Shown piece by piece: positions 1-64,000 of a DNA stretch of 64,000 nt (position 1 is its first letter; every line of letters begins with the position of its first letter). Source of the stretch: Pandoraea pulmonicola (GTDB lineage: Bacteria; Pseudomonadota; Gammaproteobacteria; Burkholderiales; Burkholderiaceae). Position numbers and translations under genes: made by a program. Where the stretch lies: the NCBI RefSeq assembly GCF_000815105.2, contig NZ_CP010310.2:186001-250000 (forward strand), read 5' to 3'. The notes under the pieces are model-generated. The model saw only the letters and a program-made list of their open reading frames with translations. It was not told the DNA's origin and searched no databases.

Positions 1-144
1 GTCATCGCCTGCGGCGAAGGCGCGCTGCGTGTGACGGAATGCCAGAAGCCCGGCGGCAAGCGCCTGCCGGTGCGCGAATTCCTCGCCGGCTTCGCGCTGA
101 CGCCGGGCGACGTGTTCGTTTCCGGCGAGGCGCAGATGCGATGA
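1..144 (+). CDS. fmt: Methionyl-tRNA formyltransferase, C-terminal end (partial)
   Basis: Only the last 47 codons are in the window, read in frame 1 and ending in TGA at 142-144. The residues ([27 protein letters not shown]) match the C-terminal OB-like domain of Fmt, which formylates initiator Met-tRNA with 10-formyl-THF. The neighbourhood, with htpX and rsmB (sun) downstream, is the usual fmt context in Burkholderiales and supports the call. The catalytic N-terminal domain lies upstream of the window. Confidence 0.8.
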
Positions 145-356
145 CGTTGTCGTGTCACGCCGATTTTGTGTCGCAAAACGTTGCGAAAACGGCGCAAAAC
201 GTCGGTGAATACGCCGGCAAACGCCCCGAAACTTCCGAAAACGTGGGAATCGGCAGAACCGTTGTTGAATTTTCGCTGGCCGTCGCCATCTAACGCCCGA
301 GGACGCGCACTGTGCGTGCATTCCTCGGGTCATCAGGATTTGCAGAGGAGAACACC

Positions 357-1217
357 ATGTTCAATTGGATGAAGACCACCCTGCTGATGGCGGCCATCAC
401 CGCGTTGTTCATGGTGGTCGGCGGCATGATCGGCGGCAGGCAGGGCATGATGCTCGCGCTGGCGTTCGCGCTCGCGATGAATTTCTTTTCGTACTGGTTC
501 TCGGACAAGATGGTGCTGCGCATGTATAACGCGCAGCAAGTCGACGAGACGAGTGCGCCGCAGTTCTACAACATGGTGCGCGAGCTTTCGCAGCGTGCCG
601 GGCTGCCGATGCCGAAGGTCTACCTCATCAACGAGGATGCGCCCAACGCGTTCGCGACCGGCCGCAATCCCGAGAATGCGGCCGTGGCTGCCACGACCGG
701 CATCCTGCGCGTGCTCTCCGACCGTGAGCTGCGCGGCGTGATGGCGCACGAGCTGGCGCACGTGAAGCACCGCGACATCCTCATCTCGACGATTTCCGCC
801 ACCATGGCCGGTGCGATCTCCGCGCTCGCCAACTTCGCGATGTTCTTCGGTGGACGCGACGAGAACGGCCGCCCGGCGAACCCGATCGCAAGCATTGCCG
901 TCGCGATTCTGGCGCCGCTGGCCGCGTCGCTGATCCAGATGGCGATCTCGCGCGCGCGCGAATTCGAGGCCGATCGTGGCGGCGCGGAAATCTCCGGCGA
1001 CCCGCAAGCGCTCGCGATGGCGCTCGACAAGATTCACCGCTATGCGCAGGGCATTCCGTTCGCGGCGGCCGAGCAGCACCCGGCCACCGCGCAGATGATG
1101 ATCATGAATCCGCTCTCCGGCGGCGCGATCGCCAATCTGTTCTCGACGCACCCGGCGACCGAAGAACGTATCGCGCGTCTGATGGAAATGGCGCGCACCG
1201 GCCAGTACCCGGTCTGA
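357..1217 (+). CDS. htpX: Membrane zinc metalloprotease HtpX
   Basis: 286-residue M48-family protease that degrades misfolded inner-membrane proteins. Hydrophobic segments lie near residues 7-25 and 30-48. The zinc motif HELAH is at 131-135 and the third ligand is Glu204 in the REFEAD motif. Two more hydrophobic stretches lie around 145-165 and 178-198. An upstream in-frame ATG at 312 exists, but the ATG at 357 has a purine-rich ribosome site (agaggag) just before it and gives the standard family length. It lies between fmt and rsmB with a probable terminator behind it. Confidence 0.95.
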
Positions 1218-1368
1218 CGCGCCCCGGAGGCGACACGTCCGGCCATCGAGGCCATGAAAGTGAGGGCTGACCTCACGTGTGGCGTGCGCTATGGCCGGGA
1301 CGAGCACCACGCTCGGCCGACTCCCCTCAGTCTGCTATCCTGTCGCCCGACAGCCGTCCGATAGCCCC

Positions 1369-1399
1369 CATGCCCGCCGTCGCGCGGGCATGTTTGTTT
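1369..1399 (+). terminator. Probable Rho-independent terminator after htpX
   Basis: Inverted repeat CATGCCCGC (1369-1377) and GCGGGCATG (1384-1392) with a 6-nt loop, followed by TTTGTTTG. It ends only about 10 nt before the rsmB start, so it may instead act as a hairpin at the rsmB ribosome site. Confidence 0.5.
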
Positions 1400-1409
1400 G
1401 TAGAAAGCC

Positions 1410-2723
1410 ATGCCGCAACCGAGCCTGCCCTCCGAATCCCTGGCCTATGCGCTGCAGCGCGCCGCGCAGGCCCTCGAAGCCGTCCAGAAGGGCACCGCGT
1501 TGCCGCAAGCGCTGGCACAAGCCACCACGCAGTGCGCGCCGACCGTGCGCGCTGCCGCGCAGGACCTGGCCTATCGCGCCGTGCGTCGCCTCGGCAGCAG
1601 CCGCGCGTTGCTCGCCGTGCTCGTCAAACCTGCGTTGCAGGCGCGCGTGCGGGACATCCTGTTGTGCGCTCTCGCCTTGCTTCAGGATGACGCCGAAGAT
1701 GCTGCGTACACCGAATTTACCGTCGTCGATCAGGCCGTGGAGGCCATTGCCGCCCAGCGTCGCACCGTTGCCGCGAAGGGGTTGGCCAATGCCGTGCTGC
1801 GCCGGTTCCTGCGCGAGCGCGAGGCGCTGATGGCCGAGATCGCCACGCAGCCCGAAGCGCGCTGGAATTACCCGGCGTGGTGGATCGACACGGTGCGCGA
1901 GGCCTATCCGGATCAATGGGAGACATTGCTCCGCGCCGGCGACAGCCGTGGTCCGATGACGTTGCGCGTGAACACGCGGCGCATCAGCGTGGCGGCCATG
2001 AAGGCCTGCCTGTCGCTTGCCGGCATGGAGGCGGAGGCGATCGGTCCGGTCGCGCTGCGGCTCGCGCAAGCGGTGCCGGTGGAGCGCCTGCCCGGCTTTG
2101 CCGACGGCTGGGTGTCCGTGCAGGATGCCGGTGCGCAACTCGCCGCGCCGCTGGTGCTCGGCGAGAACCCGCGCGCGGGCATGCGCGTGCTCGACGCCTG
2201 CGCCGCCCCCGGCGGCAAGACCGGCCATCTGCTGGAGATGGCCGACGTACAGGTCACCGCGCTCGAATCCGATCGCACGCGCGTGCCGCGCATCCATGAA
2301 AACCTCGAGCGGCTCGGACTGAGCGCGGATGTGCGCATCGGCGACGCCGGCAATCCCGCCAAGTGGTCCGGTGGCGGCTGGGACGGCGTGCCGTTCGATC
2401 GCATTCTGGCCGATGTCCCGTGCTCGGCGGCCGGGATCGTGCGTCGCCATCCGGACATTCGCTGGCTGCGTCGGGCGGCCGACATCGGCGCGCTGGTCGA
2501 AGAACAGCGCCGCATTCTGCTTGCACTCTGGGATACGCTCGCCGTGGGTGGTGAACTCATCTACGCCACGTGCTCCGTCTTTCCCGCGGAAAACGAAAAG
2601 CAAGCGCAATGGTTTGAACGTGTTCGCACAGATGCGGTACGATTGGACGCTCCCGGGCAATTGCTGATGACCCCTGGCGGCGCCCACGACGGCTTCTATT
2701 ACGCTCGCTTCCAGAAACGGTGA
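1410..2723 (+). CDS. rsmB: 16S rRNA (cytosine-967 C5) methyltransferase RsmB
   Basis: 437-residue SAM-dependent RNA methyltransferase (also called Sun). The N-terminal NusB-like domain covers about residues 10-140. The Rossmann methyltransferase domain carries the SAM loop DACAAPGGKTG (262-272), the motif IV PC cysteine (Cys338, in ADVPCSAAG) and the motif VI TC cysteine (Cys388, in YATCSVFP). These are the two cysteines used for m5C catalysis. The stop overlaps the GTG start of the next gene (GTGA), indicating translational coupling. Confidence 0.95.
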   Translation: MPQPSLPSESLAYALQRAAQALEAVQKGTALPQALAQATTQCAPTVRAAAQDLAYRAVRRLGSSRALLAVLVKPALQARVRDILLCALALLQDDAEDAAYTEFTVVDQAVEAIAAQRRTVAAKGLANAVLRRFLREREALMAEIATQPEARWNYPAWWIDTVREAYPDQWETLLRAGDSRGPMTLRVNTRRISVAAMKACLSLAGMEAEAIGPVALRLAQAVPVERLPGFADGWVSVQDAGAQLAAPLVLGENPRAGMRVLDACAAPGGKTGHLLEMADVQVTALESDRTRVPRIHENLERLGLSADVRIGDAGNPAKWSGGGWDGVPFDRILADVPCSAAGIVRRHPDIRWLRRAADIGALVEEQRRILLALWDTLAVGGELIYATCSVFPAENEKQAQWFERVRTDAVRLDAPGQLLMTPGGAHDGFYYARFQKR

Positions 2724-3547
2724 CTTTCTCCCAACGGCTACTGGCTTGTCTGCTGCCGCTGCTGCTGGGCGCTTTTGCGCTCGGCTTTGCAGGCTCCGCG
2801 CGCGCCGACAACGAAATTCAGGTGCGCGAGGCCCGGCTCGAACCCGCCGACGGCGGCTGGTCGCTCGACGCGCGCTTCGCATTCGAACTCAACAGCAGCC
2901 TCGAGGACGCCGTCAACCGCGGCATTTCCCTCTATTTCACGACTGACTTCGAACTCACACGCTCGCGTTGGTACTGGTTCGACGAGAAGGTCGTCTCCAC
3001 GTCGCAGAGCGTCCGGCTGTGGTTTCAGCCGCTCACGCGTCAGTACCGCGTCTCCAGCAATAACGGCAACAGCAGCAACGGTGGCCTGCAACTGGGCTTC
3101 GGCTCGTTGCGCGAAGCGCTGGCGCTCGTGCGCAACGTGAGCGGCTGGCGAGTCATCGACAAGGGCGTGGTCAAGCCGGGCACGCAGTACCAGGCCTCGG
3201 TGCGCATGCGGCTCGACAACGCACTGATGCCCAAGCCGTTCCAGATCGACGCCGTCAACAACCGCGACTGGAATCTGAGCTCCGACTGGACACGCTTCAT
3301 GTTCTCTCCCTCGCAGCCTGCCGCCGCGGCAAACCTGCCGGTGATGATGGTGGCCTCGGCGGCCGTGGCGAATCCGTCGGCCGGCGGCGCGGCGAGCGTC
3401 CCCGCGGCGAATCTATTGCCGGCCGATGCATCCGCGAGCGACACCCTGGCGGGACTGACGGTGCCTGCCGCGAACGCACATCTGATCGGCAGACTGCCGC
3501 TCGCCTACAGTCCGGCATTGCCGCCTGGAGCCGCCCGTGTCAAATAA
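2720..3547 (+). CDS. DUF4390 exported protein
   Basis: 275 residues starting at GTG 2720, inside the rsmB stop overlap. A signal peptide spans about residues 1-29 (ends GSARA). The body is beta-rich with a DUF4390-type pattern and includes a Ser/Asn-rich patch near 112-120. The C-terminal 70 residues are Ala/Pro-rich and probably disordered. It overlaps the sensor kinase gene by 11 bp. In Burkholderiales DUF4390 genes sit next to NtrY-type kinases, so a periplasmic partner role for the kinase is plausible, but that is inference from context and the biochemical function is unknown. Confidence 0.8.
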   Translation: MTFSQRLLACLLPLLLGAFALGFAGSARADNEIQVREARLEPADGGWSLDARFAFELNSSLEDAVNRGISLYFTTDFELTRSRWYWFDEKVVSTSQSVRLWFQPLTRQYRVSSNNGNSSNGGLQLGFGSLREALALVRNVSGWRVIDKGVVKPGTQYQASVRMRLDNALMPKPFQIDAVNNRDWNLSSDWTRFMFSPSQPAAAANLPVMMVASAAVANPSAGGAASVPAANLLPADASASDTLAGLTVPAANAHLIGRLPLAYSPALPPGAARVK

Positions 3548-5882
3548 TGGCGGCGGCCTGCTCAAGCGCATCGTCATTCGCACGCTGATCGTCACGATGG
3601 CGCTCGTCGCCATCGGACTGTTCGGCCTGCTCGCGCTGGCCTCGGCCAACACCGAATTCTTCGATCGCTACTATTCGCTGCTCTACACGGCGAACATCGC
3701 GGTCGCGATCATCTTCATCTTCATCGTCGGCGCGCTGGTCTGGATCATTCTCGCGCGTCTGCGCCAGCGACGTTTCGGCACGCGCCTGCTTGCCAAGCTC
3801 GCGGTCTTCTTCGCGCTGGTCGGCGTGCTGCCGGGCGGCATCATCTACCTGGTGTCGCTGCAGTTCGTGTCGCGAAGCATCGAGTCCTGGTTCGACGTGC
3901 GCGTGGAGACGGCGCTCGACTCCGGGCTCGAACTCGGCCGCGCGATTCTGAACAACGGACTTTCGGACCTGAGTGCGAAGGCGCAGCTCGTGGCCGACAA
4001 CCTTACCCCCAGCGGCGACAAGGGCGCCACGCTCACACTGCTGCGCATGCGCGATCAGTTCGGCCTGCAGGACGCGACCATCGTCGACGGCAACGGCCGC
4101 GTGCTGGCGTCGGCGTCGGGCAGCTTCAACGCGCTCGTGCCCGATCTGCCCACGCCGCTGATGCTGCGCCAGGCGCGCGCCCAGTCGCGCGGCTATACCG
4201 CGATCGAAGGCGGCAGCGAAGGTTACGACAAGCATCAGGGCGACGACCAACTGCGCTGGCGCGTAGTGATGCGCATTCCATCCGGCTTCTCGTCGTCGTT
4301 GCAGGATGAGGAGCGGTTCCTGCAGGTCACGCAACTGGTGCCCGCCAATCTGGCGCAGAACGCGGAGGCCGTGCAGAACGCCTATCGCGAATACCAGGAG
4401 AAGGCGCTCGGCCGCACCGGTCTGCGCAAGATGTACATCGGCACGCTGACGCTCTCGCTCTTTCTCGCCACGTTCGTGGCGATGATGTTGGCGCTCGCCC
4501 TGGGCAACCAGCTGGCGCGGCCGCTTTTTCTGCTCGCGCGCGGCACGCAGGAAGTCGCGGCGGGCGACCTCTCGCCCAAGGGCGAAGTGCGTACCAACGA
4601 CGAACTCGGCTTCCTCACGCAGGCCTTCAACGCGATGACGCGCCAGCTCTCGGACGCGCGTGCCAGTGTGGAGCGCAACCGTCTGGCATTGGAAAGTTCG
4701 AAAGCTCACCTGGAGAGTATTCTGTCGAGTCTGACGGCCGGGGTGTTCGTGTTCGACCGTGATTTCCGGTTGACAACGGCCAACGCGGGAGCCGAACGCA
4801 TCTTCAAGCAGAGTTTCCAGGGCGAACTGAATCGCTCACCGGCGCATATTCCCGCGCTGGTGGAGTTCGGCGAGACGCTGCGCCGCGCGTTTGCCGATCG
4901 CGACGCGAACGCCGATCTCGGCCCAGGTGGTCATTGGCAGCAACAGATCGGCCTGACGTTGCCGGGCGAGACCGATGCCGTGACGCTGCTCGTGCGCGGC
5001 TCGCATCTGCCCGAGCCGATGGTCGCGGTGGCGGGGGTACCCATGCGGGCGGGAGGCGGCTACGTGGTCGTGTTCGACGACATCAGCGACGTGATTTCCG
5101 CACAGCGCTCGGTGGCGTGGGCGGAAGTCGCGCGCCGGCTGGCGCATGAGATCAAGAATCCGCTCACGCCGATTCAGCTCTCGGCCGAACGCCTGCAGAT
5201 GAAGCTCTCCGACAAGCTGCCGCCGGCGGAGGCCGAGGTGCTGCGCAAGGGCGCCACGACCATCGTCAACCAGGTCGCGGCGATGAAGCGCATGGTCGAC
5301 GATTTCCGCGACTACGCGCGGCTGCCGCCGGCCATCATGCATCCGCTGCAGCTCAACGAGTTGATCGGCGAGGTATTGACGCTTTATGGTGTCGACGAGG
5401 GGCGCGGTGCGATCCGTCCGTACCTCGACGCCGACCTGCCGGAGATTCGCGGCGACTCGACGCAATTGCGACAGGTTATTCATAATCTGCTGCAGAATGC
5501 TCAAGATGCTGTCAGCGGAACCGAAAACCCTCTTATCACGGTGGAAACGAAGACAGTAGAATACGCAGGAACGGAGTCCGGCGAACCGAAGCGCACGGCG
5601 GTGCGTCTGACGATCACGGACAACGGGCCCGGTTTCCCGGCACGTATCCTGACCCGCGCATTCGAGCCGTACGTGACGACCAAGGCGAAGGGCACCGGGC
5701 TCGGGCTGGCGATGGTCAAGAAGATCATCGACGAACACCAGGCACGCATCGACATTCGAAACCGGTCACTTCCCGAGGGCGAAGGCAGTGCAGGCGCACA
5801 GATTTCGATCTTGTTTACTCAATTGGCTGACGACCAGGACCTGCCGCGCAACAAGCCGGCGGAACACACGAAGGTAGCGTAA
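3537..5882 (+). CDS. ntrY: NtrY-type sensor histidine kinase
   Basis: 781 residues from GTG 3537. Membrane segments lie near 12-36, 52-75, 86-108 and 301-323, with an extracytoplasmic sensor region between the third and fourth. Then come HAMP (about 324-376), a PAS-like domain (386-520) and the kinase core. The phospho-accepting His537 is in the RRLAHEIKNPLTP box. The N box (IHNLLQNAQDA) and G boxes (DNGPGF, GTGLGLAMVKKI) are intact. The layout matches NtrY kinases tied to nitrogen, redox and envelope responses. It is followed directly by its response regulator (stop TAA, then ATG with no gap). Confidence 0.9.
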   Translation: MSNNGGGLLKRIVIRTLIVTMALVAIGLFGLLALASANTEFFDRYYSLLYTANIAVAIIFIFIVGALVWIILARLRQRRFGTRLLAKLAVFFALVGVLPGGIIYLVSLQFVSRSIESWFDVRVETALDSGLELGRAILNNGLSDLSAKAQLVADNLTPSGDKGATLTLLRMRDQFGLQDATIVDGNGRVLASASGSFNALVPDLPTPLMLRQARAQSRGYTAIEGGSEGYDKHQGDDQLRWRVVMRIPSGFSSSLQDEERFLQVTQLVPANLAQNAEAVQNAYREYQEKALGRTGLRKMYIGTLTLSLFLATFVAMMLALALGNQLARPLFLLARGTQEVAAGDLSPKGEVRTNDELGFLTQAFNAMTRQLSDARASVERNRLALESSKAHLESILSSLTAGVFVFDRDFRLTTANAGAERIFKQSFQGELNRSPAHIPALVEFGETLRRAFADRDANADLGPGGHWQQQIGLTLPGETDAVTLLVRGSHLPEPMVAVAGVPMRAGGGYVVVFDDISDVISAQRSVAWAEVARRLAHEIKNPLTPIQLSAERLQMKLSDKLPPAEAEVLRKGATTIVNQVAAMKRMVDDFRDYARLPPAIMHPLQLNELIGEVLTLYGVDEGRGAIRPYLDADLPEIRGDSTQLRQVIHNLLQNAQDAVSGTENPLITVETKTVEYAGTESGEPKRTAVRLTITDNGPGFPARILTRAFEPYVTTKAKGTGLGLAMVKKIIDEHQARIDIRNRSLPEGEGSAGAQISILFTQLADDQDLPRNKPAEHTKVA

Positions 5883-6623
5883 ATGGCAACCATTTTGGTG
5901 GTGGACGACGAAATGGGGATCCGGGAGCTGCTCTCGGAGATTCTGAGCGACGAGGGGCATGTGGTGGAGGTGGCGGAGAACGCGCAGGAAGCGCGTGCCT
6001 ACCGCGCCGCGCACACGCCCGATCTCGTGCTGCTCGATATCTGGATGCCCGATACCGATGGCGTGACCTTGCTCAAGGAGTGGGCGGCGCAGCAGTTGCT
6101 GACCATGCCCGTGATCATGATGTCGGGCCACGCCACGATCGACACCGCCGTCGAGGCGACCAAGATCGGTGCACTCAATTTCCTCGAAAAGCCCATCGCG
6201 CTGCAAAAGTTGCTGCAGGCGGTGGAACAGGGCCTCGCGCGCGGCAAGCGCGATGCGGCGGGCGGCGCGCCGAGCGCATTCGATGCGGGCGACGAGGCTC
6301 TCGAAGCGGGTGTGTTCGGCGAGAGCGAGTCACGTCATGCGGGAGCGGGCCTGAACGGTTCGGCGACCCATCACGCCCCGCTTGGCGCACACGACGCGGA
6401 GAGCGGCGCCGCGGCCGCCGCTGGGGGCATGACGCCGGATATCTCGTTCGACGTACCGTTGCGTGAAGCGCGCGACGCCTTCGAGCGCGCCTATTTCGTC
6501 TACCATCTGGCCAAGGAGCACGGCAGCATGACGCGCGTGGCCGAGAAGACGGGGCTGGAGCGCACACACCTGTATCGCAAGCTCAAGCAACTCGGCGTGG
6601 AGCTGTCCAAGAGCAAGACTTGA
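5883..6623 (+). CDS. NtrX/PrrA-like response regulator without AAA+ domain
   Basis: 246 residues. The receiver domain (about 1-120) has the acidic pocket DDE near residues 8-10, the phospho-acceptor Asp in LLDIWMPD and the conserved Lys in LEKP. A Gly/Ala-rich low-complexity linker (about 128-185) follows. The C-terminal Fis-type helix-turn-helix ends in GLERTHLYRKLKQLGV. Classical NtrX and NtrC carry a sigma-54-activating AAA+ ATPase between these domains. It is absent here, so this regulator should act through DNA binding alone, like PrrA/ActR. Partner of the adjoining NtrY. Confidence 0.85.
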   Translation: MATILVVDDEMGIRELLSEILSDEGHVVEVAENAQEARAYRAAHTPDLVLLDIWMPDTDGVTLLKEWAAQQLLTMPVIMMSGHATIDTAVEATKIGALNFLEKPIALQKLLQAVEQGLARGKRDAAGGAPSAFDAGDEALEAGVFGESESRHAGAGLNGSATHHAPLGAHDAESGAAAAAGGMTPDISFDVPLREARDAFERAYFVYHLAKEHGSMTRVAEKTGLERTHLYRKLKQLGVELSKSKT

Positions 6624-6698
6624 CGGCGCGGTTGGTGAGGTGGCGCATGAAGGTGCCTCGCAATGCCGTTTTCCAGCAGGTTTTTTCGATAAAGGGGC

Positions 6699-6727
6699 TT
6701 GCGTAAAGCGCATTCAGTCTCTATAAT
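6699..6727 (+). promoter_or_regulatory. Sigma-70 promoter of tRNA-Phe
   Basis: TTGCGT at 6699-6704, 17-bp spacer, perfect TATAAT at 6722-6727. The tRNA 5' end is 12 nt after the -10 box. Confidence 0.8.
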
Positions 6728-6739
6728 CGCTTCTCTCTT

Positions 6740-6815
6740 GGCCCGGTAGCTCAGTTGGTAGAGCAGCGGATTGAAAATCCGCGTGTCGTTGGTTCGATTC
6801 CGACCCAGGCCACCA
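6740..6815 (+). tRNA. tRNA-Phe (GAA)
   Basis: 76-nt cloverleaf with CCA encoded (6813-6815). The D arm is GCTC/GAGC. The anticodon stem is GCGGA/TCCGC with loop TTGAAAA, so the anticodon GAA is at 6773-6775. The T stem is GTTGG/CCGAC with loop TTCGATT. The acceptor stem GGCCCGG pairs with CCAGGCC except for a C-A mismatch between 6744 and 6807 (pair 5:68). It is monocistronic, with its own promoter and terminator. Confidence 0.97.
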
Positions 6816-6822
6816 AATTCGA

Positions 6823-6851
6823 AGGGCTTGCGCATCTCGCAAGCCCTTTTT
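6823..6851 (+). terminator. Rho-independent terminator of tRNA-Phe
   Basis: Perfect 10-bp stem AGGGCTTGCG / CGCAAGCCCT with a 5-nt loop and a run of five T (6847-6851), starting 8 nt after the tRNA CCA end. Confidence 0.9.
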
Positions 6852-7023
6852 GCGTTTGAACCAGAACGCTGCCCAATGATGGGTATCACGTCCCGGCGAT
6901 GGCGCTCCGACGCATCGCGGTTCAAAATCGCGTGATAAATCCCGCACGCGGGTTGCCCGGCGGCAGCCGCAGGCGCGTGCCCGGCCCCCGTCGCCCTGAC
7001 GGCGAGGGCGATACTGCTAGCGC

Positions 7024-7761
7024 ATGATCATGACGACAAGCACCGATTCCGCCCTCGTTCTGTTCTCCGGTGGACAGGATTCGACCACCTGCCTCGCGTG
7101 GGCGCTCTCGCGCTATGCGCGGGTGGAGACGCTGGGCTTCGACTACGGCCAGCGTCACAGCGTGGAGCTGGAGTGCCGCACCGACGTGCTTGCCAAACTG
7201 CGCGAGCGTTTCCCGCAGTGGGCGCCGCGTCTGGGCGACGATCACATGATCGACCTGTCGATCCTGGGCCAGATCAGCGAAACGTCGCTTACGCGCGAGA
7301 CCACCATTGCGATGGCGGCGAACAACCTGCCGAACACCTTCGTGCCGGGCCGGAACCTGCTGTTCCTGACGATCGGTGCGACCATTGCCTATCGGCGCGG
7401 GCTGCGCGTGCTGGTCGGCGGCATGTGCGAGACGGATTTTTCGGGCTACCCCGACTGTCGCGACGACACCATGAAGGCCCTGCAGGTCGCGCTCAACCTG
7501 GGCATGGATCAGCGCTTCATCGTCGAGACGCCGCTCATGTGGATCGACAAGGCCGATACCTGGCAGATGGCGCAGGATCTGGGCGGCGACAAGCTCGTCG
7601 AGACCGTGCGTGAAGATACGCATACCTGCTATCTGGGCGAGCGCAGCGTGCTGCATCCGTGGGGCTACGGTTGCGGCGAATGCCCGGCGTGCCAGTTGCG
7701 CCAGCGCGGCTACGAGCAGTGGCGTGCGCGCACAGGCGATCAGGACCGCGGCGCGGCCTGA
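7024..7761 (+). CDS. queC: 7-cyano-7-deazaguanine synthase QueC
   Basis: Converts 7-carboxy-7-deazaguanine to preQ0 with ATP and ammonia in queuosine synthesis. 245 residues. The PP-loop motif SGGQDSTT is near the N terminus. The C-terminal zinc site is built from [22 protein letters not shown], with one upstream and three clustered cysteines. An alternative ATG lies two codons downstream (7030), and neither start has a strong ribosome site. It begins the queC-queE-queD set; queE starts 28 bp after the stop. Confidence 0.95.
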
Positions 7762-7789
7762 CCCTGACCCTTTAGGAATCGAGAGAATC

Positions 7790-8425
7790 ATGACGTACGC
7801 GGTAAAGGAAATCTTCTACACCTTGCAGGGCGAGGGCGCGAACGCCGGACGCCCGGCGGTGTTCTGCCGGTTCGCGGGCTGCAACCTGTGGACCGGGCGT
7901 GAGGAGGACCGTGCCGAGGCCGTCTGCCAGTTCTGCGATACGGATTTTGTCGGCACCGACGGCGAGAACGGCGGCAAGTACCGCACGCCGGCCGAACTCG
8001 TCGCGCAGATCGTGGCGCTGTGGCCTGCGGACGACCGCGCCAACCGCTTCGTCGTATGCACGGGCGGCGAGCCGCTGCTGCAGCTCGACGCACCGCTCAT
8101 CGACGCGCTTCACGCCGAAGGTTTTCGCATCGCGGTGGAAACGAACGGCACGCAGGGGGTCCCTGAGGGCATCGACTGGGTGTGCGTGAGCCCGAAGGCC
8201 GATGCGGAACTGGTCGTCACGCATGGCGACGAACTGAAGGTGGTGGTGCCGCAGGACCACCAGCGTCTGGCCGATTACGAGACGCTGGACTTCGCGCACT
8301 TCTATCTGCAACCGATGGACGGTCCGCTGCGCGACACCAACACGAAGCTGGCGATCGACTATTGCAAGGCGCATCCGCGCTGGTCGCTGTCGATGCAAAC
8401 GCACAAATACCTGAATATTCCCTGA
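7790..8425 (+). CDS. queE: 7-carboxy-7-deazaguanine synthase QueE
   Basis: Radical-SAM enzyme making the 7-deazaguanine core from QueD product. 211 residues from ATG 7790, preceded by a purine-rich GAGAG. The [4Fe-4S]-binding cysteines are Cys31, Cys46 and Cys49, giving CX14CX2C instead of the usual CX3CX2C, a variant known from Burkholderia QueE. The motifs TLQGEG, TGGEP and VSPKA follow. An open frame upstream of 7790 runs into queC and is not used. Confidence 0.95.
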   Translation: MTYAVKEIFYTLQGEGANAGRPAVFCRFAGCNLWTGREEDRAEAVCQFCDTDFVGTDGENGGKYRTPAELVAQIVALWPADDRANRFVVCTGGEPLLQLDAPLIDALHAEGFRIAVETNGTQGVPEGIDWVCVSPKADAELVVTHGDELKVVVPQDHQRLADYETLDFAHFYLQPMDGPLRDTNTKLAIDYCKAHPRWSLSMQTHKYLNIP

Positions 8426-8434
8426 GCCGTTGCT

Positions 8435-8878
8435 GTGATTACGATTACCCGGAAACTCGAATTCGATGCGGGCCACCGCATCCCCGATCACCGAAGCCAG
8501 TGCCGCAACCTGCACGGGCATCGTTACGTGCTGGAGATCACGCTCGCCGGCGAAGTGAGCCGCGAGAGCGGTGCGTCCGACAACGGCATGGTGATGGACT
8601 TCGCCGACGTGAAGGCGCTCGCCAACGAGCACCTCGTGTCGGTGTGGGACCACGCATTCCTCGTCTATGAAGGCGATACGGCCGTGCGCACGTTCCTCGA
8701 GACGATGCCGGACCACAAGACCGTGGTGTTCGATCGCGTGCCGACGGTGGAGAATCTCGCCGCCGCCGCATTCGACAAGTTGAGCGGCGTGTTCGACGCG
8801 CACTATGGCCGCGATCTGCGCCTGGTGCGCCTGCGCCTGTACGAGACGCCGAACTGCTGGTCGGAAGTCACGGCCTGA
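8435..8878 (+). CDS. queD: 6-carboxy-5,6,7,8-tetrahydropterin synthase QueD
   Basis: First committed queuosine step, acting on dihydroneopterin triphosphate. 147 residues from GTG 8435, only 9 bp after the queE stop. Zinc ligands are His14 (FDAGHRI) and His27/His29 (NLHGH). The catalytic cysteine is Cys23. The motifs DNGMVMDFADVK and PTVENLA are typical of the T-fold family. It closes the queCED operon, followed by a terminator. Confidence 0.95.
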   Translation: MITITRKLEFDAGHRIPDHRSQCRNLHGHRYVLEITLAGEVSRESGASDNGMVMDFADVKALANEHLVSVWDHAFLVYEGDTAVRTFLETMPDHKTVVFDRVPTVENLAAAAFDKLSGVFDAHYGRDLRLVRLRLYETPNCWSEVTA

Positions 8879-8981
8879 CGCCCAGAAGGACGGCCGGCTG
8901 GGAGCCGGCCCAGAGCCGGACGATTTCGATACTTCCCTCCTGAAGTCGACGCCCGTCGAGGCGTCGATGACCGAAAGTGCC

Positions 8982-9013
8982 AACCCGTCAGATTTGGAGT
9001 CTGGCGGGTTTTT
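8982..9013 (+). terminator. Rho-independent terminator after queD
   Basis: 11-bp stem AACCCGTCAGA / TCTGGCGGGTT (one G-T pair) followed by TTTTT. Confidence 0.85.
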
Positions 9014-9029
9014 CATTTTCGGAGAAGGT

Positions 9030-9515
9030 ATGACACGAATTTCACCGTCCAACGGCATTGTTGCGTTCGACGATTCCACACAGGTGCGAATCACGAGGGT
9101 CCATCATCTCGGCCAGCACGAAGGCATGCGCTCGCTCGATCGCGTCCTGAACGGCCAACCGACGGCCATGTCGCCTGTCTCGAATGCCGACCCCTCGGCG
9201 GCCTCGCGCGACGCGTTTCGCGACGATTTGCGTGCGGCGCGCCCTGGCGTCGAACCCGAGCCCCGGGGCCTGTATCTCGACATTCCACCGCCATCGTCGC
9301 CCGGTTTCGACGATCCGCCGCCGCCGTACTCGCCGCCGGGCGTAAGCGCTCCCTATCTTCCCGCGAGTCCCCCGCCGCCGTACACGCCGGGCGAGATGTT
9401 CGAAGCCCCGCCTCTGTATCTGCCACCCGGCGTGGAAGGGCTTGCGGGGCAGGCCCCTTCGTCCGGTCGTGGGCGTCTCTGGCGCGCTATCATGCGGATT
9501 GCACAACGTGACTAA
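9030..9515 (+). CDS. Proline-rich protein with three PPxY motifs, function unknown
   Basis: 161 residues from ATG 9030, which has a good ribosome site (ggagaagg, 9021-9028) just after the queD terminator. The frame is also open upstream, but that part runs through the terminator. Residues 1-80 are mixed and unrecognised. Residues 84-134 are very rich in Pro and Tyr and contain PPPY at 97-100, PPPY at 115-118 and PPLY at 127-130. The tail is basic (RLWRAIMRIAQR). No signal peptide or membrane segment is seen. PPxY is the ligand of eukaryotic WW domains, so host interaction is possible but speculative; spacer-like disorder is the plain alternative. Confidence 0.65.
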   Translation: MTRISPSNGIVAFDDSTQVRITRVHHLGQHEGMRSLDRVLNGQPTAMSPVSNADPSAASRDAFRDDLRAARPGVEPEPRGLYLDIPPPSSPGFDDPPPPYSPPGVSAPYLPASPPPPYTPGEMFEAPPLYLPPGVEGLAGQAPSSGRGRLWRAIMRIAQRD

Positions 9516-9530
9516 CAGGGGACTCCTCAC

Positions 9531-9953
9531 ATGAAGATGCTGCTGCGCGGCCTGTTGACCGCATTCCTGCTTACCGCTTTCGCACTGCCGGCCACGCCCG
9601 CCTTCGCGCGCGACCAGGTCGTGTATCACATCAACGATGCCGAGCATCAGGCGCTCGCCGCGCTGCGCAGCATTCGCAATCAGCTCGACACCGTGCCCGA
9701 CAGCGACATCGTGGTCGTCGCCTATGCGCAGGGCGTCGATTTCCTGATGGAGAGCTACAAGGATGCTGCCACGGTCGGACCGCTGATTTCGGCGTTGCAC
9801 GCGCGCGGCGTCAAGTTCGAGGCGTGCGAGATCACGCTCAAGCAGCGCAACTTCAAGAAGGACCAATTCGTGCTCGATGCCGATTTCACGCCGTCCGGTG
9901 TGGTCGAACTCACGCGCCTGCAACAGAAGGGCTACGCGTACATCAAGCCGTAA
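9531..9953 (+). CDS. Exported DsrE-like protein
   Basis: 140 residues from ATG 9531, preceded by aggggac. A signal peptide spans about 1-26 (ends ATPAFA). The mature part has the alternating pattern of the DsrE/DsrF/YchN fold, including IVVVAYAQGVDFL and a single mature cysteine in KFEACEITL. DsrE-family proteins move sulfur or act as small periplasmic proteins. With one cysteine and no sulfur genes nearby, its role here is unclear. It has its own terminator. Confidence 0.75.
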   Translation: MKMLLRGLLTAFLLTAFALPATPAFARDQVVYHINDAEHQALAALRSIRNQLDTVPDSDIVVVAYAQGVDFLMESYKDAATVGPLISALHARGVKFEACEITLKQRNFKKDQFVLDADFTPSGVVELTRLQQKGYAYIKP

Positions 9954-9976
9954 GACCGCGCGATGTGAGTACAACG

Positions 9977-10002
9977 AACCCCGGCCACGAGCCGGGGTTT
10001 TT
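9977..10002 (+). terminator. Rho-independent terminator
   Basis: Perfect 9-bp stem AACCCCGGC / GCCGGGGTT with loop CACGA and a run of five T. Confidence 0.9.
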
Positions 10003-10110
10003 CATGGCCGGCGTGGCGAGCGGGCGACGGGCGCTGCGGGTGGGGCGTCCGCCCGCACGACTTTTTCGTTTGGCGCACAATAGACGAATGCTCGCCCCCG
10101 GAGATGCGCC

Positions 10111-10821
10111 ATGTCGATGCCTTCCGTCGTGCGCCGGCTCGTGGCCGGATTCGCCGTCACGCTCGTGAGCGTGGCGTGCCAGCCCATACCGTATGCGGTT
10201 GCCGCCGCGCAGGCGCCTGCCCAGACGCTCACCGATCAGGCCGTGCATCACTACGAGGCGGGGCAGCAGACGCAGGCGCTCGACGAATTCCGCCGCGCCG
10301 CCGAGCAGGGCAATCGCCTGGCGCAGTTCGATTACGCGATGATGCTGCTCAACGGGGAAGGCGTGGCGGCCGATCCGCGTGGCGCCGTGCAATGGCTGGA
10401 GCGCGCCGCCAACGCCGGCATGTCGCAGGCGCAATACGTCTACGGCAAGATGTTCGACGACGGCTACATCGTCGACAAGTCGATTCCGCAGGCCAACCGG
10501 TGGTACGAGAAAGCGGCCAAGCAGGGGCATGTGCAGGCGCAGGCGGCCATTGCCAACGAATACTTCATCGGCCGCGGCGTGCCGCGCGACTACAAGACCG
10601 CCTTCGGCTGGTACGAGAAAGCTGCGCAAGGCGGCGACCTGCCGTCGCAGTACATCGTCGCGAGCTACTACGAACGGGGCTACGGTGTGGTCGCACCGGA
10701 TCTCGGCCGCGCTCGACTGTGGTACGAAAAAGCGGCCGCGCAGGGCGACGTGGCCGCTCAGGGAAAGCTCGATGCGATGAATCGTGAGCGCTCGTCTCTG
10801 GCGCCCGCGACCGCGCGTTAG
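10111..10821 (+). CDS. SEL1/TPR-like repeat protein, exported
   Basis: 236 residues from ATG 10111, with GGAG about 7 nt upstream. The N-terminal hydrophobic segment (10-32) fits an export signal. A cysteine follows SVA at residue 23, but this is a poor lipobox. From about residue 40 on there are tandem 36-residue SEL1 repeats, seen as A-x-x-G-x-x-x-A-Q-x-x-x-G and WYEKAA-x-QG motifs. Such proteins are scaffolds for protein contacts, often in envelope biogenesis. It is convergent with rodA, whose stop is only 6 bp away. Confidence 0.8.
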   Translation: MSMPSVVRRLVAGFAVTLVSVACQPIPYAVAAAQAPAQTLTDQAVHHYEAGQQTQALDEFRRAAEQGNRLAQFDYAMMLLNGEGVAADPRGAVQWLERAANAGMSQAQYVYGKMFDDGYIVDKSIPQANRWYEKAAKQGHVQAQAAIANEYFIGRGVPRDYKTAFGWYEKAAQGGDLPSQYIVASYYERGYGVVAPDLGRARLWYEKAAAQGDVAAQGKLDAMNRERSSLAPATAR

Positions 10822-10827
10822 GCGCCG

Positions 10828-11979
10828 CTAGCTCTGCATGAGCCGCTTCTCGCGAGCGACGCTCATCAGAATGCCGACACCAAGCCCGAGCGTGACCAGC
10901 GCCGTGCCGCCGTAGCTCATGAACGGCAGCGGCACGCCGACCACGGGCAGGATGCCGCTCACCATGCCCATGTTCACGAAGGCGTAGGTGAAGAAGATCA
11001 TCGTGACGGCGCCCGCGAGCAGCCGTCCGAACAACGTCGCGCCGCTCGCCGCAATCATCAGCCCGCGCGCCACGAGCAGCAGATACAGCACGAGCAGCAC
11101 GCCTTCGCCGATCAGCCCGAATTCTTCGGCGAAGACCGCGAAGATGAAGTCGGTGTGCTTCTCCGGGATGAATTCGAGGTGAGCCTGCGTTCCCTTGAGC
11201 CAGCCCTTGCCCATGGTCCCGCCGGAACCGATGGCGATCACCGACTGAATCGTGTGGAACCCCTTGCCGAGCGGGTCCGACGTGGGATCGAGCAGCGTGC
11301 ACACGCGGTGCTTCTGGTAGTCGTGCAGGATGTGCCATTCGACGTCCGGCTGGCAGATCCTGTCTTCGAGGGCGAGGATCGTGCCGACGCCGAGCACCCC
11401 GGCGACGAGCACCGGCAGAATCAGCTTCCATGACAGTCCCGCCAGATAGATCACGTACAGGCCGGCGGCCGCCACCAGCAGGCCGGTGCCGAGGTCGGGC
11501 TGCTTGGCGATGAGCCCCACGGGCACGCCCAGCAGCGCGAGCGCGGCCAGATAGTCGTACCAGCGGATGTTGCCTTCGCGCTTCTGGAAGTACCACGCGA
11601 GCATCAGCGGCATGGCGATCTTCATGATCTCGGACGGCTGGATCACCATGCCGACGTTCAGCCAGCGCTTCGCGCCCTTCTTCGTCAGGCCGAACATCGC
11701 CACCGCAATGAGCAACGCGACACCGGCCGTGTAGAGCGGCACCGCGAACTTCATGAGCGTCTGCGTGGGCAGCACGGCGAGCACCCACATCAGCATGAAC
11801 GTGAGCACGATGTTGCGGATCTGGTCTTCCACGCGGCCGGGCACGTCGACGCTGGCGCTGTACAGCGTGACCAAACCCGCGCACAGCAGCAGGAAGACGA
11901 TCAGCGCGAGCGGCTTGTCGAAGGCGACGAACAGGCGCTTGACCTGCTCCTTCCACGAATGTTTGTCGAGCGCCATCAT
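10828..11979 (-). CDS. rodA: Rod-shape peptidoglycan glycosyltransferase RodA
   Basis: 383-residue SEDS-family polytopic membrane protein (about 10 helices) that polymerises lipid II with PBP2 in the elongasome. Family marks are the N-terminal LLCAGLVTLYSAS helix, the DLGTG motif of the central cavity and the conserved C-terminal PFMSYGGTAL motif. The start overlaps the mrdA stop by 4 bp (ATGA), so the two partners are translationally coupled. Last gene of mreBCD-mrdA-rodA. Confidence 0.95.
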   Translation of the reverse strand: MMALDKHSWKEQVKRLFVAFDKPLALIVFLLLCAGLVTLYSASVDVPGRVEDQIRNIVLTFMLMWVLAVLPTQTLMKFAVPLYTAGVALLIAVAMFGLTKKGAKRWLNVGMVIQPSEIMKIAMPLMLAWYFQKREGNIRWYDYLAALALLGVPVGLIAKQPDLGTGLLVAAAGLYVIYLAGLSWKLILPVLVAGVLGVGTILALEDRICQPDVEWHILHDYQKHRVCTLLDPTSDPLGKGFHTIQSVIAIGSGGTMGKGWLKGTQAHLEFIPEKHTDFIFAVFAEEFGLIGEGVLLVLYLLLVARGLMIAASGATLFGRLLAGAVTMIFFTYAFVNMGMVSGILPVVGVPLPFMSYGGTALVTLGLGVGILMSVAREKRLMQS

Positions 11980-14198
11980 GGCGTTCCTCCTTGCGCCCGG
12001 ATGGCGGCGCGATGGCGGGCTTCGTCGGCGACGGTCGGGCTCACGGCCGGCTTCCCTGGCCGTTGAGGCTGCGGCGCGCTCGGCGTAGTTGGCGCTTTCG
12101 GTGTGTCGGGCGCTGGCACGGCTCCGGCGGCCGACGCCTTCGCGTCGGCGGTGCGCGGTACGAGCGCGGTGCCGGCCATGCGCGTGCCGCGCTCGGCGGC
12201 GCTCGCGGGCGGTGCATCCGGCGTGGCGGAAACACCGGCCATGGCGCCGGAAGCCGCGCCGGGAGACGAGGCGGCCTGCAGTGCCGCGGCTTCGGCCGCG
12301 CGCTCCTTCGGTTCGTCGATGAGGTAGTAGTCGAGCAGGCGGCGCGCCACCGGACCGGCCTGCGCCCCTCCCCAGCCGGCGTTCTCGACGATCAGCGCGA
12401 TCGCGATCTTCGGGTCCTCGGCCGGTGCGAACGCGATGAAAAGCGCATGGTCGCGCTTGAATTCAGGAATCGCGTTGTGGTTGTACTTCTCGTTCTTGCC
12501 GAGCGAGTAGACCTGCGCCGTGCCGGTTTTGCCGCCCGCCTCGTACGGCGCGCCCGCGAATGCCTGGCGGCCGGTGCCTTCCTTGATCACGCCGACCATT
12601 GCGCGTTTGACGAAGTCGACATCCGCCTGCTTGTAGGGCAGACGCGCGCTCTCATGCGGCACGGTGAGCTGGCGCGAGTGCGTGACGGGGTCTTCGACGG
12701 CCTTCACGAGGTGAGGCTTCATCACCACGCCGTTGTTGGCCAGCGTCGCGGTCGCGTGCGCGAGCTGCAGGATCGTGAACGAGTTGTAGCCCTGCCCGAT
12801 CCCCAGACTGATCGTCTCGCCGTCGTACCACTTCTGCTGCGCGGGCTTCTTGTAGGCTTTGCGCTTCCATTCGGTCGACGGCAGAATGCCGCGCGCCTCG
12901 CCTTCGATGTCGATGCCCGTCAACTGACCGAAACCGAGCGGCGCCATGAAGTCGTGGATCGCGTTCACGCCGAGGTCGTGCGCGAGCATGTAGTAATACG
13001 TGTCGTTCGAGACCACGATCGAGCGGTACATGTCGATCCAGCCCTGACCGTTGCGCACGTCGTTGCGGAACGTGTGATTGCCCAGCGTGAACGAGCCCGT
13101 GTCCTGGAAGCCCCAGTTGGTCGTGCGCTTGCCGAGCTCGAGCGCGGCAAGCGCCATGAACGGCTTGTACGTCGAGCCGATCGGATACGTGCCGCGCAGC
13201 GGCCGGTTGAGCAGCGGCCGATCGGGCGAGTTGTTCAGCGCGTCCCAGTTCTGCTGATCGATACCTTCGACGAAGAGGTTCGGATCGAAGCTCGGCGCCG
13301 ACACGAAGGCCAGCACGTCGCCGGTCTTCGGCTCGATCGCGACGACCGCGCCGCGTCGTCCGGCGAACGCCTGCTCGGCCACCTGCTGGAGCTTGATGTC
13401 GATCGACAGCACGAGGTTGTCGCCCGGCGTGGCCGGCGTGCGCGAGATCGTGCGCACCGGGCGGCCGCCCGCGGTGACTTCGATTTCCTCGAAGCCGGTG
13501 ATGCCGTGCAACTGCGTCTCGTAACTCTGCTCGACGCCGATCTTGCCGATATAGTCGGTGCCCTTGTAATTGTTGGCGTCGCGCCGGATGTCGTACTTCG
13601 CGCTGTCGCTGTCGTTCTCGTCGCTCATCGCCTCGATGCGTTGACGATCGCGCTGCGAGATACGGCCGATGTAGCCGATCACGTGCGCGGCCGTCTCGCC
13701 GAGCGGATATTGCCGGAACAGGCGAGCGTGCACGTCCACGCCGGGGAAACGGAAACGCTGCGCGGTGAAGCGCGCGACTTCCTCGTCGGTCAGGCGCGTG
13801 CGGATCGGCAGGCTCTCGAAGCTCTTGCTGTCGTCCATGAGCTTCTTGAAGCGGGCGCGGTCGCGCGGCGTGATCTCGATTACGTCGGACAGATCGGTGA
13901 TCAGGTCTTCGAGCGGACGACCGATCTTGGACGGCGTGATTTCCAGCGTGTAGGCGGAATAGTTGCGCGCGAGCACCACGCCGTTGCGGTCCATGATCAC
14001 GCCCCGGTTGGGCACGATGGGCGCGAGGGAGACGCGGTTTTCGTCGGCTTGCAGCGCGTACTGGTTGTGGCGGAAGACCTGCAGGTAGACGAAGCGTACG
14101 CCGAGCAGGCTGAAACAGATCAGCACGAAGAGCGCGGCCGCCGTCACCCGCAGATGGAACGTCTGCAGTTGTTGCTGAGGATTCTTGAACTCGGTCAT
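11976..14198 (-). CDS. mrdA: Penicillin-binding protein 2 (elongation transpeptidase)
   Basis: 740 residues. A membrane anchor lies near 17-40, the dimerisation (pedestal) domain spans about 60-250 and the transpeptidase about 260-625. The active serine is in STYK (342-345), the second motif is SND (397-399) and the third is KTG (557-559). After the usual end (LLDYYLIDEP, about 630) comes an unusual 110-residue Ala/Pro/Thr-rich tail. It partners RodA and MreC in side-wall synthesis. Confidence 0.95.
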   Translation of the reverse strand: MTEFKNPQQQLQTFHLRVTAAALFVLICFSLLGVRFVYLQVFRHNQYALQADENRVSLAPIVPNRGVIMDRNGVVLARNYSAYTLEITPSKIGRPLEDLITDLSDVIEITPRDRARFKKLMDDSKSFESLPIRTRLTDEEVARFTAQRFRFPGVDVHARLFRQYPLGETAAHVIGYIGRISQRDRQRIEAMSDENDSDSAKYDIRRDANNYKGTDYIGKIGVEQSYETQLHGITGFEEIEVTAGGRPVRTISRTPATPGDNLVLSIDIKLQQVAEQAFAGRRGAVVAIEPKTGDVLAFVSAPSFDPNLFVEGIDQQNWDALNNSPDRPLLNRPLRGTYPIGSTYKPFMALAALELGKRTTNWGFQDTGSFTLGNHTFRNDVRNGQGWIDMYRSIVVSNDTYYYMLAHDLGVNAIHDFMAPLGFGQLTGIDIEGEARGILPSTEWKRKAYKKPAQQKWYDGETISLGIGQGYNSFTILQLAHATATLANNGVVMKPHLVKAVEDPVTHSRQLTVPHESARLPYKQADVDFVKRAMVGVIKEGTGRQAFAGAPYEAGGKTGTAQVYSLGKNEKYNHNAIPEFKRDHALFIAFAPAEDPKIAIALIVENAGWGGAQAGPVARRLLDYYLIDEPKERAAEAAALQAASSPGAASGAMAGVSATPDAPPASAAERGTRMAGTALVPRTADAKASAAGAVPAPDTPKAPTTPSAPQPQRPGKPAVSPTVADEARHRAAIRAQGGTP

Positions 14199-14241
14199 GC
14201 GGGCGGGGCTCGGTGGCGCGATCGGGCGGGCGGCGGGCCCG

Positions 14242-14754
14242 TCAGATCGGACGCGTGTCGTCTCGGTCGACGGCGCGCTTTTGCGGCGCCAGCAGCAGGA
14301 CGCTGATTACCGGCCATAGCAAGGCTTCGACGAAGCTCGCCGCGAGCGGCCACCAGCCCGGGAACGCCGCCCCCGTCGCCAGACGGATGATGAACGGCAC
14401 CACATGCGCGAGCAGCAGCAGCGGCAGCACCGTGAGCGCCTGTCCGAGCAGCGTGAAGAACAGCACCCGGCGGTGAATCATGATCGCGCCGTAGGACAGC
14501 AGCGTGTAGGCGAGGGCGTGCTCGCCAAGCAGGCCGGCGTTGTGCACGTCCATGAGCAATCCGACGAGGAACGCCACGCCCATGCCGACCTTGCGGGGCT
14601 GGTGGATGTTCCAGAACATGAGCACCAGCGCGACGAAGTCGGGCATGGCCGGCGCGTGGCCCCACGGCATCAGGTTCACCAGAAACGCCACCACGAGGCT
14701 GAGCGCGATGAAGTACGGATTGACCGGCAGCAGAATGTATTGCGGTCGTGACAT
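14242..14754 (-). CDS. mreD: Rod-shape-determining membrane protein MreD
   Basis: 170 residues with five to six hydrophobic helices and the family motif GLLMDVHNAGLLGEHAL. Part of the MreBCD complex. It lies 9 bp after mreC and 43 bp before mrdA in the same operon. Confidence 0.92.
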   Translation of the reverse strand: MSRPQYILLPVNPYFIALSLVVAFLVNLMPWGHAPAMPDFVALVLMFWNIHQPRKVGMGVAFLVGLLMDVHNAGLLGEHALAYTLLSYGAIMIHRRVLFFTLLGQALTVLPLLLLAHVVPFIIRLATGAAFPGWWPLAASFVEALLWPVISVLLLAPQKRAVDRDDTRPI

Positions 14755-14763
14755 GTCGATTCC

Positions 14764-15732
14764 TCAGTGGCCTTTTCTGATGGTCGGCGCGCGTTTCGGA
14801 TCGGCGCGCGTGCCGCCTTTCTGGCCAGGCTTCTCGCCGCTCGCGGACGGATCGGAGGCGCGCGCGAGATCGGCGGCGGCGTCCGGATGCAGGGCAAGCG
14901 GCGTGGTGTATTGCAGAACCAGCACCTGGCGCTGGCTGCGCAGATTGGCCACCGGCTGACACAGAATACGCGCAAACGCGGTGTCGGAGACGCGGTCGAC
15001 CTTGGTGATGCGCGCCACCGGCAGGCCGGCCGGATAGATGCCGTCCAGACCGCTCGTGGCGATTTCGTCGCCGACCTTCACGTCGGCCGACAGTGGGATG
15101 AAGCGCAGGTCGAGCACGTCGCCGCGCAGGCCGCCGTAGATCACGCTGTGCACGCCGCTGCGCTCGACCTGCACGGGCACCGCCTGTTCGCGGTCGGTGA
15201 GCAGCGTGACTTCGCTTTGCAGCAGGAACACGCGCGAGACCTGTCCGAGCAGGCCCTGTTCGGTGACGACCGGCGCGCCGAGCTTCACGCCGTGCTTCGT
15301 GCCCCGGTCGATCACCACGCGCTGCGTGAACGGATCGCGCGTGTCGTATTCGATTTCGGCGGGGATGCTCGGCACCGGCAGGCGCTCGCGCAGCGAGAGC
15401 AACTGGCGCAGGTGCTCATTCTCGCTGACCAGTTGATTGTTGCGCTGGGCCTGCACCGAAAGGGCGAGATTGCGCTCGCGCAGGAGGTGGTTCTCGCTCG
15501 TCAACTGCGATTCGGTGGAGAAGAAACCCGCAACGCCGAGAATGGCGTCGCGCGGCAGCAGCATGAGCCGTTGTACCGGATAAAGGGCCGTCCCGACGAC
15601 GGCGCGCAGCCGCTCGAGCGTGTTGTAGTGCGAGTCGACCACGAGCAGGCCGATGGCGAGCGCGACAAAACAGATCAGCCGGGCCAACGCCGACGGTCCC
15701 TGTTTGAACAGTGGCGGCGGACTGTACTGCAT
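14764..15732 (-). CDS. mreC: Rod-shape-determining protein MreC
   Basis: 322 residues: short cytoplasmic head, one membrane helix (about 16-34), coiled coil (about 70-110, with NHLLRERN and NEHLRQLL heptads) and the periplasmic beta-barrel domains with EIATSGLDGIYPAGLPV. It activates PBP2. The Lys/Gly-rich tail after residue 285 is probably disordered. It follows mreB after 172 bp, which is long enough for an internal promoter. Confidence 0.92.
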   Translation of the reverse strand: MQYSPPPLFKQGPSALARLICFVALAIGLLVVDSHYNTLERLRAVVGTALYPVQRLMLLPRDAILGVAGFFSTESQLTSENHLLRERNLALSVQAQRNNQLVSENEHLRQLLSLRERLPVPSIPAEIEYDTRDPFTQRVVIDRGTKHGVKLGAPVVTEQGLLGQVSRVFLLQSEVTLLTDREQAVPVQVERSGVHSVIYGGLRGDVLDLRFIPLSADVKVGDEIATSGLDGIYPAGLPVARITKVDRVSDTAFARILCQPVANLRSQRQVLVLQYTTPLALHPDAAADLARASDPSASGEKPGQKGGTRADPKRAPTIRKGH

Positions 15733-15904
15733 GGTGGGCCCTTCAGGGAAGCACGCGCAGCGAGGCGCTGCGGTGCGCGTGTGATGTCAGTCGTGCGCGA
15801 CGCTGCGGCGCCGTGCGCGGGGTCTTGCTGCGCGGCGGGTCGTGCCTGGCGTGGTGTGGACGGGATTGCCCCACCGCGCCGGACGACGAACCGCGCACGT
15901 CGGC

Positions 15905-17497
<1,593 letters not shown>

Positions 17498-17797
17498 ATG
17501 GCTTTGAATCTCTCAGACGTCAAACGCATCGCTCATCTCGCGCGTCTCGAGCTGGCCGATGACGAGGCGGCTCACATGGAAAAGGAGCTCAACGGCTTCT
17601 TCGCGCTCGTCGAGCAGATGCAGTCGGTCGACACGACGGACGTCGCACCGCTTGCGCATCCGATCGAGCAAATCCAGGCGGTCGCTCAGCGGCTGCGTAC
17701 CGATGCCGTGACGGAGCTCGTCGATCGCGAGGCCAATCAGCGTCCGGCGCCTGCCGTCCAGGACGGCCTCTATCTGGTACCGAAGGTCATCGAATGA
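17498..17797 (+). CDS. gatC: Asp/Glu-tRNA amidotransferase subunit C
   Basis: 99 residues from ATG 17498 ([19 protein letters not shown]). The frame extends upstream to 17441, but that adds unrelated residues. GatC stabilises the GatA-GatB contact in the GatCAB transamidation complex, which makes Gln-tRNA and/or Asn-tRNA from misacylated tRNA. The length and the helix-rich N terminus match the family. gatA follows after 80 bp. Confidence 0.95.
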
Positions 17798-17877
17798 GGT
17801 CGACGCCGCGCGTTGGTCCCTTCACGCCGATGCACGCCGTGAAGGGCGCGCGCGGATAGCGTCTCCCTTATGCCCTC

Positions 17878-19389
17878 ATGCGCTCTACAGCAGCCACCAT
17901 GGAACAAGATCTGATTCATTTGCAGGATTTGCGCGCCGCGCTCGACGCCAAGCGCGTCTCGAGCGTGGAGCTCACGCAGCACTATCTGGACCGCATTGCC
18001 GGCGCCGCCGATCTGAACGCCTTCGTGCACGTCGATGCCGACGCGAGCCTCGCGCAGGCGCGCGCGGCCGATGCGCGCATCGCCGCCGGTGAAGGCGCCA
18101 CGCGCCCCCTGCTGGGCATTCCCGTCGCGCACAAGGACGTGTTCGTCACGCGCGGCTGGCGCAGCACGGCCGGCTCGCGCATGCTCGAGAGCTACACGAG
18201 CCCGTTCGACGCCGCCGTGGTCGAGCGTCTGGCCGACGCCGGCATGGTCACGCTGGGCAAGACCAACATGGACGAATTCGCGATGGGTTCGTCGAACGAA
18301 AACTCGCACTTCGGCCCGGTGAAGAACCCGTGGGACACGCGCGCCGTGCCCGGCGGTTCGTCGGGTGGCTCGGCCGCCGCGGTGGCGGCGCGTCTCGCGC
18401 CGGTCGCCACCGGCACCGACACGGGCGGCTCGATCCGTCAGCCGGCAGCGTTTTGCGGCGTGACCGGCATCAAGCCGACGTATGGCCGCGTGTCGCGCTA
18501 CGGCATGATCGCGTTCGCGTCGTCGCTCGATCAGGGCGGCCCGTTCGGTCATAGTGCCGCGGACTGCGCCTGGATGCTCAACGGCATGGCTGGCTTCGAT
18601 GCGCGCGACTCCACCAGCCTGGAGCGCGCCGACGAGGACTTCGCCCGCGGCCTGGGCAAGCCGCTCGATGGCGCGACGGCCGACAAGCCGCTCGCCGGTC
18701 TGCGCATCGGTCTGCCCGCCGAATACTTCGGCGAGGGGCTCGATGCCGACGTGCGCCAGGCCATCGACCAAGCCCTCGCCGAATTCGAGAAGCTCGGTGC
18801 CGTGCGCGTGCCGGTGTCGCTGCCCAAGACCGAGCTGTCGATCCCGGTGTACTACGTGCTGGCCCCGGCCGAAGCGTCGTCGAACCTGTCGCGTTTCGAT
18901 GGTGTGCGCTACGGCCACCGTGCCGGCGAGTACCGCGATCTGCTCGACATGTACAAGAAGTCGCGCGCCGAAGGCTTCGGCACCGAGGTCAAGCGCCGCA
19001 TTCTGGTGGGCACGTACGTGCTTTCGCATGGCTACTACGACGCCTATTACCTGAAGGCGCAGAAGATCCGTCGTCTGATCGCGCAGGACTTCCAGAACGC
19101 GTTCGCGCAGTGCGACGTGATCATGGGCCCGGTGGCGCCGTCGGTGGCGTGGAACCTCGGCGAGAAGAGCGCCGATCCGGTGCAGATGTATCTGGCCGAC
19201 ATCTACACGCTGTCGGTGAGCCTGGCCGGTCTGCCGGGCATGAGCCTGCCGGTCGGCGCGGGGCGCGATGGGCGTCCGGTCGGTCTGCAGATGATCGGCA
19301 ACTATTTCGACGAAGCCCGCCTGCTGCAAGTGGCCGACGCGTTCCAGCGCGCGACGGACTGGCACCGGCGCGCTCCGGCGGGTCGCTGA
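17878..19389 (+). CDS. gatA: Asp/Glu-tRNA amidotransferase subunit A
   Basis: Glutaminase/amidase subunit, 503 residues from ATG 17878 or 496 from ATG 17899. The second start puts the Ser-cisSer-Lys triad at the canonical positions: Lys79 (HKD), Ser154 (PGGSSGGS) and Ser178 ([10 protein letters not shown]). With the first start these are 86, 161 and 185. Neither start has a clear ribosome site. It supplies ammonia to GatB. A lipoprotein gene starts 2 bp after its stop, separating it from gatB. Confidence 0.95.
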
Positions 19390-19391
19390 TC

Positions 19392-19883
19392 ATGGCCCGC
19401 ACGCGTGTGGTGACGTCCCGGCCCGCAATGGCCAATCTGGCGGCCAAGGCGCTGACGCTGACCGGTCTGGTGCTTGCGCTGGCATCGTGCACCTTGCCGT
19501 TCAACCGGCCGACGCCCATCGCCTATCGTGAAATCAATCTGTCGGGCTACTGCTCGCAGACGGACGAGGACGGCTTCCGCGAGCAGGCAACGCTCAAGGT
19601 CTCGGCCAACCAGGTGCAGACGCTCGACTGGCGTCTGTGGGTCGGCAACCGCGGCAGTTGCCACTTCAATCTGGCGGACTTCCACCAGACGCAGTGGCGT
19701 CCGAGCATCGAGCTGCGGGCGAACCGCGGCAACTGCAAGCTGCTGATCTGGCAGGATCCGGGCAACGTGACCATCGGGCATGCGAACTGCGAGTCGTATT
19801 GCACGCCGGGCATCTATGAGAACGCCTGGCCGGTGAGCTTCGATCCGCGCTCGGGCATCTGCGCGGCGGATACCCGCCGGTAA
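19392..19883 (+). CDS. Small lipoprotein of unknown function inside the gat operon
   Basis: 163 residues from ATG 19392, two bases after the gatA stop. The signal sequence ends in a textbook lipobox (LALASC), so it should be lipidated at about Cys33. The mature part has seven cysteines in pairs that could form disulfides (GYCSQTDEDG, NRGSCHFN, NRGNCKLL, HANCESYC, SGICAADT). The two NRG-x-C segments suggest an internal duplication. No family recognised. Close coupling with gatA suggests co-transcription rather than shared function. Confidence 0.7.
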   Translation: MARTRVVTSRPAMANLAAKALTLTGLVLALASCTLPFNRPTPIAYREINLSGYCSQTDEDGFREQATLKVSANQVQTLDWRLWVGNRGSCHFNLADFHQTQWRPSIELRANRGNCKLLIWQDPGNVTIGHANCESYCTPGIYENAWPVSFDPRSGICAADTRR

Positions 19884-20010
19884 GCACGCGCGCCGGAGGC
19901 GAGAACAGGAACGCGCTGGTGCGTCGCCCGAACGGGAGAACGGGAGGACGCGCCGGCGGCAAGGGCAGGGCGAGAGTGCCGTGCCGACAAGTTGAGACAG
20001 GGTGAACCTT

Positions 20011-21483
20011 ATGCAATGGGAAGTCGTTATTGGTCTGGAGACGCACGCACAGCTCTCCACCGCTTCCAAGATTTTCTCGGGCGCGTCGACGCAGTTCGGC
20101 GCCGCCCCCAACACGCAGGCCTGTCCCGTGGATCTGGCGCTGCCGGGCGTGTTGCCGGTGCTCAATCGCGGCGCGGTCGAGCGCGCGATCGAATTCGGTC
20201 TGGCCATTGGCGCGACGATTGCGCCGCGCAGCATCTTCGCGCGCAAGAATTACTTCTACCCGGATCTGCCCAAGGGCTATCAGATCAGCCAGTACGAAAT
20301 CCCGGTGGTGCAGGGCGGCTCGCTGAAGATCCAGGTCGAAGCGGACGCCCGCACCGGTCGTGAAGCTTACGAGAAGGTCGTGACGCTCACGCGCGCGCAC
20401 CTGGAAGAGGACGCGGGCAAGTCGTTGCACGAAGACTTCGCCGGCATGACCGGCATCGATCTGAACCGCGCGGGCACGCCGCTGCTCGAGATCGTGACCG
20501 AGCCCGACATGCGCAGCGCGGCGGAAGCCGTGGCCTACGCGAAGGCGCTGCACGGCCTGGTGGTGTGGCTCGGCATCTGCGACGGCAACATGCAGGAAGG
20601 CTCGTTCCGCTGCGACGCCAACGTGTCGGTGCGTCCGGTCGGTCAGAAGGCATTCGGCACGCGCGCCGAAATCAAGAACCTGAACTCGTTCCGCTTCCTC
20701 GAGGAGGCGATTCAGTACGAGGTGCGTCGCCAGATCGAATTGATCGAAGACGGTGGCGAGGTAGTGCAGGAAACGCGTCTGTACGATCCGGACAAGAAGG
20801 AAACGCGCTCGATGCGCAGCAAGGAAGACGCGCACGACTACCGCTACTTCCCGGACCCGGACCTGATGCCGCTCGTGATCGACAGCGAGTGGGTCGAGCG
20901 TGTGCGCGCCGCGCTGCCCGAGTTGCCCGCCGGCATGCAGGCGCGCTTCGTCGAGTCGTACGGCCTATCGGAGTACGACGCCGCCGTGCTCACGCAGTCG
21001 AAGGCGCAGGCCGCCTACTTCGAAGCCGTGGTGGCGAAGGCCGGCAAGGCCAGCGCGAAGCCGGCCGCCAACTGGATCATGGGCGAGCTGTCCTCGCAAC
21101 TGAATCGGGAAGACATCGGCATCGACGCCAGCCCGGTCTCGAGCGCCCAGCTCGCGGGTCTGCTCGCGCGCATCGCCGACAACACGATCTCCAACAAGAT
21201 CGCCAAGGAAGTGTTCCAACTGATGTGGGAGGAGCGCGCGAGCGACGAAGGCGCGGCCGATCGCATCATCGAGGCGAAGGGCCTCAAGCAGATCACCGAC
21301 ACCGGCGCCATCGAGAAGATCATCGACGAGGTGCTCGCGGCCAACGCCAAGTCCGTCGAGGAATTCCGCGCGGGCAAGGAGAAGGCGTTCAATGCGCTGG
21401 TCGGCCAGGCGATGAAGGCCACCAAGGGCAAGGCGAACCCGGCGCAGGTCAACGAGCTGCTCAAGAAGAAGCTCGGCGCCTGA
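20011..21483 (+). CDS. gatB: Asp/Glu-tRNA amidotransferase subunit B
   Basis: 490 residues from ATG 20011 ([15 protein letters not shown]). A GTG three codons upstream (20002) is in frame but less usual. The N-terminal kinase domain phosphorylates the tRNA-bound Glu/Asp ([38 protein letters not shown]). The C-terminal helical and YqeY-like tail (about 340-490) binds tRNA and ends in [15 protein letters not shown] terminator follows. Confidence 0.96.
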
Positions 21484-21531
21484 TCGTCATCCGGCTTCCG
21501 ACGCCTCCCGCCACCGGGGGGCGTCGGGCCC

Positions 21532-21568
21532 AAGCGCGGCAGCCTGTCCGGTGCCGCGCTTTTGTTTT
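21532..21568 (+). terminator. Rho-independent terminator after gatB
   Basis: 10-bp stem AAGCGCGGCA / TGCCGCGCTT with a 10-nt loop and a T-rich tail (TTTTGTTTT). Confidence 0.85.
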
Positions 21569-21694
21569 ATCCGCGCGCCATATCTCGCGCAGCGATTCGC
21601 TTATGCCGCGATTTTTTTTGCGGTCCGCAAATTGCGCCATACTGCCGATTCCAGCGTCCCGATTCGGGCGCATCGAGGGAGTAGGGAGTTGGCG

Positions 21695-22501
21695 ATGTTC
21701 GAGAAATTCCGCGTACCGCTCGGCAAGAAGCTCGACCTGTCTGACTACGATCCGGCGGAGAAGCCGTTTGCGGGCGAGACCAAGGACGACGACAAGGCGC
21801 ACATGGCCGAACTGGCCGCCAGGCTCGACGAACTGCAGACCATCCTGCACGCCAACAGCAGGCACCGCGTACTGCTCGTACTCCAGGGGATGGACACCAG
21901 CGGCAAGGACGGCACGATCCGCGCGGTCTTCCAGAATGTCGATCCGCTAGGCGTTCGCGTGGCCAATTTCAAGGCGCCCACGCCCATCGAACTGGCGCGC
22001 GACTTCCTGTGGCGCGTACACATGGCCGTGCCGGCGGCGGGCGAGCTCACCATCTTCAATCGCAGCCATTACGAGGACGTGCTCATCACGCGCGTGCACG
22101 ACTGGATCGATGCCGACGAGTGCAAGCGTCGCTACACGCACATCAACAATTTCGAGCGGCTGCTCGCGGACAACGACACCACGATCATCAAGTGCTTCCT
22201 CCATATCTCGGCGGAGGAGCAGCGCAAGCGGCTGCAGGAGCGCATCGACGATCCGAACAAGCACTGGAAGTTCGAGCTGGGCGACCTCAAGGAACGCGGC
22301 TTCTGGCCGCAATACACGAAGGCGTACGAAGCCGCTTTATCGGCCACCTCGACGGAATATGCGCCGTGGTATATCGTGCCTTCCGACTCGAAACGCCACC
22401 GTAATCTGATGGTGGCAGAGTTGCTGGTCGCCGCAATGTCCGAACTGAAACTGTCCTATCCGCCGGCAAGGCCGGAGTTGACGGGCTTGAAAGTGGAGTG
22501 A
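21695..22501 (+). CDS. ppk2: Polyphosphate kinase 2 (polyphosphate:nucleotide phosphotransferase)
   Basis: 268-residue one-domain PPK2 from ATG 21695, preceded by agggag. Walker A is GMDTSGKDG (65-73) and the Walker B/lid region includes FNRSHYEDVL (121-130). The segment GVRVANFKAPTPIELARDFLWR resembles class III enzymes, which phosphorylate AMP and ADP from polyphosphate, so a nucleotide-recharging role is likely. Class assignment is by motif memory and is uncertain. Monocistronic, after the gatB terminator. Confidence 0.9.
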   Translation: MFEKFRVPLGKKLDLSDYDPAEKPFAGETKDDDKAHMAELAARLDELQTILHANSRHRVLLVLQGMDTSGKDGTIRAVFQNVDPLGVRVANFKAPTPIELARDFLWRVHMAVPAAGELTIFNRSHYEDVLITRVHDWIDADECKRRYTHINNFERLLADNDTTIIKCFLHISAEEQRKRLQERIDDPNKHWKFELGDLKERGFWPQYTKAYEAALSATSTEYAPWYIVPSDSKRHRNLMVAELLVAAMSELKLSYPPARPELTGLKVE

Positions 22502-22608
22502 GGAGAGGGCGCGGCGATTGACGATTGTTTTGATAGAAAAAACCGGCGCGGCGGGGTGAGCGGGGGCTTGTCCGGCGACTGGCGCTGCATGGGGAAACGG
22601 GGAAGAAG

Positions 22609-23889
22609 ATGAGTCAGGAGAACGCCCGCCGGCCGACGCCGGAAGACGCGACAGTCCGCGGGCAGGAGACGGGGAACGGCAGCGCGCCGGTGCGCGTCGC
22701 CCAGGTTGGCAACGGCACGGCAAGGGGGGCGGCGCATGCCGCGAGCAGGTCGGAGAAGCCGGTCGGAGGCCGGCCCTCCGTGCGCTCGCGTCGTGGGATC
22801 GTCGGCCTGCTGGGGCTCGTGCTGGTGGCCGGCGTCGGCATGTGGCTGCACTCGCGCGGTGGGGACAAGCCCGCCAAGGCTGCACTCGCGCCGTCCGTGA
22901 CGGTCGCCACGGTCGAAGTGCGCGACGTGCCCGTGCGGCTCATTGCCAACGGCACGGTGACCGCGCGCCAGACCATCGAGGTGCGCCCGCAGATCTCCAG
23001 CACCATCCGGCAGGTCCACATCAAGGAAGGCGATTTCGTCAAGGCCGGCCAGCTGCTGTTCTCGCTGGACGCGCGCATGGACGAAGCGAACCTCAAGAAA
23101 GTGCAGGCGCAACTGGCGAAGGACGAAGCCGATCTCGCCAACGCCCGCCGCACGCTCGCCCGCACCCGGCAGTTGATCGCCGAGCATTTCGTGTCGCAAA
23201 GCGCGCTCGATACGGCGCAGAGCAGCGTGGACAGCCTTACCGCGCAGGTCGCCGCCGATCGCGCCGCCATCTCCGCGAGCCAGGTGGCCGTGGACTACAA
23301 CCAGATCCGCGCCGGTATCGACGGCCGCACCGGCGCCATCAACGTCCACCCCGGCAGCCTCGTCACGCCTGGCGGCGCCGCCCTCGTGAGCATCACGCAG
23401 CTCGATCCGATCGACATCAGCTTCACGCTGCCGGAGGGCGCGCTGGCCGAGTTGCAGGCCGCACGCGCCGGCGGCCCGGTCTCGGTGACCGCCACGTTGG
23501 GCACCACCGGCGTGACGGTCAGCGGGCAGCTCAGCTTCATCGACAATGCCGTCGATTCGCAGACCGGCACCATCCGTCTGAAAGCCGCCTACGACAACCG
23601 CGACGCCCGGCTCTGGCCCGGCATGTACCTGAACGTCGCCGTGATCGGCCGCGTGCTCAAGCAGGCGAGCGTGGTGCCGCCGCAAGCCGTGCAGACCGGT
23701 CCGGACGGCAAGTTCGTCTACGTGATCGGGGCCGACAACAAGGTCAGCGCGAAGCCCGTGAAGGTCGGCTACGTGGAAGCGAAGCTCGCCGTGGTCGAAG
23801 GCGTGGAAGCCGGCGCCCGCGTCGTGCAGGAAGGTGCCGAGAACCTGCGCCCGGGCAACACCGTCACGATCGTGAAGGCCTCGTCATGA
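22609..23889 (+). CDS. RND efflux periplasmic adaptor (HlyD/MFP family)
   Basis: 426 residues. The cytoplasmic N-terminal tail is long (about 58 residues) before the single membrane segment (about 60-80); no lipobox is seen. Then come the lipoyl halves (VRPQISSTIRQVHIKEGDFVKAGQLLFSLD and its later counterpart), a helical hairpin (about 155-210) and a beta-barrel domain. It bridges the inner-membrane pump to an outer-membrane channel. The stop overlaps the pump start by 4 bp (ATGA). Confidence 0.92.
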   Translation: MSQENARRPTPEDATVRGQETGNGSAPVRVAQVGNGTARGAAHAASRSEKPVGGRPSVRSRRGIVGLLGLVLVAGVGMWLHSRGGDKPAKAALAPSVTVATVEVRDVPVRLIANGTVTARQTIEVRPQISSTIRQVHIKEGDFVKAGQLLFSLDARMDEANLKKVQAQLAKDEADLANARRTLARTRQLIAEHFVSQSALDTAQSSVDSLTAQVAADRAAISASQVAVDYNQIRAGIDGRTGAINVHPGSLVTPGGAALVSITQLDPIDISFTLPEGALAELQAARAGGPVSVTATLGTTGVTVSGQLSFIDNAVDSQTGTIRLKAAYDNRDARLWPGMYLNVAVIGRVLKQASVVPPQAVQTGPDGKFVYVIGADNKVSAKPVKVGYVEAKLAVVEGVEAGARVVQEGAENLRPGNTVTIVKASS

Positions 23890-26800
23890 ACCTGTCCGAG
23901 CTCTGCATCCGCCGGCCGGTCATGACGATCCTGCTGTGCGTGGCCGCCGTCGTGGCCGGCCTGATCGCGTACGGCCAGATCCCGATCTCCGCGCTGCCCA
24001 GCTACAACTCGCCGGTCATCCAGGTCACGGCAACGCTGCCCGGTGCGAGCCCCGAGACGATGGCCGCTTCGGTTGCCGCGCCGATGGAAAAGCAGTTCTC
24101 GACGATCGCCGGCGTGGCGGTCATCAGCTCGACCAATACGCAGGGCACGACGTCGATCATCATCGAGTTCGACAGCGATCGCGACATCGATGCGGCCGCC
24201 GTCGACGTGCAGGCGGCGCTGTTCCGCGCGCAGCGCAAGCTGCCGGTGGAGATGACCACGCCGCCGTCCTATCGCAAGGTCAATCCGGCGGATGCGCCGA
24301 TCCTGTTTCTCGCGATGAACTCGCCGTCGATGTCGCTCGCCGAACTCGACGACTACGCGGAAAACCTCGTCTCGCCCACGCTCTCCACGCTGCCTGGCGT
24401 GGCGCAGGTGCTGATCTATGGACAGAAGCGTTTCGCCGTGCGCGTCAAGGCGCGCCCCGACGCGCTCGCCGCACGCAAGCTCACGCTCGACGACGTGGCG
24501 CGCGCGCTCGCCTCGGCCAACGCCAACAGTCCGGTGGGCACGCTCGATGGCGCGCGCCAGACGCTCACCATCGAGGCCAACCGTCAGATGACGAAGGCCG
24601 ACCAGTTCGCGAACCTGATCATCGCTAGCGTGAACGGCAACCCGGTGTATCTGCGCGACGTGGCCGAAGTGCAGGACAGCGTGGAATCGGTGAAGACCGG
24701 CAGTTGGGTCAACGGCGAGCGTTCGATCGTGCTCGCGGTGCTGCGCCAGCCGAACGCGAACACGGTGGCCACGGTCGATCAGGTCAAGGCGTCGCTGCCG
24801 CGTCTGGCCGAACAGATGCCGCAGTCGATCCAGGTGAAGCTGCTCAACGACCGGTCGGTGTCGATCCGCGAGTCGATCGACGACGTGCAGTTCACGCTCG
24901 CACTCACGGTGATTCTCGTCACGCTCGTGATCTTCCTGTTCCTGCGGCGGCTCGCGGCGACGATGATTCCGGTGATGTCGCTGCCGGTGTCGCTCATCGG
25001 CACCGTCGCGCTCATGAAGGGCATGGGCTACTCCATCGACAACATCTCGCTGCTCGGCATTACGCTGGCCGTGGGGCTGGTGGTCGACGACGCCATCGTG
25101 ATGCTCGAGAACATCGTGCGGCACATCGAGAACGGCGTGCCGCCGCTGCGCGCGGCGCTCGTCGGCTCGCGCGAGATGGGCTTCACGATCCTGTCGATCT
25201 CGATCTCCCTCGTGGCCGTGTTCATCCCGATCTTCTTCATGCCGGGCGTGATCGGGCTCATGTTCCACGAGTTCGCGGTGGTGGTGTCGCTGGCGATCCT
25301 GGTGTCGGCGGCCGTCTCGCTCACGCTCATCCCCATGCTGTGCAGCCGTTATCTCAAGCACGAGCAGGACGAAGGGCTCGGGCTGCGCGCCACGCAGTGG
25401 TTCGAGGACGGTTTCGTATCGGTGCAGGACGCCTATGTGCGCAGCGTGGACTGGTGCCTCGCGCACCGCAAGTGGGTGATGGCGATGGCCGGCGCGACCT
25501 TCGTGGCCACCGGCGTGCTGTTCGCCACGATCCCGAAGGGCTTTTTTCCGAGCGAAGACATCGGACAGGTGCAGGTCACGGCCGAAGGCGCGCAGGACAT
25601 CTCGTTCTCGGCGATGTCCGCCCTGTTGCGGCAGGCGGGCGACATCATCCGCGCGAATCCGGCGGTCGGCACGGTGATCGTGTCGGCGAACGACAGCAAC
25701 CAGGGTCGCATGTTCATCAACCTGAAGCCGCACGGCGAGCGCCCGCACATGAGCGAAGTGCTCGAAACCCTGCGGCGCGACGTCAAGCAGGTGCCCGGCC
25801 TGAACGTGTATTTCAATCCGGTGCAGAACCTGCAACTGGGCGGCAAGCAGAGCAAGAGCCGCTATCAGTACGTGATGCAGAGCGTGAAGCCGGGCGAGAT
25901 GCAGCTCTGGTCCGACCGGCTCATGAACCTGATGCGCGCCGACCCGATCTTCCGGGACGTGACGACCGATGCGCAGATGAAGGGCCTGCAGGCGCAGCTC
26001 ACCATCGACCGCGACAAGGCGAACACGCTCGGCGTGGCGATCGGCGATATTCGCAGTGCGCTCTATAGCGCGTTCGGCGAGCGGCAGGTGTCGACGATCT
26101 ACACGCCGAGCGACAGCTATCAAGTGATTCTGCAGGCGACCGACAGCGATCGTCGCGACGAGAGTGCGTTCGACAAGATCTACGTGCGCGGCAAGGGCGG
26201 CGCGCTGGTGCCGCTCTCGGCCGTGGCCACCGTCGAGCGCAAGATGGGGCCGGTGTCGGTCAACCATCAGGGGCAGTTGCAGGCGGTGACGCTCTCGTTC
26301 AACCTCGCCCCGGGGGCGGCGTTGGGCGATGCGTCGCGCAAGATCGTGGGCTATCAGCAGCAGCTCGGTTTCCCACCGAGCATCATCACGAGCTGGGGCG
26401 GCGATGCGGCCGCGTTCCAGAAGTCGCAGTCGAGCCAGGTGGTGCTGCTCGTCGGCGCGCTGCTCGTGATCTACGTGCTGCTCGGCGTGCTCTACGAGAG
26501 CTACATCCATCCGATCACGATTCTCGCGGGGCTGCCGTCGGCGGCTGTCGGCGCGCTGCTCACGCTGCGGATCTTCGGCATGGACCTGTCGCTCATCGCG
26601 GTGATCGGGATTCTGATGCTCATCGGCATCGTGAAGAAGAACGCCATCATGATGATCGACTTCGCGCTCGACGCGCAGCGCAACGGCGGCCTGACGCCCG
26701 CCGAGGCGATCCGCCAGGCGTGCGCGCTGCGCTTCCGCCCGATCATGATGACCACGCTCGCGGCACTCATGGGCGCGCTGCCGATTGCGCTGGGGCTCGG

Positions 26801-27047
26801 CGCCGGGGCGGAGCTGCGTCAACCACTCGGGCTGGCGGTCGTCGGCGGATTGCTGTTCTCGCAAGTCATCACGCTCTACATCACGCCGGTGATCTATCTC
26901 TATCTGGATCGCTTCGCGGGCGACGGCCCGCTCGTGCTGCCCGGCGATCGCGCCGCCAACGACAGCCGCGACCGAGACGACAGCTCGCCCGCAGGCGGGC
27001 ACGACGCGACGCGCGAGGAAGGGCGTCACGTCGACCCCGCGCACTGA
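23886..27047 (+). CDS. RND multidrug efflux permease (HAE1, MdtB/MuxB-like)
   Basis: 1053 residues from ATG 23886. The start MNLSELCIRRPVMTILL is typical of HAE1 pumps, with 12 membrane helices and two large periplasmic loops. Proton-relay Asp residues are in TM4 (LAVGLVVDDAIVMLENI). The second-half motif GIVKKNAIMMIDFAL is present. No outer-membrane factor gene follows, so it must use one encoded elsewhere. No regulator is adjacent. The last 35 residues are polar and low in complexity. Confidence 0.93.
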   Translation: MNLSELCIRRPVMTILLCVAAVVAGLIAYGQIPISALPSYNSPVIQVTATLPGASPETMAASVAAPMEKQFSTIAGVAVISSTNTQGTTSIIIEFDSDRDIDAAAVDVQAALFRAQRKLPVEMTTPPSYRKVNPADAPILFLAMNSPSMSLAELDDYAENLVSPTLSTLPGVAQVLIYGQKRFAVRVKARPDALAARKLTLDDVARALASANANSPVGTLDGARQTLTIEANRQMTKADQFANLIIASVNGNPVYLRDVAEVQDSVESVKTGSWVNGERSIVLAVLRQPNANTVATVDQVKASLPRLAEQMPQSIQVKLLNDRSVSIRESIDDVQFTLALTVILVTLVIFLFLRRLAATMIPVMSLPVSLIGTVALMKGMGYSIDNISLLGITLAVGLVVDDAIVMLENIVRHIENGVPPLRAALVGSREMGFTILSISISLVAVFIPIFFMPGVIGLMFHEFAVVVSLAILVSAAVSLTLIPMLCSRYLKHEQDEGLGLRATQWFEDGFVSVQDAYVRSVDWCLAHRKWVMAMAGATFVATGVLFATIPKGFFPSEDIGQVQVTAEGAQDISFSAMSALLRQAGDIIRANPAVGTVIVSANDSNQGRMFINLKPHGERPHMSEVLETLRRDVKQVPGLNVYFNPVQNLQLGGKQSKSRYQYVMQSVKPGEMQLWSDRLMNLMRADPIFRDVTTDAQMKGLQAQLTIDRDKANTLGVAIGDIRSALYSAFGERQVSTIYTPSDSYQVILQATDSDRRDESAFDKIYVRGKGGALVPLSAVATVERKMGPVSVNHQGQLQAVTLSFNLAPGAALGDASRKIVGYQQQLGFPPSIITSWGGDAAAFQKSQSSQVVLLVGALLVIYVLLGVLYESYIHPITILAGLPSAAVGALLTLRIFGMDLSLIAVIGILMLIGIVKKNAIMMIDFALDAQRNGGLTPAEAIRQACALRFRPIMMTTLAALMGALPIALGLGAGAELRQPLGLAVVGGLLFSQVITLYITPVIYLYLDRFAGDGPLVLPGDRAANDSRDRDDSSPAGGHDATREEGRHVDPAH

Positions 27048-27105
27048 GTGCGCCGATACACGCTGAAACGTGTCGACAGGCGCTGACGTACGGTGCCAAA
27101 GCAAG

Positions 27106-27154
27106 TGCGACTGACGCCATAGTTTTGCGACTGAGCAACGAAGTTGGTGCGACT
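27106..27154 (+). repeat. Triple TGCGACT direct repeat at the island edge (possible IS end relic)
   Basis: TGCGACT occurs at 27106-27112, 27126-27132 and 27148-27154, spaced by 20 and 22 bp. It lies in the 200-bp gap between the RND pump and the AT-richer operon. Iterated short repeats are typical of transposase sites in IS21-type ends. No transposase is nearby, so this is a suggestion only. Confidence 0.35.
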
Positions 27155-27248
27155 AACCCATATGCCGAGAATTTGCTCAACCGCGGCGGTACCGCAGCCC
27201 CGATGCCGTAAAACCGGGCAGCACGACACACGAATTGTTCAGGGCCGA

Positions 27249-28658
27249 CTAAATAATCTCCAGGTAACGCTTGAGTTCCCAGTCGGTTACGGAAGTTAGC
27301 GATTGCTCGTACTCCCATTCGCGTGTTGAGCAAAAATGCTCGACGAACGGCTCACCGAGCCACTCACGTGCAATCGAAGACCCTCGCATTCGCTCGACCG
27401 CATCCATTAGCGTGCGAGGGTTACGGTCCAGCATTTCCCGGGAAGCATGGCCGTCAACAAGTGACAAGCCTTCCTCAATACCGGCCATACCACTGGCTAC
27501 GGCTGCAGCAATAGAGAGGTACGGGTTTGCATCGGCACCGGGGCAGCGTGTCTCCAATCTGGTGGATGATGCACCGGCGGGAATCACGCGCAGGCTGGCC
27601 GTTCGGTCGTCGATCCCCCATGTGGCGGTTGTTGGCGCCCAAAATCCGTCGACCAAACGTTTGTAGCTGTTTACGTTTGGCCAGTATAGTGGTCCGAACT
27701 CTCCCATATAGCGCAGTTGCCCTGCCACATAGCTCTCAAGAAGCCGACTCATGCCGTGAGATCGACGGCGATCGTAAAAGACATTGGATGTCCCGTCTAT
27801 CAGACTCTGATGAATATGGCCGGAACAACCGGGCAGTCTAGAATTCCACTTGGCCATGAACGACGGCATGATGCCGAATCGATGCGCAATTTCCTTAACC
27901 CCAGCCTTGAAAAGGACCGCGCGGTCGGCTGTTTCCAGAGCAACGCCGTAGGCGAGAGCCACTTCATACACGCCTGGACCGGTCTCCGTGTGGAGGCCTT
28001 CGATTGGTATCCGAAAGGCGCGCATTTCTGAAAGCAGGGTCTGAATGTACGCGCTATTCGCTTGAGTGCGCAGTAACGAATATCCAAACATTCCTGGCGT
28101 GATAGGTTGGGGGTCCACGCCTTTCTTTTCGTTCCAGGATTGAGGCGTCTCGGAAAAATTGAACCACTCAAATTCCACGCCACAAATCACGGTCAAACCA
28201 GTTTGTTGTGCGCGGTCGAGTACGCGTCGCAATACCTGCCGTGGGCACAGTGGGTGTGCGGTTCCATCTGACTGTAAGAACTCCCCGAGAACGAATGGCA
28301 CCTGATCGTCCCAGGGAACACGACGCAACGTCCTAGAGTCAAGACGGACGCCTGCATCTGGATATCCCTTATGCCCAATATTGCCGTAGGGTGAATCGGC
28401 TACGTCCCAACCGAAAATCACGTTGCAAAAGCCGAGCTTATCGGTAACAGCCGACAGTGCTTTGTCCAAGCTCACATACTTTCCGCGGAGGATGCCATCC
28501 AAGTCTGTGACACCGATCTTGACCGAAGTCACGCTTTCCTGGCTGAGCGACTGCCATGGATTAAGCGCAGCTCTGTCAGAATTTCCGTCGGGTTCACGTA
28601 ACATTATCTTGGACTCTCCCAAACCAGCATAGTGATTCAAAAAATGATCTACAGACAT
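27249..28658 (-). CDS. Glutamine-synthetase-family ligase (PuuA/gamma-glutamyl-amide type)
   Basis: 469 residues. The N-terminal beta-grasp part has TDLDGILRGKYV (51-62), as in gamma-glutamyl-polyamine and -anilide synthetases. The catalytic domain has metal-binding VEFEWF (161-166), ETGPGVYEVAL (225-235), the ATP/ammonia-site GCSGHIHQSL (277-286) and the RLETRCPGADANPYL end motif (367-381). Housekeeping GlnA lacks this N-terminal form. It probably joins Glu, or another carboxylate, to an amine. Last gene of the five-gene operon, 75 bp after the ATP-grasp gene. AT-richer than the core genome. Substrate unknown. Confidence 0.85.
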   Translation of the reverse strand: MSVDHFLNHYAGLGESKIMLREPDGNSDRAALNPWQSLSQESVTSVKIGVTDLDGILRGKYVSLDKALSAVTDKLGFCNVIFGWDVADSPYGNIGHKGYPDAGVRLDSRTLRRVPWDDQVPFVLGEFLQSDGTAHPLCPRQVLRRVLDRAQQTGLTVICGVEFEWFNFSETPQSWNEKKGVDPQPITPGMFGYSLLRTQANSAYIQTLLSEMRAFRIPIEGLHTETGPGVYEVALAYGVALETADRAVLFKAGVKEIAHRFGIMPSFMAKWNSRLPGCSGHIHQSLIDGTSNVFYDRRRSHGMSRLLESYVAGQLRYMGEFGPLYWPNVNSYKRLVDGFWAPTTATWGIDDRTASLRVIPAGASSTRLETRCPGADANPYLSIAAAVASGMAGIEEGLSLVDGHASREMLDRNPRTLMDAVERMRGSSIAREWLGEPFVEHFCSTREWEYEQSLTSVTDWELKRYLEII

Positions 28659-28733
28659 TGATGTTGATCCCGGATATGCGAGAACAACTATTAGGTTATC
28701 GATTTACCCTGTGTGTTGTATTGCGCCTGTAAT

Positions 28734-29990
28734 TTAGTCGGGAGATCGGGCATCAGCTGTCTCTTGAACTTGGGATAACACAACGCACGCAGTCCGCTGG
28801 ATCGCAAAAATGTCGGCATCCAATACGTTGGCATTTGATGCGGCCAACGAACACGTGAGCAAGCTGTCGGCGCTATAACGTGTGGGGGCTACCCATTCGC
28901 CCTTCACACGGTGATAATTGACGCGTTTTAACGATCTATACAGGTTGGCGTCTAGACCCTCATATCCCGAAATGACGCCAGGCACTTCGGAGAGCATCAA
29001 TAGCGATGCACCGTACGCTATTTCCTCGCGGGAGGAAGCGGTGCCTGGTGGCAGGCCAAGCTGAATACGTACATGCTCCTCCACCAGATGGACCCCAAAC
29101 GCGTCATAGATTGCTTCTGCTACGCCGCCACCGACAGGTCGAATCGCAATTTCTCCAAACGTCAGGATTCCATCAGAAAAGAAAAATTCGAAGTGGAATA
29201 CCCCATCGAGCGTGCCAAAGGCCCGTAAGATGGTCGAGAGTAGGTCGCATGCTGCCTTATGGATCGCATCTTTTCTATTGGTGAAGCGCGTTCCTGCCCA
29301 GCGTCGACCGGAAAAATTCAGAGGAGCCACTTCATATCGCCCGAGAGACGAGAACAGGATCTCGCCGTTTCGCACCACCGCGTCCAAATGATGCACGTCG
29401 CCGTTGACGAACTGCTCGACAAGGTATCCGCAACGCCGCGAATTTTGCCATTCAAGAAACGCATCAACATCAGATGGTTTTGATAAAACGGATATTCCTT
29501 GAGCACCATATCCGTCACGAGGTTTGGCTACGAGTTTCCCGTAGCGCGTAAACAATTGTCGTATGCCTTTGTCGTCGACGCCATCGGCAAACGCCGGGAT
29601 CCGGATACCGCATCCATCCAAGGCACGCTTCATTGCCACCTTGTCGCGATACAGCTCTGCCTGCGATACGCTAATGCTCGAAAATCCGAGAGCGTTGCGT
29701 GCCGCTACGACTGGGGAGAGATCCTGCTCAGAAATAGTTAAAACTTGAGATAAAGAATGACGAGACATGATTACGCGCAACAACTGTGTGAGGTAGTCGT
29801 TGCAGTCGCGTAATTCAATCAGATGGAGTTCGGCACACGATTCTAAGGGAGGGAGGCGTGATGTCCGTACGGAATGAATAAAGATGAGCGGTCTTCCTCG
29901 CAGAGGTTCGATAATCTTGCCATCGCGAAGTAGTAAATCATAGTCAACGCGAGCTACGATGGCGATAGGGGATTCATGGTCAATCGTCAA
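28734..29990 (-). CDS. ATP-grasp carboxylate-amine ligase
   Basis: 418 residues from TTG 29990. I chose this start because AGGAG (complement of 29999-30003) lies 8 nt upstream; the frame is open to a TTG at 30017. The ATP-grasp core has DKVAMKRAL (116-124), the glycine-rich loop VAKPRDGYGAQGI (154-166), YLVEQFVNGDVHHLD (189-203) and the metal site GVFHFEFFF...GEIAIRPVGGG (263-289). Enzymes of this type form peptide-like amide bonds via acyl phosphates, as in dipeptide ligases. It overlaps the transporter gene by 11 bp. Confidence 0.8.
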   Translation of the reverse strand: MTIDHESPIAIVARVDYDLLLRDGKIIEPLRGRPLIFIHSVRTSRLPPLESCAELHLIELRDCNDYLTQLLRVIMSRHSLSQVLTISEQDLSPVVAARNALGFSSISVSQAELYRDKVAMKRALDGCGIRIPAFADGVDDKGIRQLFTRYGKLVAKPRDGYGAQGISVLSKPSDVDAFLEWQNSRRCGYLVEQFVNGDVHHLDAVVRNGEILFSSLGRYEVAPLNFSGRRWAGTRFTNRKDAIHKAACDLLSTILRAFGTLDGVFHFEFFFSDGILTFGEIAIRPVGGGVAEAIYDAFGVHLVEEHVRIQLGLPPGTASSREEIAYGASLLMLSEVPGVISGYEGLDANLYRSLKRVNYHRVKGEWVAPTRYSADSLLTCSLAASNANVLDADIFAIQRTACVVLSQVQETADARSPD

Positions 29991-31200
29991 AACGAGCTCT
30001 CCTGAGTGAATACACAAGAAAAATTAAGCCAACAATTGCGTTCACTAACCAAACAATCAAGAAACCTTTCAGTTCCAATAAGTAGGTGTTCATCCCGTTG
30101 GACAAGACAACAGCGAGTGCACCAACCATCGCAACAGCGCCGAACGCAGTGCCAGTAGATCGAGATGAGACGATTCTTGTTGTCATCAAGTCGATCCGGT
30201 TGCCGAGGAGCACCTCACCAACGGTGAATAGGGTCATAGAAAACCCTATCAACATCATCGACGCCGCGGGACTGGTTTGCCAGAAGGCTCCGTCACCTAG
30301 GCTTGATATCGCGCAGCAAAGGAAAAAGCCGACGAAGCTCGCGTAGCCCACCCAAGCCGGCGTTTCGGCGATACGCTTGGAGCAAGTTAGCTGGATCGAA
30401 ACGACAACTACAGTATTGACAAGAAAAGCACCCGCGACAAAGGTGCTTCCGAATCGCTGTTCAAAGTAAAACGGCATCAGGAATTCGAAATGCGAGTAAG
30501 CTGCGAAAAGTCCAAACTGGAGCCACAGTGTGTTCAGGAATGCCCCTGAGCGTAAGTCTCTCCATCGGAAAGATTGACTTCCCAGTCCTAACGGAACTTC
30601 GCTACGACGGAAAAACATAAGTAATCCGACATTAATTGCGTACACCGCGACAATTACCTCGCATGCCAACGTGAAATGGCTCTCCACTAGAAGTGCGCCT
30701 AAAAGCGGACCAACGGCAGCACCTAAGTTGAGAGATACGTTTCGCAGGCCGACGACTCGTGCTAACGCCGACGGGAAATTTCGGAATTGTTCAAATAGCA
30801 GTTTGCGGAGCGCGGGGTGATAAATTGCCGCACCGACTCCATTTAGAAGTGCAGACGCGAGTAGCGTCGTGTGAGTGGGAGTTTTGAGTAATAGAGCAAA
30901 CGCTGAAAGTCGTAAGACCACACCTGCCAGTGCGAGTGGGCGAGCTCCCCACATGTCGGTGAGCATCCCGCCAAGTAATGACGTAGCACGTTGGGCGACC
31001 ACTTTCACCGATACCAACACGCCAGCGAACGCCAATCCATATCCAAGAGTTTTGGCAACGTAGATGGCAAAGTATGGAGTAATGATCGAGCTGCCGAGAC
31101 TGAACAGCAAAATGCTACCCAAATGTACGACAACCCATGGTCGGATGAGCAATCGTCGGTCTGACCGAGAGCTATTTAGAGGCAACTCGAGCTTGCTCAT
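29980..31200 (-). CDS. MFS transporter (probable exporter)
   Basis: 406 residues with 12 predicted helices. The loop 2-3 signature is GGMLTDMWGARPLALAG. Other segments are NGVGAAIYHPALRKLLFEQF and ARVVGLRNVSLNLGAAVGPLLGALL, which fits drug/metabolite antiporters of the MdtH/YjhB-like type. Its position between two ligase genes, with 4-bp and 11-bp overlaps on either side, suggests it exports the pathway product. Confidence 0.85.
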   Translation of the reverse strand: MSKLELPLNSSRSDRRLLIRPWVVVHLGSILLFSLGSSIITPYFAIYVAKTLGYGLAFAGVLVSVKVVAQRATSLLGGMLTDMWGARPLALAGVVLRLSAFALLLKTPTHTTLLASALLNGVGAAIYHPALRKLLFEQFRNFPSALARVVGLRNVSLNLGAAVGPLLGALLVESHFTLACEVIVAVYAINVGLLMFFRRSEVPLGLGSQSFRWRDLRSGAFLNTLWLQFGLFAAYSHFEFLMPFYFEQRFGSTFVAGAFLVNTVVVVSIQLTCSKRIAETPAWVGYASFVGFFLCCAISSLGDGAFWQTSPAASMMLIGFSMTLFTVGEVLLGNRIDLMTTRIVSSRSTGTAFGAVAMVGALAVVLSNGMNTYLLELKGFLIVWLVNAIVGLIFLVYSLRRARFDD

Positions 31201-32519
31201 ATGGCGTCGCTCTCGAAGACCATCCCCGTATAGCTATCGGCCGCATAGCTAAGCACCTTACCTCCGAAAGGGGTTGCTCGCACCATGAGGCCTGCGTAGC
31301 GCGAATCGATGGCGAAAGCGCCGAACACCAGGCCGAAGGTATCAGCGCTAAGTCCGCTATCTGAAGACCATCCGATTAGTGAGCTCGTACTGGCAAAAAT
31401 GCGTTGTTGTAAGACATAGGGAACGTTACTCGCGAGCAGGTCCCGTAGATGGCTTGCCCATTCCGATACTGTGAAGTCCTCGCCGAAAATTACCCCTTTT
31501 CCGCACTCTCCGTTAACCGGTTTAGCAACTAACGAGGATTGAAGTGCTAGTACATCCGCAAGAACTTTTTCCGTTAGAAGTAGAGTTTTCGGAACGTATC
31601 GTCTGATGTCCGCTAGCTCAGATTCTGAATAGCTGCTGACATAGATTGGATCCCAAAGGAGCGCCAGTGTTGCCTTGTTGCTGAAAAGACGTGAATCGAG
31701 CGGCATGCCAATTCCAATATTTCCCTCCTTCGCGCTGTTGATAAGGGGAGAATAAAGTTCCGGATGGCGACATATGTCGCTTGCCCCAAACAATCGGTAG
31801 ACATAATGGATGCGCTTCTTGTTCATATACACGCCATCAGCACGAACTTCGAGATTACCTATCTCGCATACGGTGACGTTCGCTCCGAGCTTTCTGAGAG
31901 ACTGCGCCATCGCTTCGTTCCAATGAGCAAACCTCAAACGGTAATCAAGTGAAGCGACGATTCGAATGTTCAAGATTCCTGAGTCTGAACGGAATTTGTT
32001 CGCCTCGCTTATGACCATGGCGGCCCACAAACGGGCCGTGTCTTTCCGAGTGAACTTTTGTGCGCTGATGTGGGCGGCGACCAAGGGGTGATGTTCAATC
32101 GTTTTCAGCGCCTCATCCAAATGAAAGCCGCCAATAGAACTCCCGATGTTGAACTCAGTGAATTTCCAACCATCGTTTGTCAAGTACGCATCGCTTCTGG
32201 CAAAAGGTGCACAAGAGGTGGAGGGCAGCACTGTCATTGCTGATATATGGTCATCCGAAAATCCACATGCTTTTCCGAAAGCTCGCATGTCTCCGGAAAA
32301 AAGGCGGTCCGGTAACGAGTAAATTAAGTTGATTAGCCGTATTGTTGCCTCCCCCACCTCACTGGCCAAACCGGTGCTTATAGCTATTGGACTCGCGACC
32401 AGCCGCTCTTTGAGCGATACCATTCCTTTCGAAACCTGTTCCGACGCAGCTTCGGAGAAAGCTCGGAAGAATGCCGTCGCGGGTGCGTCGTCAAGGGAGT
32501 AATAGGTTTGCTGACTCAT
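31197..32519 (-). CDS. Circularly permuted ATP-grasp-like ligase (glutathionylspermidine-synthase-like)
   Basis: 440 residues. An R-x-D element (ARSDAY, 107-112) is followed by WKFTEFNIGSSIGG (118-131), which matches the R-x-D and E-x-N pattern of circularly permuted ATP-grasp enzymes. Further marks are SNKATLALLWD (280-290) and VAKPVNGECGKGVIFG (331-346), the ATP loop at the C-terminal side. Known relatives join amines to peptides (glutathionylspermidine) or act in natural-product pathways. Family placement rests on motif order, not a search. Overlaps its neighbours by 4 bp on both sides. Confidence 0.65.
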   Translation of the reverse strand: MSQQTYYSLDDAPATAFFRAFSEAASEQVSKGMVSLKERLVASPIAISTGLASEVGEATIRLINLIYSLPDRLFSGDMRAFGKACGFSDDHISAMTVLPSTSCAPFARSDAYLTNDGWKFTEFNIGSSIGGFHLDEALKTIEHHPLVAAHISAQKFTRKDTARLWAAMVISEANKFRSDSGILNIRIVASLDYRLRFAHWNEAMAQSLRKLGANVTVCEIGNLEVRADGVYMNKKRIHYVYRLFGASDICRHPELYSPLINSAKEGNIGIGMPLDSRLFSNKATLALLWDPIYVSSYSESELADIRRYVPKTLLLTEKVLADVLALQSSLVAKPVNGECGKGVIFGEDFTVSEWASHLRDLLASNVPYVLQQRIFASTSSLIGWSSDSGLSADTFGLVFGAFAIDSRYAGLMVRATPFGGKVLSYAADSYTGMVFESDAI

Positions 32520-33625
32520 GACGTTATTGTTCCTTCGTCGAACCGGAAGTGATCCAGCGTATCTTCGAGCAAATCCAAGAAATTCAACGTAAGCCAGAAC
32601 GCTTCCGTAGTAGGTGTCCAGCGTGAGTACTTGAGATTCCCTGACAAACTACAGATCAAATATGTAATGAACCGGACGCGCTGCGCCTGCGTAGTTTTTT
32701 GCCGTGTGTAGGTATCGAGAATTCTGACCGAATTTGCTATCAAAGCGCGCCTAGCTTTCACGCTTTCCAGTAAGTCCCGCGGTGCCAGGAGTATTAGGTT
32801 GGCGAAAATTGAGTGCACCATACAAGCCAAGTCATACAGCGGATCGAAGTACCCTGGATCGGGGTTCGGGGTGTCGTCCCACGTAACGCGCGGATCGATA
32901 AATATTGGAGTTGCTTTTTCCATGATGATGTTGCCTAGATGAGGGTCTCCATGGACGAGCGCTTCCACATCAGGAAGAAACGCTGAATAGCGTTCCAAGA
33001 CTCGCGACATTGCGGTTCTGAGCGAGCAGCTTTGCGTACGACCTGTTGCCCACGCAGTGACGTAATAGGTTTCAATATCGAGGTCTGTGAAGGCTGCCAA
33101 ATTCTTCGTCGTCAGATCGGATCGAAGAATTTTTGAAAGTCGTTTAGCGACAATGGCGTCGTGATAGCTCGACGCATACCGGCGCTGTGTTGCGAGGTGA
33201 AGTTGCCGCAGCGCTAACAGGCACGGTGCAACTAATTGGAAATGGCCAATGCCGGTGACGTCGATCACCGAATCACGTAATTGCCGCTCCAACGTTTTTC
33301 CCGGAGCGAATTCAGTGGCGTAGATGCCCCTATCTGCCTCGAAATAGACGACGGGGGGACAAATGCCGGGGAGTGCGGCATTCATTCGTTTTATATGCGC
33401 AACTTCCTCTGCAGCAAGGCGAGAACGGATTGCTTTTACCACCACGCTGCAATATGCGTCGACCTTCACGACGGTCGTGGCTTCCGCGCCACCGCAAAGT
33501 GTTTCAAGCCTTAGCCTGCAGAGCGATGGGAGTTTTTCGCGGACGGTGAATAAGAGGTGCGACTCCATCAAAACACGCTCCGTTGTCTTGATACGTTCAG
33601 GCAATGTTGACGGGGAGTCTCCCAT
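32516..33625 (-). CDS. Aminoglycoside-phosphotransferase-fold kinase
   Basis: 369 residues from ATG 33625, with GGGGAG a few bases upstream. The N-lobe includes VVVKAIRSR (Lys64 as ATP lysine). The Brenner motif LVHGDPHLGNIIME (223-236) and metal-binding IFIDPR (241-246, Asp244) are intact, so it should be active. Such kinases phosphorylate antibiotics or small metabolites. As first gene of the ligase operon it may prime a substrate or protect the producer. An alternative ATG is at codon 20. Confidence 0.85.
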   Translation of the reverse strand: MGDSPSTLPERIKTTERVLMESHLLFTVREKLPSLCRLRLETLCGGAEATTVVKVDAYCSVVVKAIRSRLAAEEVAHIKRMNAALPGICPPVVYFEADRGIYATEFAPGKTLERQLRDSVIDVTGIGHFQLVAPCLLALRQLHLATQRRYASSYHDAIVAKRLSKILRSDLTTKNLAAFTDLDIETYYVTAWATGRTQSCSLRTAMSRVLERYSAFLPDVEALVHGDPHLGNIIMEKATPIFIDPRVTWDDTPNPDPGYFDPLYDLACMVHSIFANLILLAPRDLLESVKARRALIANSVRILDTYTRQKTTQAQRVRFITYLICSLSGNLKYSRWTPTTEAFWLTLNFLDLLEDTLDHFRFDEGTITS

Positions 33626-33740
33626 TTACTGCTCCCCAAAAATTAGCAAAAGTGGAGGGACAGGGAGATGAATTCGACAGTGACTTCCGACATGCCTGGG
33701 CGTTGGAGTCGTTTGCCGAATGGTGAACGTTGGGAAGGAG

Positions 33741-33881
33741 ATGGCGCGGCTTAAGGTTGGCACGGAAGGCTCGATTCTTGAAGAATTTGACTTTCAGAAT
33801 CTAGTCGAACTGGGAAAAAAAGATATGGGATGGCTCCGAATTTCCTGTGAAATTTTAGAGGAATACGAACTATTGCGTTGA
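33741..33881 (+). CDS. Candidate small ORF, 46 residues, unknown
   Basis: ATG 33741 to TGA 33881, divergent from the ligase operon; an in-frame GTG at 33723 would add six residues. AAGGAG directly abuts the ATG, which is too close to be a normal ribosome site, while the GTG has none obvious. The peptide is acidic with EEFDF and EEYELLR near the C terminus. It overlaps an opposite-strand remnant, so at most one is real. Confidence 0.25.
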   Translation: MARLKVGTEGSILEEFDFQNLVELGKKDMGWLRISCEILEEYELLR

Positions 33882-34009
33882 TATTGAATGCCTGCCCAAT
33901 TGTCGAACACGTCGTGGACATCAATAAAGTTCGCGGGATTAGACCACCACACTTTGCCGTCGCAGCATTTCCCCAAGTACTCCCATGCGTCAGGATGGCA
34001 TCCCCACTT
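33794..34009 (-). pseudogene. Possible C-terminal protein remnant
   Basis: 71 codons open on the minus strand between stops, with the only ATG at 33976. The residues are rich in Trp, Cys, Asp and Asn (HPDAWEYLGKCCDGKVWW, DVHDVFDNWAG), which looks like real protein rather than noise. No start, ribosome site or family is evident. It may be the tail of a lost toxin or surface protein; this is a guess. Confidence 0.3.
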
Positions 34010-34760
34010 TCAGTACAGAAGACGTTGGGTTACGCAGCTCGCGAGGAAAATCCGGAGGCGTGACAGCAATAGGAACTGTCCAATTACAGTGCACGGGAGT
34101 TGCATTTTTGGGGTTCGTGAGGTTTTGCTGGCGATGAGCGAACCCAGTCGCGAGTTGGTGCATAGCCTATGCGGGAAACGCACTACTTTGGCGTGGCCGT
34201 AGGGCAGTCGCGACAACTTTGAGGCGTGTACATCGTGACGTTTGGCGCTATCGGCGATAGGTCATTGATTTATGTAGTCCTCAGTCGTATATACCCCGTC
34301 CCCTTACGGCTGACGCAAATCCCGCCCCCCGGCGCGGCATGCGTTCAATATGCCTTTCTCTGCGTCGGTACGCGATCCTCGCGGCCATGCCGCATGGCTT
34401 GTGAATCGGCTGATTCCATCCGCGGACGCCCAATTTTTCAAGTCCTCGGTCTGCGTCTAGTCTCCGTCTGAATTTCTCCTTCGCAACGCAGAAGACGTTC
34501 CATCCCCAGGGCTCCCGGCCCGCATCGTTCGACGGGGAATCTCCGGTGTTTTTTGGGTTATGAGTACGCGTCCCCGACTATCGGAAATGGCGCGCGTATG
34601 GGCCATTTCTTGCCCACGGGTTATGTCGATTTGCGAAAGAGGCGTGCCGCACGCAACAACCGCCGCTCGCCCATTCGGGCATAAATCGCCCCTGTCGCCG
34701 TAGACGAAGTCTCTCGAATCGCGGTGTCATTTCTCTCAACTCCACAATCGGAAAACAGAC

Positions 34761-35378
34761 ATGAACGTACATGCAACCGCGAGCGAAGTCGCAAAAACCA
34801 GGACCACGATCACGCAACGGCTGACGCAGCGCTTGAGCCGCCGTCGTCAACGAGGCGTGACATTGGTGGAACTGTCGGTGGCGGTGGCCGTGATGGGCCT
34901 GATCATGGCCGGCGCCATGGTCGGTGTGCCGCGCCTGATGAACAGCGTGAAGCTCTCGCAGGAAATGAAGGACTGGCAGATGGCGGCCCTGGCCGTGCAG
35001 AACGGCGTGGCCTCGGGCACGCTCACCGCGAACTCGAGCGATGACGAAATTATGAAGATGGCTGTCACCGAGCCGTTCAACCGTACCGATGCCGGTAAGC
35101 GACTGCTCAATCGATTCGGCGGCACTATCGTCATCGCGCCGGTGCCCGGCAGCGGTTACCCGTCGAGCGGAGTCACCGTCACATCTGGCGGCTATCCGAG
35201 CGCGCAGTGCGCGGAATTCGCCGGAAAAATGAACAACCTGTTCGCGACCTTGACGGTCAATGGTACGGAAATCAAGTCCGACAAGAAGTTAGACATCCCG
35301 GGCATTACCGATGCGTGTGCGAAGAAGGGCGGCAGCGACGTGACTCAGGCCGAGATGGTTTTCACCATCGCAGGATGA
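34761..35378 (+). CDS. pilS: Type IVb prepilin, major pilin candidate
   Basis: 205 residues. The long basic leader of 32 residues (RRRQRG end) is cleaved by the prepilin peptidase before VTLVELSVAVAVMGLI, with Glu at mature position 5. Long leader and a non-Phe first residue are type IVb features (TcpA, BfpA, R64 PilS). Two cysteines in the C-terminal part (QCAEF, TDACAKK) can form the D-region disulfide. First gene of the pilus operon. Confidence 0.88.
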   Translation: MNVHATASEVAKTRTTITQRLTQRLSRRRQRGVTLVELSVAVAVMGLIMAGAMVGVPRLMNSVKLSQEMKDWQMAALAVQNGVASGTLTANSSDDEIMKMAVTEPFNRTDAGKRLLNRFGGTIVIAPVPGSGYPSSGVTVTSGGYPSAQCAEFAGKMNNLFATLTVNGTEIKSDKKLDIPGITDACAKKGGSDVTQAEMVFTIAG

Positions 35379-35417
35379 GAGGCGTTCCGGGAGAACTGAC
35401 ACGGAGGTGAACAAGGC

Positions 35418-36026
35418 ATGAACGATTTCAGAATGCGCACCGCAGTTCTCGCTCTGGTTCTCGGCGGTGGGGTCGCTTCGACGCACGCCGCCGAGGTTCC
35501 CTCGGGCGCCGACGTGACGCGGTTGTTCGCGAGCCACAAACCGCTCACGCAGTGGCCCGCCCAGGCGACGGATCGCGTGCACGCCACGCCGCGCGAGCCG
35601 TCCGCACGGCCGCTCGCTCAAGAGACCGTCGACGAATCGCGCTGGCAGGTGGCGCCCGCACTCGAGCTTGCGCCTGTGGAGCCCCCACCTGCACCGGCGC
35701 CGCGACTTGTATCCGAGTCCGAGCCGACGCCCGAGTCCGCAGCTGCCCCCGCTCCGGCGCCGCTCACGCCGGCATTGCAACTCGCTCTGCAACCGGAGGA
35801 TGGCCGCCTGTCGCAAGCCGTGCGGCGATACGCGGAGCGAAACGGCTGGCAGCTCGCGTGGGAAATCGAGCGCGACTTCCCCATCGAGTATCCAGCCACG
35901 TTTCACGGAGACTTCCTCGGCATCATCGAACAGATCGTGCTGTCGCTGCACAACACCGACGCACCGATTCGCGTGAAGGTGTACGAGGCCAATCGCGTGC
36001 TGCGTGTCGTGCACGCCACGCAATAA
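35418..36026 (+). CDS. pilL: TcpQ/PilL-like pilus assembly protein
   Basis: 202 residues. A signal peptide spans about 1-25 (ends STHAA). A Pro/Ala/Glu-rich spacer (about 70-125) leads to a C-terminal TcpQ-type domain (GWQLAWEIERDFPIEY, HGDFLGIIEQIVLSL, YEANRVLRVV). TcpQ/PilL partners help the secretin reach and assemble in the outer membrane. The secretin gene starts 47 bp downstream. Confidence 0.8.
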   Translation: MNDFRMRTAVLALVLGGGVASTHAAEVPSGADVTRLFASHKPLTQWPAQATDRVHATPREPSARPLAQETVDESRWQVAPALELAPVEPPPAPAPRLVSESEPTPESAAAPAPAPLTPALQLALQPEDGRLSQAVRRYAERNGWQLAWEIERDFPIEYPATFHGDFLGIIEQIVLSLHNTDAPIRVKVYEANRVLRVVHATQ

Positions 36027-36073
36027 CAAGCGCCGTGCCAAGCGCGCGGCCAATAATCACGGAAGCGGATTTC

Positions 36074-37855
36074 ATGAGAAAGCGACTCGGCGTGTTGTGC
36101 GCCACTACGTTACTGGCGGCATGCGGCACACCGGGCATGCTGTCCAAGACCGACGAGAACGTCACGCAGGCGCGCGAGATCGCGCAGGCCGCGGTACAAA
36201 CCCATATGGCGCCTCCGATTCAGGCGGTCGAGCGCGTCCAGGGCGCGTGGCTGGCCAGGAAATCCGTGGCGGTGAATGCGAACGTCGCCCTGCCCGAATT
36301 CTTCGAACGCAACGTTCGTTTCTCCACCGGGACGCCCGTCCCGATGTCGATGCTGCTCGCGCAGGTCGCGCGCGGCAACGGTCTGACCATCCGCGTTGCG
36401 TCGGACGTGTCGTGCGACAGCAGCGCAGGCGGCGGTTCGCGCGGAAGCTCCGGCGGGCCGGGTGTGCGAGGCGGCATGGGCGGCCCCGGCGCTCAAGCGG
36501 CACATGCGTTCCTCAGTTGCAGCGAGTCGGGCGAGCCCACCGTACCGCTCCAGTACAACGGTTCGCTCTCGGGGCTGCTCGACACCATCGCGCATCGTTC
36601 CGGCACGCACTGGACCTATCGCGACGGCGTGATCCACTTCGCGCGCTACGTCACGCGCACGTTCCAGATCAAGATGATGCCGGGTAGCTCCTCCTATACG
36701 GCCTCGGTCGGCAAGGCCTCGAAGTTGACGGCGAAACGCGGTGCGTCGGGCGGCGGGGGCGGGGCCGGCGGAGGCGACACGGGCGGCGTCGATCTGAGCT
36801 TCAACGCCGACGCGCGCGTGAGCGTGGAGTCCGAGCTCGACTACTGGAGCGATCTCGTGAAAACCGTCACCGACATGCTCTCGCCGGGCGGGCGCGTCAC
36901 GCCGTCGGTCGTCACGAGCTCGCTCGTCGTGACCGATACCGCCGACGTGATGGAGCGCGTGGCGCGCTACATCGATTCGGAGAACGCGGTGCTCGGCCGG
37001 CAGGTCAAGCTGCGCGTGCAGGTGTACTCCGTCAATCTCGACGAAAAGTCGGCCGCCGGCATCGACTGGAATCTCGTCTATCAATCGGCCAGCGGTCTCG
37101 TGGCGCAGTTCGGCGGCCCGGCGCTGGGCGGCATGCTGACCTCGCGCAACGGCGGGCTGAACATCAGCAGGATTCCTAACGGACGCCTGGCCGGCTCCAC
37201 GGCGCTGTTTCGCGCGCTCAGTCAGCAGGGACGCGTGAGCACGGTCATCGATACCACGGTCGTCACGCTGAACAACCAGCCGGCGCCGGTGGCCGTCACG
37301 CAGAACCAGGGCTTCGTCGCCCAGACCAAGATGACGCCCGGCAACTACGGCGGGCAGGCGGTCGTGACCGCCGAGCAGTCGGTGCTGACCACGGGTTTCG
37401 TGATGAACCTTCTGCCCACATTGATGGACAACCGCAGCGTGATGCTGCAGGTCCAGATCGATATGTCCGATCTGAAGAAGCTCGAGAAGATCAATCTGCG
37501 CACGGGCAAGGAGTCGCCGAGCGGCGGAGATGGCGGTGGCGGGCCGAACGTCAAGGGGAAGCGGGACGAAGACGGTGTGGAGGTCGAGGTGGGCGGTGGC
37601 GACGAACGCGGTCGCCGCGACGACGGCCTGGGCGTCGGCACCTTCATGCAGCTTCCGCTTACGTCCTCCGTGCAAACGATGCAGCGCGCCTCGCTCAAGT
37701 CGGGCGACACGCTTGTGCTCAGCGGTTTCCGACGCAAGGACGACCGCACCGACCGCGATGGCGTCTTCAACTACCAGGGCGGCACGAAGGAAGCGACGCA
37801 GAGTGTGAACGAGGTCGTGATCCTGATATCGCCGGAACTCACCGAGGGCGCGTGA
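36074..37855 (+). CDS. pilN: Type IVb pilus secretin lipoprotein
   Basis: 593 residues from ATG 36074; the frame is open further upstream but there it overlaps the previous gene. Lipobox TLLAACG, so lipidated at about Cys16. A glycine-rich insert lies near 118-140. The C-terminal secretin domain includes STVIDTTVVTLNNQPAPV and the end TLVLSGFRRKDD, QSVNEVVILISPEL. Another Gly/charged insert lies near 485-520. It forms the outer-membrane pore, like R64 PilN or BfpB. Confidence 0.9.
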   Translation: MRKRLGVLCATTLLAACGTPGMLSKTDENVTQAREIAQAAVQTHMAPPIQAVERVQGAWLARKSVAVNANVALPEFFERNVRFSTGTPVPMSMLLAQVARGNGLTIRVASDVSCDSSAGGGSRGSSGGPGVRGGMGGPGAQAAHAFLSCSESGEPTVPLQYNGSLSGLLDTIAHRSGTHWTYRDGVIHFARYVTRTFQIKMMPGSSSYTASVGKASKLTAKRGASGGGGGAGGGDTGGVDLSFNADARVSVESELDYWSDLVKTVTDMLSPGGRVTPSVVTSSLVVTDTADVMERVARYIDSENAVLGRQVKLRVQVYSVNLDEKSAAGIDWNLVYQSASGLVAQFGGPALGGMLTSRNGGLNISRIPNGRLAGSTALFRALSQQGRVSTVIDTTVVTLNNQPAPVAVTQNQGFVAQTKMTPGNYGGQAVVTAEQSVLTTGFVMNLLPTLMDNRSVMLQVQIDMSDLKKLEKINLRTGKESPSGGDGGGGPNVKGKRDEDGVEVEVGGGDERGRRDDGLGVGTFMQLPLTSSVQTMQRASLKSGDTLVLSGFRRKDDRTDRDGVFNYQGGTKEATQSVNEVVILISPELTEGA

Positions 37856-37856
37856 T

Positions 37857-39242
37857 ATGGCGCACGCACTTGCCAATGGTCTAGTCGTCGGCGCGCAGTG
37901 GGAGACGCTGATCGGCCTGCAAAAGGAGATGGCCGAGATCCGCAGTCTCGCCAGAAGCCGCGACGCGTCGCACTACGTGGTGGCAGACGACGGTGCGGGA
38001 ACGCGTACCGTGGGGCTGCTCTCGCTGAGCGCCGCCGCGGACGTTGCGGTCCCGGTGGCGCAGTACGCGCTCGCGGCCCTGATCGGGGCGCTGGTCGACG
38101 GACCGAACGTGGCGTTCATCCATCCCGATCCCGACAATTCCGCAAACGCGTTTTTCGTCACGCTGCGCGATCGCCGCCCCGAGCTCGACATGGCGTTACC
38201 GGCATCGCAGCTCAAGCGTCGTCTGGAGCAGTGGTGTTCGGAAATCGAAGGCCCCGTGAAGGTCGCCGGCGTGAGTTGCCTGGATATACCGCAGGCGGAC
38301 GTCGCATTGACGCTCGACGACGTGCTGGCGTCGTTGCGGAAAGACGCGCCGGCCGACGCGCGGCTCAAGCCGGTGCGGACCTCGCTGCCGGTGCGCCAGA
38401 TCCGGATCGCGGCCACCGCCATCGTGGCGCTTGCCCTCGTCGGCGGCGCGGGGCTGTGGGCCTGGTCCTGGTACGACGGCGTGCAACAGGAGAAGCGGGC
38501 GCGGGCCAATCAGGTCGATCCGATCGAGGCGTACCGGCAGGCGCTCGCGCGTGCCATTGCCGCTGAACCGTTCTCGACCGGCGCCTCGTACGCACGACGT
38601 CTGCAACACGCGGTTCAACGCCTGCCGGCCGATGCCGGCGGGTGGCGTCCGGCGTCGATCGACTGCAAGGGCGATCGTTGCGAGATCGGCTGGCGGCGCA
38701 GCGAGGGCGGTACGTTCGACCTGCTGCTCTCGCAACGGCCCGACGCGCGCATCGTCGACCTCGATCATGCCAGCGAAACCCTGACGATCGCAGGCGACGC
38801 GCCGCTTCCCGCGAAGACCGTTCCGGCGTCGTCCGCGGTGGCATCGGGCGCGGCGAGCGCGCCCAGCTCGGCCAGTGCTGCGGAAGCGACCGCTGTCGAC
38901 GCCGCCGAGGATGACGGCGACGCGGGCGTGACGCCGGTGCCGCACCACCAGTTCCTGCGCACGGCGGGCGCGCGGCTGCAGGCGCTGGGCGACTACGGCA
39001 TGGACATCTCGCTGACGATGCCGGCGCCGCTGACCTCCGTGCCCCCCGGGGTCGCGGCGCGTCGGGACGTGCCGCCTCCCATCCTGAAAGGCCAATGGAC
39101 GATGGCCGGACATCTCGCCTTCTTCGATTCGGTGGCCGGCCTGATGATGCGCGCGGGCAACATGTCGCTCGTCGAACTGAAGATCGTCATCGACGACGGC
39201 AAGCCCGTCTTCTCCGCTCAAGGAACCTACTATGTTCACTAA
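37857..39242 (+). CDS. pilO: PilO-type pilus accessory protein
   Basis: 461 residues starting 1 bp after the secretin stop. A cytoplasmic N-terminal domain (about 1-180), one membrane helix (about 184-207, IAATAIVALALVGGAGLWAW) and a periplasmic part with a Ser/Ala-rich linker (about 320-360) fit PilO2/BfpC-like inner-membrane platform proteins. Two cysteines in DCKGDRCEIGW could pair. The stop overlaps pilP by 11 bp. Confidence 0.75.
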   Translation: MAHALANGLVVGAQWETLIGLQKEMAEIRSLARSRDASHYVVADDGAGTRTVGLLSLSAAADVAVPVAQYALAALIGALVDGPNVAFIHPDPDNSANAFFVTLRDRRPELDMALPASQLKRRLEQWCSEIEGPVKVAGVSCLDIPQADVALTLDDVLASLRKDAPADARLKPVRTSLPVRQIRIAATAIVALALVGGAGLWAWSWYDGVQQEKRARANQVDPIEAYRQALARAIAAEPFSTGASYARRLQHAVQRLPADAGGWRPASIDCKGDRCEIGWRRSEGGTFDLLLSQRPDARIVDLDHASETLTIAGDAPLPAKTVPASSAVASGAASAPSSASAAEATAVDAAEDDGDAGVTPVPHHQFLRTAGARLQALGDYGMDISLTMPAPLTSVPPGVAARRDVPPPILKGQWTMAGHLAFFDSVAGLMMRAGNMSLVELKIVIDDGKPVFSAQGTYYVH

Positions 39243-39714
39243 GGTTTGCCGCATGGCGGCACTGGCGATGCTCGTGGCTGCGCCCGGATGGCTGGGCAGC
39301 ACAACGGTCCACGCCGAGGAAACCATCGACGCGTTCGCGCGGGCGCATCTCAAGGCGTCGCAGCAGGCGCAGGACGAGAAAGACGCCAAGGCCGCCAAGG
39401 CGGCGGGCGACGCACAGGAGCGCACCGCCGCTCCGCCGCGCGGGGATGTGCCGCCCGAGCTGCTGTACATCTACGGCGTGGAGAACGCCGTCGTCGCGTA
39501 CGTGCGGGTGGAGGGCCGCTACGGCCGCAGCGTCGGCAAGGGCGACAAGATCGGCGAGTGGCAGGTCGTCAACATCGGCGACGATTTCGTCGACGTGCGT
39601 CGCGGCGCCAGGCAGCAGCGCCTGCTGTTGCCGAGCGCGTTCGGGGCGGCGCCGCCGACGCCCGACGCCGAAAGGCAGAGCGCACGGGGATGGTCCGATG
39701 GCTACGCTGGCTAA
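39232..39714 (+). CDS. pilP: PilP-type pilus accessory protein
   Basis: 160 residues with a signal peptide (about 1-28, ends TVHAEE) and a charged helical stretch (KASQQAQDEKDAKAAKAA). A compact beta domain follows (YIYGVENAVVAYVRVEG, GEWQVVNIGDDFVDV), similar to R64 PilP and the pilus/T2SS C-type proteins that link platform and secretin. Overlaps the ATPase gene by 17 bp. Confidence 0.75.
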   Translation: MFTKVCRMAALAMLVAAPGWLGSTTVHAEETIDAFARAHLKASQQAQDEKDAKAAKAAGDAQERTAAPPRGDVPPELLYIYGVENAVVAYVRVEGRYGRSVGKGDKIGEWQVVNIGDDFVDVRRGARQQRLLLPSAFGAAPPTPDAERQSARGWSDGYAG

Positions 39715-41422
39715 GCGCCTTTGGGCAGCGCTGGCGCGTATCGGGCAACGCTCCCGAGCGCGACCGATGGCGCGCCCGATCGCCGATCTGCGCGAGGCGG
39801 ACATTCAGGCGTTCGGCTGGCGGCAGGACCTCGGCATCGTGCTCGCCGGCGCCGAGCAGGGTTCGCTGGTGCTCGTCGCCATGAAACCGCGTTTGTATCT
39901 TGTGCTGCTCGAACACAACACCTTCGTGCGCACTCAGGGCTCCGATCTGCTCGAGCGTTTCGATCACGCGGTACGCGCCAAGCACCGTCTCGATCTCGAG
40001 GGCATCTACGTCGGCTCCACGGAAGAGATCCTCCTCATGCAGTCGCGTCTGCAACAGCAGGGAGGCGACGACGATCCGCGCGACGCGCAGCGTACCGGCG
40101 CGTATCGCAACTTCGATCTGATCATCGAGCGCGCCATCGACGCCGGTGCCTCCGACGTCCATTTCGAGTTTCGCGACGCCCATATCGTGCGCGTGCGCAT
40201 GCGCATTCACGGCAAGCTGCGCATGACGCCCGACAGCGACCGGCTCGCACGCGACTATCACGCCATGCTCGACGCCGTGTCCGCCGCTTACAACTCGCGC
40301 GCCGATCCCAGCAGCCGCAGTCACAATCACTTCGACGAGGCGCAGCACCAGAGCTGCTCGATCCCGCTCACGCTGCGCCATCGCAAGTACCAGCTTCGCT
40401 TCCAGAGCGTGAAGGAAAACCGCGGCGTGGACGTGGTGCTGCGTCTGCTCGTCAACGAGGCGCTCGAAGGCGACGTGCTCACACTCGCGCAGCTCGGGTA
40501 TTCGGACGACCAGATAGAAGTCCTCGAGGACGCCGTGCACCGCTGTCCGGGGCTGACCGTCATCGCGGGCGAGACCGGCTCGGGAAAGTCCACGACGCTG
40601 CGCACGCTCATGACCTACGAGCGCGAGTCCGGCAAGAAATTCTTCTCGATCGAAGATCCGGTCGAATACATCCAGCCGCACATGACGCAGATCCCGATTC
40701 AGCGGCGCGCGGAGGATGGCCCGGGCGAGTCGCCGTTCGGTGCGGCGGCGAAAGTGCTGCTGCGCGGCGACCCGGACAAACTGATGCCCGGCGAGATCCG
40801 CGACGCGGAAACCGGCTCGTTCGCCAAGTCGATGACCGAGACGGGACACCAGGTGCTCTCGACCGTGCACGCGTCGAGCGCGTTCGGCATCATCTCGCGG
40901 CTGGTCAGCGAGGAGATCGGCATGCCGCTCGCTGCCGTGGCCGCCCCGAACTTTCTGGCGGCCATCGTCTACCAGAAGCTCATTCCGGTGCTGTGCGAGC
41001 ACTGCAAGCAGCCGGCGCAGCAAGGGCTCGACGCCGCCATGCTCGGCGTGATCGGCGCGCTCGGCATCGACACGTCGAAGGTGTGCGTGGAGGGGCCGGG
41101 ATGCGAGCGATGCGACGGACGCGGCACGGGCGGACAGACCGTCGTTGCCGAAGTGTGCGAACCGACCGACGAGATGCTCGAGATGCTGCGCGAGTCACGC
41201 TTCTGGGACGCCGAACGCCTGTGGCGCACGGGGCACGACGGCGACCCATGCAGCCCGAACATGACCGGCAAATCGGCCATGGAGCACGCGATGTACAAGA
41301 TGTCGCAAGGTCTGGTCGATCCGCGCGACATCGAAGCCGCCTTCTGCAAACTCAAGAAATTTCACTTCCGTCAGACGACGTCGCCGGGCGCCAACGCGCC
41401 GCGACGGCTCGCCAGCGTGTAG
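39698..41422 (+). CDS. pilQ: Type IVb pilus assembly ATPase
   Basis: 574 residues from ATG 39698. GspE/PilB-type ATPase with Walker A GETGSGKST (291-299), Asp box SIEDPVEY (317-324), Walker B region GEIRDAET (365-372) and His box STVHASS. A late tetracysteine zinc motif (CEHC and CERC) is present. It powers pilus extension. No separate retraction ATPase is in the operon. Confidence 0.92.
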   Translation: MATLAKRLWAALARIGQRSRARPMARPIADLREADIQAFGWRQDLGIVLAGAEQGSLVLVAMKPRLYLVLLEHNTFVRTQGSDLLERFDHAVRAKHRLDLEGIYVGSTEEILLMQSRLQQQGGDDDPRDAQRTGAYRNFDLIIERAIDAGASDVHFEFRDAHIVRVRMRIHGKLRMTPDSDRLARDYHAMLDAVSAAYNSRADPSSRSHNHFDEAQHQSCSIPLTLRHRKYQLRFQSVKENRGVDVVLRLLVNEALEGDVLTLAQLGYSDDQIEVLEDAVHRCPGLTVIAGETGSGKSTTLRTLMTYERESGKKFFSIEDPVEYIQPHMTQIPIQRRAEDGPGESPFGAAAKVLLRGDPDKLMPGEIRDAETGSFAKSMTETGHQVLSTVHASSAFGIISRLVSEEIGMPLAAVAAPNFLAAIVYQKLIPVLCEHCKQPAQQGLDAAMLGVIGALGIDTSKVCVEGPGCERCDGRGTGGQTVVAEVCEPTDEMLEMLRESRFWDAERLWRTGHDGDPCSPNMTGKSAMEHAMYKMSQGLVDPRDIEAAFCKLKKFHFRQTTSPGANAPRRLASV

Positions 41423-41464
41423 CCGCACGCCCCGACGTACGCCTGATGTCCTGCCCGCCTGCCC

Positions 41465-42556
41465 ATGATCGACGCCGCCAACCGCCTGCTCGCCAAACTC
41501 ACCCCCGCTCGCGATCCCTATCCGGGACTGTCCAAAGCCAAGCGCCAGTTCCACAAGCAGCGCGCGAAGTTCTACAGCGACTTCGCCGATGCCATCGAAG
41601 ACGGCGCGAACCCGTTCGAACTCTTCTCGCGCCGATATGCGCGCGCGAAGGAGCGGCGCAATCCGATGGCGCCGCTCTACGCCGTGTGGCGGGATCGCGC
41701 CAGTTCGAAGAATCTGCAAAAGTCGTGGTCGGGCACCATTCCCGACGAGGACCTCGTCGTCATCGCGGCCGGCGAGAAGGGCGACCTGCCCGGCACGTTG
41801 CGGTTCCTCGCACGCGTGGTCACCCTCCAGCAGCAGACCCGCAGCGCGATCGCCGGCGCCGTTGCGCTCCCGATCTTCATGTCGGTGCTGCTCGCCGCGA
41901 TTCAACTGGGGGTCGCCTACGGCATGATGCCGATCATGACGGAGATCATGCCGCCCGAGCACTTCCCGCTCGTCGGCGCCGGCCTTTACGCGATGTCGGG
42001 CTTCGTCGCGAACTGGTGGCCGTTCCTCTACGGGCTGCCGCTGCTGCTCGTCGTACTGATGTCGCTGTCGTTCAGCCGCTGGACAGGGCCGCTGCGCAAC
42101 CGGCTCGACGGCCTCGGCCCCTACGCGGTCTATCGCGACGTGCGCGCGGGCGAGTTCCTCGTGGCGCTGGCCGCGCTCACGAGCGCGAAGACGTCGGTAT
42201 TCGACGCCATCTCGCTGCTGCTCTCCGGGGCGTCGCCGTGGTTGCGATGGCATCTGCTGCGCATGCGGGCCTCGCTCAAGAGCGAACGCAGCATGATCAA
42301 GGCAATGGACACGGGGATCTTCAACGAAGAGGTGTTCGACCGGCTCGTCGAGTACTCCGACCGCACCAACTTCGACGCCGGCATCCGCAAGATCGGCCTG
42401 ATGACCATCGAGGAAGTCGCCGAGCGCATCAAGCAGCGCTCGGCCACGCTGCGCTCGGTGCTGCTCGCCATGGTCGGTTTGACGATCGTCTTCACCGTGG
42501 GCGGGATGCTGCAGATCGGCCACGCCGCCGGCGAGTACGCGAAATCGGCGTTCTGA
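41465..42556 (+). CDS. pilR: Type IVb pilus inner-membrane platform protein
   Basis: 363-residue GspF/PilC-family protein with two T2SSF domains and three membrane helices (about 135-160, 185-205, 335-355). It couples the ATPase to pilin insertion. Located 42 bp after the ATPase and 2 bp before the peptidase gene. Confidence 0.9.
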   Translation: MIDAANRLLAKLTPARDPYPGLSKAKRQFHKQRAKFYSDFADAIEDGANPFELFSRRYARAKERRNPMAPLYAVWRDRASSKNLQKSWSGTIPDEDLVVIAAGEKGDLPGTLRFLARVVTLQQQTRSAIAGAVALPIFMSVLLAAIQLGVAYGMMPIMTEIMPPEHFPLVGAGLYAMSGFVANWWPFLYGLPLLLVVLMSLSFSRWTGPLRNRLDGLGPYAVYRDVRAGEFLVALAALTSAKTSVFDAISLLLSGASPWLRWHLLRMRASLKSERSMIKAMDTGIFNEEVFDRLVEYSDRTNFDAGIRKIGLMTIEEVAERIKQRSATLRSVLLAMVGLTIVFTVGGMLQIGHAAGEYAKSAF

Positions 42557-42558
42557 CC

Positions 42559-43449
42559 ATGGCCGACGTCTTCGAATCCGTGTGGCGCGAATTCCAGGCC
42601 CTGCCGCGCGAAGCGGTCGTGGCGGCCATGGCGATGCTGGGCCTGTTCGCGGGCAGCTTTCTGAACGTGGTCGTCTTTCGTCTGCCGCGCATGCTCGAGA
42701 CGCAATGGGCACGCGAGACGGCGCTCTGGTCCGGGCAGACGCCGATGGTCACGCCGACCTTCAACCTCGCCTGGCCGCCATCGCACTGCCCGCGCTGCGA
42801 CGCGCGCATCGCGGTGCGGCACAACCTCCCCGTGCTTGGCTTCGCGCTGCTGCTCGGCCGGTGTGCGCACTGCCGCGCTGGCATCGCGTTGCGCTACCCG
42901 CTGGTCGAACTGGCGACCGGCATCGCGTTCGCCGCCATCGCGTGGCAGTTCGCACCGTCGAAGCAGTATCTGACGATGTTCGCATGGTGCGGCTTCGGCG
43001 CCACGCTGATCGCGCTCGTGCTGATCGACTTCGACACCTGTCTGCTGCCCGACGTGCTGACGTTGCCGCTGCTGTGGGCCGGGCTGCTGTGCAGTGCGGT
43101 CGGATTGACGCTGCCGCTCGACGATGCCGTGCGGGGCGCCGCGCTCGGCTACATTGTGATGTGGACGACGGCGGGTGTTTACCACCGGCTGACCGGCAGT
43201 GACGGACTCGGCGGCGGCGATGCGAAGTTCGTGGCGGCCTGCGGCGCATGGCTGGGATGGATCGGCGTGCCGCTGATGCTGGCTTTCGGCGCCATGAGCG
43301 CGACGCTCGCTTTCGCAATGTACGGCGCGTGGCGCGGCCGCGCGCTGCGCGAGCCGCTGCCGTTCGGCCCCTGGCTGGGGATGGGCGCCGTGGCGAGTGC
43401 GCTGTGGGGCGAGTCGTTTCTAGAGCGTGTTATGAACCTGTGTGAATGA
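42559..43449 (+). CDS. pilD: Prepilin peptidase, C terminus altered by an IS insertion
   Basis: 296 residues from ATG 42559. Zinc tetracysteine CPRC (77-80) and CAHC (102-105). Catalytic Asp residues are in [11 protein letters not shown] (157/159) and GGGDAKF (Asp221). It cleaves and N-methylates prepilins. The last eight residues (ERVMNLCE) and the stop come from the IS that starts at 43423. Removing the IS and one TA would continue the frame for about 35 more codons. Both catalytic sites are intact, so it may still work. Confidence 0.88.
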
Positions 43450-44206
43450 GATCGAAGATTTTCGGCAGCATCAAACAGACGAAGGCGAAGAAATGAAGTC
43501 CTGCGAGCGTTTGAGCCAGACGTTCATAGTCGCGAGCCAAGCGCCGAAAGCGTGCCGCCCGAGCGAAGCTGCGCTCGACCACCCAACGACGGGGCAGCAG
43601 CACAAATCCGCGTTTGGCCTCGGTGTGCTTGACCACCTCCAACTCGATACCGTGCGCCTGGGCAGCCTGTTGCGCCGCTTCGCCCGTGTAGTCTTGATCG
43701 ACATACGCCAGCTTCACGCTCTGGCCGGTCAACTCCTGTACCGAGCGGGCCAACTGCTCAACCTGGGCTCGATCCTGCTCATTGGCGGGCGTGACATGCA
43801 ATGCCAGCAACTGCCCCATCGTGTCGACTGCAAGGTGCGACTGTCCAGGATCATCGCTCTGGGCTTGGCGGCGCGGCCATCGCAAACACGCAGCAGCTCC
43901 CGCAGATCATGCACCATCGCCTCGAAGCAACCCGCCCGAATCCAGCGCTACGTCTGCTGATAAACGGCCTCCCACGGCGGCAAATCGTTCGGCAGCATGC
44001 GCCACGGTGCGCCGCTGTGGATCAGCCAGCGCAGCCCGTTAAACACTTCGCGCAAATCATGGCGGCGTTGTTCGCTGTCCTCTCGGACCAGGGCCAGATA
44101 AGGCACAACGAACGACCATTCTTCGTCGCTTACATTACTTGGATAGGGCTTGCGGGTAGTCATCCACGCATCTTGCCCTATCCTGGACAAAGTTCATAAC
44201 ACGCTC
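43423..44206 (-). mobile_element. IS5-family (IS427-like) insertion sequence, 784 bp, degenerate
   Basis: Terminal inverted repeats GAGCGTGTTATGAAC (43423-43437) and GTTCATAACACGCTC (44192-44206) are perfect. They are flanked by TA (43421-43422 and 44207-44208), and the empty site would read CTAG, the target favoured by IS427-type elements. The transposase is on the minus strand and broken (see its entry). Confidence 0.92.
43430..44190 (-). pseudogene. IS5/IS427-type transposase, inactivated
   Basis: The N-terminal part (44190 to 43951) reads MSRIGQDAW...PWEAVYQQT and meets an amber stop at 43948-43950. The frame continues with [19 protein letters not shown] and then shifts by one base at 43821-43837 into [21 protein letters not shown] and the C-terminal DDE part ([22 protein letters not shown]). 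Both a nonsense and a frameshift/deletion are present, so it cannot make full transposase. Confidence 0.85.
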
Positions 44207-44225
44207 TAGTCTTTTTCCTGTGGTG

Positions 44226-44331
44226 TCAGTGTTTATACTCGCTGCGCACGTCCAAGAGACTGCTTTCGTACAACACTCGCTCGACATCGAGACACGACGG
44301 CATTTCCTCGTCATAACCAATGCCGCTGACC
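44226..44331 (-). pseudogene. C-terminal gene remnant cut by the IS3-type element
   Basis: About 34 codons open on the minus strand from the IS3 end to a TGA at 44226-44228, reading SGIGYDEEMPSCLDVERVL and ending DVRSEYKH. Codon choice and residue mix look protein-like. The rest of the gene is missing beyond the IS. It overlaps the putative former 3' end of the peptidase gene on the other strand, so one reading is probably chance. Confidence 0.35.
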
Positions 44332-44776
44332 TGAACCGCCCCGGGAATCGTGGAGGCTGGTTGGTTTAAGTTAATGCGGGTTCAGCGGCAGCTGTTTCAA
44401 GTTGCCGATAGTAGTTTGCCTCAGCTTCGGCGGGCGGGATATAGCCGAGGGGTTCCATCAATCGATGGTGATTGAACCAGGCGACCCACTCCAGCGTTGC
44501 CAGTTCAACGGATTCCCGCGTTTTCCAGGTGCGGCGATGAATCAGTTCAGCCTTGTACAAGCCGTTAATCGTTTCAGCCAAGGCGTTGTCATAGCTGTCG
44601 CCCCGGCTGCCGACCGACGGTTCGTTGCCCGCTTCGGCCAGCCGTTCGCTGTAGCGAATGCTGACGTATTGGGGTCCTCTGTCCGAATGGTGTATCAACG
44701 TTCCCTCGTCGCCCGGGCGTCGCGCGTAAAGCGCCTGTTCAAGAGTTGGAGCCTCCACAAAATCCGGGGCGGTTCA
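44332..44776 (-). mobile_element. Internally deleted IS3-family element, 445 bp
   Basis: Both ends carry the inverted repeat TGAACCGCCCCGG (44332-44344, and its complement ending at 44776), extending with mismatches into CGTGGAGGCTGG / TGTGGAGGCTCC. Only the C-terminal third of orfB lies between, so orfA and most of orfB are deleted. No matching target duplication is seen at the flanks (GACC versus TCCT). Confidence 0.85.
44366..44758 (-). pseudogene. IS3-family transposase OrfB, C-terminal fragment
   Basis: About 130 codons with the rve/integrase-core end: HHSDRGPQYVS, SRGDSYDNALAETINGLYK (catalytic Glu of DDE) and TLEWVAWFNHHRLMEPLGYIPPAEAE. The first catalytic Asp region and OrfA are lost. 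Not functional alone. Confidence 0.85.
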
Positions 44777-44791
44777 TCCTGCTTGCCAGTG

Positions 44792-47083
44792 CTATGACCG
44801 GTCGGCCTCGCCCAAGATCCGGTCCATGAGTGCCTCCTCGCCTCGCTTGCGCAAGAGTTCTCGAGTAAGTTCTCCATAGACCGCCAACTGCTGTGTCTTC
44901 ATGAGGTTGACACCGACCTGCGCCTGCGTCTCGTGGTCTTCCGGCAGCCCGAGACTGGCTAGCCGCGCCGCCACCTCCCGGTCGTAACTGGGGAGCATGT
45001 CCTGCAATTTTTGATGCGCGCGCTCGACTCCCTCGGGATTCAGTCGGGCCAGCACCTGCTGCCAAGGCTCCCATTCGACCAGGAAGTACTGGGGAAACTC
45101 CTCCCGCTCTCGGGAGAGAACCTCCTGCTCGGCGCTCTCCAGATCCTGTGGTGTTACCCTGGAATAATTGAAATAATGCATGTTCGCGATATCGGTGGGT
45201 AAGTGCAGCTGATCGCGCAGTTTGACTTGGTAGGCCAAGTACACTTCGATTTCGTGGTTTCGCCGTACCGCCAGGGCTTTCTTGCGAGCAATCTTCTCCA
45301 GGGCGTCCAGACGGAATGCCCCTCGTCCGCGCTCGACGATCTCAACGATCCTGTTGTCGTAATCGCCACGGCTCACGGCATGCGCATGACTGAGTTTGGT
45401 GAGATCGTTATACGTCAGTGCAACGCGATCCTCGCAGGCCTCAGTGGCCCCTTGGACGGCCCGGAAGGTCAACCGGCGAAGTTCTCCATCCTGGGAGAGT
45501 TTGGTTAACCACTTGGCAACCCCCGCCTTGAACTCGGCATTATCGTTGACGTCCGCTTTCAAACGGATCAGAAAACGTGCGAACACAGCGGCATGTGCTT
45601 CCTCGCTGTGCGCCTGCCAACGGCGTATCTGGGTTTGTTCGTCATTGCTCAACCAGTCCCGAACTGCTCCGTCTACAAGGCGAAACGCCTTGGAGAAGCG
45701 AATCTGAGGCCCGTTATACCCTGGCGCCAACATCACCGTATGCGCCTGTTTCAGAAACTCGGGCAAAAATGAGTTGTCTTCGGCATTTACGTGACCCTCG
45801 TACGGCATACTGAATACACTTGGCGGCAGGTGGGCCAGTCGATTGGACGGAACATGAAGCGTTGTCAGACTTGCAGGCAACGTCGGCAACACGGTCAACT
45901 GACTACTATCCGCCCAGAGCTTCTTGAGGCCCGCGGGCAATTCGGGCAGTTGAGCCAACTGGTTGCCTGATACGTCGAGCTCCTCGAGGCCTGCAGGCAA
46001 CGCCGGCAGGTGGGTCAGACGGGTGTAGCTTACGTCAAGCGTCGTAAGGCCGGCGGGCAACGCTGGCCAGTGGGTCAGACGATTGCAGCTTACGTCAAGC
46101 GTCTTGATACTCTCGGGCAACGCTGGCAACTCGGATAGTCGGTTGGCATATACATTAAGCACCGCGAGGCCTGTAGGTAACATCGGTAGCTCAAATAGAC
46201 GATTCCAATCTGCGACTAGCGTCTTTAGGCCCGCAGGCAACGCCGGCAACTTGCATAGTCGTCGGTTGCAGCCTACGTCAAGCGTCGTAAGGTCCGCAGG
46301 CAATTCCGGAAGGTGAATCAACCCGTTGTCGCGTACGTCAAGCCTCGTGAGACCCGCGGGCAATTCCGGCAGGTGAATCAGCTCGTTGCGGCGTGCGTCA
46401 AGCCTCGCGAGACCCGCAGGCAATTCCGGCAGGCTGCCCAGTCGTAATCCGTCCAAGCCCAATTCGCCACCCACCATGTTGAGAATCCTGTCCTTCGCGA
46501 TCGCACGGTGTTCCCTCTTAACCCCCCACGGCGCGAACGCCACCCATGCGGTCAGGGAGTACCGATAGAGCTCATCGATGCCACTGCCATCTCCTGCCTG
46601 CCCTGCGGGAAAGTCCGCGATCATTTCTCTCAAGAGTTGACCCGCGTTCACGCGAGTCTCCAGCGTGGCGAGCACATCACGGGCGAGTTTCACATGAGCT
46701 GGCGACGGTTCACGGGACCGGCCGCCGCGTGCATTTTCGAGGCCAAGGTTCGCGAGTGCATCGACCAAGGCCTCGACGTCTACGCCTTCGCGGCATGAGC
46801 GCTCCAGGTGCTGCGTCACAGCCTGGTACACCGACTCGATGTCGGCACCGCCCGTTTGGCTGGACTGGCGATGGGTCCAGGCGAGCGCGGCCAATAGCGC
46901 GGCGCAGCGCCGCTCGTAGTCCGGATCGTCCCGCTGGCCCGCATACTCGAGCATTAATCCTCTTTCTTCATCGACTTGCGGGGACGAGCAAGGGCACGCG
47001 CACAGCAGTTGAGTCAGCTCGGACAGTAAATGTGATTCAGTAGAAGTGATCGGCATGGATGAACAGTCGGTGGAGGATGGCAT
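44792..47083 (-). CDS. LRR protein with NEL-type E3 ubiquitin ligase domain (IpaH/SspH-like effector)
   Basis: 763 residues from ATG 47083; an ATG at 47056 (codon 10) is possible and neither has a good ribosome site. The N-terminal part (1-215) is helical and unrecognised. About ten leucine-rich repeats of 20-21 residues lie at about 216-424 (LPxLPxxLxxLDVxxNxL), the IpaH/SspH type. The NEL domain (about 455-763) has the catalytic Cys550 in TEACEDRVALTYNDL (C-x-D motif), EIEVYLAYQ and SREREEF motifs. The family transfers ubiquitin inside host cells after type III secretion. No secretion genes are in this window. It is flanked by IS remnants on both sides. Confidence 0.88.
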   Translation of the reverse strand: MPSSTDCSSMPITSTESHLLSELTQLLCACPCSSPQVDEERGLMLEYAGQRDDPDYERRCAALLAALAWTHRQSSQTGGADIESVYQAVTQHLERSCREGVDVEALVDALANLGLENARGGRSREPSPAHVKLARDVLATLETRVNAGQLLREMIADFPAGQAGDGSGIDELYRYSLTAWVAFAPWGVKREHRAIAKDRILNMVGGELGLDGLRLGSLPELPAGLARLDARRNELIHLPELPAGLTRLDVRDNGLIHLPELPADLTTLDVGCNRRLCKLPALPAGLKTLVADWNRLFELPMLPTGLAVLNVYANRLSELPALPESIKTLDVSCNRLTHWPALPAGLTTLDVSYTRLTHLPALPAGLEELDVSGNQLAQLPELPAGLKKLWADSSQLTVLPTLPASLTTLHVPSNRLAHLPPSVFSMPYEGHVNAEDNSFLPEFLKQAHTVMLAPGYNGPQIRFSKAFRLVDGAVRDWLSNDEQTQIRRWQAHSEEAHAAVFARFLIRLKADVNDNAEFKAGVAKWLTKLSQDGELRRLTFRAVQGATEACEDRVALTYNDLTKLSHAHAVSRGDYDNRIVEIVERGRGAFRLDALEKIARKKALAVRRNHEIEVYLAYQVKLRDQLHLPTDIANMHYFNYSRVTPQDLESAEQEVLSREREEFPQYFLVEWEPWQQVLARLNPEGVERAHQKLQDMLPSYDREVAARLASLGLPEDHETQAQVGVNLMKTQQLAVYGELTRELLRKRGEEALMDRILGEADRS

Positions 47084-47354
47084 CGCACCCGGGGAGGCAA
47101 CGGTTCCGCTTGAGTCAGGTCACCCTGGCATCGTTTCCACGTTGCCGGCGCTCGGCTTGGTTTGCGCGTTGAGTTGCCTGCGTACACCGCCGCCAGTTGG
47201 AGAGTGGATAGGCGCATGCTGGACGATGAACCGTATGAGCGGCTATAAGAAAACGAGCATCGGGACGGCATTACGCTGGAAGCAGGACCCGTCTGCGCGT
47301 ATGCGAACTTTTAACGACACCTCACTGGCATGAGCTCGCGTCTCAGTTGTAGAC

Positions 47355-47876
47355 GTGGCAGGAGCCACCGTTGGGCCGATCGCTGCATTGTTCCCATCAA
47401 GCGTCAATGTCGACGCGTGGCTCAATCCGTCACTGGAATGGCCAGAAAACGAGTCCGAGCCCACCAAGTACTGGCTATCGACCTTGCCCTCGGACACGCC
47501 GTTCGAGCGCCTCGAGCATGTTGCCAAAATGCGTTGGCGCATCGAGCGTGACTACCAGGATCTGAAGCAGGGATTTGGTCTTGGACACTTCGAGGGGCGT
47601 GGCTGGCGCGGCTTTCATCACCATGCGTCGCTATGCATTGCCGCTTACGGGTTTCTTGTCGCGCAGCGTCTGACTCACGAGGACAGTAAAAAAACGCGAT
47701 CCGCGACGTGTTTACCTTATCCGCGGATTACGTGCCACGTGGCTCCCCAGCGCGCTCAGCGCCACGTGGCTGACTCAATTGCGACACTGCGGTGGCACAT
47801 CGCTGCGTCTATCGCGCGCCGGATACATCGATGTCCGTTTTGCTTTGTTCCATCAAGCCATTTAGTGACGCAGTAA
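47355..47876 (+). pseudogene. IS701-type transposase, C-terminal remnant
   Basis: From about 47430 the frame reads WPENESEPTKYWLSTLP, then MRWRIERDYQDLKQGFGLGH and FEGRGWRGFHHHASLCIAAYGFL, the conserved C-terminal third of IS701/IS4-type transposases, through to a natural-looking end. The N-terminal DDE part is absent. Residues before 47430 are not homologous. It ends 3 bp before the convergent GMC oxidoreductase stop. Confidence 0.8.
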
Positions 47877-47878
47877 TA

Positions 47879-49558
47879 CTAGACCTGTGGCTGCGCGCGG
47901 GCGACTAACACCGGCGACGCGGCATGGGCGCCCTCGTGCGGCGCGACGTTGGCTGCGTTCGCGGTGGCCGGCGCGCGGCCCAGCATCAGATCGGCCGCCT
48001 TCTCTCCGATCATCATCGACGGCGCATTCGTGTTGCCGCCGATGAGCGTCGGCATGATCGACGCATCCACCACGCGCAAGCCTTCGACACCCCGCACCCG
48101 CAGCGACGGATCGACGACCGACGCCGCGTCGCTGCCCATGCGGCATGTGCCGACCGGATGATAGATCGTGTCGGCGCGCGCACGAATCAGCGCCGTGAGC
48201 GCCTCGTCCGAGTCCACGCCGCGCGTATGCAACTCTTCACCGCCGAACTTCGCGAGCGACGGCGCGGCGAGAATCCTGCGAATCACGCGCGCGCCGCGCA
48301 GCAACGTGTCGACGTCTTCTTGCGCGTTCAGGAACGCGGGGTCGATGAGCGGCGCGTCACGCATGTCGCTGGAGGCAAGCGTCACGCGTCCGCGGCTTTT
48401 CGGCCGCAACACGCATGCGTGCAGCGAGAGTCCACGCCGCAGATGCAGGCGGCGATTGTGGTTGTCGCAGATGCCGACGAGAAAGTGCATCTGCAGATCG
48501 GGCCGCGCGAGCGATGGATCGCTCTTCAGGAAGCCGCCCGCCTCGGCCACGTTGCTCGCAAGGAGGCCGCGCCGCTCGCGCAGATAGGTCAGGCTCTGTG
48601 CCAGCAAATGCCACAGCCCCGGCGGCGTGTAGCCGACCAGTTCGCGATGCGCGACGTACTTGTTGACGATGAAGTCGATGTGGTCCTGCAGATTTTCGCC
48701 GACGCCCGGCGCGTCGACGCGCACTTCCACGCCGTGAGCGCGCAGATGTTGCGCCGGTCCGATGCCCGAGCACATGAGCAGTTGCGGCGAGTTGAAGGCG
48801 CCCGCGCTCAACACGACTTCCGCGCGCGCCCGCAGGGTTTCGAGCGCGCCGCGCCGTTGCAGGCGCACACCCGTCGCGCGCTTGCCGTCGAAGACGATGC
48901 GCTGCACCAGTGCGTCCGTGACGACGTGCAGATTCGCGCGCGTCTTGCCGTGCAGGTAGGCGCGCGCGGCGTTCCAGCGCTGGCCGTCCTTCTGCGTCAC
49001 CTGATAGATGCCCGCGCCTTCCTGCTGCGCGCCGTTGAAGTCGTCGCTCACGGGAAATCCGGCTTCGCGCGCGGCGTCGACGTAATGCCGCGAGAACGGA
49101 TTGACGGTGCGCAGATCCGCGACGTTGAGCGGCCCGCCGGTGCCATGCCATGCGTCGGCGCCGCGCTCGTTGTGCTCGTTGCGACGGAAATAGGGCAGCA
49201 CGTCGTCCCAGCTCCAGCCGGCGCAGCCCGCCTGCGCCCAGTCGTTGTAGTCGCCCGGATGGCCGCGCGTGTAGATCATCGCGTTGATCGAGCTCGAGCC
49301 GCCGAGCCCGCGTCCGCGTGGCTGATAACCCCGACGCCCGCCCAGACCCGGTTGCGGTGTCGTGCGATAGCCGTAGTTGCGGCGTGAGCGGAACGGCACG
49401 AGCGCGGCCAGCCCCAGCGGCAGTCTCACGAGGAAGCTGTCGTCCGGCGGACCCGCTTCGACGAGCGCCACCGTGCGATCCGGCGCACCGTCGGCCAGAC
49501 GTGCGGCCAGCGCGCAACCGGCCGAGCCGCCGCCGACAATGACGTAGTCATAGTCCAT
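47879..49558 (-). CDS. GMC-family FAD alcohol/choline-type dehydrogenase
   Basis: 559 residues. Rossmann FAD motif VIVGGGSAGCALAARLA at the N terminus, GMC signature GRGLGGSSSINAMIYTRG (82-99), second signature AGAFNSPQLLMCSGIGP and the active-site His in YHPVGTCRMG, then the C-terminal GGNTNAPSMMIGEKAADL. It most resembles AlkJ/choline-dehydrogenase-like enzymes that oxidise alcohols to aldehydes. Divergent from aidB and an aldehyde dehydrogenase gene. The Ala/His-rich tail after 535 is poorly conserved. Confidence 0.88.
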   Translation of the reverse strand: MDYDYVIVGGGSAGCALAARLADGAPDRTVALVEAGPPDDSFLVRLPLGLAALVPFRSRRNYGYRTTPQPGLGGRRGYQPRGRGLGGSSSINAMIYTRGHPGDYNDWAQAGCAGWSWDDVLPYFRRNEHNERGADAWHGTGGPLNVADLRTVNPFSRHYVDAAREAGFPVSDDFNGAQQEGAGIYQVTQKDGQRWNAARAYLHGKTRANLHVVTDALVQRIVFDGKRATGVRLQRRGALETLRARAEVVLSAGAFNSPQLLMCSGIGPAQHLRAHGVEVRVDAPGVGENLQDHIDFIVNKYVAHRELVGYTPPGLWHLLAQSLTYLRERRGLLASNVAEAGGFLKSDPSLARPDLQMHFLVGICDNHNRRLHLRRGLSLHACVLRPKSRGRVTLASSDMRDAPLIDPAFLNAQEDVDTLLRGARVIRRILAAPSLAKFGGEELHTRGVDSDEALTALIRARADTIYHPVGTCRMGSDAASVVDPSLRVRGVEGLRVVDASIMPTLIGGNTNAPSMMIGEKAADLMLGRAPATANAANVAPHEGAHAASPVLVARAQPQV

Positions 49559-49852
49559 GTGCTGTCATCCTCCCTTGGATGGCCCTGCATTCACTGCGCG
49601 GCTTCACGTGTTCCCGGCGGCTTTTGCTTATCGTTCTATGTGCATGCGCTTTCGTGGGCCATCGTGTGCGCCATCCCGATGATCGGGAGATCGAGCGGGC
49701 GACGCCACGCGGTGGCACTCATTGTAGGCAGAGAACCTGTGTGCCCGGCGACGAAGTGAAGCATTCCTCTAATTTTCGCGAGCGCGCGAGCCTAGCCGCT
49801 ATGATGAAAGATCGCGGGTGTCCTGACAGGACGCACAGATACGGAGACAGGG
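49559..49852. promoter_or_regulatory. Divergent GMC oxidoreductase / aidB intergenic region
   Basis: 294 bp holding the promoters of both genes. TATGAT at 49800-49805 is a possible -10 for aidB, without a clear -35. A GC-alternating stretch (TTTTCGCGAGCGCGCGAG) sits just before it and could be an operator. No small gene is seen. Confidence 0.35.
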
Positions 49853-51517
49853 ATGACGCAAGCTTGGCAGACCCACGACGTCACCAATCAGGTGCCGCCG
49901 CTCACCGACTACAACCTTTATGCCACCGATACGGCGCTGCAAGCGGCCGTGGCGGCGTTCGACGCCGACTGGCACGCGAAGGAACTGCATCGCCAGGGCG
50001 CGCGCCTGGGCGAGGCCGAAGTGCAACAGTGGGCGGAGCTGGCCAATCGCCACGAACCCGAGTTGCAGACCTTCGACGCGCGCGGCAATCGCGTCGATCG
50101 CGTCGAGTTTCATCCGGCCTGGCATGCGCTCATGGGCTTGTTGCGCGGCGCGCAGCTGCAGTCGATGCCGTGGGCGCATCCGCGCGGCGGGGTGATGGCG
50201 GCGCGCACGGCGTCGTACTTCCTGCATGCACAGAACGAGGCGGGCGCGTTGTGTCCCACGACCATGACGTTCGCGAGCATTCCGGTGTTGGCGAAGGAGC
50301 CGTCGCTGTTTCCCTCGATCAAGGACAAGCTCTTCGCGCCGCAGCACGATCCGCGCGACGTGCCGCTCGCGCAAAAGCACGCGATGCTCGTGGGCATGGG
50401 CATGACGGAGAAGCAGGGCGGCTCCGACGTGCGCACCAACACCACCACGGCCACCGCGAACGGTGACGGCGGCGTGTCGATCGTCGGTCATAAGTGGTTC
50501 TTCTCCGCACCGCAGTGCGATGCGCATCTGGTGCTGGCGCGCGAGCGCGACACCGACGCGATCTCCTGCTTCTTCGTACCGCGCTTCACGCCGGACGGTC
50601 GCAAGAACGCGGTGCAGATCCAGCGTCTCAAGGACAAGCTCGGCAACCGTTCCAATGCGAGCAGCGAAGTCGAGTTCCTGGGCGCGTACGGCACGCGCGT
50701 CGGCGCGCCGGGGCGCGGCGTGCCGACCATCATCGAGATGGCGACGTACACGCGGCTCGATTGCGTGATCGGCAGCGCGGCCATGATGCGCACGGGCGTC
50801 GTGCAGGCCATTCATCATGCGCGGCATCGCACGGCGTTCGGCGCGAAGCTCGTCGATCAGGATCTGATGACGACGGTGCTCGCCGATCTCGCACTGGAGT
50901 CCGAGGCCGCGACGTGGCTGGCGATGCGTCTGGCGCAGGCGTTCGATGCGAGTGCGTCGGACGACGATTCGCCGGTGCAGCGCGCGTGGCGGCGCATCGT
51001 GCTGCCGGCGGCGAAATTCTGGGTGTGCAAGCGTGCGCTCGAACTCGCGGGCGAATGCATGGAAGTGTGGGGGGGCAACGGCTACGTCGAGACCGGGCCG
51101 CTCGCACGTCTGTACCGCGAGGCGCCCGTCAACTCGATCTGGGAAGGCTCGGGCAATGTGATGTGCCTCGACGTGCTGCGTGCCATGAGCCGCGAGCCGG
51201 AGGTCGCGCGGGCGTGGTTCGGCTGGCTCGTGGAGCGCACCGGAGCGCATGCGCCGCTGCGCGCCGCGCTCGCGCAGTTGCATGGCTGGCTCGCCGCGGA
51301 CCCGGCCACGCACGCGGTACGCGCACGCGCCATCGCACAACAGATCGTGCTGCTGGCACAGGCGGCGCTGCTGCTCGAACATGCGCCTGCGCAACTGGCG
51401 CATGGCTTCATCGAAAGCCGCTTCTCGACGACGGGAGGACGCGTCTACGGCGTGATGCCCGACACGCTCGCCGTAGGCGTGCAACGCGCCTGGCTCGACC
51501 GGGCGTTTCTCGCATGA
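49853..51517 (+). CDS. aidB: AidB-like acyl-CoA dehydrogenase (alkylation response)
   Basis: 554 residues, close in plan to E. coli AidB: WQTHDVTNQVPPLTDYNLY at the N terminus, EFHPAWHALM, GMTEKQGGSDVRTNTT, HKWFFSAPQCDAHLVLA, LKDKLGNRSNASSEVEF, and VNSIWEGSGNVMCLDVLR near the C terminus. AidB binds FAD and DNA and is induced by alkylating agents; its dehydrogenase role is weak. Whether this copy belongs to the Ada response or to the flanking alcohol/aldehyde oxidation genes is open. Confidence 0.92.
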   Translation: MTQAWQTHDVTNQVPPLTDYNLYATDTALQAAVAAFDADWHAKELHRQGARLGEAEVQQWAELANRHEPELQTFDARGNRVDRVEFHPAWHALMGLLRGAQLQSMPWAHPRGGVMAARTASYFLHAQNEAGALCPTTMTFASIPVLAKEPSLFPSIKDKLFAPQHDPRDVPLAQKHAMLVGMGMTEKQGGSDVRTNTTTATANGDGGVSIVGHKWFFSAPQCDAHLVLARERDTDAISCFFVPRFTPDGRKNAVQIQRLKDKLGNRSNASSEVEFLGAYGTRVGAPGRGVPTIIEMATYTRLDCVIGSAAMMRTGVVQAIHHARHRTAFGAKLVDQDLMTTVLADLALESEAATWLAMRLAQAFDASASDDDSPVQRAWRRIVLPAAKFWVCKRALELAGECMEVWGGNGYVETGPLARLYREAPVNSIWEGSGNVMCLDVLRAMSREPEVARAWFGWLVERTGAHAPLRAALAQLHGWLAADPATHAVRARAIAQQIVLLAQAALLLEHAPAQLAHGFIESRFSTTGGRVYGVMPDTLAVGVQRAWLDRAFLA

Positions 51518-51646
51518 TCGGCCGCGTAGCGGCATAGGCCGGACTGCTATCGGGCATCAGCAGCGCAACGTCGCAATACGAGAACGCACAACGACACGAC
51601 GGCGACGCTCGCGAATTCCACGGGCGATCGCAGGGAGGAAGACGGC

Positions 51647-53128
51647 ATGGGACACAACTACGAGCCCGGCGGTTTGCACGACGCCACGGCAAGCGATGCA
51701 TCGTCGGCCGCTCCATCGGGAGACGACGTCGCGCGCGCACGGCTGCTGCCGTGCTTCGACGCCATGCGCCGCGCACACGATGCCTCGCCATTCGTCGATT
51801 GGCCAACGCGCAGGCGCCATCTGGAGGCGCTGCGGGCGATGCTGCACAAGTATCGCGGTGCATTTGCCAAGGCCATCGACGAAGACTTCGGCGGACGCTC
51901 GGCGCAGGAGACCGACCTCCTCGAACTGTTTCCGGCGGTCGGCAACCTCAAGCACGCGCTCGCGCATACGCGCCGCTGGATGCGCGGCACTCATGGCTGG
52001 GCCAACCTGTGGCTGTTGCCCGCGCGTCGCGCGGTCGTGCCGCAGCCGCTCGGCGTGGTGGGCGTGATCGCGCCGTGGAACTACCCGATTCTGCTCGCCG
52101 TCGGCCCGCTCACCGATGCGCTGGCCGCCGGCAACCGCGTGATGATCAAGATGTCGGAAGTCACACCGCGCGTCGCCGAAGTGTTCGCGGCCGCGGTGGC
52201 AGAGACGTTCGCGCCGGAATGGGTGAGCGTCGTCACTGGGGATGCGCAGATCGCAAGCGCGTTCTCGACGCTGCCGTTCGACCATCTGCTCTTCACCGGC
52301 TCGACGTCCGTCGGCTATCACGTGATGCGGGCCGCCAGCGGGAACCTCACGCCGGTGACGCTGGAACTGGGCGGCAAGTCGCCCGCGATCGTCGGTCCGG
52401 GCGCGCGTTGGGACCATGCGGTCGAGCGCATCATGTACGGCAAGCTGGTGAACGCCGGGCAGACCTGTGTGGCGCCCGACTACGTGCTCGTGCCGCGCGA
52501 GAAACTCGAAGCGTTCGTCGCGACCGCCAGACAGACGGCGCAGCGCCTGTATCCCGATGCGGTGGCCAATCCCCAATACACGAGCATCGTCTCGCCGCGC
52601 CATTTCGAGCGGCTGACGGGTCTCGCGGGCGAGGCGGTGGCGCAGGGAGCGAGCGCGCACGCGATGTTCGACACCCCGCCCCAGGCCGAGAGGCGGCGCC
52701 TGCCGCCCGTGCTGCTTACCGGCGTGCACGACGGGATGCGCGTGATGCGCGAGGAAATCTTCGGACCCCTGCTGCCCGTGGTGCCCTATGACGACCTCGA
52801 CGCGGCCATCGCGTACGTGAACGAGCGCCCGCGCCCACTCGCGCTGTACGTGTTCGATGCGGACGACGCCCGCGTGAACCAGGTGCTCACGCAGACGATC
52901 TCCGGCGGCGTGACCGTCAACGACACGCTGCTGCATGTCGCGGAGCATATGCTGCCGTTCAGCGGCGTGGGGCCGTCGGGCATGGGCGGCTATCACGGCG
53001 AGGCGGGTTTCCGGACGTTCTCGAAGGAGAAGCCCATCTTCCGGCAGGCGCGCTGGAACGGTATGGGCCTGCTCACTCCGCCGTACGGCAAACTGTTCGC
53101 GGCGATGATCCGCCAACTACTGCGCTGA
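51647..53128 (+). CDS. Coniferyl-aldehyde-dehydrogenase-type ALDH
   Basis: 493 residues. NAD-dependent aldehyde oxidation with general base Glu240 (LELGGKSP) and nucleophile Cys274 (NAGQTCVAPDY). The APWNYP motif and the short C terminus (no membrane helix visible) match the coniferyl aldehyde dehydrogenase subfamily. It follows aidB by 129 bp on the same strand and may take the aldehyde made by the GMC enzyme. A bidirectional terminator separates it from metK. Confidence 0.9.
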   Translation: MGHNYEPGGLHDATASDASSAAPSGDDVARARLLPCFDAMRRAHDASPFVDWPTRRRHLEALRAMLHKYRGAFAKAIDEDFGGRSAQETDLLELFPAVGNLKHALAHTRRWMRGTHGWANLWLLPARRAVVPQPLGVVGVIAPWNYPILLAVGPLTDALAAGNRVMIKMSEVTPRVAEVFAAAVAETFAPEWVSVVTGDAQIASAFSTLPFDHLLFTGSTSVGYHVMRAASGNLTPVTLELGGKSPAIVGPGARWDHAVERIMYGKLVNAGQTCVAPDYVLVPREKLEAFVATARQTAQRLYPDAVANPQYTSIVSPRHFERLTGLAGEAVAQGASAHAMFDTPPQAERRRLPPVLLTGVHDGMRVMREEIFGPLLPVVPYDDLDAAIAYVNERPRPLALYVFDADDARVNQVLTQTISGGVTVNDTLLHVAEHMLPFSGVGPSGMGGYHGEAGFRTFSKEKPIFRQARWNGMGLLTPPYGKLFAAMIRQLLR

Positions 53129-53169
53129 GGCGCCGAACGCGCGTCGGCTGCACGCCCGTCCCCAAAAGC

Positions 53170-53204
53170 AAACCCCCGCCGGGGCATCCCGGACGGGGGT
53201 TTTG
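53170..53204. terminator. Bidirectional terminator between ALDH and metK
   Basis: Stem AAACCCCCG / CGGGGGTTT with an inner CCGGG/CCCGG hairpin, T-rich on the plus side and A-rich on the other. It serves two convergent genes. Confidence 0.85.
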
Positions 53205-53254
53205 TCTGGTGGCCACCATTCGGTGGCCACCGCAGGCGAGAGGCGAGGGCTCGA

Positions 53255-54433
53255 TCAGGCCACGGCGCGCAGGCCGGCGTCGGCCAGCAGGGCGTCGGCG
53301 CGATCCGTGGCTTCCCACGAGAATTCCGGCTCTTCGCGGCCGAAGTGGCCGTAAGCGGCGGTCTTCTCATAGATCGGACGCAGCAGATCGAGCATCTGGA
53401 TGATGCCCTTCGGACGCAGGTCGAAATGCTTCTCGACCAGTTCGGCGATGCGCTGATCGCTGATCTTGCCCGTGCCGAAGGTGTTGACCATGACCGACGT
53501 CGGACGCGCCACGCCGATGGCGTACGAGACCTGGATCACGCACTTCGAGGCCAGACCGGCGGCCACGATGTTCTTCGCGACGTAACGGCCGGCATAGGCC
53601 GCCGAGCGGTCGACCTTCGACGGATCCTTGCCCGAGAAGGCACCGCCGCCGTGCGGTGCGGCGCCGCCGTACGTGTCGACGATGATCTTGCGGCCCGTGA
53701 GGCCGGCGTCACCCTGCGGGCCACCGATCACGAAACGGCCGGTCGGGTTCACCAGGAACTTGATGTCGCCCTTGATCAGCTCGGTCGGCAGCACCGGCTT
53801 GATGACTTCCTCGATCACGGCTTCGCGCAGCACTTCCAGGCCGATGTCCGGATGGTGCTGCGTCGAGAGCACGACCGTGTCGATGCTGTGCGGACGCCCG
53901 TTTTCGTACTTGATGGTGACCTGCGACTTGGCGTCGGGGCGCAGCCAGGGCAGACGGCCGTCGCGGCGCACCTGCGACTGGCGCTCGACCAGGCGGTGCG
54001 ACAGGTGGATCGGCAGCGGCATGAGTTCCGGCGTCTCGTCGCAGGCGTAGCCGAACATCAGGCCCTGGTCGCCCGCGCCCTGGTCGAGGTTGTCGTCGTG
54101 CGCACGGTCCACGCCCTGGGCGATGTCCGGCGACTGGCGATCGTAGGCGACCAGCACGGCGCAGCCCTTGTAGTCGATGCCGTAGTCGGTGTTATCGTAG
54201 CCGATGCGGCGAATGGTGTCGCGCGCAACCTGCTGATAGTCGACCGTGGCGGTCGTGGTGATTTCGCCTGCGAGCACAACCAGACCGGTGTTGCACAGCG
54301 TTTCCGCGGCAACGCGGGCATACTTGTCCTGCGTCAGGATGGCATCGAGAACGGCGTCGGAAATCTGGTCGGCGACCTTGTCCGGGTGACCTTCGGAGAC
54401 CGATTCGGAGGTAAAGAGATAGTCGTTCGCCAC
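53255..54433 (-). CDS. metK: S-adenosylmethionine synthetase
   Basis: 392 residues from GTG 54433 ([22 protein letters not shown]), preceded by GAGGAG; the frame extends upstream to 54544 but adds unrelated sequence. Makes SAM from Met and ATP. Signatures [12 protein letters not shown] and [19 protein letters not shown] are intact and the length is standard. Transcribed away from the acyltransferase gene; the leader may be about 150 nt. Confidence 0.97.
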
Positions 54434-54570
54434 TTCTGGCTCCTCTAAGCAAATTAGGCGACTCACGTTGCCGTCATCGGAGGGGAAGCGGCGACGCTTT
54501 AGCGGAAAATTGGTCGAACGCGCTGCCCGGAAAGGGTGGCTCATTCGAATCGCCCCGCAAGTTGTCAGTT

Positions 54571-54597
54571 AACTCGGCGATGTCGCTTATTATACGC
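54571..54597. promoter_or_regulatory. Overlapping divergent promoters of metK and the acyltransferase gene
   Basis: Minus strand: perfect TATAAT (complement of 54589-54594) for metK, weak -35. Plus strand: TTAACT/TTATTATACG gives a possible -10 TATACG at 54591-54596 about 25 bp before the acyltransferase start. The two cores overlap, so the genes could compete for polymerase. Confidence 0.45.
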
Positions 54598-54621
54598 CCC
54601 TGAAGAAATCTTGCTTGCGAC

Positions 54622-55518
54622 ATGGCTACCACCACCAAGAAATCCCTCGGGTACTACCTCAGCGTCGGCTTGCTGCGCGGGTTGAACCTGCTGCCCTACA
54701 GCTGGGTGGCCCGCTTCGGCGCGGGTCTCGGCCACGTGCTTTACGCCATCCCGAGCTCGCGCAAACGCGTGGTGCATACCAACCTGCGCCTGTGTTTCCC
54801 TCATTGGGACGAGGCGACGCGAGAGCGCGTGGCCAAGGCGTCGTTCGTGCATGCCATTCGCAGCTACGCCGAGCGCAGCGTGCAATGGTTCGCCGACGGC
54901 AAGAAGCTGGAGCGCCTCATCGAGCTCGATTCGGCCGTCGATCTGACCGACCCCGACATGCCGCCCACGATTCTGCTCGGCTTTCACTTCGTGGGCATCG
55001 AGGCGGCGTCGGTGTTTATCAATTACTCGCTGAAACGGCCGTGCGCGTCGCTCTACACGCCGATGTCGAATCCGGCCTTCGACGAGATGGCGCGCGAGCA
55101 GCGCGGCCGGTTCGACGCCGAAATGATGCCCCGCGGCGACAGCGCCCGCGACGTGCTGCGCATGTTCCGCAAGCGCAAGCCGGTGATGCTGGCCGCCGAC
55201 ATGGACTACGGCGCGCGCAATTCGACCTTCGTGCCGTTCTTCGGGGTCGAGGCCTGCACGCTGACCTCGGTCTCGCGACTGGCCGAAGTCGGCCGCGCCC
55301 AGATCCTGCCGTTCATCGGCGAAGTGCTGCCGAACTACAAGGGCTACCGTCTGAAAGTGTTCCCGATCTGGGAGAACTACCCCAGCGGCGATCCGGTTGC
55401 CGACGCGCGTCGCATGAACGCCTTCCTGGAAGAACAGATCCTCAAGATGCCGGAGCAGTACTACTGGGTGCACAAGCGCTTCAAGACGCGCCCCGAGGGC
55501 CAGCCGAGCGTGTATTGA
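54622..55518 (+). CDS. lpxL: LpxL/HtrB-type lipid A acyltransferase
   Basis: 298 residues with one N-terminal hydrophobic segment (about 10-42). The catalytic HX4E motif is HFVGIE (122-127). The motifs NLRLCFP, DMDYGARNSTFVPFFG and YYWVHKRFKTRP are family marks. It adds a secondary fatty acyl chain to lipid A at the inner membrane. First gene of a set with dapF; which acyl position it serves is not clear from sequence. Confidence 0.88.
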   Translation: MATTTKKSLGYYLSVGLLRGLNLLPYSWVARFGAGLGHVLYAIPSSRKRVVHTNLRLCFPHWDEATRERVAKASFVHAIRSYAERSVQWFADGKKLERLIELDSAVDLTDPDMPPTILLGFHFVGIEAASVFINYSLKRPCASLYTPMSNPAFDEMAREQRGRFDAEMMPRGDSARDVLRMFRKRKPVMLAADMDYGARNSTFVPFFGVEACTLTSVSRLAEVGRAQILPFIGEVLPNYKGYRLKVFPIWENYPSGDPVADARRMNAFLEEQILKMPEQYYWVHKRFKTRPEGQPSVY

Positions 55519-55560
55519 CGGCACCGGATGGGCGTCGACCTTCTCCACTACAATAGCGGC

Positions 55561-56412
55561 ATGAAGCTCAAATTCACCAAGATGCAAGGCGCCGGGAACG
55601 ACTTCGTCGTGATCGACGGCATCTCGCAGACCATCGATTTCACGCCGGGGCAGTGGCGTGCGCTCGCCGACCGCCATTTTGGCGTGGGCGCCGACCAGCT
55701 CCTGCTCGTCGAGCGCTCGGCCCTGCCGGGCGTGGACTTCCGCTACCGGATCTTCAACGCCGATGGCGGCGAGGTGGAGCATTGCGGCAACGGCGCGCGC
55801 TGCTTCGTGAAGTTCGTGCGCGACACCGGGCTTACCGACAAGCGCTCGGTGCGCGTGGAGGTGCAACAGGGCGTGATCACGCTCACCATGCGCGACGATG
55901 GTCAGGTCAGTGTGGATATGGGCGCCCCGATTCTCACGCCGTCGGACGTGCCGTTCGACGCGAGCGGCCTGCAAGGCCGTACGGAAGGCGGCGACACGCT
56001 CTGGCCGCTCGATGTGGCGGGCCGCACGACGTGGATTTCCGTGGTTTCGATGGGCAACCCGCATGCCGTGCAGGTGGTGGACGACGTCGATGCCGCGCCG
56101 GTCGAGACCGACGGCCCGCTGATCGAGCGCCATGCGCGCTTCCCGCGTCGCGTGAACGCCGGTTTCCTGCAGGTGGTGGACAAGCATCGGGGGCGGTTGC
56201 GCGTGTACGAGCGTGGCGCGGGCGAGACGCTCGCCTGCGGCACCGGCGCCTGCGCTGCAGCGGTGGCGGGCATCCGCCGCGGCTTGCTGACCTCGCCCGT
56301 GGCGCTCGAGACGCATGGCGGCACGCTGACCATCGAGTGGGACGGCGCCACCGGTCCGGTGATCATGACCGGGCCTGCCGCCACGGTCTTCGAGGGCACC
56401 ATCGAGATCTGA
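55561..56412 (+). CDS. dapF: Diaminopimelate epimerase
   Basis: 283 residues from ATG 55561 ([19 protein letters not shown]); an in-frame ATG at 55528 adds eleven unlikely residues. Converts LL- to meso-DAP for lysine and peptidoglycan. The two catalytic cysteines are Cys75 (EHCGNGARC) and Cys226 (ACGTGACA). Confidence 0.96.
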
Positions 56413-56569
56413 CGCGTATGCGCCGGTCCCGATAACCGCCCCCCGGCGGCAGCACGGCACCATCGATTTGGTTTCAGACGGATTCTGATTGAGCGACCCA
56501 GGCGGCCGCACGCGATCCTTGTACTTCGGGGAGGGCGGGCGGCAGTTGACGAACGGCAGACGGACACCC

Positions 56570-57238
56570 ATGAACGACCGAGATATTGCGGAATACCTGA
56601 TTGCGCATCCCGACTTCTTCGAGCGCCATGCCGAGTTGCTGGCCGGCGTGCGGCTCACCAGCCCCCACGGCCAGCGGGCGGTATCGCTGCAGGAGCGTCA
56701 GATCGAGATGCAGCGCGAGAAGACCAAGCAGATCGAGCGACGCCTTGCCGAGCTGCTGCGCTACGGCCACGAGAACGACGACATTTCGGGCAAGCTTCAC
56801 CGCTGGACGCTGGGTCTGCTCGGCGAGCGCGACCCGCATGCGCTGCCCGACGCCATCGCCCGTGGCCTGCGCGACGTCTTCGATGTGCCGTTCGCGGCGG
56901 TGCGCTTGTGGAACGTCGCGGCCCCGTACCAACCGGCCGAGTTCGCGCGCAGCGTGAGCGAGGAGGTGAAGATCTTCGCCGCCAGTCTGGTGACACCGTA
57001 TTGCGGCGCGAACACCGGCTTCGAGGCCGTGACATGGCTGGGCGCACCGAGCGATCCGGCGTCGGTGGCGCTGCTCGCGCTGCGCGATCCCGAAGTGCCG
57101 GAAGCGCCGGTGTTCGGCCTGCTGGTGATGGGCTCGGACGACGCGCGCCGCTTCCACGAAGGCATGGCGACCGACTTCCTGACGCAAATCGGCGAACTCG
57201 CCGGCGCGGCGCTCGGCAAGCTGCGCGCCGACGATTGA
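56570..57238 (+). CDS. DUF484 family protein
   Basis: 222 residues from ATG 56570 (MNDRDIAEYLIAHPDFFERH); an in-frame ATG at 56489 adds 27 atypical residues. Short helical N terminus with a likely coiled coil (QERQIEMQREKTKQIERRLAEL), then a GAF-like domain. DUF484 genes sit between dapF and xerC in many proteobacteria, as here, but the function is not established. Confidence 0.88.
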   Translation: MNDRDIAEYLIAHPDFFERHAELLAGVRLTSPHGQRAVSLQERQIEMQREKTKQIERRLAELLRYGHENDDISGKLHRWTLGLLGERDPHALPDAIARGLRDVFDVPFAAVRLWNVAAPYQPAEFARSVSEEVKIFAASLVTPYCGANTGFEAVTWLGAPSDPASVALLALRDPEVPEAPVFGLLVMGSDDARRFHEGMATDFLTQIGELAGAALGKLRADD

Positions 57239-57301
57239 TCCCGCCGACGGCGGCCTGACGACCCTGACGACGCCAACGACAGTCACTCCCCGCGATACCT
57301 C

Positions 57302-58348
57302 ATGGTCACGCCGCCCCGCTCCCCGCGTGCTTCCCTGCGTTCCGAGCAGCCGTCGCGCAAGGCCGGGACCGGCCGCAAATCCGCTGCACGCGCGGCCGCG
57401 CCTGCGGCGGCCTCGGACGATGACACCCCGCTCGAACCGGGCATCCGCACCTACCTGACCTCGCTCGCGAGCGAGCGCAAACTCGCCGGCCTTACGCTGG
57501 AAAACTACACGCGCGACCTGCGCCAATTGCAGCGCATGGCGCAAGGCCGTCCGCTCGAATCGCTCCAGCACGGCGACATTCGCCGCTTCGTCATGCAAAT
57601 GCACAGCGAGGGCCTGGTCGGACGTTCGATCGCTCGCAAGCTCTCGGCCTGGCGCGGCTATTTCGCCTGGCTCGCGCAGCGCACCGCGCTGGCGGCGAAC
57701 CCCGTCGAAGGCGTGCGCGCGCCGAAACAACCCAAGCCGCTGCCCAAGGCGCTGTCGCCCGATCAGGCGTCGGCGCTGGTCGAATTCGAGTCGGGAACCT
57801 CCGCCGAGGCCGTCCGCAACCGGGCGATGTTCGAGCTGCTGTATTCGTCCGGCCTGCGCCTGTCGGAGCTCACGGGCCTCGATCATCGCTACGTCGAGGC
57901 CGACGGCTACCGCTCGGCGAGCTGGCTCGACCTGGCTGAGCGCGAGGTAGTGGTCACCGGCAAGGGAAACAAGCGTCGCCGCGTGCCGGTGGGGGCGAAG
58001 GCGGTGCGGGCGCTCGCGCAGTGGCTGGAGGTGCGCGCTCCGCTCGCCACGGCCGAGCCGCACGCGCTTTTTCTGTCGGCACGGGGCAAGCGCATCGGCG
58101 CGCGCGCGGTGCAGCAGGGGCTGGCCCGTCACGCGCTTTCGGCGGGCTTGCCGACGCACGTCCATCCGCACATGCTGCGTCACTCGTTCGCCACGCACGT
58201 ATTGCAGTCGTCGGGCGATCTGCGCGCGGTGCAGGAAATGCTCGGCCACAGCAATATTTCGACGACGCAGATCTACACCAAGCTCGACTTCCAGCATCTC
58301 GCCAAGGTCTACGATCAGGCGCATCCGCGCTCGCGCAAGAAAACCTGA
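57302..58348 (+). CDS. xerC: Tyrosine recombinase XerC
   Basis: 348 residues. N-terminal SAM-like DNA-binding domain (about 45-145) after a basic disordered extension of about 40 residues. Catalytic residues are Arg186 (SSGLRLSEL), Lys221 region (TGKGNKRR), His290 and Arg293 (HPHMLRHSF), His316 (LGHSNIS) and Tyr325 (TQIYTKLDF). With XerD it resolves chromosome dimers at dif. Confidence 0.95.
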   Translation: MVTPPRSPRASLRSEQPSRKAGTGRKSAARAAAPAAASDDDTPLEPGIRTYLTSLASERKLAGLTLENYTRDLRQLQRMAQGRPLESLQHGDIRRFVMQMHSEGLVGRSIARKLSAWRGYFAWLAQRTALAANPVEGVRAPKQPKPLPKALSPDQASALVEFESGTSAEAVRNRAMFELLYSSGLRLSELTGLDHRYVEADGYRSASWLDLAEREVVVTGKGNKRRRVPVGAKAVRALAQWLEVRAPLATAEPHALFLSARGKRIGARAVQQGLARHALSAGLPTHVHPHMLRHSFATHVLQSSGDLRAVQEMLGHSNISTTQIYTKLDFQHLAKVYDQAHPRSRKKT

Positions 58349-58510
58349 GCCGCCGAACGTCCGAATGTGCCTGTACGCGGGCGCGCCAGCCTGCCCGTTG
58401 GGCAACTCGGTGTAGAATCGCGTCCTTCCCAGCAGGTCCCGCCCGCCATCCGGCCATGCCGCGCCGCGAGGTCTGCCGCCCTTCCGAATGCAACCGTTGG
58501 TCCGCTCCGC

Positions 58511-59725
58511 ATGAACACCTTGACCCTCAAGCCCGGCAAAGAAAAGTCGTTGCTGCGCCGCCACCCCTGGATTTACGCCACCGCCGTGGCGCGTGTGGAC
58601 GGCAAACCGGCTTCCGGCGCCACGGTCGTGGTGCGCGCGGCGGACGGCCGCTTCCTCGCGCGCGCCGCATTCAGTCCGGTCTCGGCCATTCGCGCCCGCG
58701 TGTGGACGTTCGACGAAAACGAGCCGGTCGATCATGCGTTCTTCAAGCGTCGCGTCACGGCTGCACTGACCTATCGCGAGCAGATGGTGCACGACACGGG
58801 CGCCACGCGTCTGATTTTCGGCGAGGCCGACGGCCTGCCCGGACTGATCGTCGACCGCTACCAGTCCGCACCGGGCCAGCCGGCGGGCGACCAGCTCGTC
58901 TGTCAGTTCATGGCGGCAGGAGTGGAGGCGTGGAAGGACGCCATCGTCAAGGCGCTCGTCGGTGCGACCGGCTGCCCGAATGTCTACGAGCGTTCGGACG
59001 CCGCCGTGCGCGAGCGCGAAGGCCTGCCGAGCATCACCGGCGTGCTGACCGGGGCGGAACCGCCTGAGGCGCCCGAGTCGCTGACCACGCACGAGTGCGG
59101 TGTGAAGTACTACGTCGATGTGCGCAACGGCCACAAGACGGGCTTCTACGTCGATCAGCGCGACAACCGCCTGCTCGTCCAGCAGCAGGCCAGGGGCCGC
59201 GACGTGCTGAACTGCTTCTGCTACACCGGCGGCTTCTCGCTGGCAGCGCTCGCGGGCGGTGCACAAAGCGTGCTGTCGATCGACTCGTCGGGCGAGGCGC
59301 TGGCCATCGGCGCGCGCAATGTCGAACTGAACGGTTTCGACGCGGCGCGCGCCGAGTGGCGCGACGCCGACGTGTTCAAGACGTTGCGCGCTCTGCGCGA
59401 GGAAGGTCGCACGTTCGACATGATCGTGCTCGATCCGCCGAAGTTCGCGCCGTCGGCCCACCACGTGGACCGCGCCGCGCGAGCGTACAAGGACATCAAC
59501 ATGGCGGGCTTCAAGCTGCTGCGTCCGGGCGGTCAGTTGCTGACCTACTCGTGCTCGGGGGCCATCGATGCCGACCTGTTCCAGAAGATCGTGGCCGGCG
59601 CCGCGGTCGATGCGGGCGTGGACGCTCGCATTCTGCGCCGCCTCTCGGCGGGCATGGATCACCCGATGCTCACGCAATTTCCCGAGGGCGAGTACCTCAA
59701 GGGGCTCTGGCTGCAACGCATCTGA
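58511..59725 (+). CDS. rlmI: 23S rRNA (cytosine-1962 C5) methyltransferase RlmI-like
   Basis: 404 residues from ATG 58511 (MNTLTLKPGKEKSLLRRHPWIY); the frame is open upstream to 58367 without a good start. N-terminal PUA domain (about 1-75), central EEHEE-like part (GLPGLIVDRY) and a SAM-dependent Rossmann domain with NCFCYTGGFSLAAL, LDPPKFAPS and TYSCSGA. The Cys in YSCSG is the expected catalytic residue. Convergent with the EamA gene. Confidence 0.9.
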   Translation: MNTLTLKPGKEKSLLRRHPWIYATAVARVDGKPASGATVVVRAADGRFLARAAFSPVSAIRARVWTFDENEPVDHAFFKRRVTAALTYREQMVHDTGATRLIFGEADGLPGLIVDRYQSAPGQPAGDQLVCQFMAAGVEAWKDAIVKALVGATGCPNVYERSDAAVREREGLPSITGVLTGAEPPEAPESLTTHECGVKYYVDVRNGHKTGFYVDQRDNRLLVQQQARGRDVLNCFCYTGGFSLAALAGGAQSVLSIDSSGEALAIGARNVELNGFDAARAEWRDADVFKTLRALREEGRTFDMIVLDPPKFAPSAHHVDRAARAYKDINMAGFKLLRPGGQLLTYSCSGAIDADLFQKIVAGAAVDAGVDARILRRLSAGMDHPMLTQFPEGEYLKGLWLQRI

Positions 59726-59776
59726 GCGACAAGGGCGTCTGGCGTCTGCCTGGCGCCCGGGGCGGGACGTCGGCGA

Positions 59777-60652
59777 TCAACCCAGCGTCAGCGCCACCAC
59801 GCCCAGCGCGATCAACACGGCGCCGCCCACACGGCGGTGCATCTCGCCCTCGCCCAGCAGCCGCACGCCGAGCAGCGCGGCGACCATCATCGACATCTCC
59901 CGCGCCGGTGCGACGTGCGAGACCGGCGCGTACTTGAGCGCGCTCAGAATCAGGAAGTAGGACATCGGCGAGATCAGCGAAATCAGCATGATCTTGCGCC
60001 AGTTCGCCTGCCAGAGCATGACCATGCGCGCCGGTCGGGCGCACGCCATCGGCGCCGAGAGCACCACCCGCAACACATTCTCCAGGTAGTAGTAGACGAG
60101 CGGGGCGAGCAGCAGCGTGCGAATGGCGTAAGCGTCGGCGAGCGTATAAGCGGCGATGAACCCGCCGGTGAGCACGCCCCAGCCCGCGCCCGCGTGCAGG
60201 CTGCCGCGCCGGAACAGGCGCTCGCCGCCGGCGATGATCAGCACCCCGGCGACCACCAGCCCGATCCCGACGAGGGCCAGCCACCCCGGACGCTCGCCGA
60301 GCAGGACGATGGCGCCCACCGAGGACAGCAGCGGCCCGGTGCCCCGTGCGAGCGGGTAGACGACCGACAGGTCGCCCACACGGTAGCCGCGCTGCAACAC
60401 CAGCGTGTAGCCGTAATGCAGCAGGGCGCTTGCGGCGATCACGAGCCAGGCGCGGGCGTCCGGCCAGGCGGCATGCGAGCCGACAAGGAAGTACAGCGCC
60501 AGCGGCGTGTACAGCACGACCGTCAGCAGCGCATAAAGGAAGACGAGCTGCGGACCACCCCCTTCGCTGGTGTCGATGCGTTTGGCGAGGAAATTCCAGC
60601 TGGCATGCAGAAAAGCAGCCGTAATGACGAGAACGAGGGCGGTGAGCGACAT
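59777..60652 (-). CDS. EamA/DMT-family transporter
   Basis: 291 residues, ten predicted membrane helices in two EamA repeats (LHASWNFLAKR in the first, RGTGPLLSSVGAIVLLGERP at its end, and REMSMMVAALLGVRLLGEGE in the second). Probably exports small metabolites; substrate unknown. Its start is 177 bp from the divergent Fur-type gene, and the shared palindrome lies in that gap. Confidence 0.85.
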   Translation of the reverse strand: MSLTALVLVITAAFLHASWNFLAKRIDTSEGGGPQLVFLYALLTVVLYTPLALYFLVGSHAAWPDARAWLVIAASALLHYGYTLVLQRGYRVGDLSVVYPLARGTGPLLSSVGAIVLLGERPGWLALVGIGLVVAGVLIIAGGERLFRRGSLHAGAGWGVLTGGFIAAYTLADAYAIRTLLLAPLVYYYLENVLRVVLSAPMACARPARMVMLWQANWRKIMLISLISPMSYFLILSALKYAPVSHVAPAREMSMMVAALLGVRLLGEGEMHRRVGGAVLIALGVVALTLG

Positions 60653-60782
60653 GATTGGAGGGTTTTTGTGTCAATTGTATGACGTATTTCGCGTGCACTC
60701 CCCGGCACCCTTCAACGTGGGGCCTCGTGGTGTCCCCCGCCGTACGATCCGTCCCCGGTTTTGTCCCTCGTCAATCCCCTTC

Positions 60783-60799
60783 TTGCAACTCGGTTGCAG
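60783..60799. promoter_or_regulatory. Palindromic operator candidate upstream of the Fur/Zur gene
   Basis: TTGCAAC and GTTGCAG separated by TCG (one mismatch from perfect dyad). The right arm also forms a -35 (TTGCAG, 60794-60799), 17 bp from a TTAAAT -10 at 60817-60822, only 7 bp before the ATG, so the transcript would be nearly leaderless and the operator would block it. Same core as 63508-63528. Confidence 0.6.
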
Positions 60800-60829
60800 C
60801 GCCGTCGGGCCTGTGCTTAAATCGATTTC

Positions 60830-61324
60830 ATGAGCCTTACTCAACTTCAACCGTATCTGGAAGCCGCCCGCGCGAGCTTGCAGGAGCAATCGGGCCGGGT
60901 GACTTCCGGACGCGTACGCGTGCTGGCGCTGCTGCTCAAGGCCGGCCGCCCCCTCACCCATCAGGAAGTGCTGGCCGATCTGGCCACCGACGCCGACCCG
61001 CTCGACCGCGTCACGGCCTACCGGGTGCTCGACTGGCTGGTCGCGCAGGGCTGGGCCATCAAGCAGGCCGGCGACGATCGCATCTTCCGCTTCGTCATGG
61101 CCGAGCACGTCGACCCGCAACGGGCCGCGTCGCCCCGTCCGCATACGCAGCACGGTCATTTCCGCTGTGTACGCTGTCATCGAACCTTCTGCCTTGACGA
61201 CTGGCCCCAGCATCCCCAGCTAAGTGAGCGCGAACTCAGGCGTCTGCCCAAGGGATTCGTGGGTGAGCAGGTCGAACTGCTGATTCACGGCACCTGCGCG
61301 CAGTGCGCGGGCGCTCCCAACTGA
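60830..61324 (+). CDS. zur: Fur-family regulator, probably Zur
   Basis: 164 residues. N-terminal winged helix with PLTHQEVLADL and VTAYRVLDWLVAQG. Structural zinc cysteines Cys113/Cys116 (CVRC) and Cys156/Cys159 (CAQC), with His105, His108 and His110 nearby (HTQHGH) as likely sensory ligands. Zur rather than Fur is inferred from the COG0523 GTPase 91 bp downstream and the Zur-like palindrome in front. Confidence 0.75.
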   Translation: MSLTQLQPYLEAARASLQEQSGRVTSGRVRVLALLLKAGRPLTHQEVLADLATDADPLDRVTAYRVLDWLVAQGWAIKQAGDDRIFRFVMAEHVDPQRAASPRPHTQHGHFRCVRCHRTFCLDDWPQHPQLSERELRRLPKGFVGEQVELLIHGTCAQCAGAPN

Positions 61325-61415
61325 CGCGTCCCGAGCCGTCTTTCGCCACCTCGGGTACAGTGGACGACATTCCGGCGGCCGCTGGCCCGCCGCTTCACTA
61401 CAGGACATTGCATTC

Positions 61416-62483
61416 ATGACACCCGTCACCATCCTGACCGGTTTTCTCGGCAGCGGGAAAACCACGCTGCTCAAGCGCATCCTGACCGAAGCGCATGGCA
61501 TGAAGATTGCCGTCATCGAGAACGAATTCGGCGAAGAGAACATCGACAACGACATCCTCGTGCAGGACAACGCCGAGCAGATCGTGCAGATGAGCAACGG
61601 TTGCATCTGCTGCACGATTCGCGGCGATCTGGTGCAGGCGCTCTCCGATCTGAACAGCCAGCGCGACGCGGGCAAGATCCAGTTCGACCGCGTGGTCATC
61701 GAGACGACCGGGCTGGCCAACCCCGGCCCTGTGGCGCAGACCTTCTTCATCGACGATGAAGTTGCCGACACCTATCGCCTGGACGCCATCATCACACTGG
61801 TCGACGCAAAGCACGGCCAGCAGCAGCTCGATCAGCACGAAGTGGTGCAGCGTCAGGTCGGTTTCGCGGACCGCCTGTTCATCACCAAGGCGGATCTGGT
61901 CACGCCCGAGGCGCTCGACGACCTCAAGCACCGTCTGGCGCACATGAACCCGCGCGCCCCGCAGCAGGTGGTGGACTTCGGCCGCGCGGACCTGGGCCAG
62001 ATCTTCGACATCCACGGCTTCAATCTGAACGACAAGCTCGACATCGACCCGGACTTCCTCGCGGCGGACGATCACGACCACCACGACCACTCGCATTGCG
62101 ATCACGATCACGGCAAGTGCGAGCACGAAGGACACGAGCATGGCCATGGACACGACCACGGACATCACCACCACGCCCATCACGACGACGCCATCAAGTC
62201 GTTCGTCTTCCGTAGCGAACGGCAATTCGACCCGGCCAAGCTGGAGGACTTCCTCGGGAGCATCCTACAGGTGTACGGCGAACGCTTATTGCGTTATAAA
62301 GGCGTATTAAACATGCGCGGCATCGACCGCCGGGTCGTGTTCCAGGGCGTCCATCAGATGATGGGCAGCGACGTGGGCGCGAAATGGCAGCCAGGGGAGA
62401 CGCCGAACACCAAGATGGTGTTCATTGGCGCTGAGCTGCCGAAAGACATCATCCTGCAAGGGCTGGAACGCTGTCTGGTCTGA
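61416..62483 (+). CDS. COG0523 zinc-chaperone-type GTPase (CobW/ZNG1-like)
   Basis: 355 residues. Walker A GFLGSGKTT (9-17), metal motif CICC (Cys63, Cys65, Cys66), the base motif ITKAD (156-160) and a very His/Asp-rich loop at about 219-258. The C-terminal CobW_C domain follows. Such GTPases deliver or buffer zinc when it is scarce. It lies after the Fur/Zur gene and may be co-transcribed. Confidence 0.9.
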   Translation: MTPVTILTGFLGSGKTTLLKRILTEAHGMKIAVIENEFGEENIDNDILVQDNAEQIVQMSNGCICCTIRGDLVQALSDLNSQRDAGKIQFDRVVIETTGLANPGPVAQTFFIDDEVADTYRLDAIITLVDAKHGQQQLDQHEVVQRQVGFADRLFITKADLVTPEALDDLKHRLAHMNPRAPQQVVDFGRADLGQIFDIHGFNLNDKLDIDPDFLAADDHDHHDHSHCDHDHGKCEHEGHEHGHGHDHGHHHHAHHDDAIKSFVFRSERQFDPAKLEDFLGSILQVYGERLLRYKGVLNMRGIDRRVVFQGVHQMMGSDVGAKWQPGETPNTKMVFIGAELPKDIILQGLERCLV

Positions 62484-62617
62484 GCGGGACCGCCGAATCG
62501 GGCAACGGGAAAGCCCTTAACCAGGGCTTCCGGGCGATTCGGTTACAATACCTGCCCACCGGGGCTGCCGCCAGCGAGCTGACGCGGCATTCCGGAGGGT
62601 AGGCAGGGAGCACCGTC

Positions 62618-63289
62618 ATGGCCACCGCCTCTCGCAAGACTGCCACCGCAAGCCCCACGCGCCGGTCGGAACCGGCGACGGACGTGGTCGCCAAACGTGC
62701 TCCAGCAGGCAAATCGAAGACGGGCGAGAAGGCCGCCGCCAAGAAGGGGCCACCCAAATCGTCCGGTAGGACCGTAACCCAAGAAGCCGCCCGCGGCATT
62801 GCCGGTAAGCAGGACACCCCGCCCGCAGGGGCATCGCCGGACCATCCGAAAGAGACGCCACAGAAACCCATGAGCAAGCAACGACTTTTGACCGAGGACG
62901 AAATTCTGAAGATGTCCGACAAGGACTATATGAACGAGGCGCAACTCGCCTTCTTCAAGAATCGTCTGGAAGCGCTGCAATCGGAAATTCTGAAAAACGC
63001 CGATCAAACGACCGAAAATCTGCGGGAAACCATTCTGGTCCCGGATCCGGCCGACCGTGCCACGATCGAGGAAGAGCATGCGCTCGAGCTGCGCACCCGC
63101 GACCGTGAGCGCAAGCTGCTCAAGAAGGTGCAGCAATCGCTGGCCCGCATCGAATCGGGCGAATACGGCTGGTGCGAAGAGACCGGCGAGCCGATCGGCG
63201 TCCCCCGTCTGCTCGCCCGCCCGACGGCCACCCTGTCGCTCGAAGCGCAGGAGCGCCGTGAACTGCGTCAGAAGCTGTTCGGCGACTGA
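62618..63289 (+). CDS. dksA: DksA transcription factor lacking the zinc-finger cysteines
   Basis: 223 residues from ATG 62618, including an Ala/Lys-rich extension; an ATG at about codon 85 (MSKQRLLTEDEIL) would give the ordinary DksA length. The coiled coil with DPADRATIEEEHALE is intact. The zinc-finger region keeps one of four cysteines (CEET, then LSLEAQ), so zinc should not be needed. This is common in Burkholderiales DksA. It binds the RNA polymerase secondary channel in the stringent response. A terminator follows. Confidence 0.93.
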   Translation: MATASRKTATASPTRRSEPATDVVAKRAPAGKSKTGEKAAAKKGPPKSSGRTVTQEAARGIAGKQDTPPAGASPDHPKETPQKPMSKQRLLTEDEILKMSDKDYMNEAQLAFFKNRLEALQSEILKNADQTTENLRETILVPDPADRATIEEEHALELRTRDRERKLLKKVQQSLARIESGEYGWCEETGEPIGVPRLLARPTATLSLEAQERRELRQKLFGD

Positions 63290-63352
63290 TCGCATTGCAG
63301 TCCCAGGCCCGGCGCCGCGCGGTGGCGGCACCCAGGGCCCCTCGGTTTGCGG

Positions 63353-63381
63353 AAGGCATGTCTTCATGACATGCCTTTTTT
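63353..63381 (+). terminator. Rho-independent terminator after dksA
   Basis: Perfect 10-bp stem AAGGCATGTC / GACATGCCTT with loop TTCAT and six T. Confidence 0.92.
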
Positions 63382-63507
63382 ATTGGCGATGGATGTTCTC
63401 CGCTTCCCGACCCTTGGCGCCCGTCGGACCAGCGGCGGTCAGCGCCCGCCACTGTCGTTTGCGCGCAACGCCAGCAAAGCCTCGCGGGCATGGGAACTTT
63501 ATGGCAA

Positions 63508-63528
63508 AATTGCAACTCAGTTGCAATT
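63508..63528. promoter_or_regulatory. Perfect palindromic operator candidate
   Basis: Arms AATTGCAAC and GTTGCAATT separated by TCA, a perfect 9-bp dyad 10 bp before the last gene. It shares the TTGCAAC-N3-GTTGCA core with the site in front of the Fur/Zur gene. Confidence 0.7.
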
Positions 63529-63538
63529 ACGTCGACCC

Positions 63539-64000
63539 ATGCGATCCACTGACTCCGTTTTCCGCCGATGGCGTGCGCAAACGCGCGCGCCGGCTGGCCG
63601 TGGGCGCAGCGTGTGGATGGCGTGGCTCATTGTGGCGCTGCTTTGCGTGCAGGTCTGGGGGCTGCAGCACGAGATCCTGCATGCTCGCTTGCTGTCGCAC
63701 GTGGCGGCGGCCGCCGACGCCGCGGGCGGCGATGCCTCGTACGACGCCGACGACCCGGACGATGCTGCCCACGCGGTAACGACAGCCGTCGCCGTCGTTG
63801 CGCCGAAGGCGGGCGCGCATGCTGCGCCGCTCGACTTCGACGTACATCATCACCATTGCCATCTGTTCGAAGGGGCGACGCTTGCGGCCACCATGGCCAC
63901 GGCGGCCTGGCACTGGGGCAGCGATGCTGTCGCCCATGACACACCGCCGCGCGCCACCGGCCGCGCGCATGCCAGTGCAACGCGTCTGCCTTTCGAGTCT
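63539..64000 (+). CDS. Membrane protein with His-rich segment, 3' end outside the window
   Basis: 154 codons from ATG 63539 without a stop before the window end. One hydrophobic segment (about 27-45, VWMAWLIVALLCVQVWG) is followed by QHEILHARLLSH and an Ala/Asp-rich stretch. A VHHHHCHLFEG cluster follows at about 107-117, which could bind zinc. It resembles small DUF2946-like proteins near metal-uptake genes; this is tentative. The palindrome just upstream suggests metal-dependent control. Confidence 0.55.
   Translation, partial: MRSTDSVFRRWRAQTRAPAGRGRSVWMAWLIVALLCVQVWGLQHEILHARLLSHVAAAADAAGGDASYDADDPDDAAHAVTTAVAVVAPKAGAHAAPLDFDVHHHHCHLFEGATLAATMATAAWHWGSDAVAHDTPPRATGRAHASATRLPFES

Follow-up and report, generated by a model that had tools for sequence, protein, structure and literature searches.

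The five-gene operon laid out in Table 1 is best read as a horizontally acquired, NRPS-independent biosynthetic set. It lies in the window, by which we mean the whole 64,000-nucleotide stretch of Pandoraea pulmonicola DNA that was analyzed, and encodes three ligases (a GS-like enzyme, a linear ATP-grasp protein termed AG, and a cp-ATP-grasp protein termed CP), an APH-type kinase, and an MFS transporter. With a modest preference, we favor a biosynthetic route in which a glutamate-ethanolamine step was captured from catabolism and is followed by ligation, phosphorylation, and export. The GS would activate glutamate, or a near analogue of it, at the gamma-carboxyl and couple it to ethanolamine to give gamma-glutamyl-ethanolamide, both ATP-grasp ligases would extend this intermediate with acid or amino-acid pieces, the kinase would add phosphate to a hydroxyl group (the free hydroxyl of the ethanolamide is a plausible target), and the product would leave the cell through the MFS protein. 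A sequence-only reading of this DNA had proposed a small peptide-like or gamma-glutamyl-amine compound; the biosynthetic character of the set and the gamma-glutamyl-amine step found support, and that proposal as a whole held in part.

Table 1. Features of the operon and its surroundings, in window coordinates.
Feature	Coordinates	Strand	Basis or remark
GS-like enzyme (predicted gamma-glutamyl-ethanolamide synthetase)	27249..28658	-	PF00120 3.8e-87, residues, tree, context of relatives
Intergenic gap, 75 bp	28659..28733		Corresponds to the decarboxylase junction in Burkholderia sp. L27
Linear ATP-grasp ligase AG, L-amino-acid-ligase-like, TTG start	28734..29990	-	PF02222, RizA 4wd3 match
MFS transporter, predicted exporter	29980..31200	-	MFS_1 1.1e-27
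cp-ATP-grasp ligase CP, GspS/YgiC-type	31197..32519	-	Structure model, fold matches, catalytic residues
APH-type kinase with IDPRxxWD, first gene of the operon	32516..33625	-	PF01636 6.1e-07, relatives, model and fold
Insert	27048..34356		Not in closest congener read; G+C step

The coordinates of all five minus-strand genes were confirmed, as were the three overlaps (4, 4, and 11 bp) and the single 75-bp gap. The 11-bp overlap depends on the TTG start of AG at 29990, which stands behind an AGGAG box, and a GS start at the 19th codon (28604) fits the homologues better and would widen the gap to 129 bp. The description of the region as AT-richer was likewise confirmed, the insert having a G+C content of 51.9% as compared with 65.7% and 65.5% for the two remaining parts of the window that flank it, and Pfam found no NRPS, PKS, or RiPP family among the five operon proteins, as had been claimed. 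The insert of ∼7.3 kb was missing at all 12 congener sites read, these being drawn from 23 congeners in which the left-flank query matched along its whole length. For the two border regions (26951-27300 and 34251-34620), the comparison reported no common words 9 to 12 bases long, and a 53-aa plus-strand open reading frame at 33720-33881 gave no significant match in the compared loci (the window's own DNA aside) or in plasmids.

The GS-like protein scored above the PF00120 cut-off and retains the metal, phosphate, arginine, and glutamate-side residues in the alignment, except that Asn264 is replaced by Pro. The ammonium-site Glu327 (E. coli/Salmonella numbering) is Trp, and a Gly is aligned at the Asp50 position, near which the alignment is uncertain; the combination of Glu327 and Asp50 that marks an ammonia-using GSI was not found. 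An ordinary glutamine synthetase was ruled out by the replaced Glu327, and another gene of this genome matches PF00120 more strongly. Retention of the metal and phosphate residues, combined with a nonacidic residue at Glu327, places the GS-like protein among predicted amine-glutamylating enzymes of the GlnA4/PauA type. In the available passages of PMC6529630 and PMC9397018, PauA7 likewise has Trp at this site and accepts monoamines and polyamines, and the GS of ethanolamine gamma-glutamylation (GlnA4 of Streptomyces coelicolor, and proposed in Chromohalobacter salexigens) lacks the ammonium-site Glu, as the operon enzyme does.

The genes surrounding related GS genes point to the amine. An Fe-ADH gene adjoins the GS genes with 57 to 62% identity in all five loci read and an aldehyde dehydrogenase gene does so in four of them (gene calls at L101-L105 came from our own ORF script, with Pfam run on chosen neighbors only). 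Both Fe-ADH and aldehyde dehydrogenase appear among the families given for C. salexigens, where ethanolamine is proposed to be used through gamma-glutamylation, and the related Burkholderiales GS genes share the PF00120-PF00465 layout, with PF00171 added in four of the five (PMC6529630 and PMC9397018, as far as the available passages go). In the tree the operon GS clade sits beside the Fe-ADH-linked group with weak support (0.65). Three of 18 plasmid records were read for GS context; the GS has dehydrogenase/oxidase and hydrolase partners in two (L087 and L088) and an aminotransferase with transporters in the third (L089).

Burkholderia sp. L27(2015) carries all five genes in identical order at an unrelated site, together with one extra gene. 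The extra gene encodes a PLP decarboxylase at the junction matching the only intergenic gap of the window's operon, overlaps AG by 4 bp, and ends 2 bp before GS. The nearest solved proteins to this enzyme are serine decarboxylases. It has YPYNL at residues 20 to 24, K225, and Y252, and equivalents of the AtSerDC reference residues Tyr111 and Tyr341 (PMC11407765, available passages) are present; with the specificity Tyr, the catalytic Tyr, and the PLP lysine all in place, it is a predicted serine decarboxylase. The serine-type decarboxylase in L27 and the Fe-ADH genes beside related GS genes are thus two lines that point to ethanolamine, and the operon GS probably joins glutamate to this amine, although its substrate may have changed. 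In L27 the serine decarboxylase of the same operon would supply ethanolamine. A genome-wide search of the window genome found no decarboxylase homologue and no PF00282 protein, and in this strain ethanolamine would come from phospholipid turnover or uptake. A decayed decarboxylase in the window gap was rejected, as only chance-level matches of 8 to 9 bases were seen, and a scan of viral contigs found no relative of the decarboxylase.

The same type of biosynthetic operon might instead use histamine, serinol, another amino alcohol, or a polyamine, which we regard as unlikely yet the best placed of the alternatives. The NCBIfam model PRK02769 (histidine decarboxylase) accepts the L27 enzyme at 358.5 bits against a cut-off of 305, so the match to this profile is not decisive for the substrate. 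At the site of the serine-type Tyr in the L27 enzyme, the V. anguillarum pJM1 protein annotated as a histidine decarboxylase carries Glu. The breadth of PauA7, which shares the Trp, and the lack of a decarboxylase in the window also fit another amine, and the Fe-ADH argument would fit hydroxyl-bearing amines besides ethanolamine. Against such a substrate stand the alcohol dehydrogenase genes adjoining the related GS genes and the mere 26 to 31% identity of those GS proteins to PuuA.

Less probable again is that the glutamyl amide serves as a transient protecting group, cleaved before export, so that the product would retain the amine plus whatever the ATP-grasp ligases had attached. Gamma-glutamyl hydrolase family genes do occur in a GS-bearing Rhizobium plasmid cluster and next to an Agrobacterium APH/ATP-grasp cluster, whereas the operon genes of the window and of L27 include no hydrolase. 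That the operon breaks down or detoxifies an amine appears improbable, even though related GS genes are found within catabolic gene sets. The five genes include no dehydrogenase, be it an Fe-ADH, another alcohol dehydrogenase, or an aldehyde dehydrogenase, and likewise no oxidase, aminotransferase, or hydrolase; in their place are two more ligases, the kinase, and the MFS protein, in contrast to the ethanolamine pathway described in the available passages of PMC6529630 and PMC9397018. The match to a catabolic operon that would have spoken against the sequence-only reading was not found.

AG scored above the PF02222 cut-off (7.4e-08) and matched RizA 4wd3 (3.8e-13) over residues 56 to 325; this similarity to a solved ligase over the ATP-grasp core makes it a candidate L-amino-acid ligase. 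CP fell below the PF14403 cut-off (9.2e-07, 28.6 bits against 32), so its assignment as a cp-ATP-grasp protein rests on the structure model (pLDDT 84.4, pTM 0.84), which has a GspS/YgiC-type fold over its whole length. The fold and catalytic motif are shared with GspS, YgiC, and YjfC of E. coli at about 10 to 14% identity in the structural alignment; R108, D110, E122, and N124 of CP align with R316, D318, E330, and N332 of E. coli Gss, respectively, and these R-x-D and E-x-N residues are invariant in eight sequences. Within the residues checked we saw no inactivating changes: those of GS and CP are kept (the ammonium site and Asn264 of GS aside), and AG aligns with RizA. The kinase and the transporter both scored above their cut-offs; the kinase model has a pLDDT of 74.7, and MdtH-type efflux models match the transporter weakly, far below cut-off. 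The self-protection that the sequence-only reading ascribed to the kinase is no more than a candidate role. In Agrobacterium and Vibrio, too, members of the IDPRxxWD kinase subfamily are encoded ahead of ATP-grasp genes, a pairing that offers a handle for finding further clusters.

A linear ATP-grasp ligase related to AG is used in the pathways to rhizocticin (RizA, 4wd3) and other products of L-amino-acid ligases. These pathways are not known to include a GS or cp-ATP-grasp partner. In the available passages on the E-64 pathway of Aspergillus (PMC12568646), the second ligase belongs to the adenylating ANL family, whereas the operon has a GS; an epoxidase belongs to the four-gene cluster, for which no kinase is described. 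In tea theanine formation, a serine/alanine-type decarboxylase makes the amine that a ligase then joins to glutamate, as in the L27 model, but the amine is ethylamine, the enzymes are from plants, and the passages seen mention no further ligases or kinase (PMC11407765). A search of open-access PMC recognized no paper on the gene set by title and abstract start. ATP-grasp and GS-like ligase clusters that have no NRPS or PKS are easily missed. A 2009 survey reportedly covered ATP-grasp, GS-like, and acetyltransferase-like amidoligases.

The operon is rare. A model search of 398 family genomes found two members, the window genome and G047, membership being a match over model positions 1 to 439 at E < 1e-200; 202 of the 398 matched at E ≤ 0.001, and the next-best genome gave only a partial match (1.7e-14). 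Complete operons were read in two genomes (the window and L27); with L27 as one further genome, the set does co-occur elsewhere, which the sequence-only reading had set as a test, and the same order in a second genome indicates that the set is more than chance. A chance assembly of unrelated genes or a decaying remnant is accordingly very improbable despite this rarity and the lack of the relative's decarboxylase, given the overlapping open frames, the identical order in L27, and the intact residues. If the favored reading is true, a nitrogen-scavenging enzyme can be recruited into secondary metabolism, and an otherwise anonymous ligase set gains a concrete candidate substrate. More tentatively, and on balance doubtfully, the operon may represent a new class of exported, NRPS-free products, built on a gamma-glutamyl-ethanolamide with a phosphorylated hydroxyl by a transferable operon derived from ethanolamine catabolism, with IDPRxxWD kinases marking a wider kinase and ATP-grasp family in Burkholderiaceae, Agrobacterium, and Vibrio. 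Scoring of 7999 candidates sharing most words gave at least seven relatives of CP, all 4691 candidates were scored for APH, and a further relative search that scored 8000 candidates gave at least 120 matches. The metagenome entries P0003 (CP) and P0131 (APH) both list 14,725 bases as their longest contig, a coincidence that suggests, but does not prove, linkage of CP and APH.

The ORF list and Pfam matches bore out the positions of the five minus-strand genes of the sequence-only reading, which encode an APH-type kinase (APH), a circularly permuted ATP-grasp ligase (CP), an MFS transporter (MFS), a linear ATP-grasp ligase (AG), and a glutamine-synthetase-like enzyme (GS), together with the overlaps of 4, 4, and 11 bp and the single 75-bp gap that it gave. 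The gap becomes 129 bp if GS begins at codon 19, a start that fits the aligned GS homologues better. The operon lies in an insert within the genome's single contig (5,867,621 bases). The G+C content of the insert is 51.9% vs 65.7% and 65.5% for the remainder of the window to its left and right. In the closest of the congeners read (left flank 92% identical), 84 bp separates the matches to the two flanks, and across all 12 congener loci read this distance is 84 to 657 bp. Approximately 0.7 kb of the insert lies upstream of the operon, where the ORF list shows no convincing gene of substantial length, and may contain the operon promoter; a consensus promoter scan upstream of the operon gave no more sites than were found in shuffles. 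A 53-codon ORF in this segment, divergent from the operon, had no match in the loci and plasmids searched.

Coordinates of the insert, the operon, and related gene clusters
Feature	Location	Strand	Content
Insert	window 27048-34356		operon and upstream segment
Operon	window 27249-33625	-	APH, CP, MFS, AG, GS
Upstream segment	window 33626-34356		
Small ORF	window 33720-33881	+	53 codons
G545 (Burkholderiales)	L050:811-9033		consecutive genes: three ATP-grasp, class-V aminotransferase, MFS, cp-ATP-grasp
G956	L049:1411-8825		consecutive genes: cp-ATP-grasp, MFS, PALP, OCD, heme-oxygenase-like, ATP-grasp
Streptomyces sp. NBC_01237	L009:5072-12187		ATP-grasp and cp-ATP-grasp relatives
Agrobacterium plasmid	L091:5586-12032		kinase directly before ATP-grasp, N-hydroxylating monooxygenase, peroxiredoxin, dipeptide epimerase, MFS; adjoining gamma-glutamyl hydrolase family gene
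Agrobacterium plasmid	L092:5565-12011		as L091
Rhizobium sp. CB3090 plasmid	L090:6938-12268		serine-type decarboxylase (YPYNL), desaturase, Cys/Met-metabolism PLP enzyme, gamma-glutamyl hydrolase
Rhizobium leguminosarum Vaf10 plasmid	L087:96-9744		related GS, GMC oxidoreductase, aldehyde dehydrogenase, gamma-glutamyl hydrolase, desaturase, PLP transferase

CP was found in one of the 32 genomes of the genus, namely the window's own, and end to end in two of the 398 family genomes, the second being that of Burkholderia sp. L27(2015). At 1e-15, the CP search returned three of 399 genomes in the order sample and two of 369 in the class sample, each count including the window genome and otherwise only distant matches. 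Two complete operons were read. The Burkholderia operon (L007) has the same gene order, with proteins 46-67% identical to those of the window and different neighbors, and carries an additional PLP decarboxylase gene between AG and GS; this gene shares 4 bp with AG, and 2 bp separate its end from the start of GS.

The best solved relative of GS is 5dm3 (5.5e-68), which we take to be an enzyme of Chromohalobacter salexigens. In the alignment GS retains the tested metal, phosphate, and arginine positions, with Glu327 replaced by Trp and Asn264 by Pro (E. coli/Salmonella numbering). Trp occupies the 327 site in 21 of 23 tree sequences, including that of the window, with Tyr in PuuA and Glu in GlnA; PMC6529630 reports that GlnA4 and PauA7 have likewise lost D50 and E327 and that PauA7 carries Trp. 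The GS search at 1e-120 identified 2 of 100 family genomes, both operon carriers, and at 1e-140 it identified 6 of 150 in the order, including the window's own. In the five other loci, whose GS proteins are 57-62% identical to that of the window, an iron alcohol dehydrogenase (Fe-ADH) gene adjoins GS in four and is one ORF away in the fifth, and nearby genes encode an aldehyde dehydrogenase (4/5), a PuuD-like hydrolase (2/5), and a PuuP-like permease (2/5). Table 2 of PMC9397018 lists PF00120, PF00465, and PF00171 for the gamma-glutamylation route of ethanolamine use in C. salexigens. The context of the related GS genes suggests that their amine substrate bears a hydroxyl, because an alcohol dehydrogenase would act after glutamylation. 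The window and L007 enzymes form one clade (support 0.999) with the metagenome proteins P0009 and P0010, and this clade is placed beside the Fe-ADH-linked group with support of 0.65.

Among solved proteins, the L007 decarboxylase best matched serine decarboxylases (1.9e-83), followed by histidine decarboxylases (5.9e-65). It possesses both the Tyr at the serine/alanine specificity site and the essential second Tyr; in plant enzymes, this site decides between serine and alanine and the second Tyr is essential (part of PMC11407765). At the former site, Glu is present in the enzyme of Vibrio anguillarum pJM1 that is annotated as a histidine decarboxylase. Counting against the serine-type reading, the L007 protein passes the NCBIfam histidine decarboxylase model. 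The amine used by GS may be histamine or an amino alcohol other than ethanolamine. A homology search of the window genome gave no homologue of this decarboxylase, and a profile search that was positive in 8 of 14 control genomes gave no PF00282 protein. This absence is tolerable because the amine-forming decarboxylase was dispensable in the heterologous host of the E-64 work, the reason being that the amines are primary metabolites (section of PMC12568646).

Returning to ethanolamine, two independent contexts point to a GS reaction in which glutamate and ethanolamine would yield gamma-glutamyl-ethanolamide. Because the operon encodes neither a dehydrogenase nor a hydrolase, we argue that the amide would be retained. 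On the basis of fold and residues, AG and CP would extend it. APH would add a phosphate, for which the ethanolamide hydroxyl is an obvious target, and MFS would export the product. Literature searches of open-access papers found no account of this five-gene set.

The predicted CP model (pLDDT 84.4) is consistent with a glutathione-synthetase/GspS/YgiC-type enzyme, and CP residues R108, D110, E122, and N124 align with R316, D318, E330, and N332 of E. coli Gss; the residues mutated in Cp1B were also R-x-D and E-x-N (same section of PMC12568646). Distant CP genes occur in other ligase clusters (G545 and G956). The PALP-OCD pair in the latter is reminiscent of 2,3-diaminopropionate synthesis. In the Streptomyces locus, the relatives lie close to an ORF that, on visual inspection, looks like a B12-binding mutase subunit. 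The closest solved protein to AG is RizA. Vibrio tubiashii and V. europaeus plasmids carry an MFS-AG pair (38% and 36% identity to the window pair), accompanied by a second ATP-grasp protein, a GHMP kinase, an aminotransferase, and a GCS2 protein.

APH had six matches at 1e-5 in a database of 5.8 billion proteins, its own sequence among them, and its fold matches were metabolite and antibiotic kinases alike. Distant relatives (26-31% identity) from two Agrobacterium plasmids and Vibrio sp. St2 have the IDPRxxWD motif common to all; they directly precede a linear ATP-grasp gene, whereas the window kinase directly precedes CP. The cluster on the Agrobacterium plasmids is an apparent small-peptide pathway. 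On the Rhizobium plasmids, the gene row of L090 is reminiscent of rhizobitoxine or aminoethoxyvinylglycine genes, and L087 is a mixture of amine-catabolic genes and rhizobitoxine-like genes.
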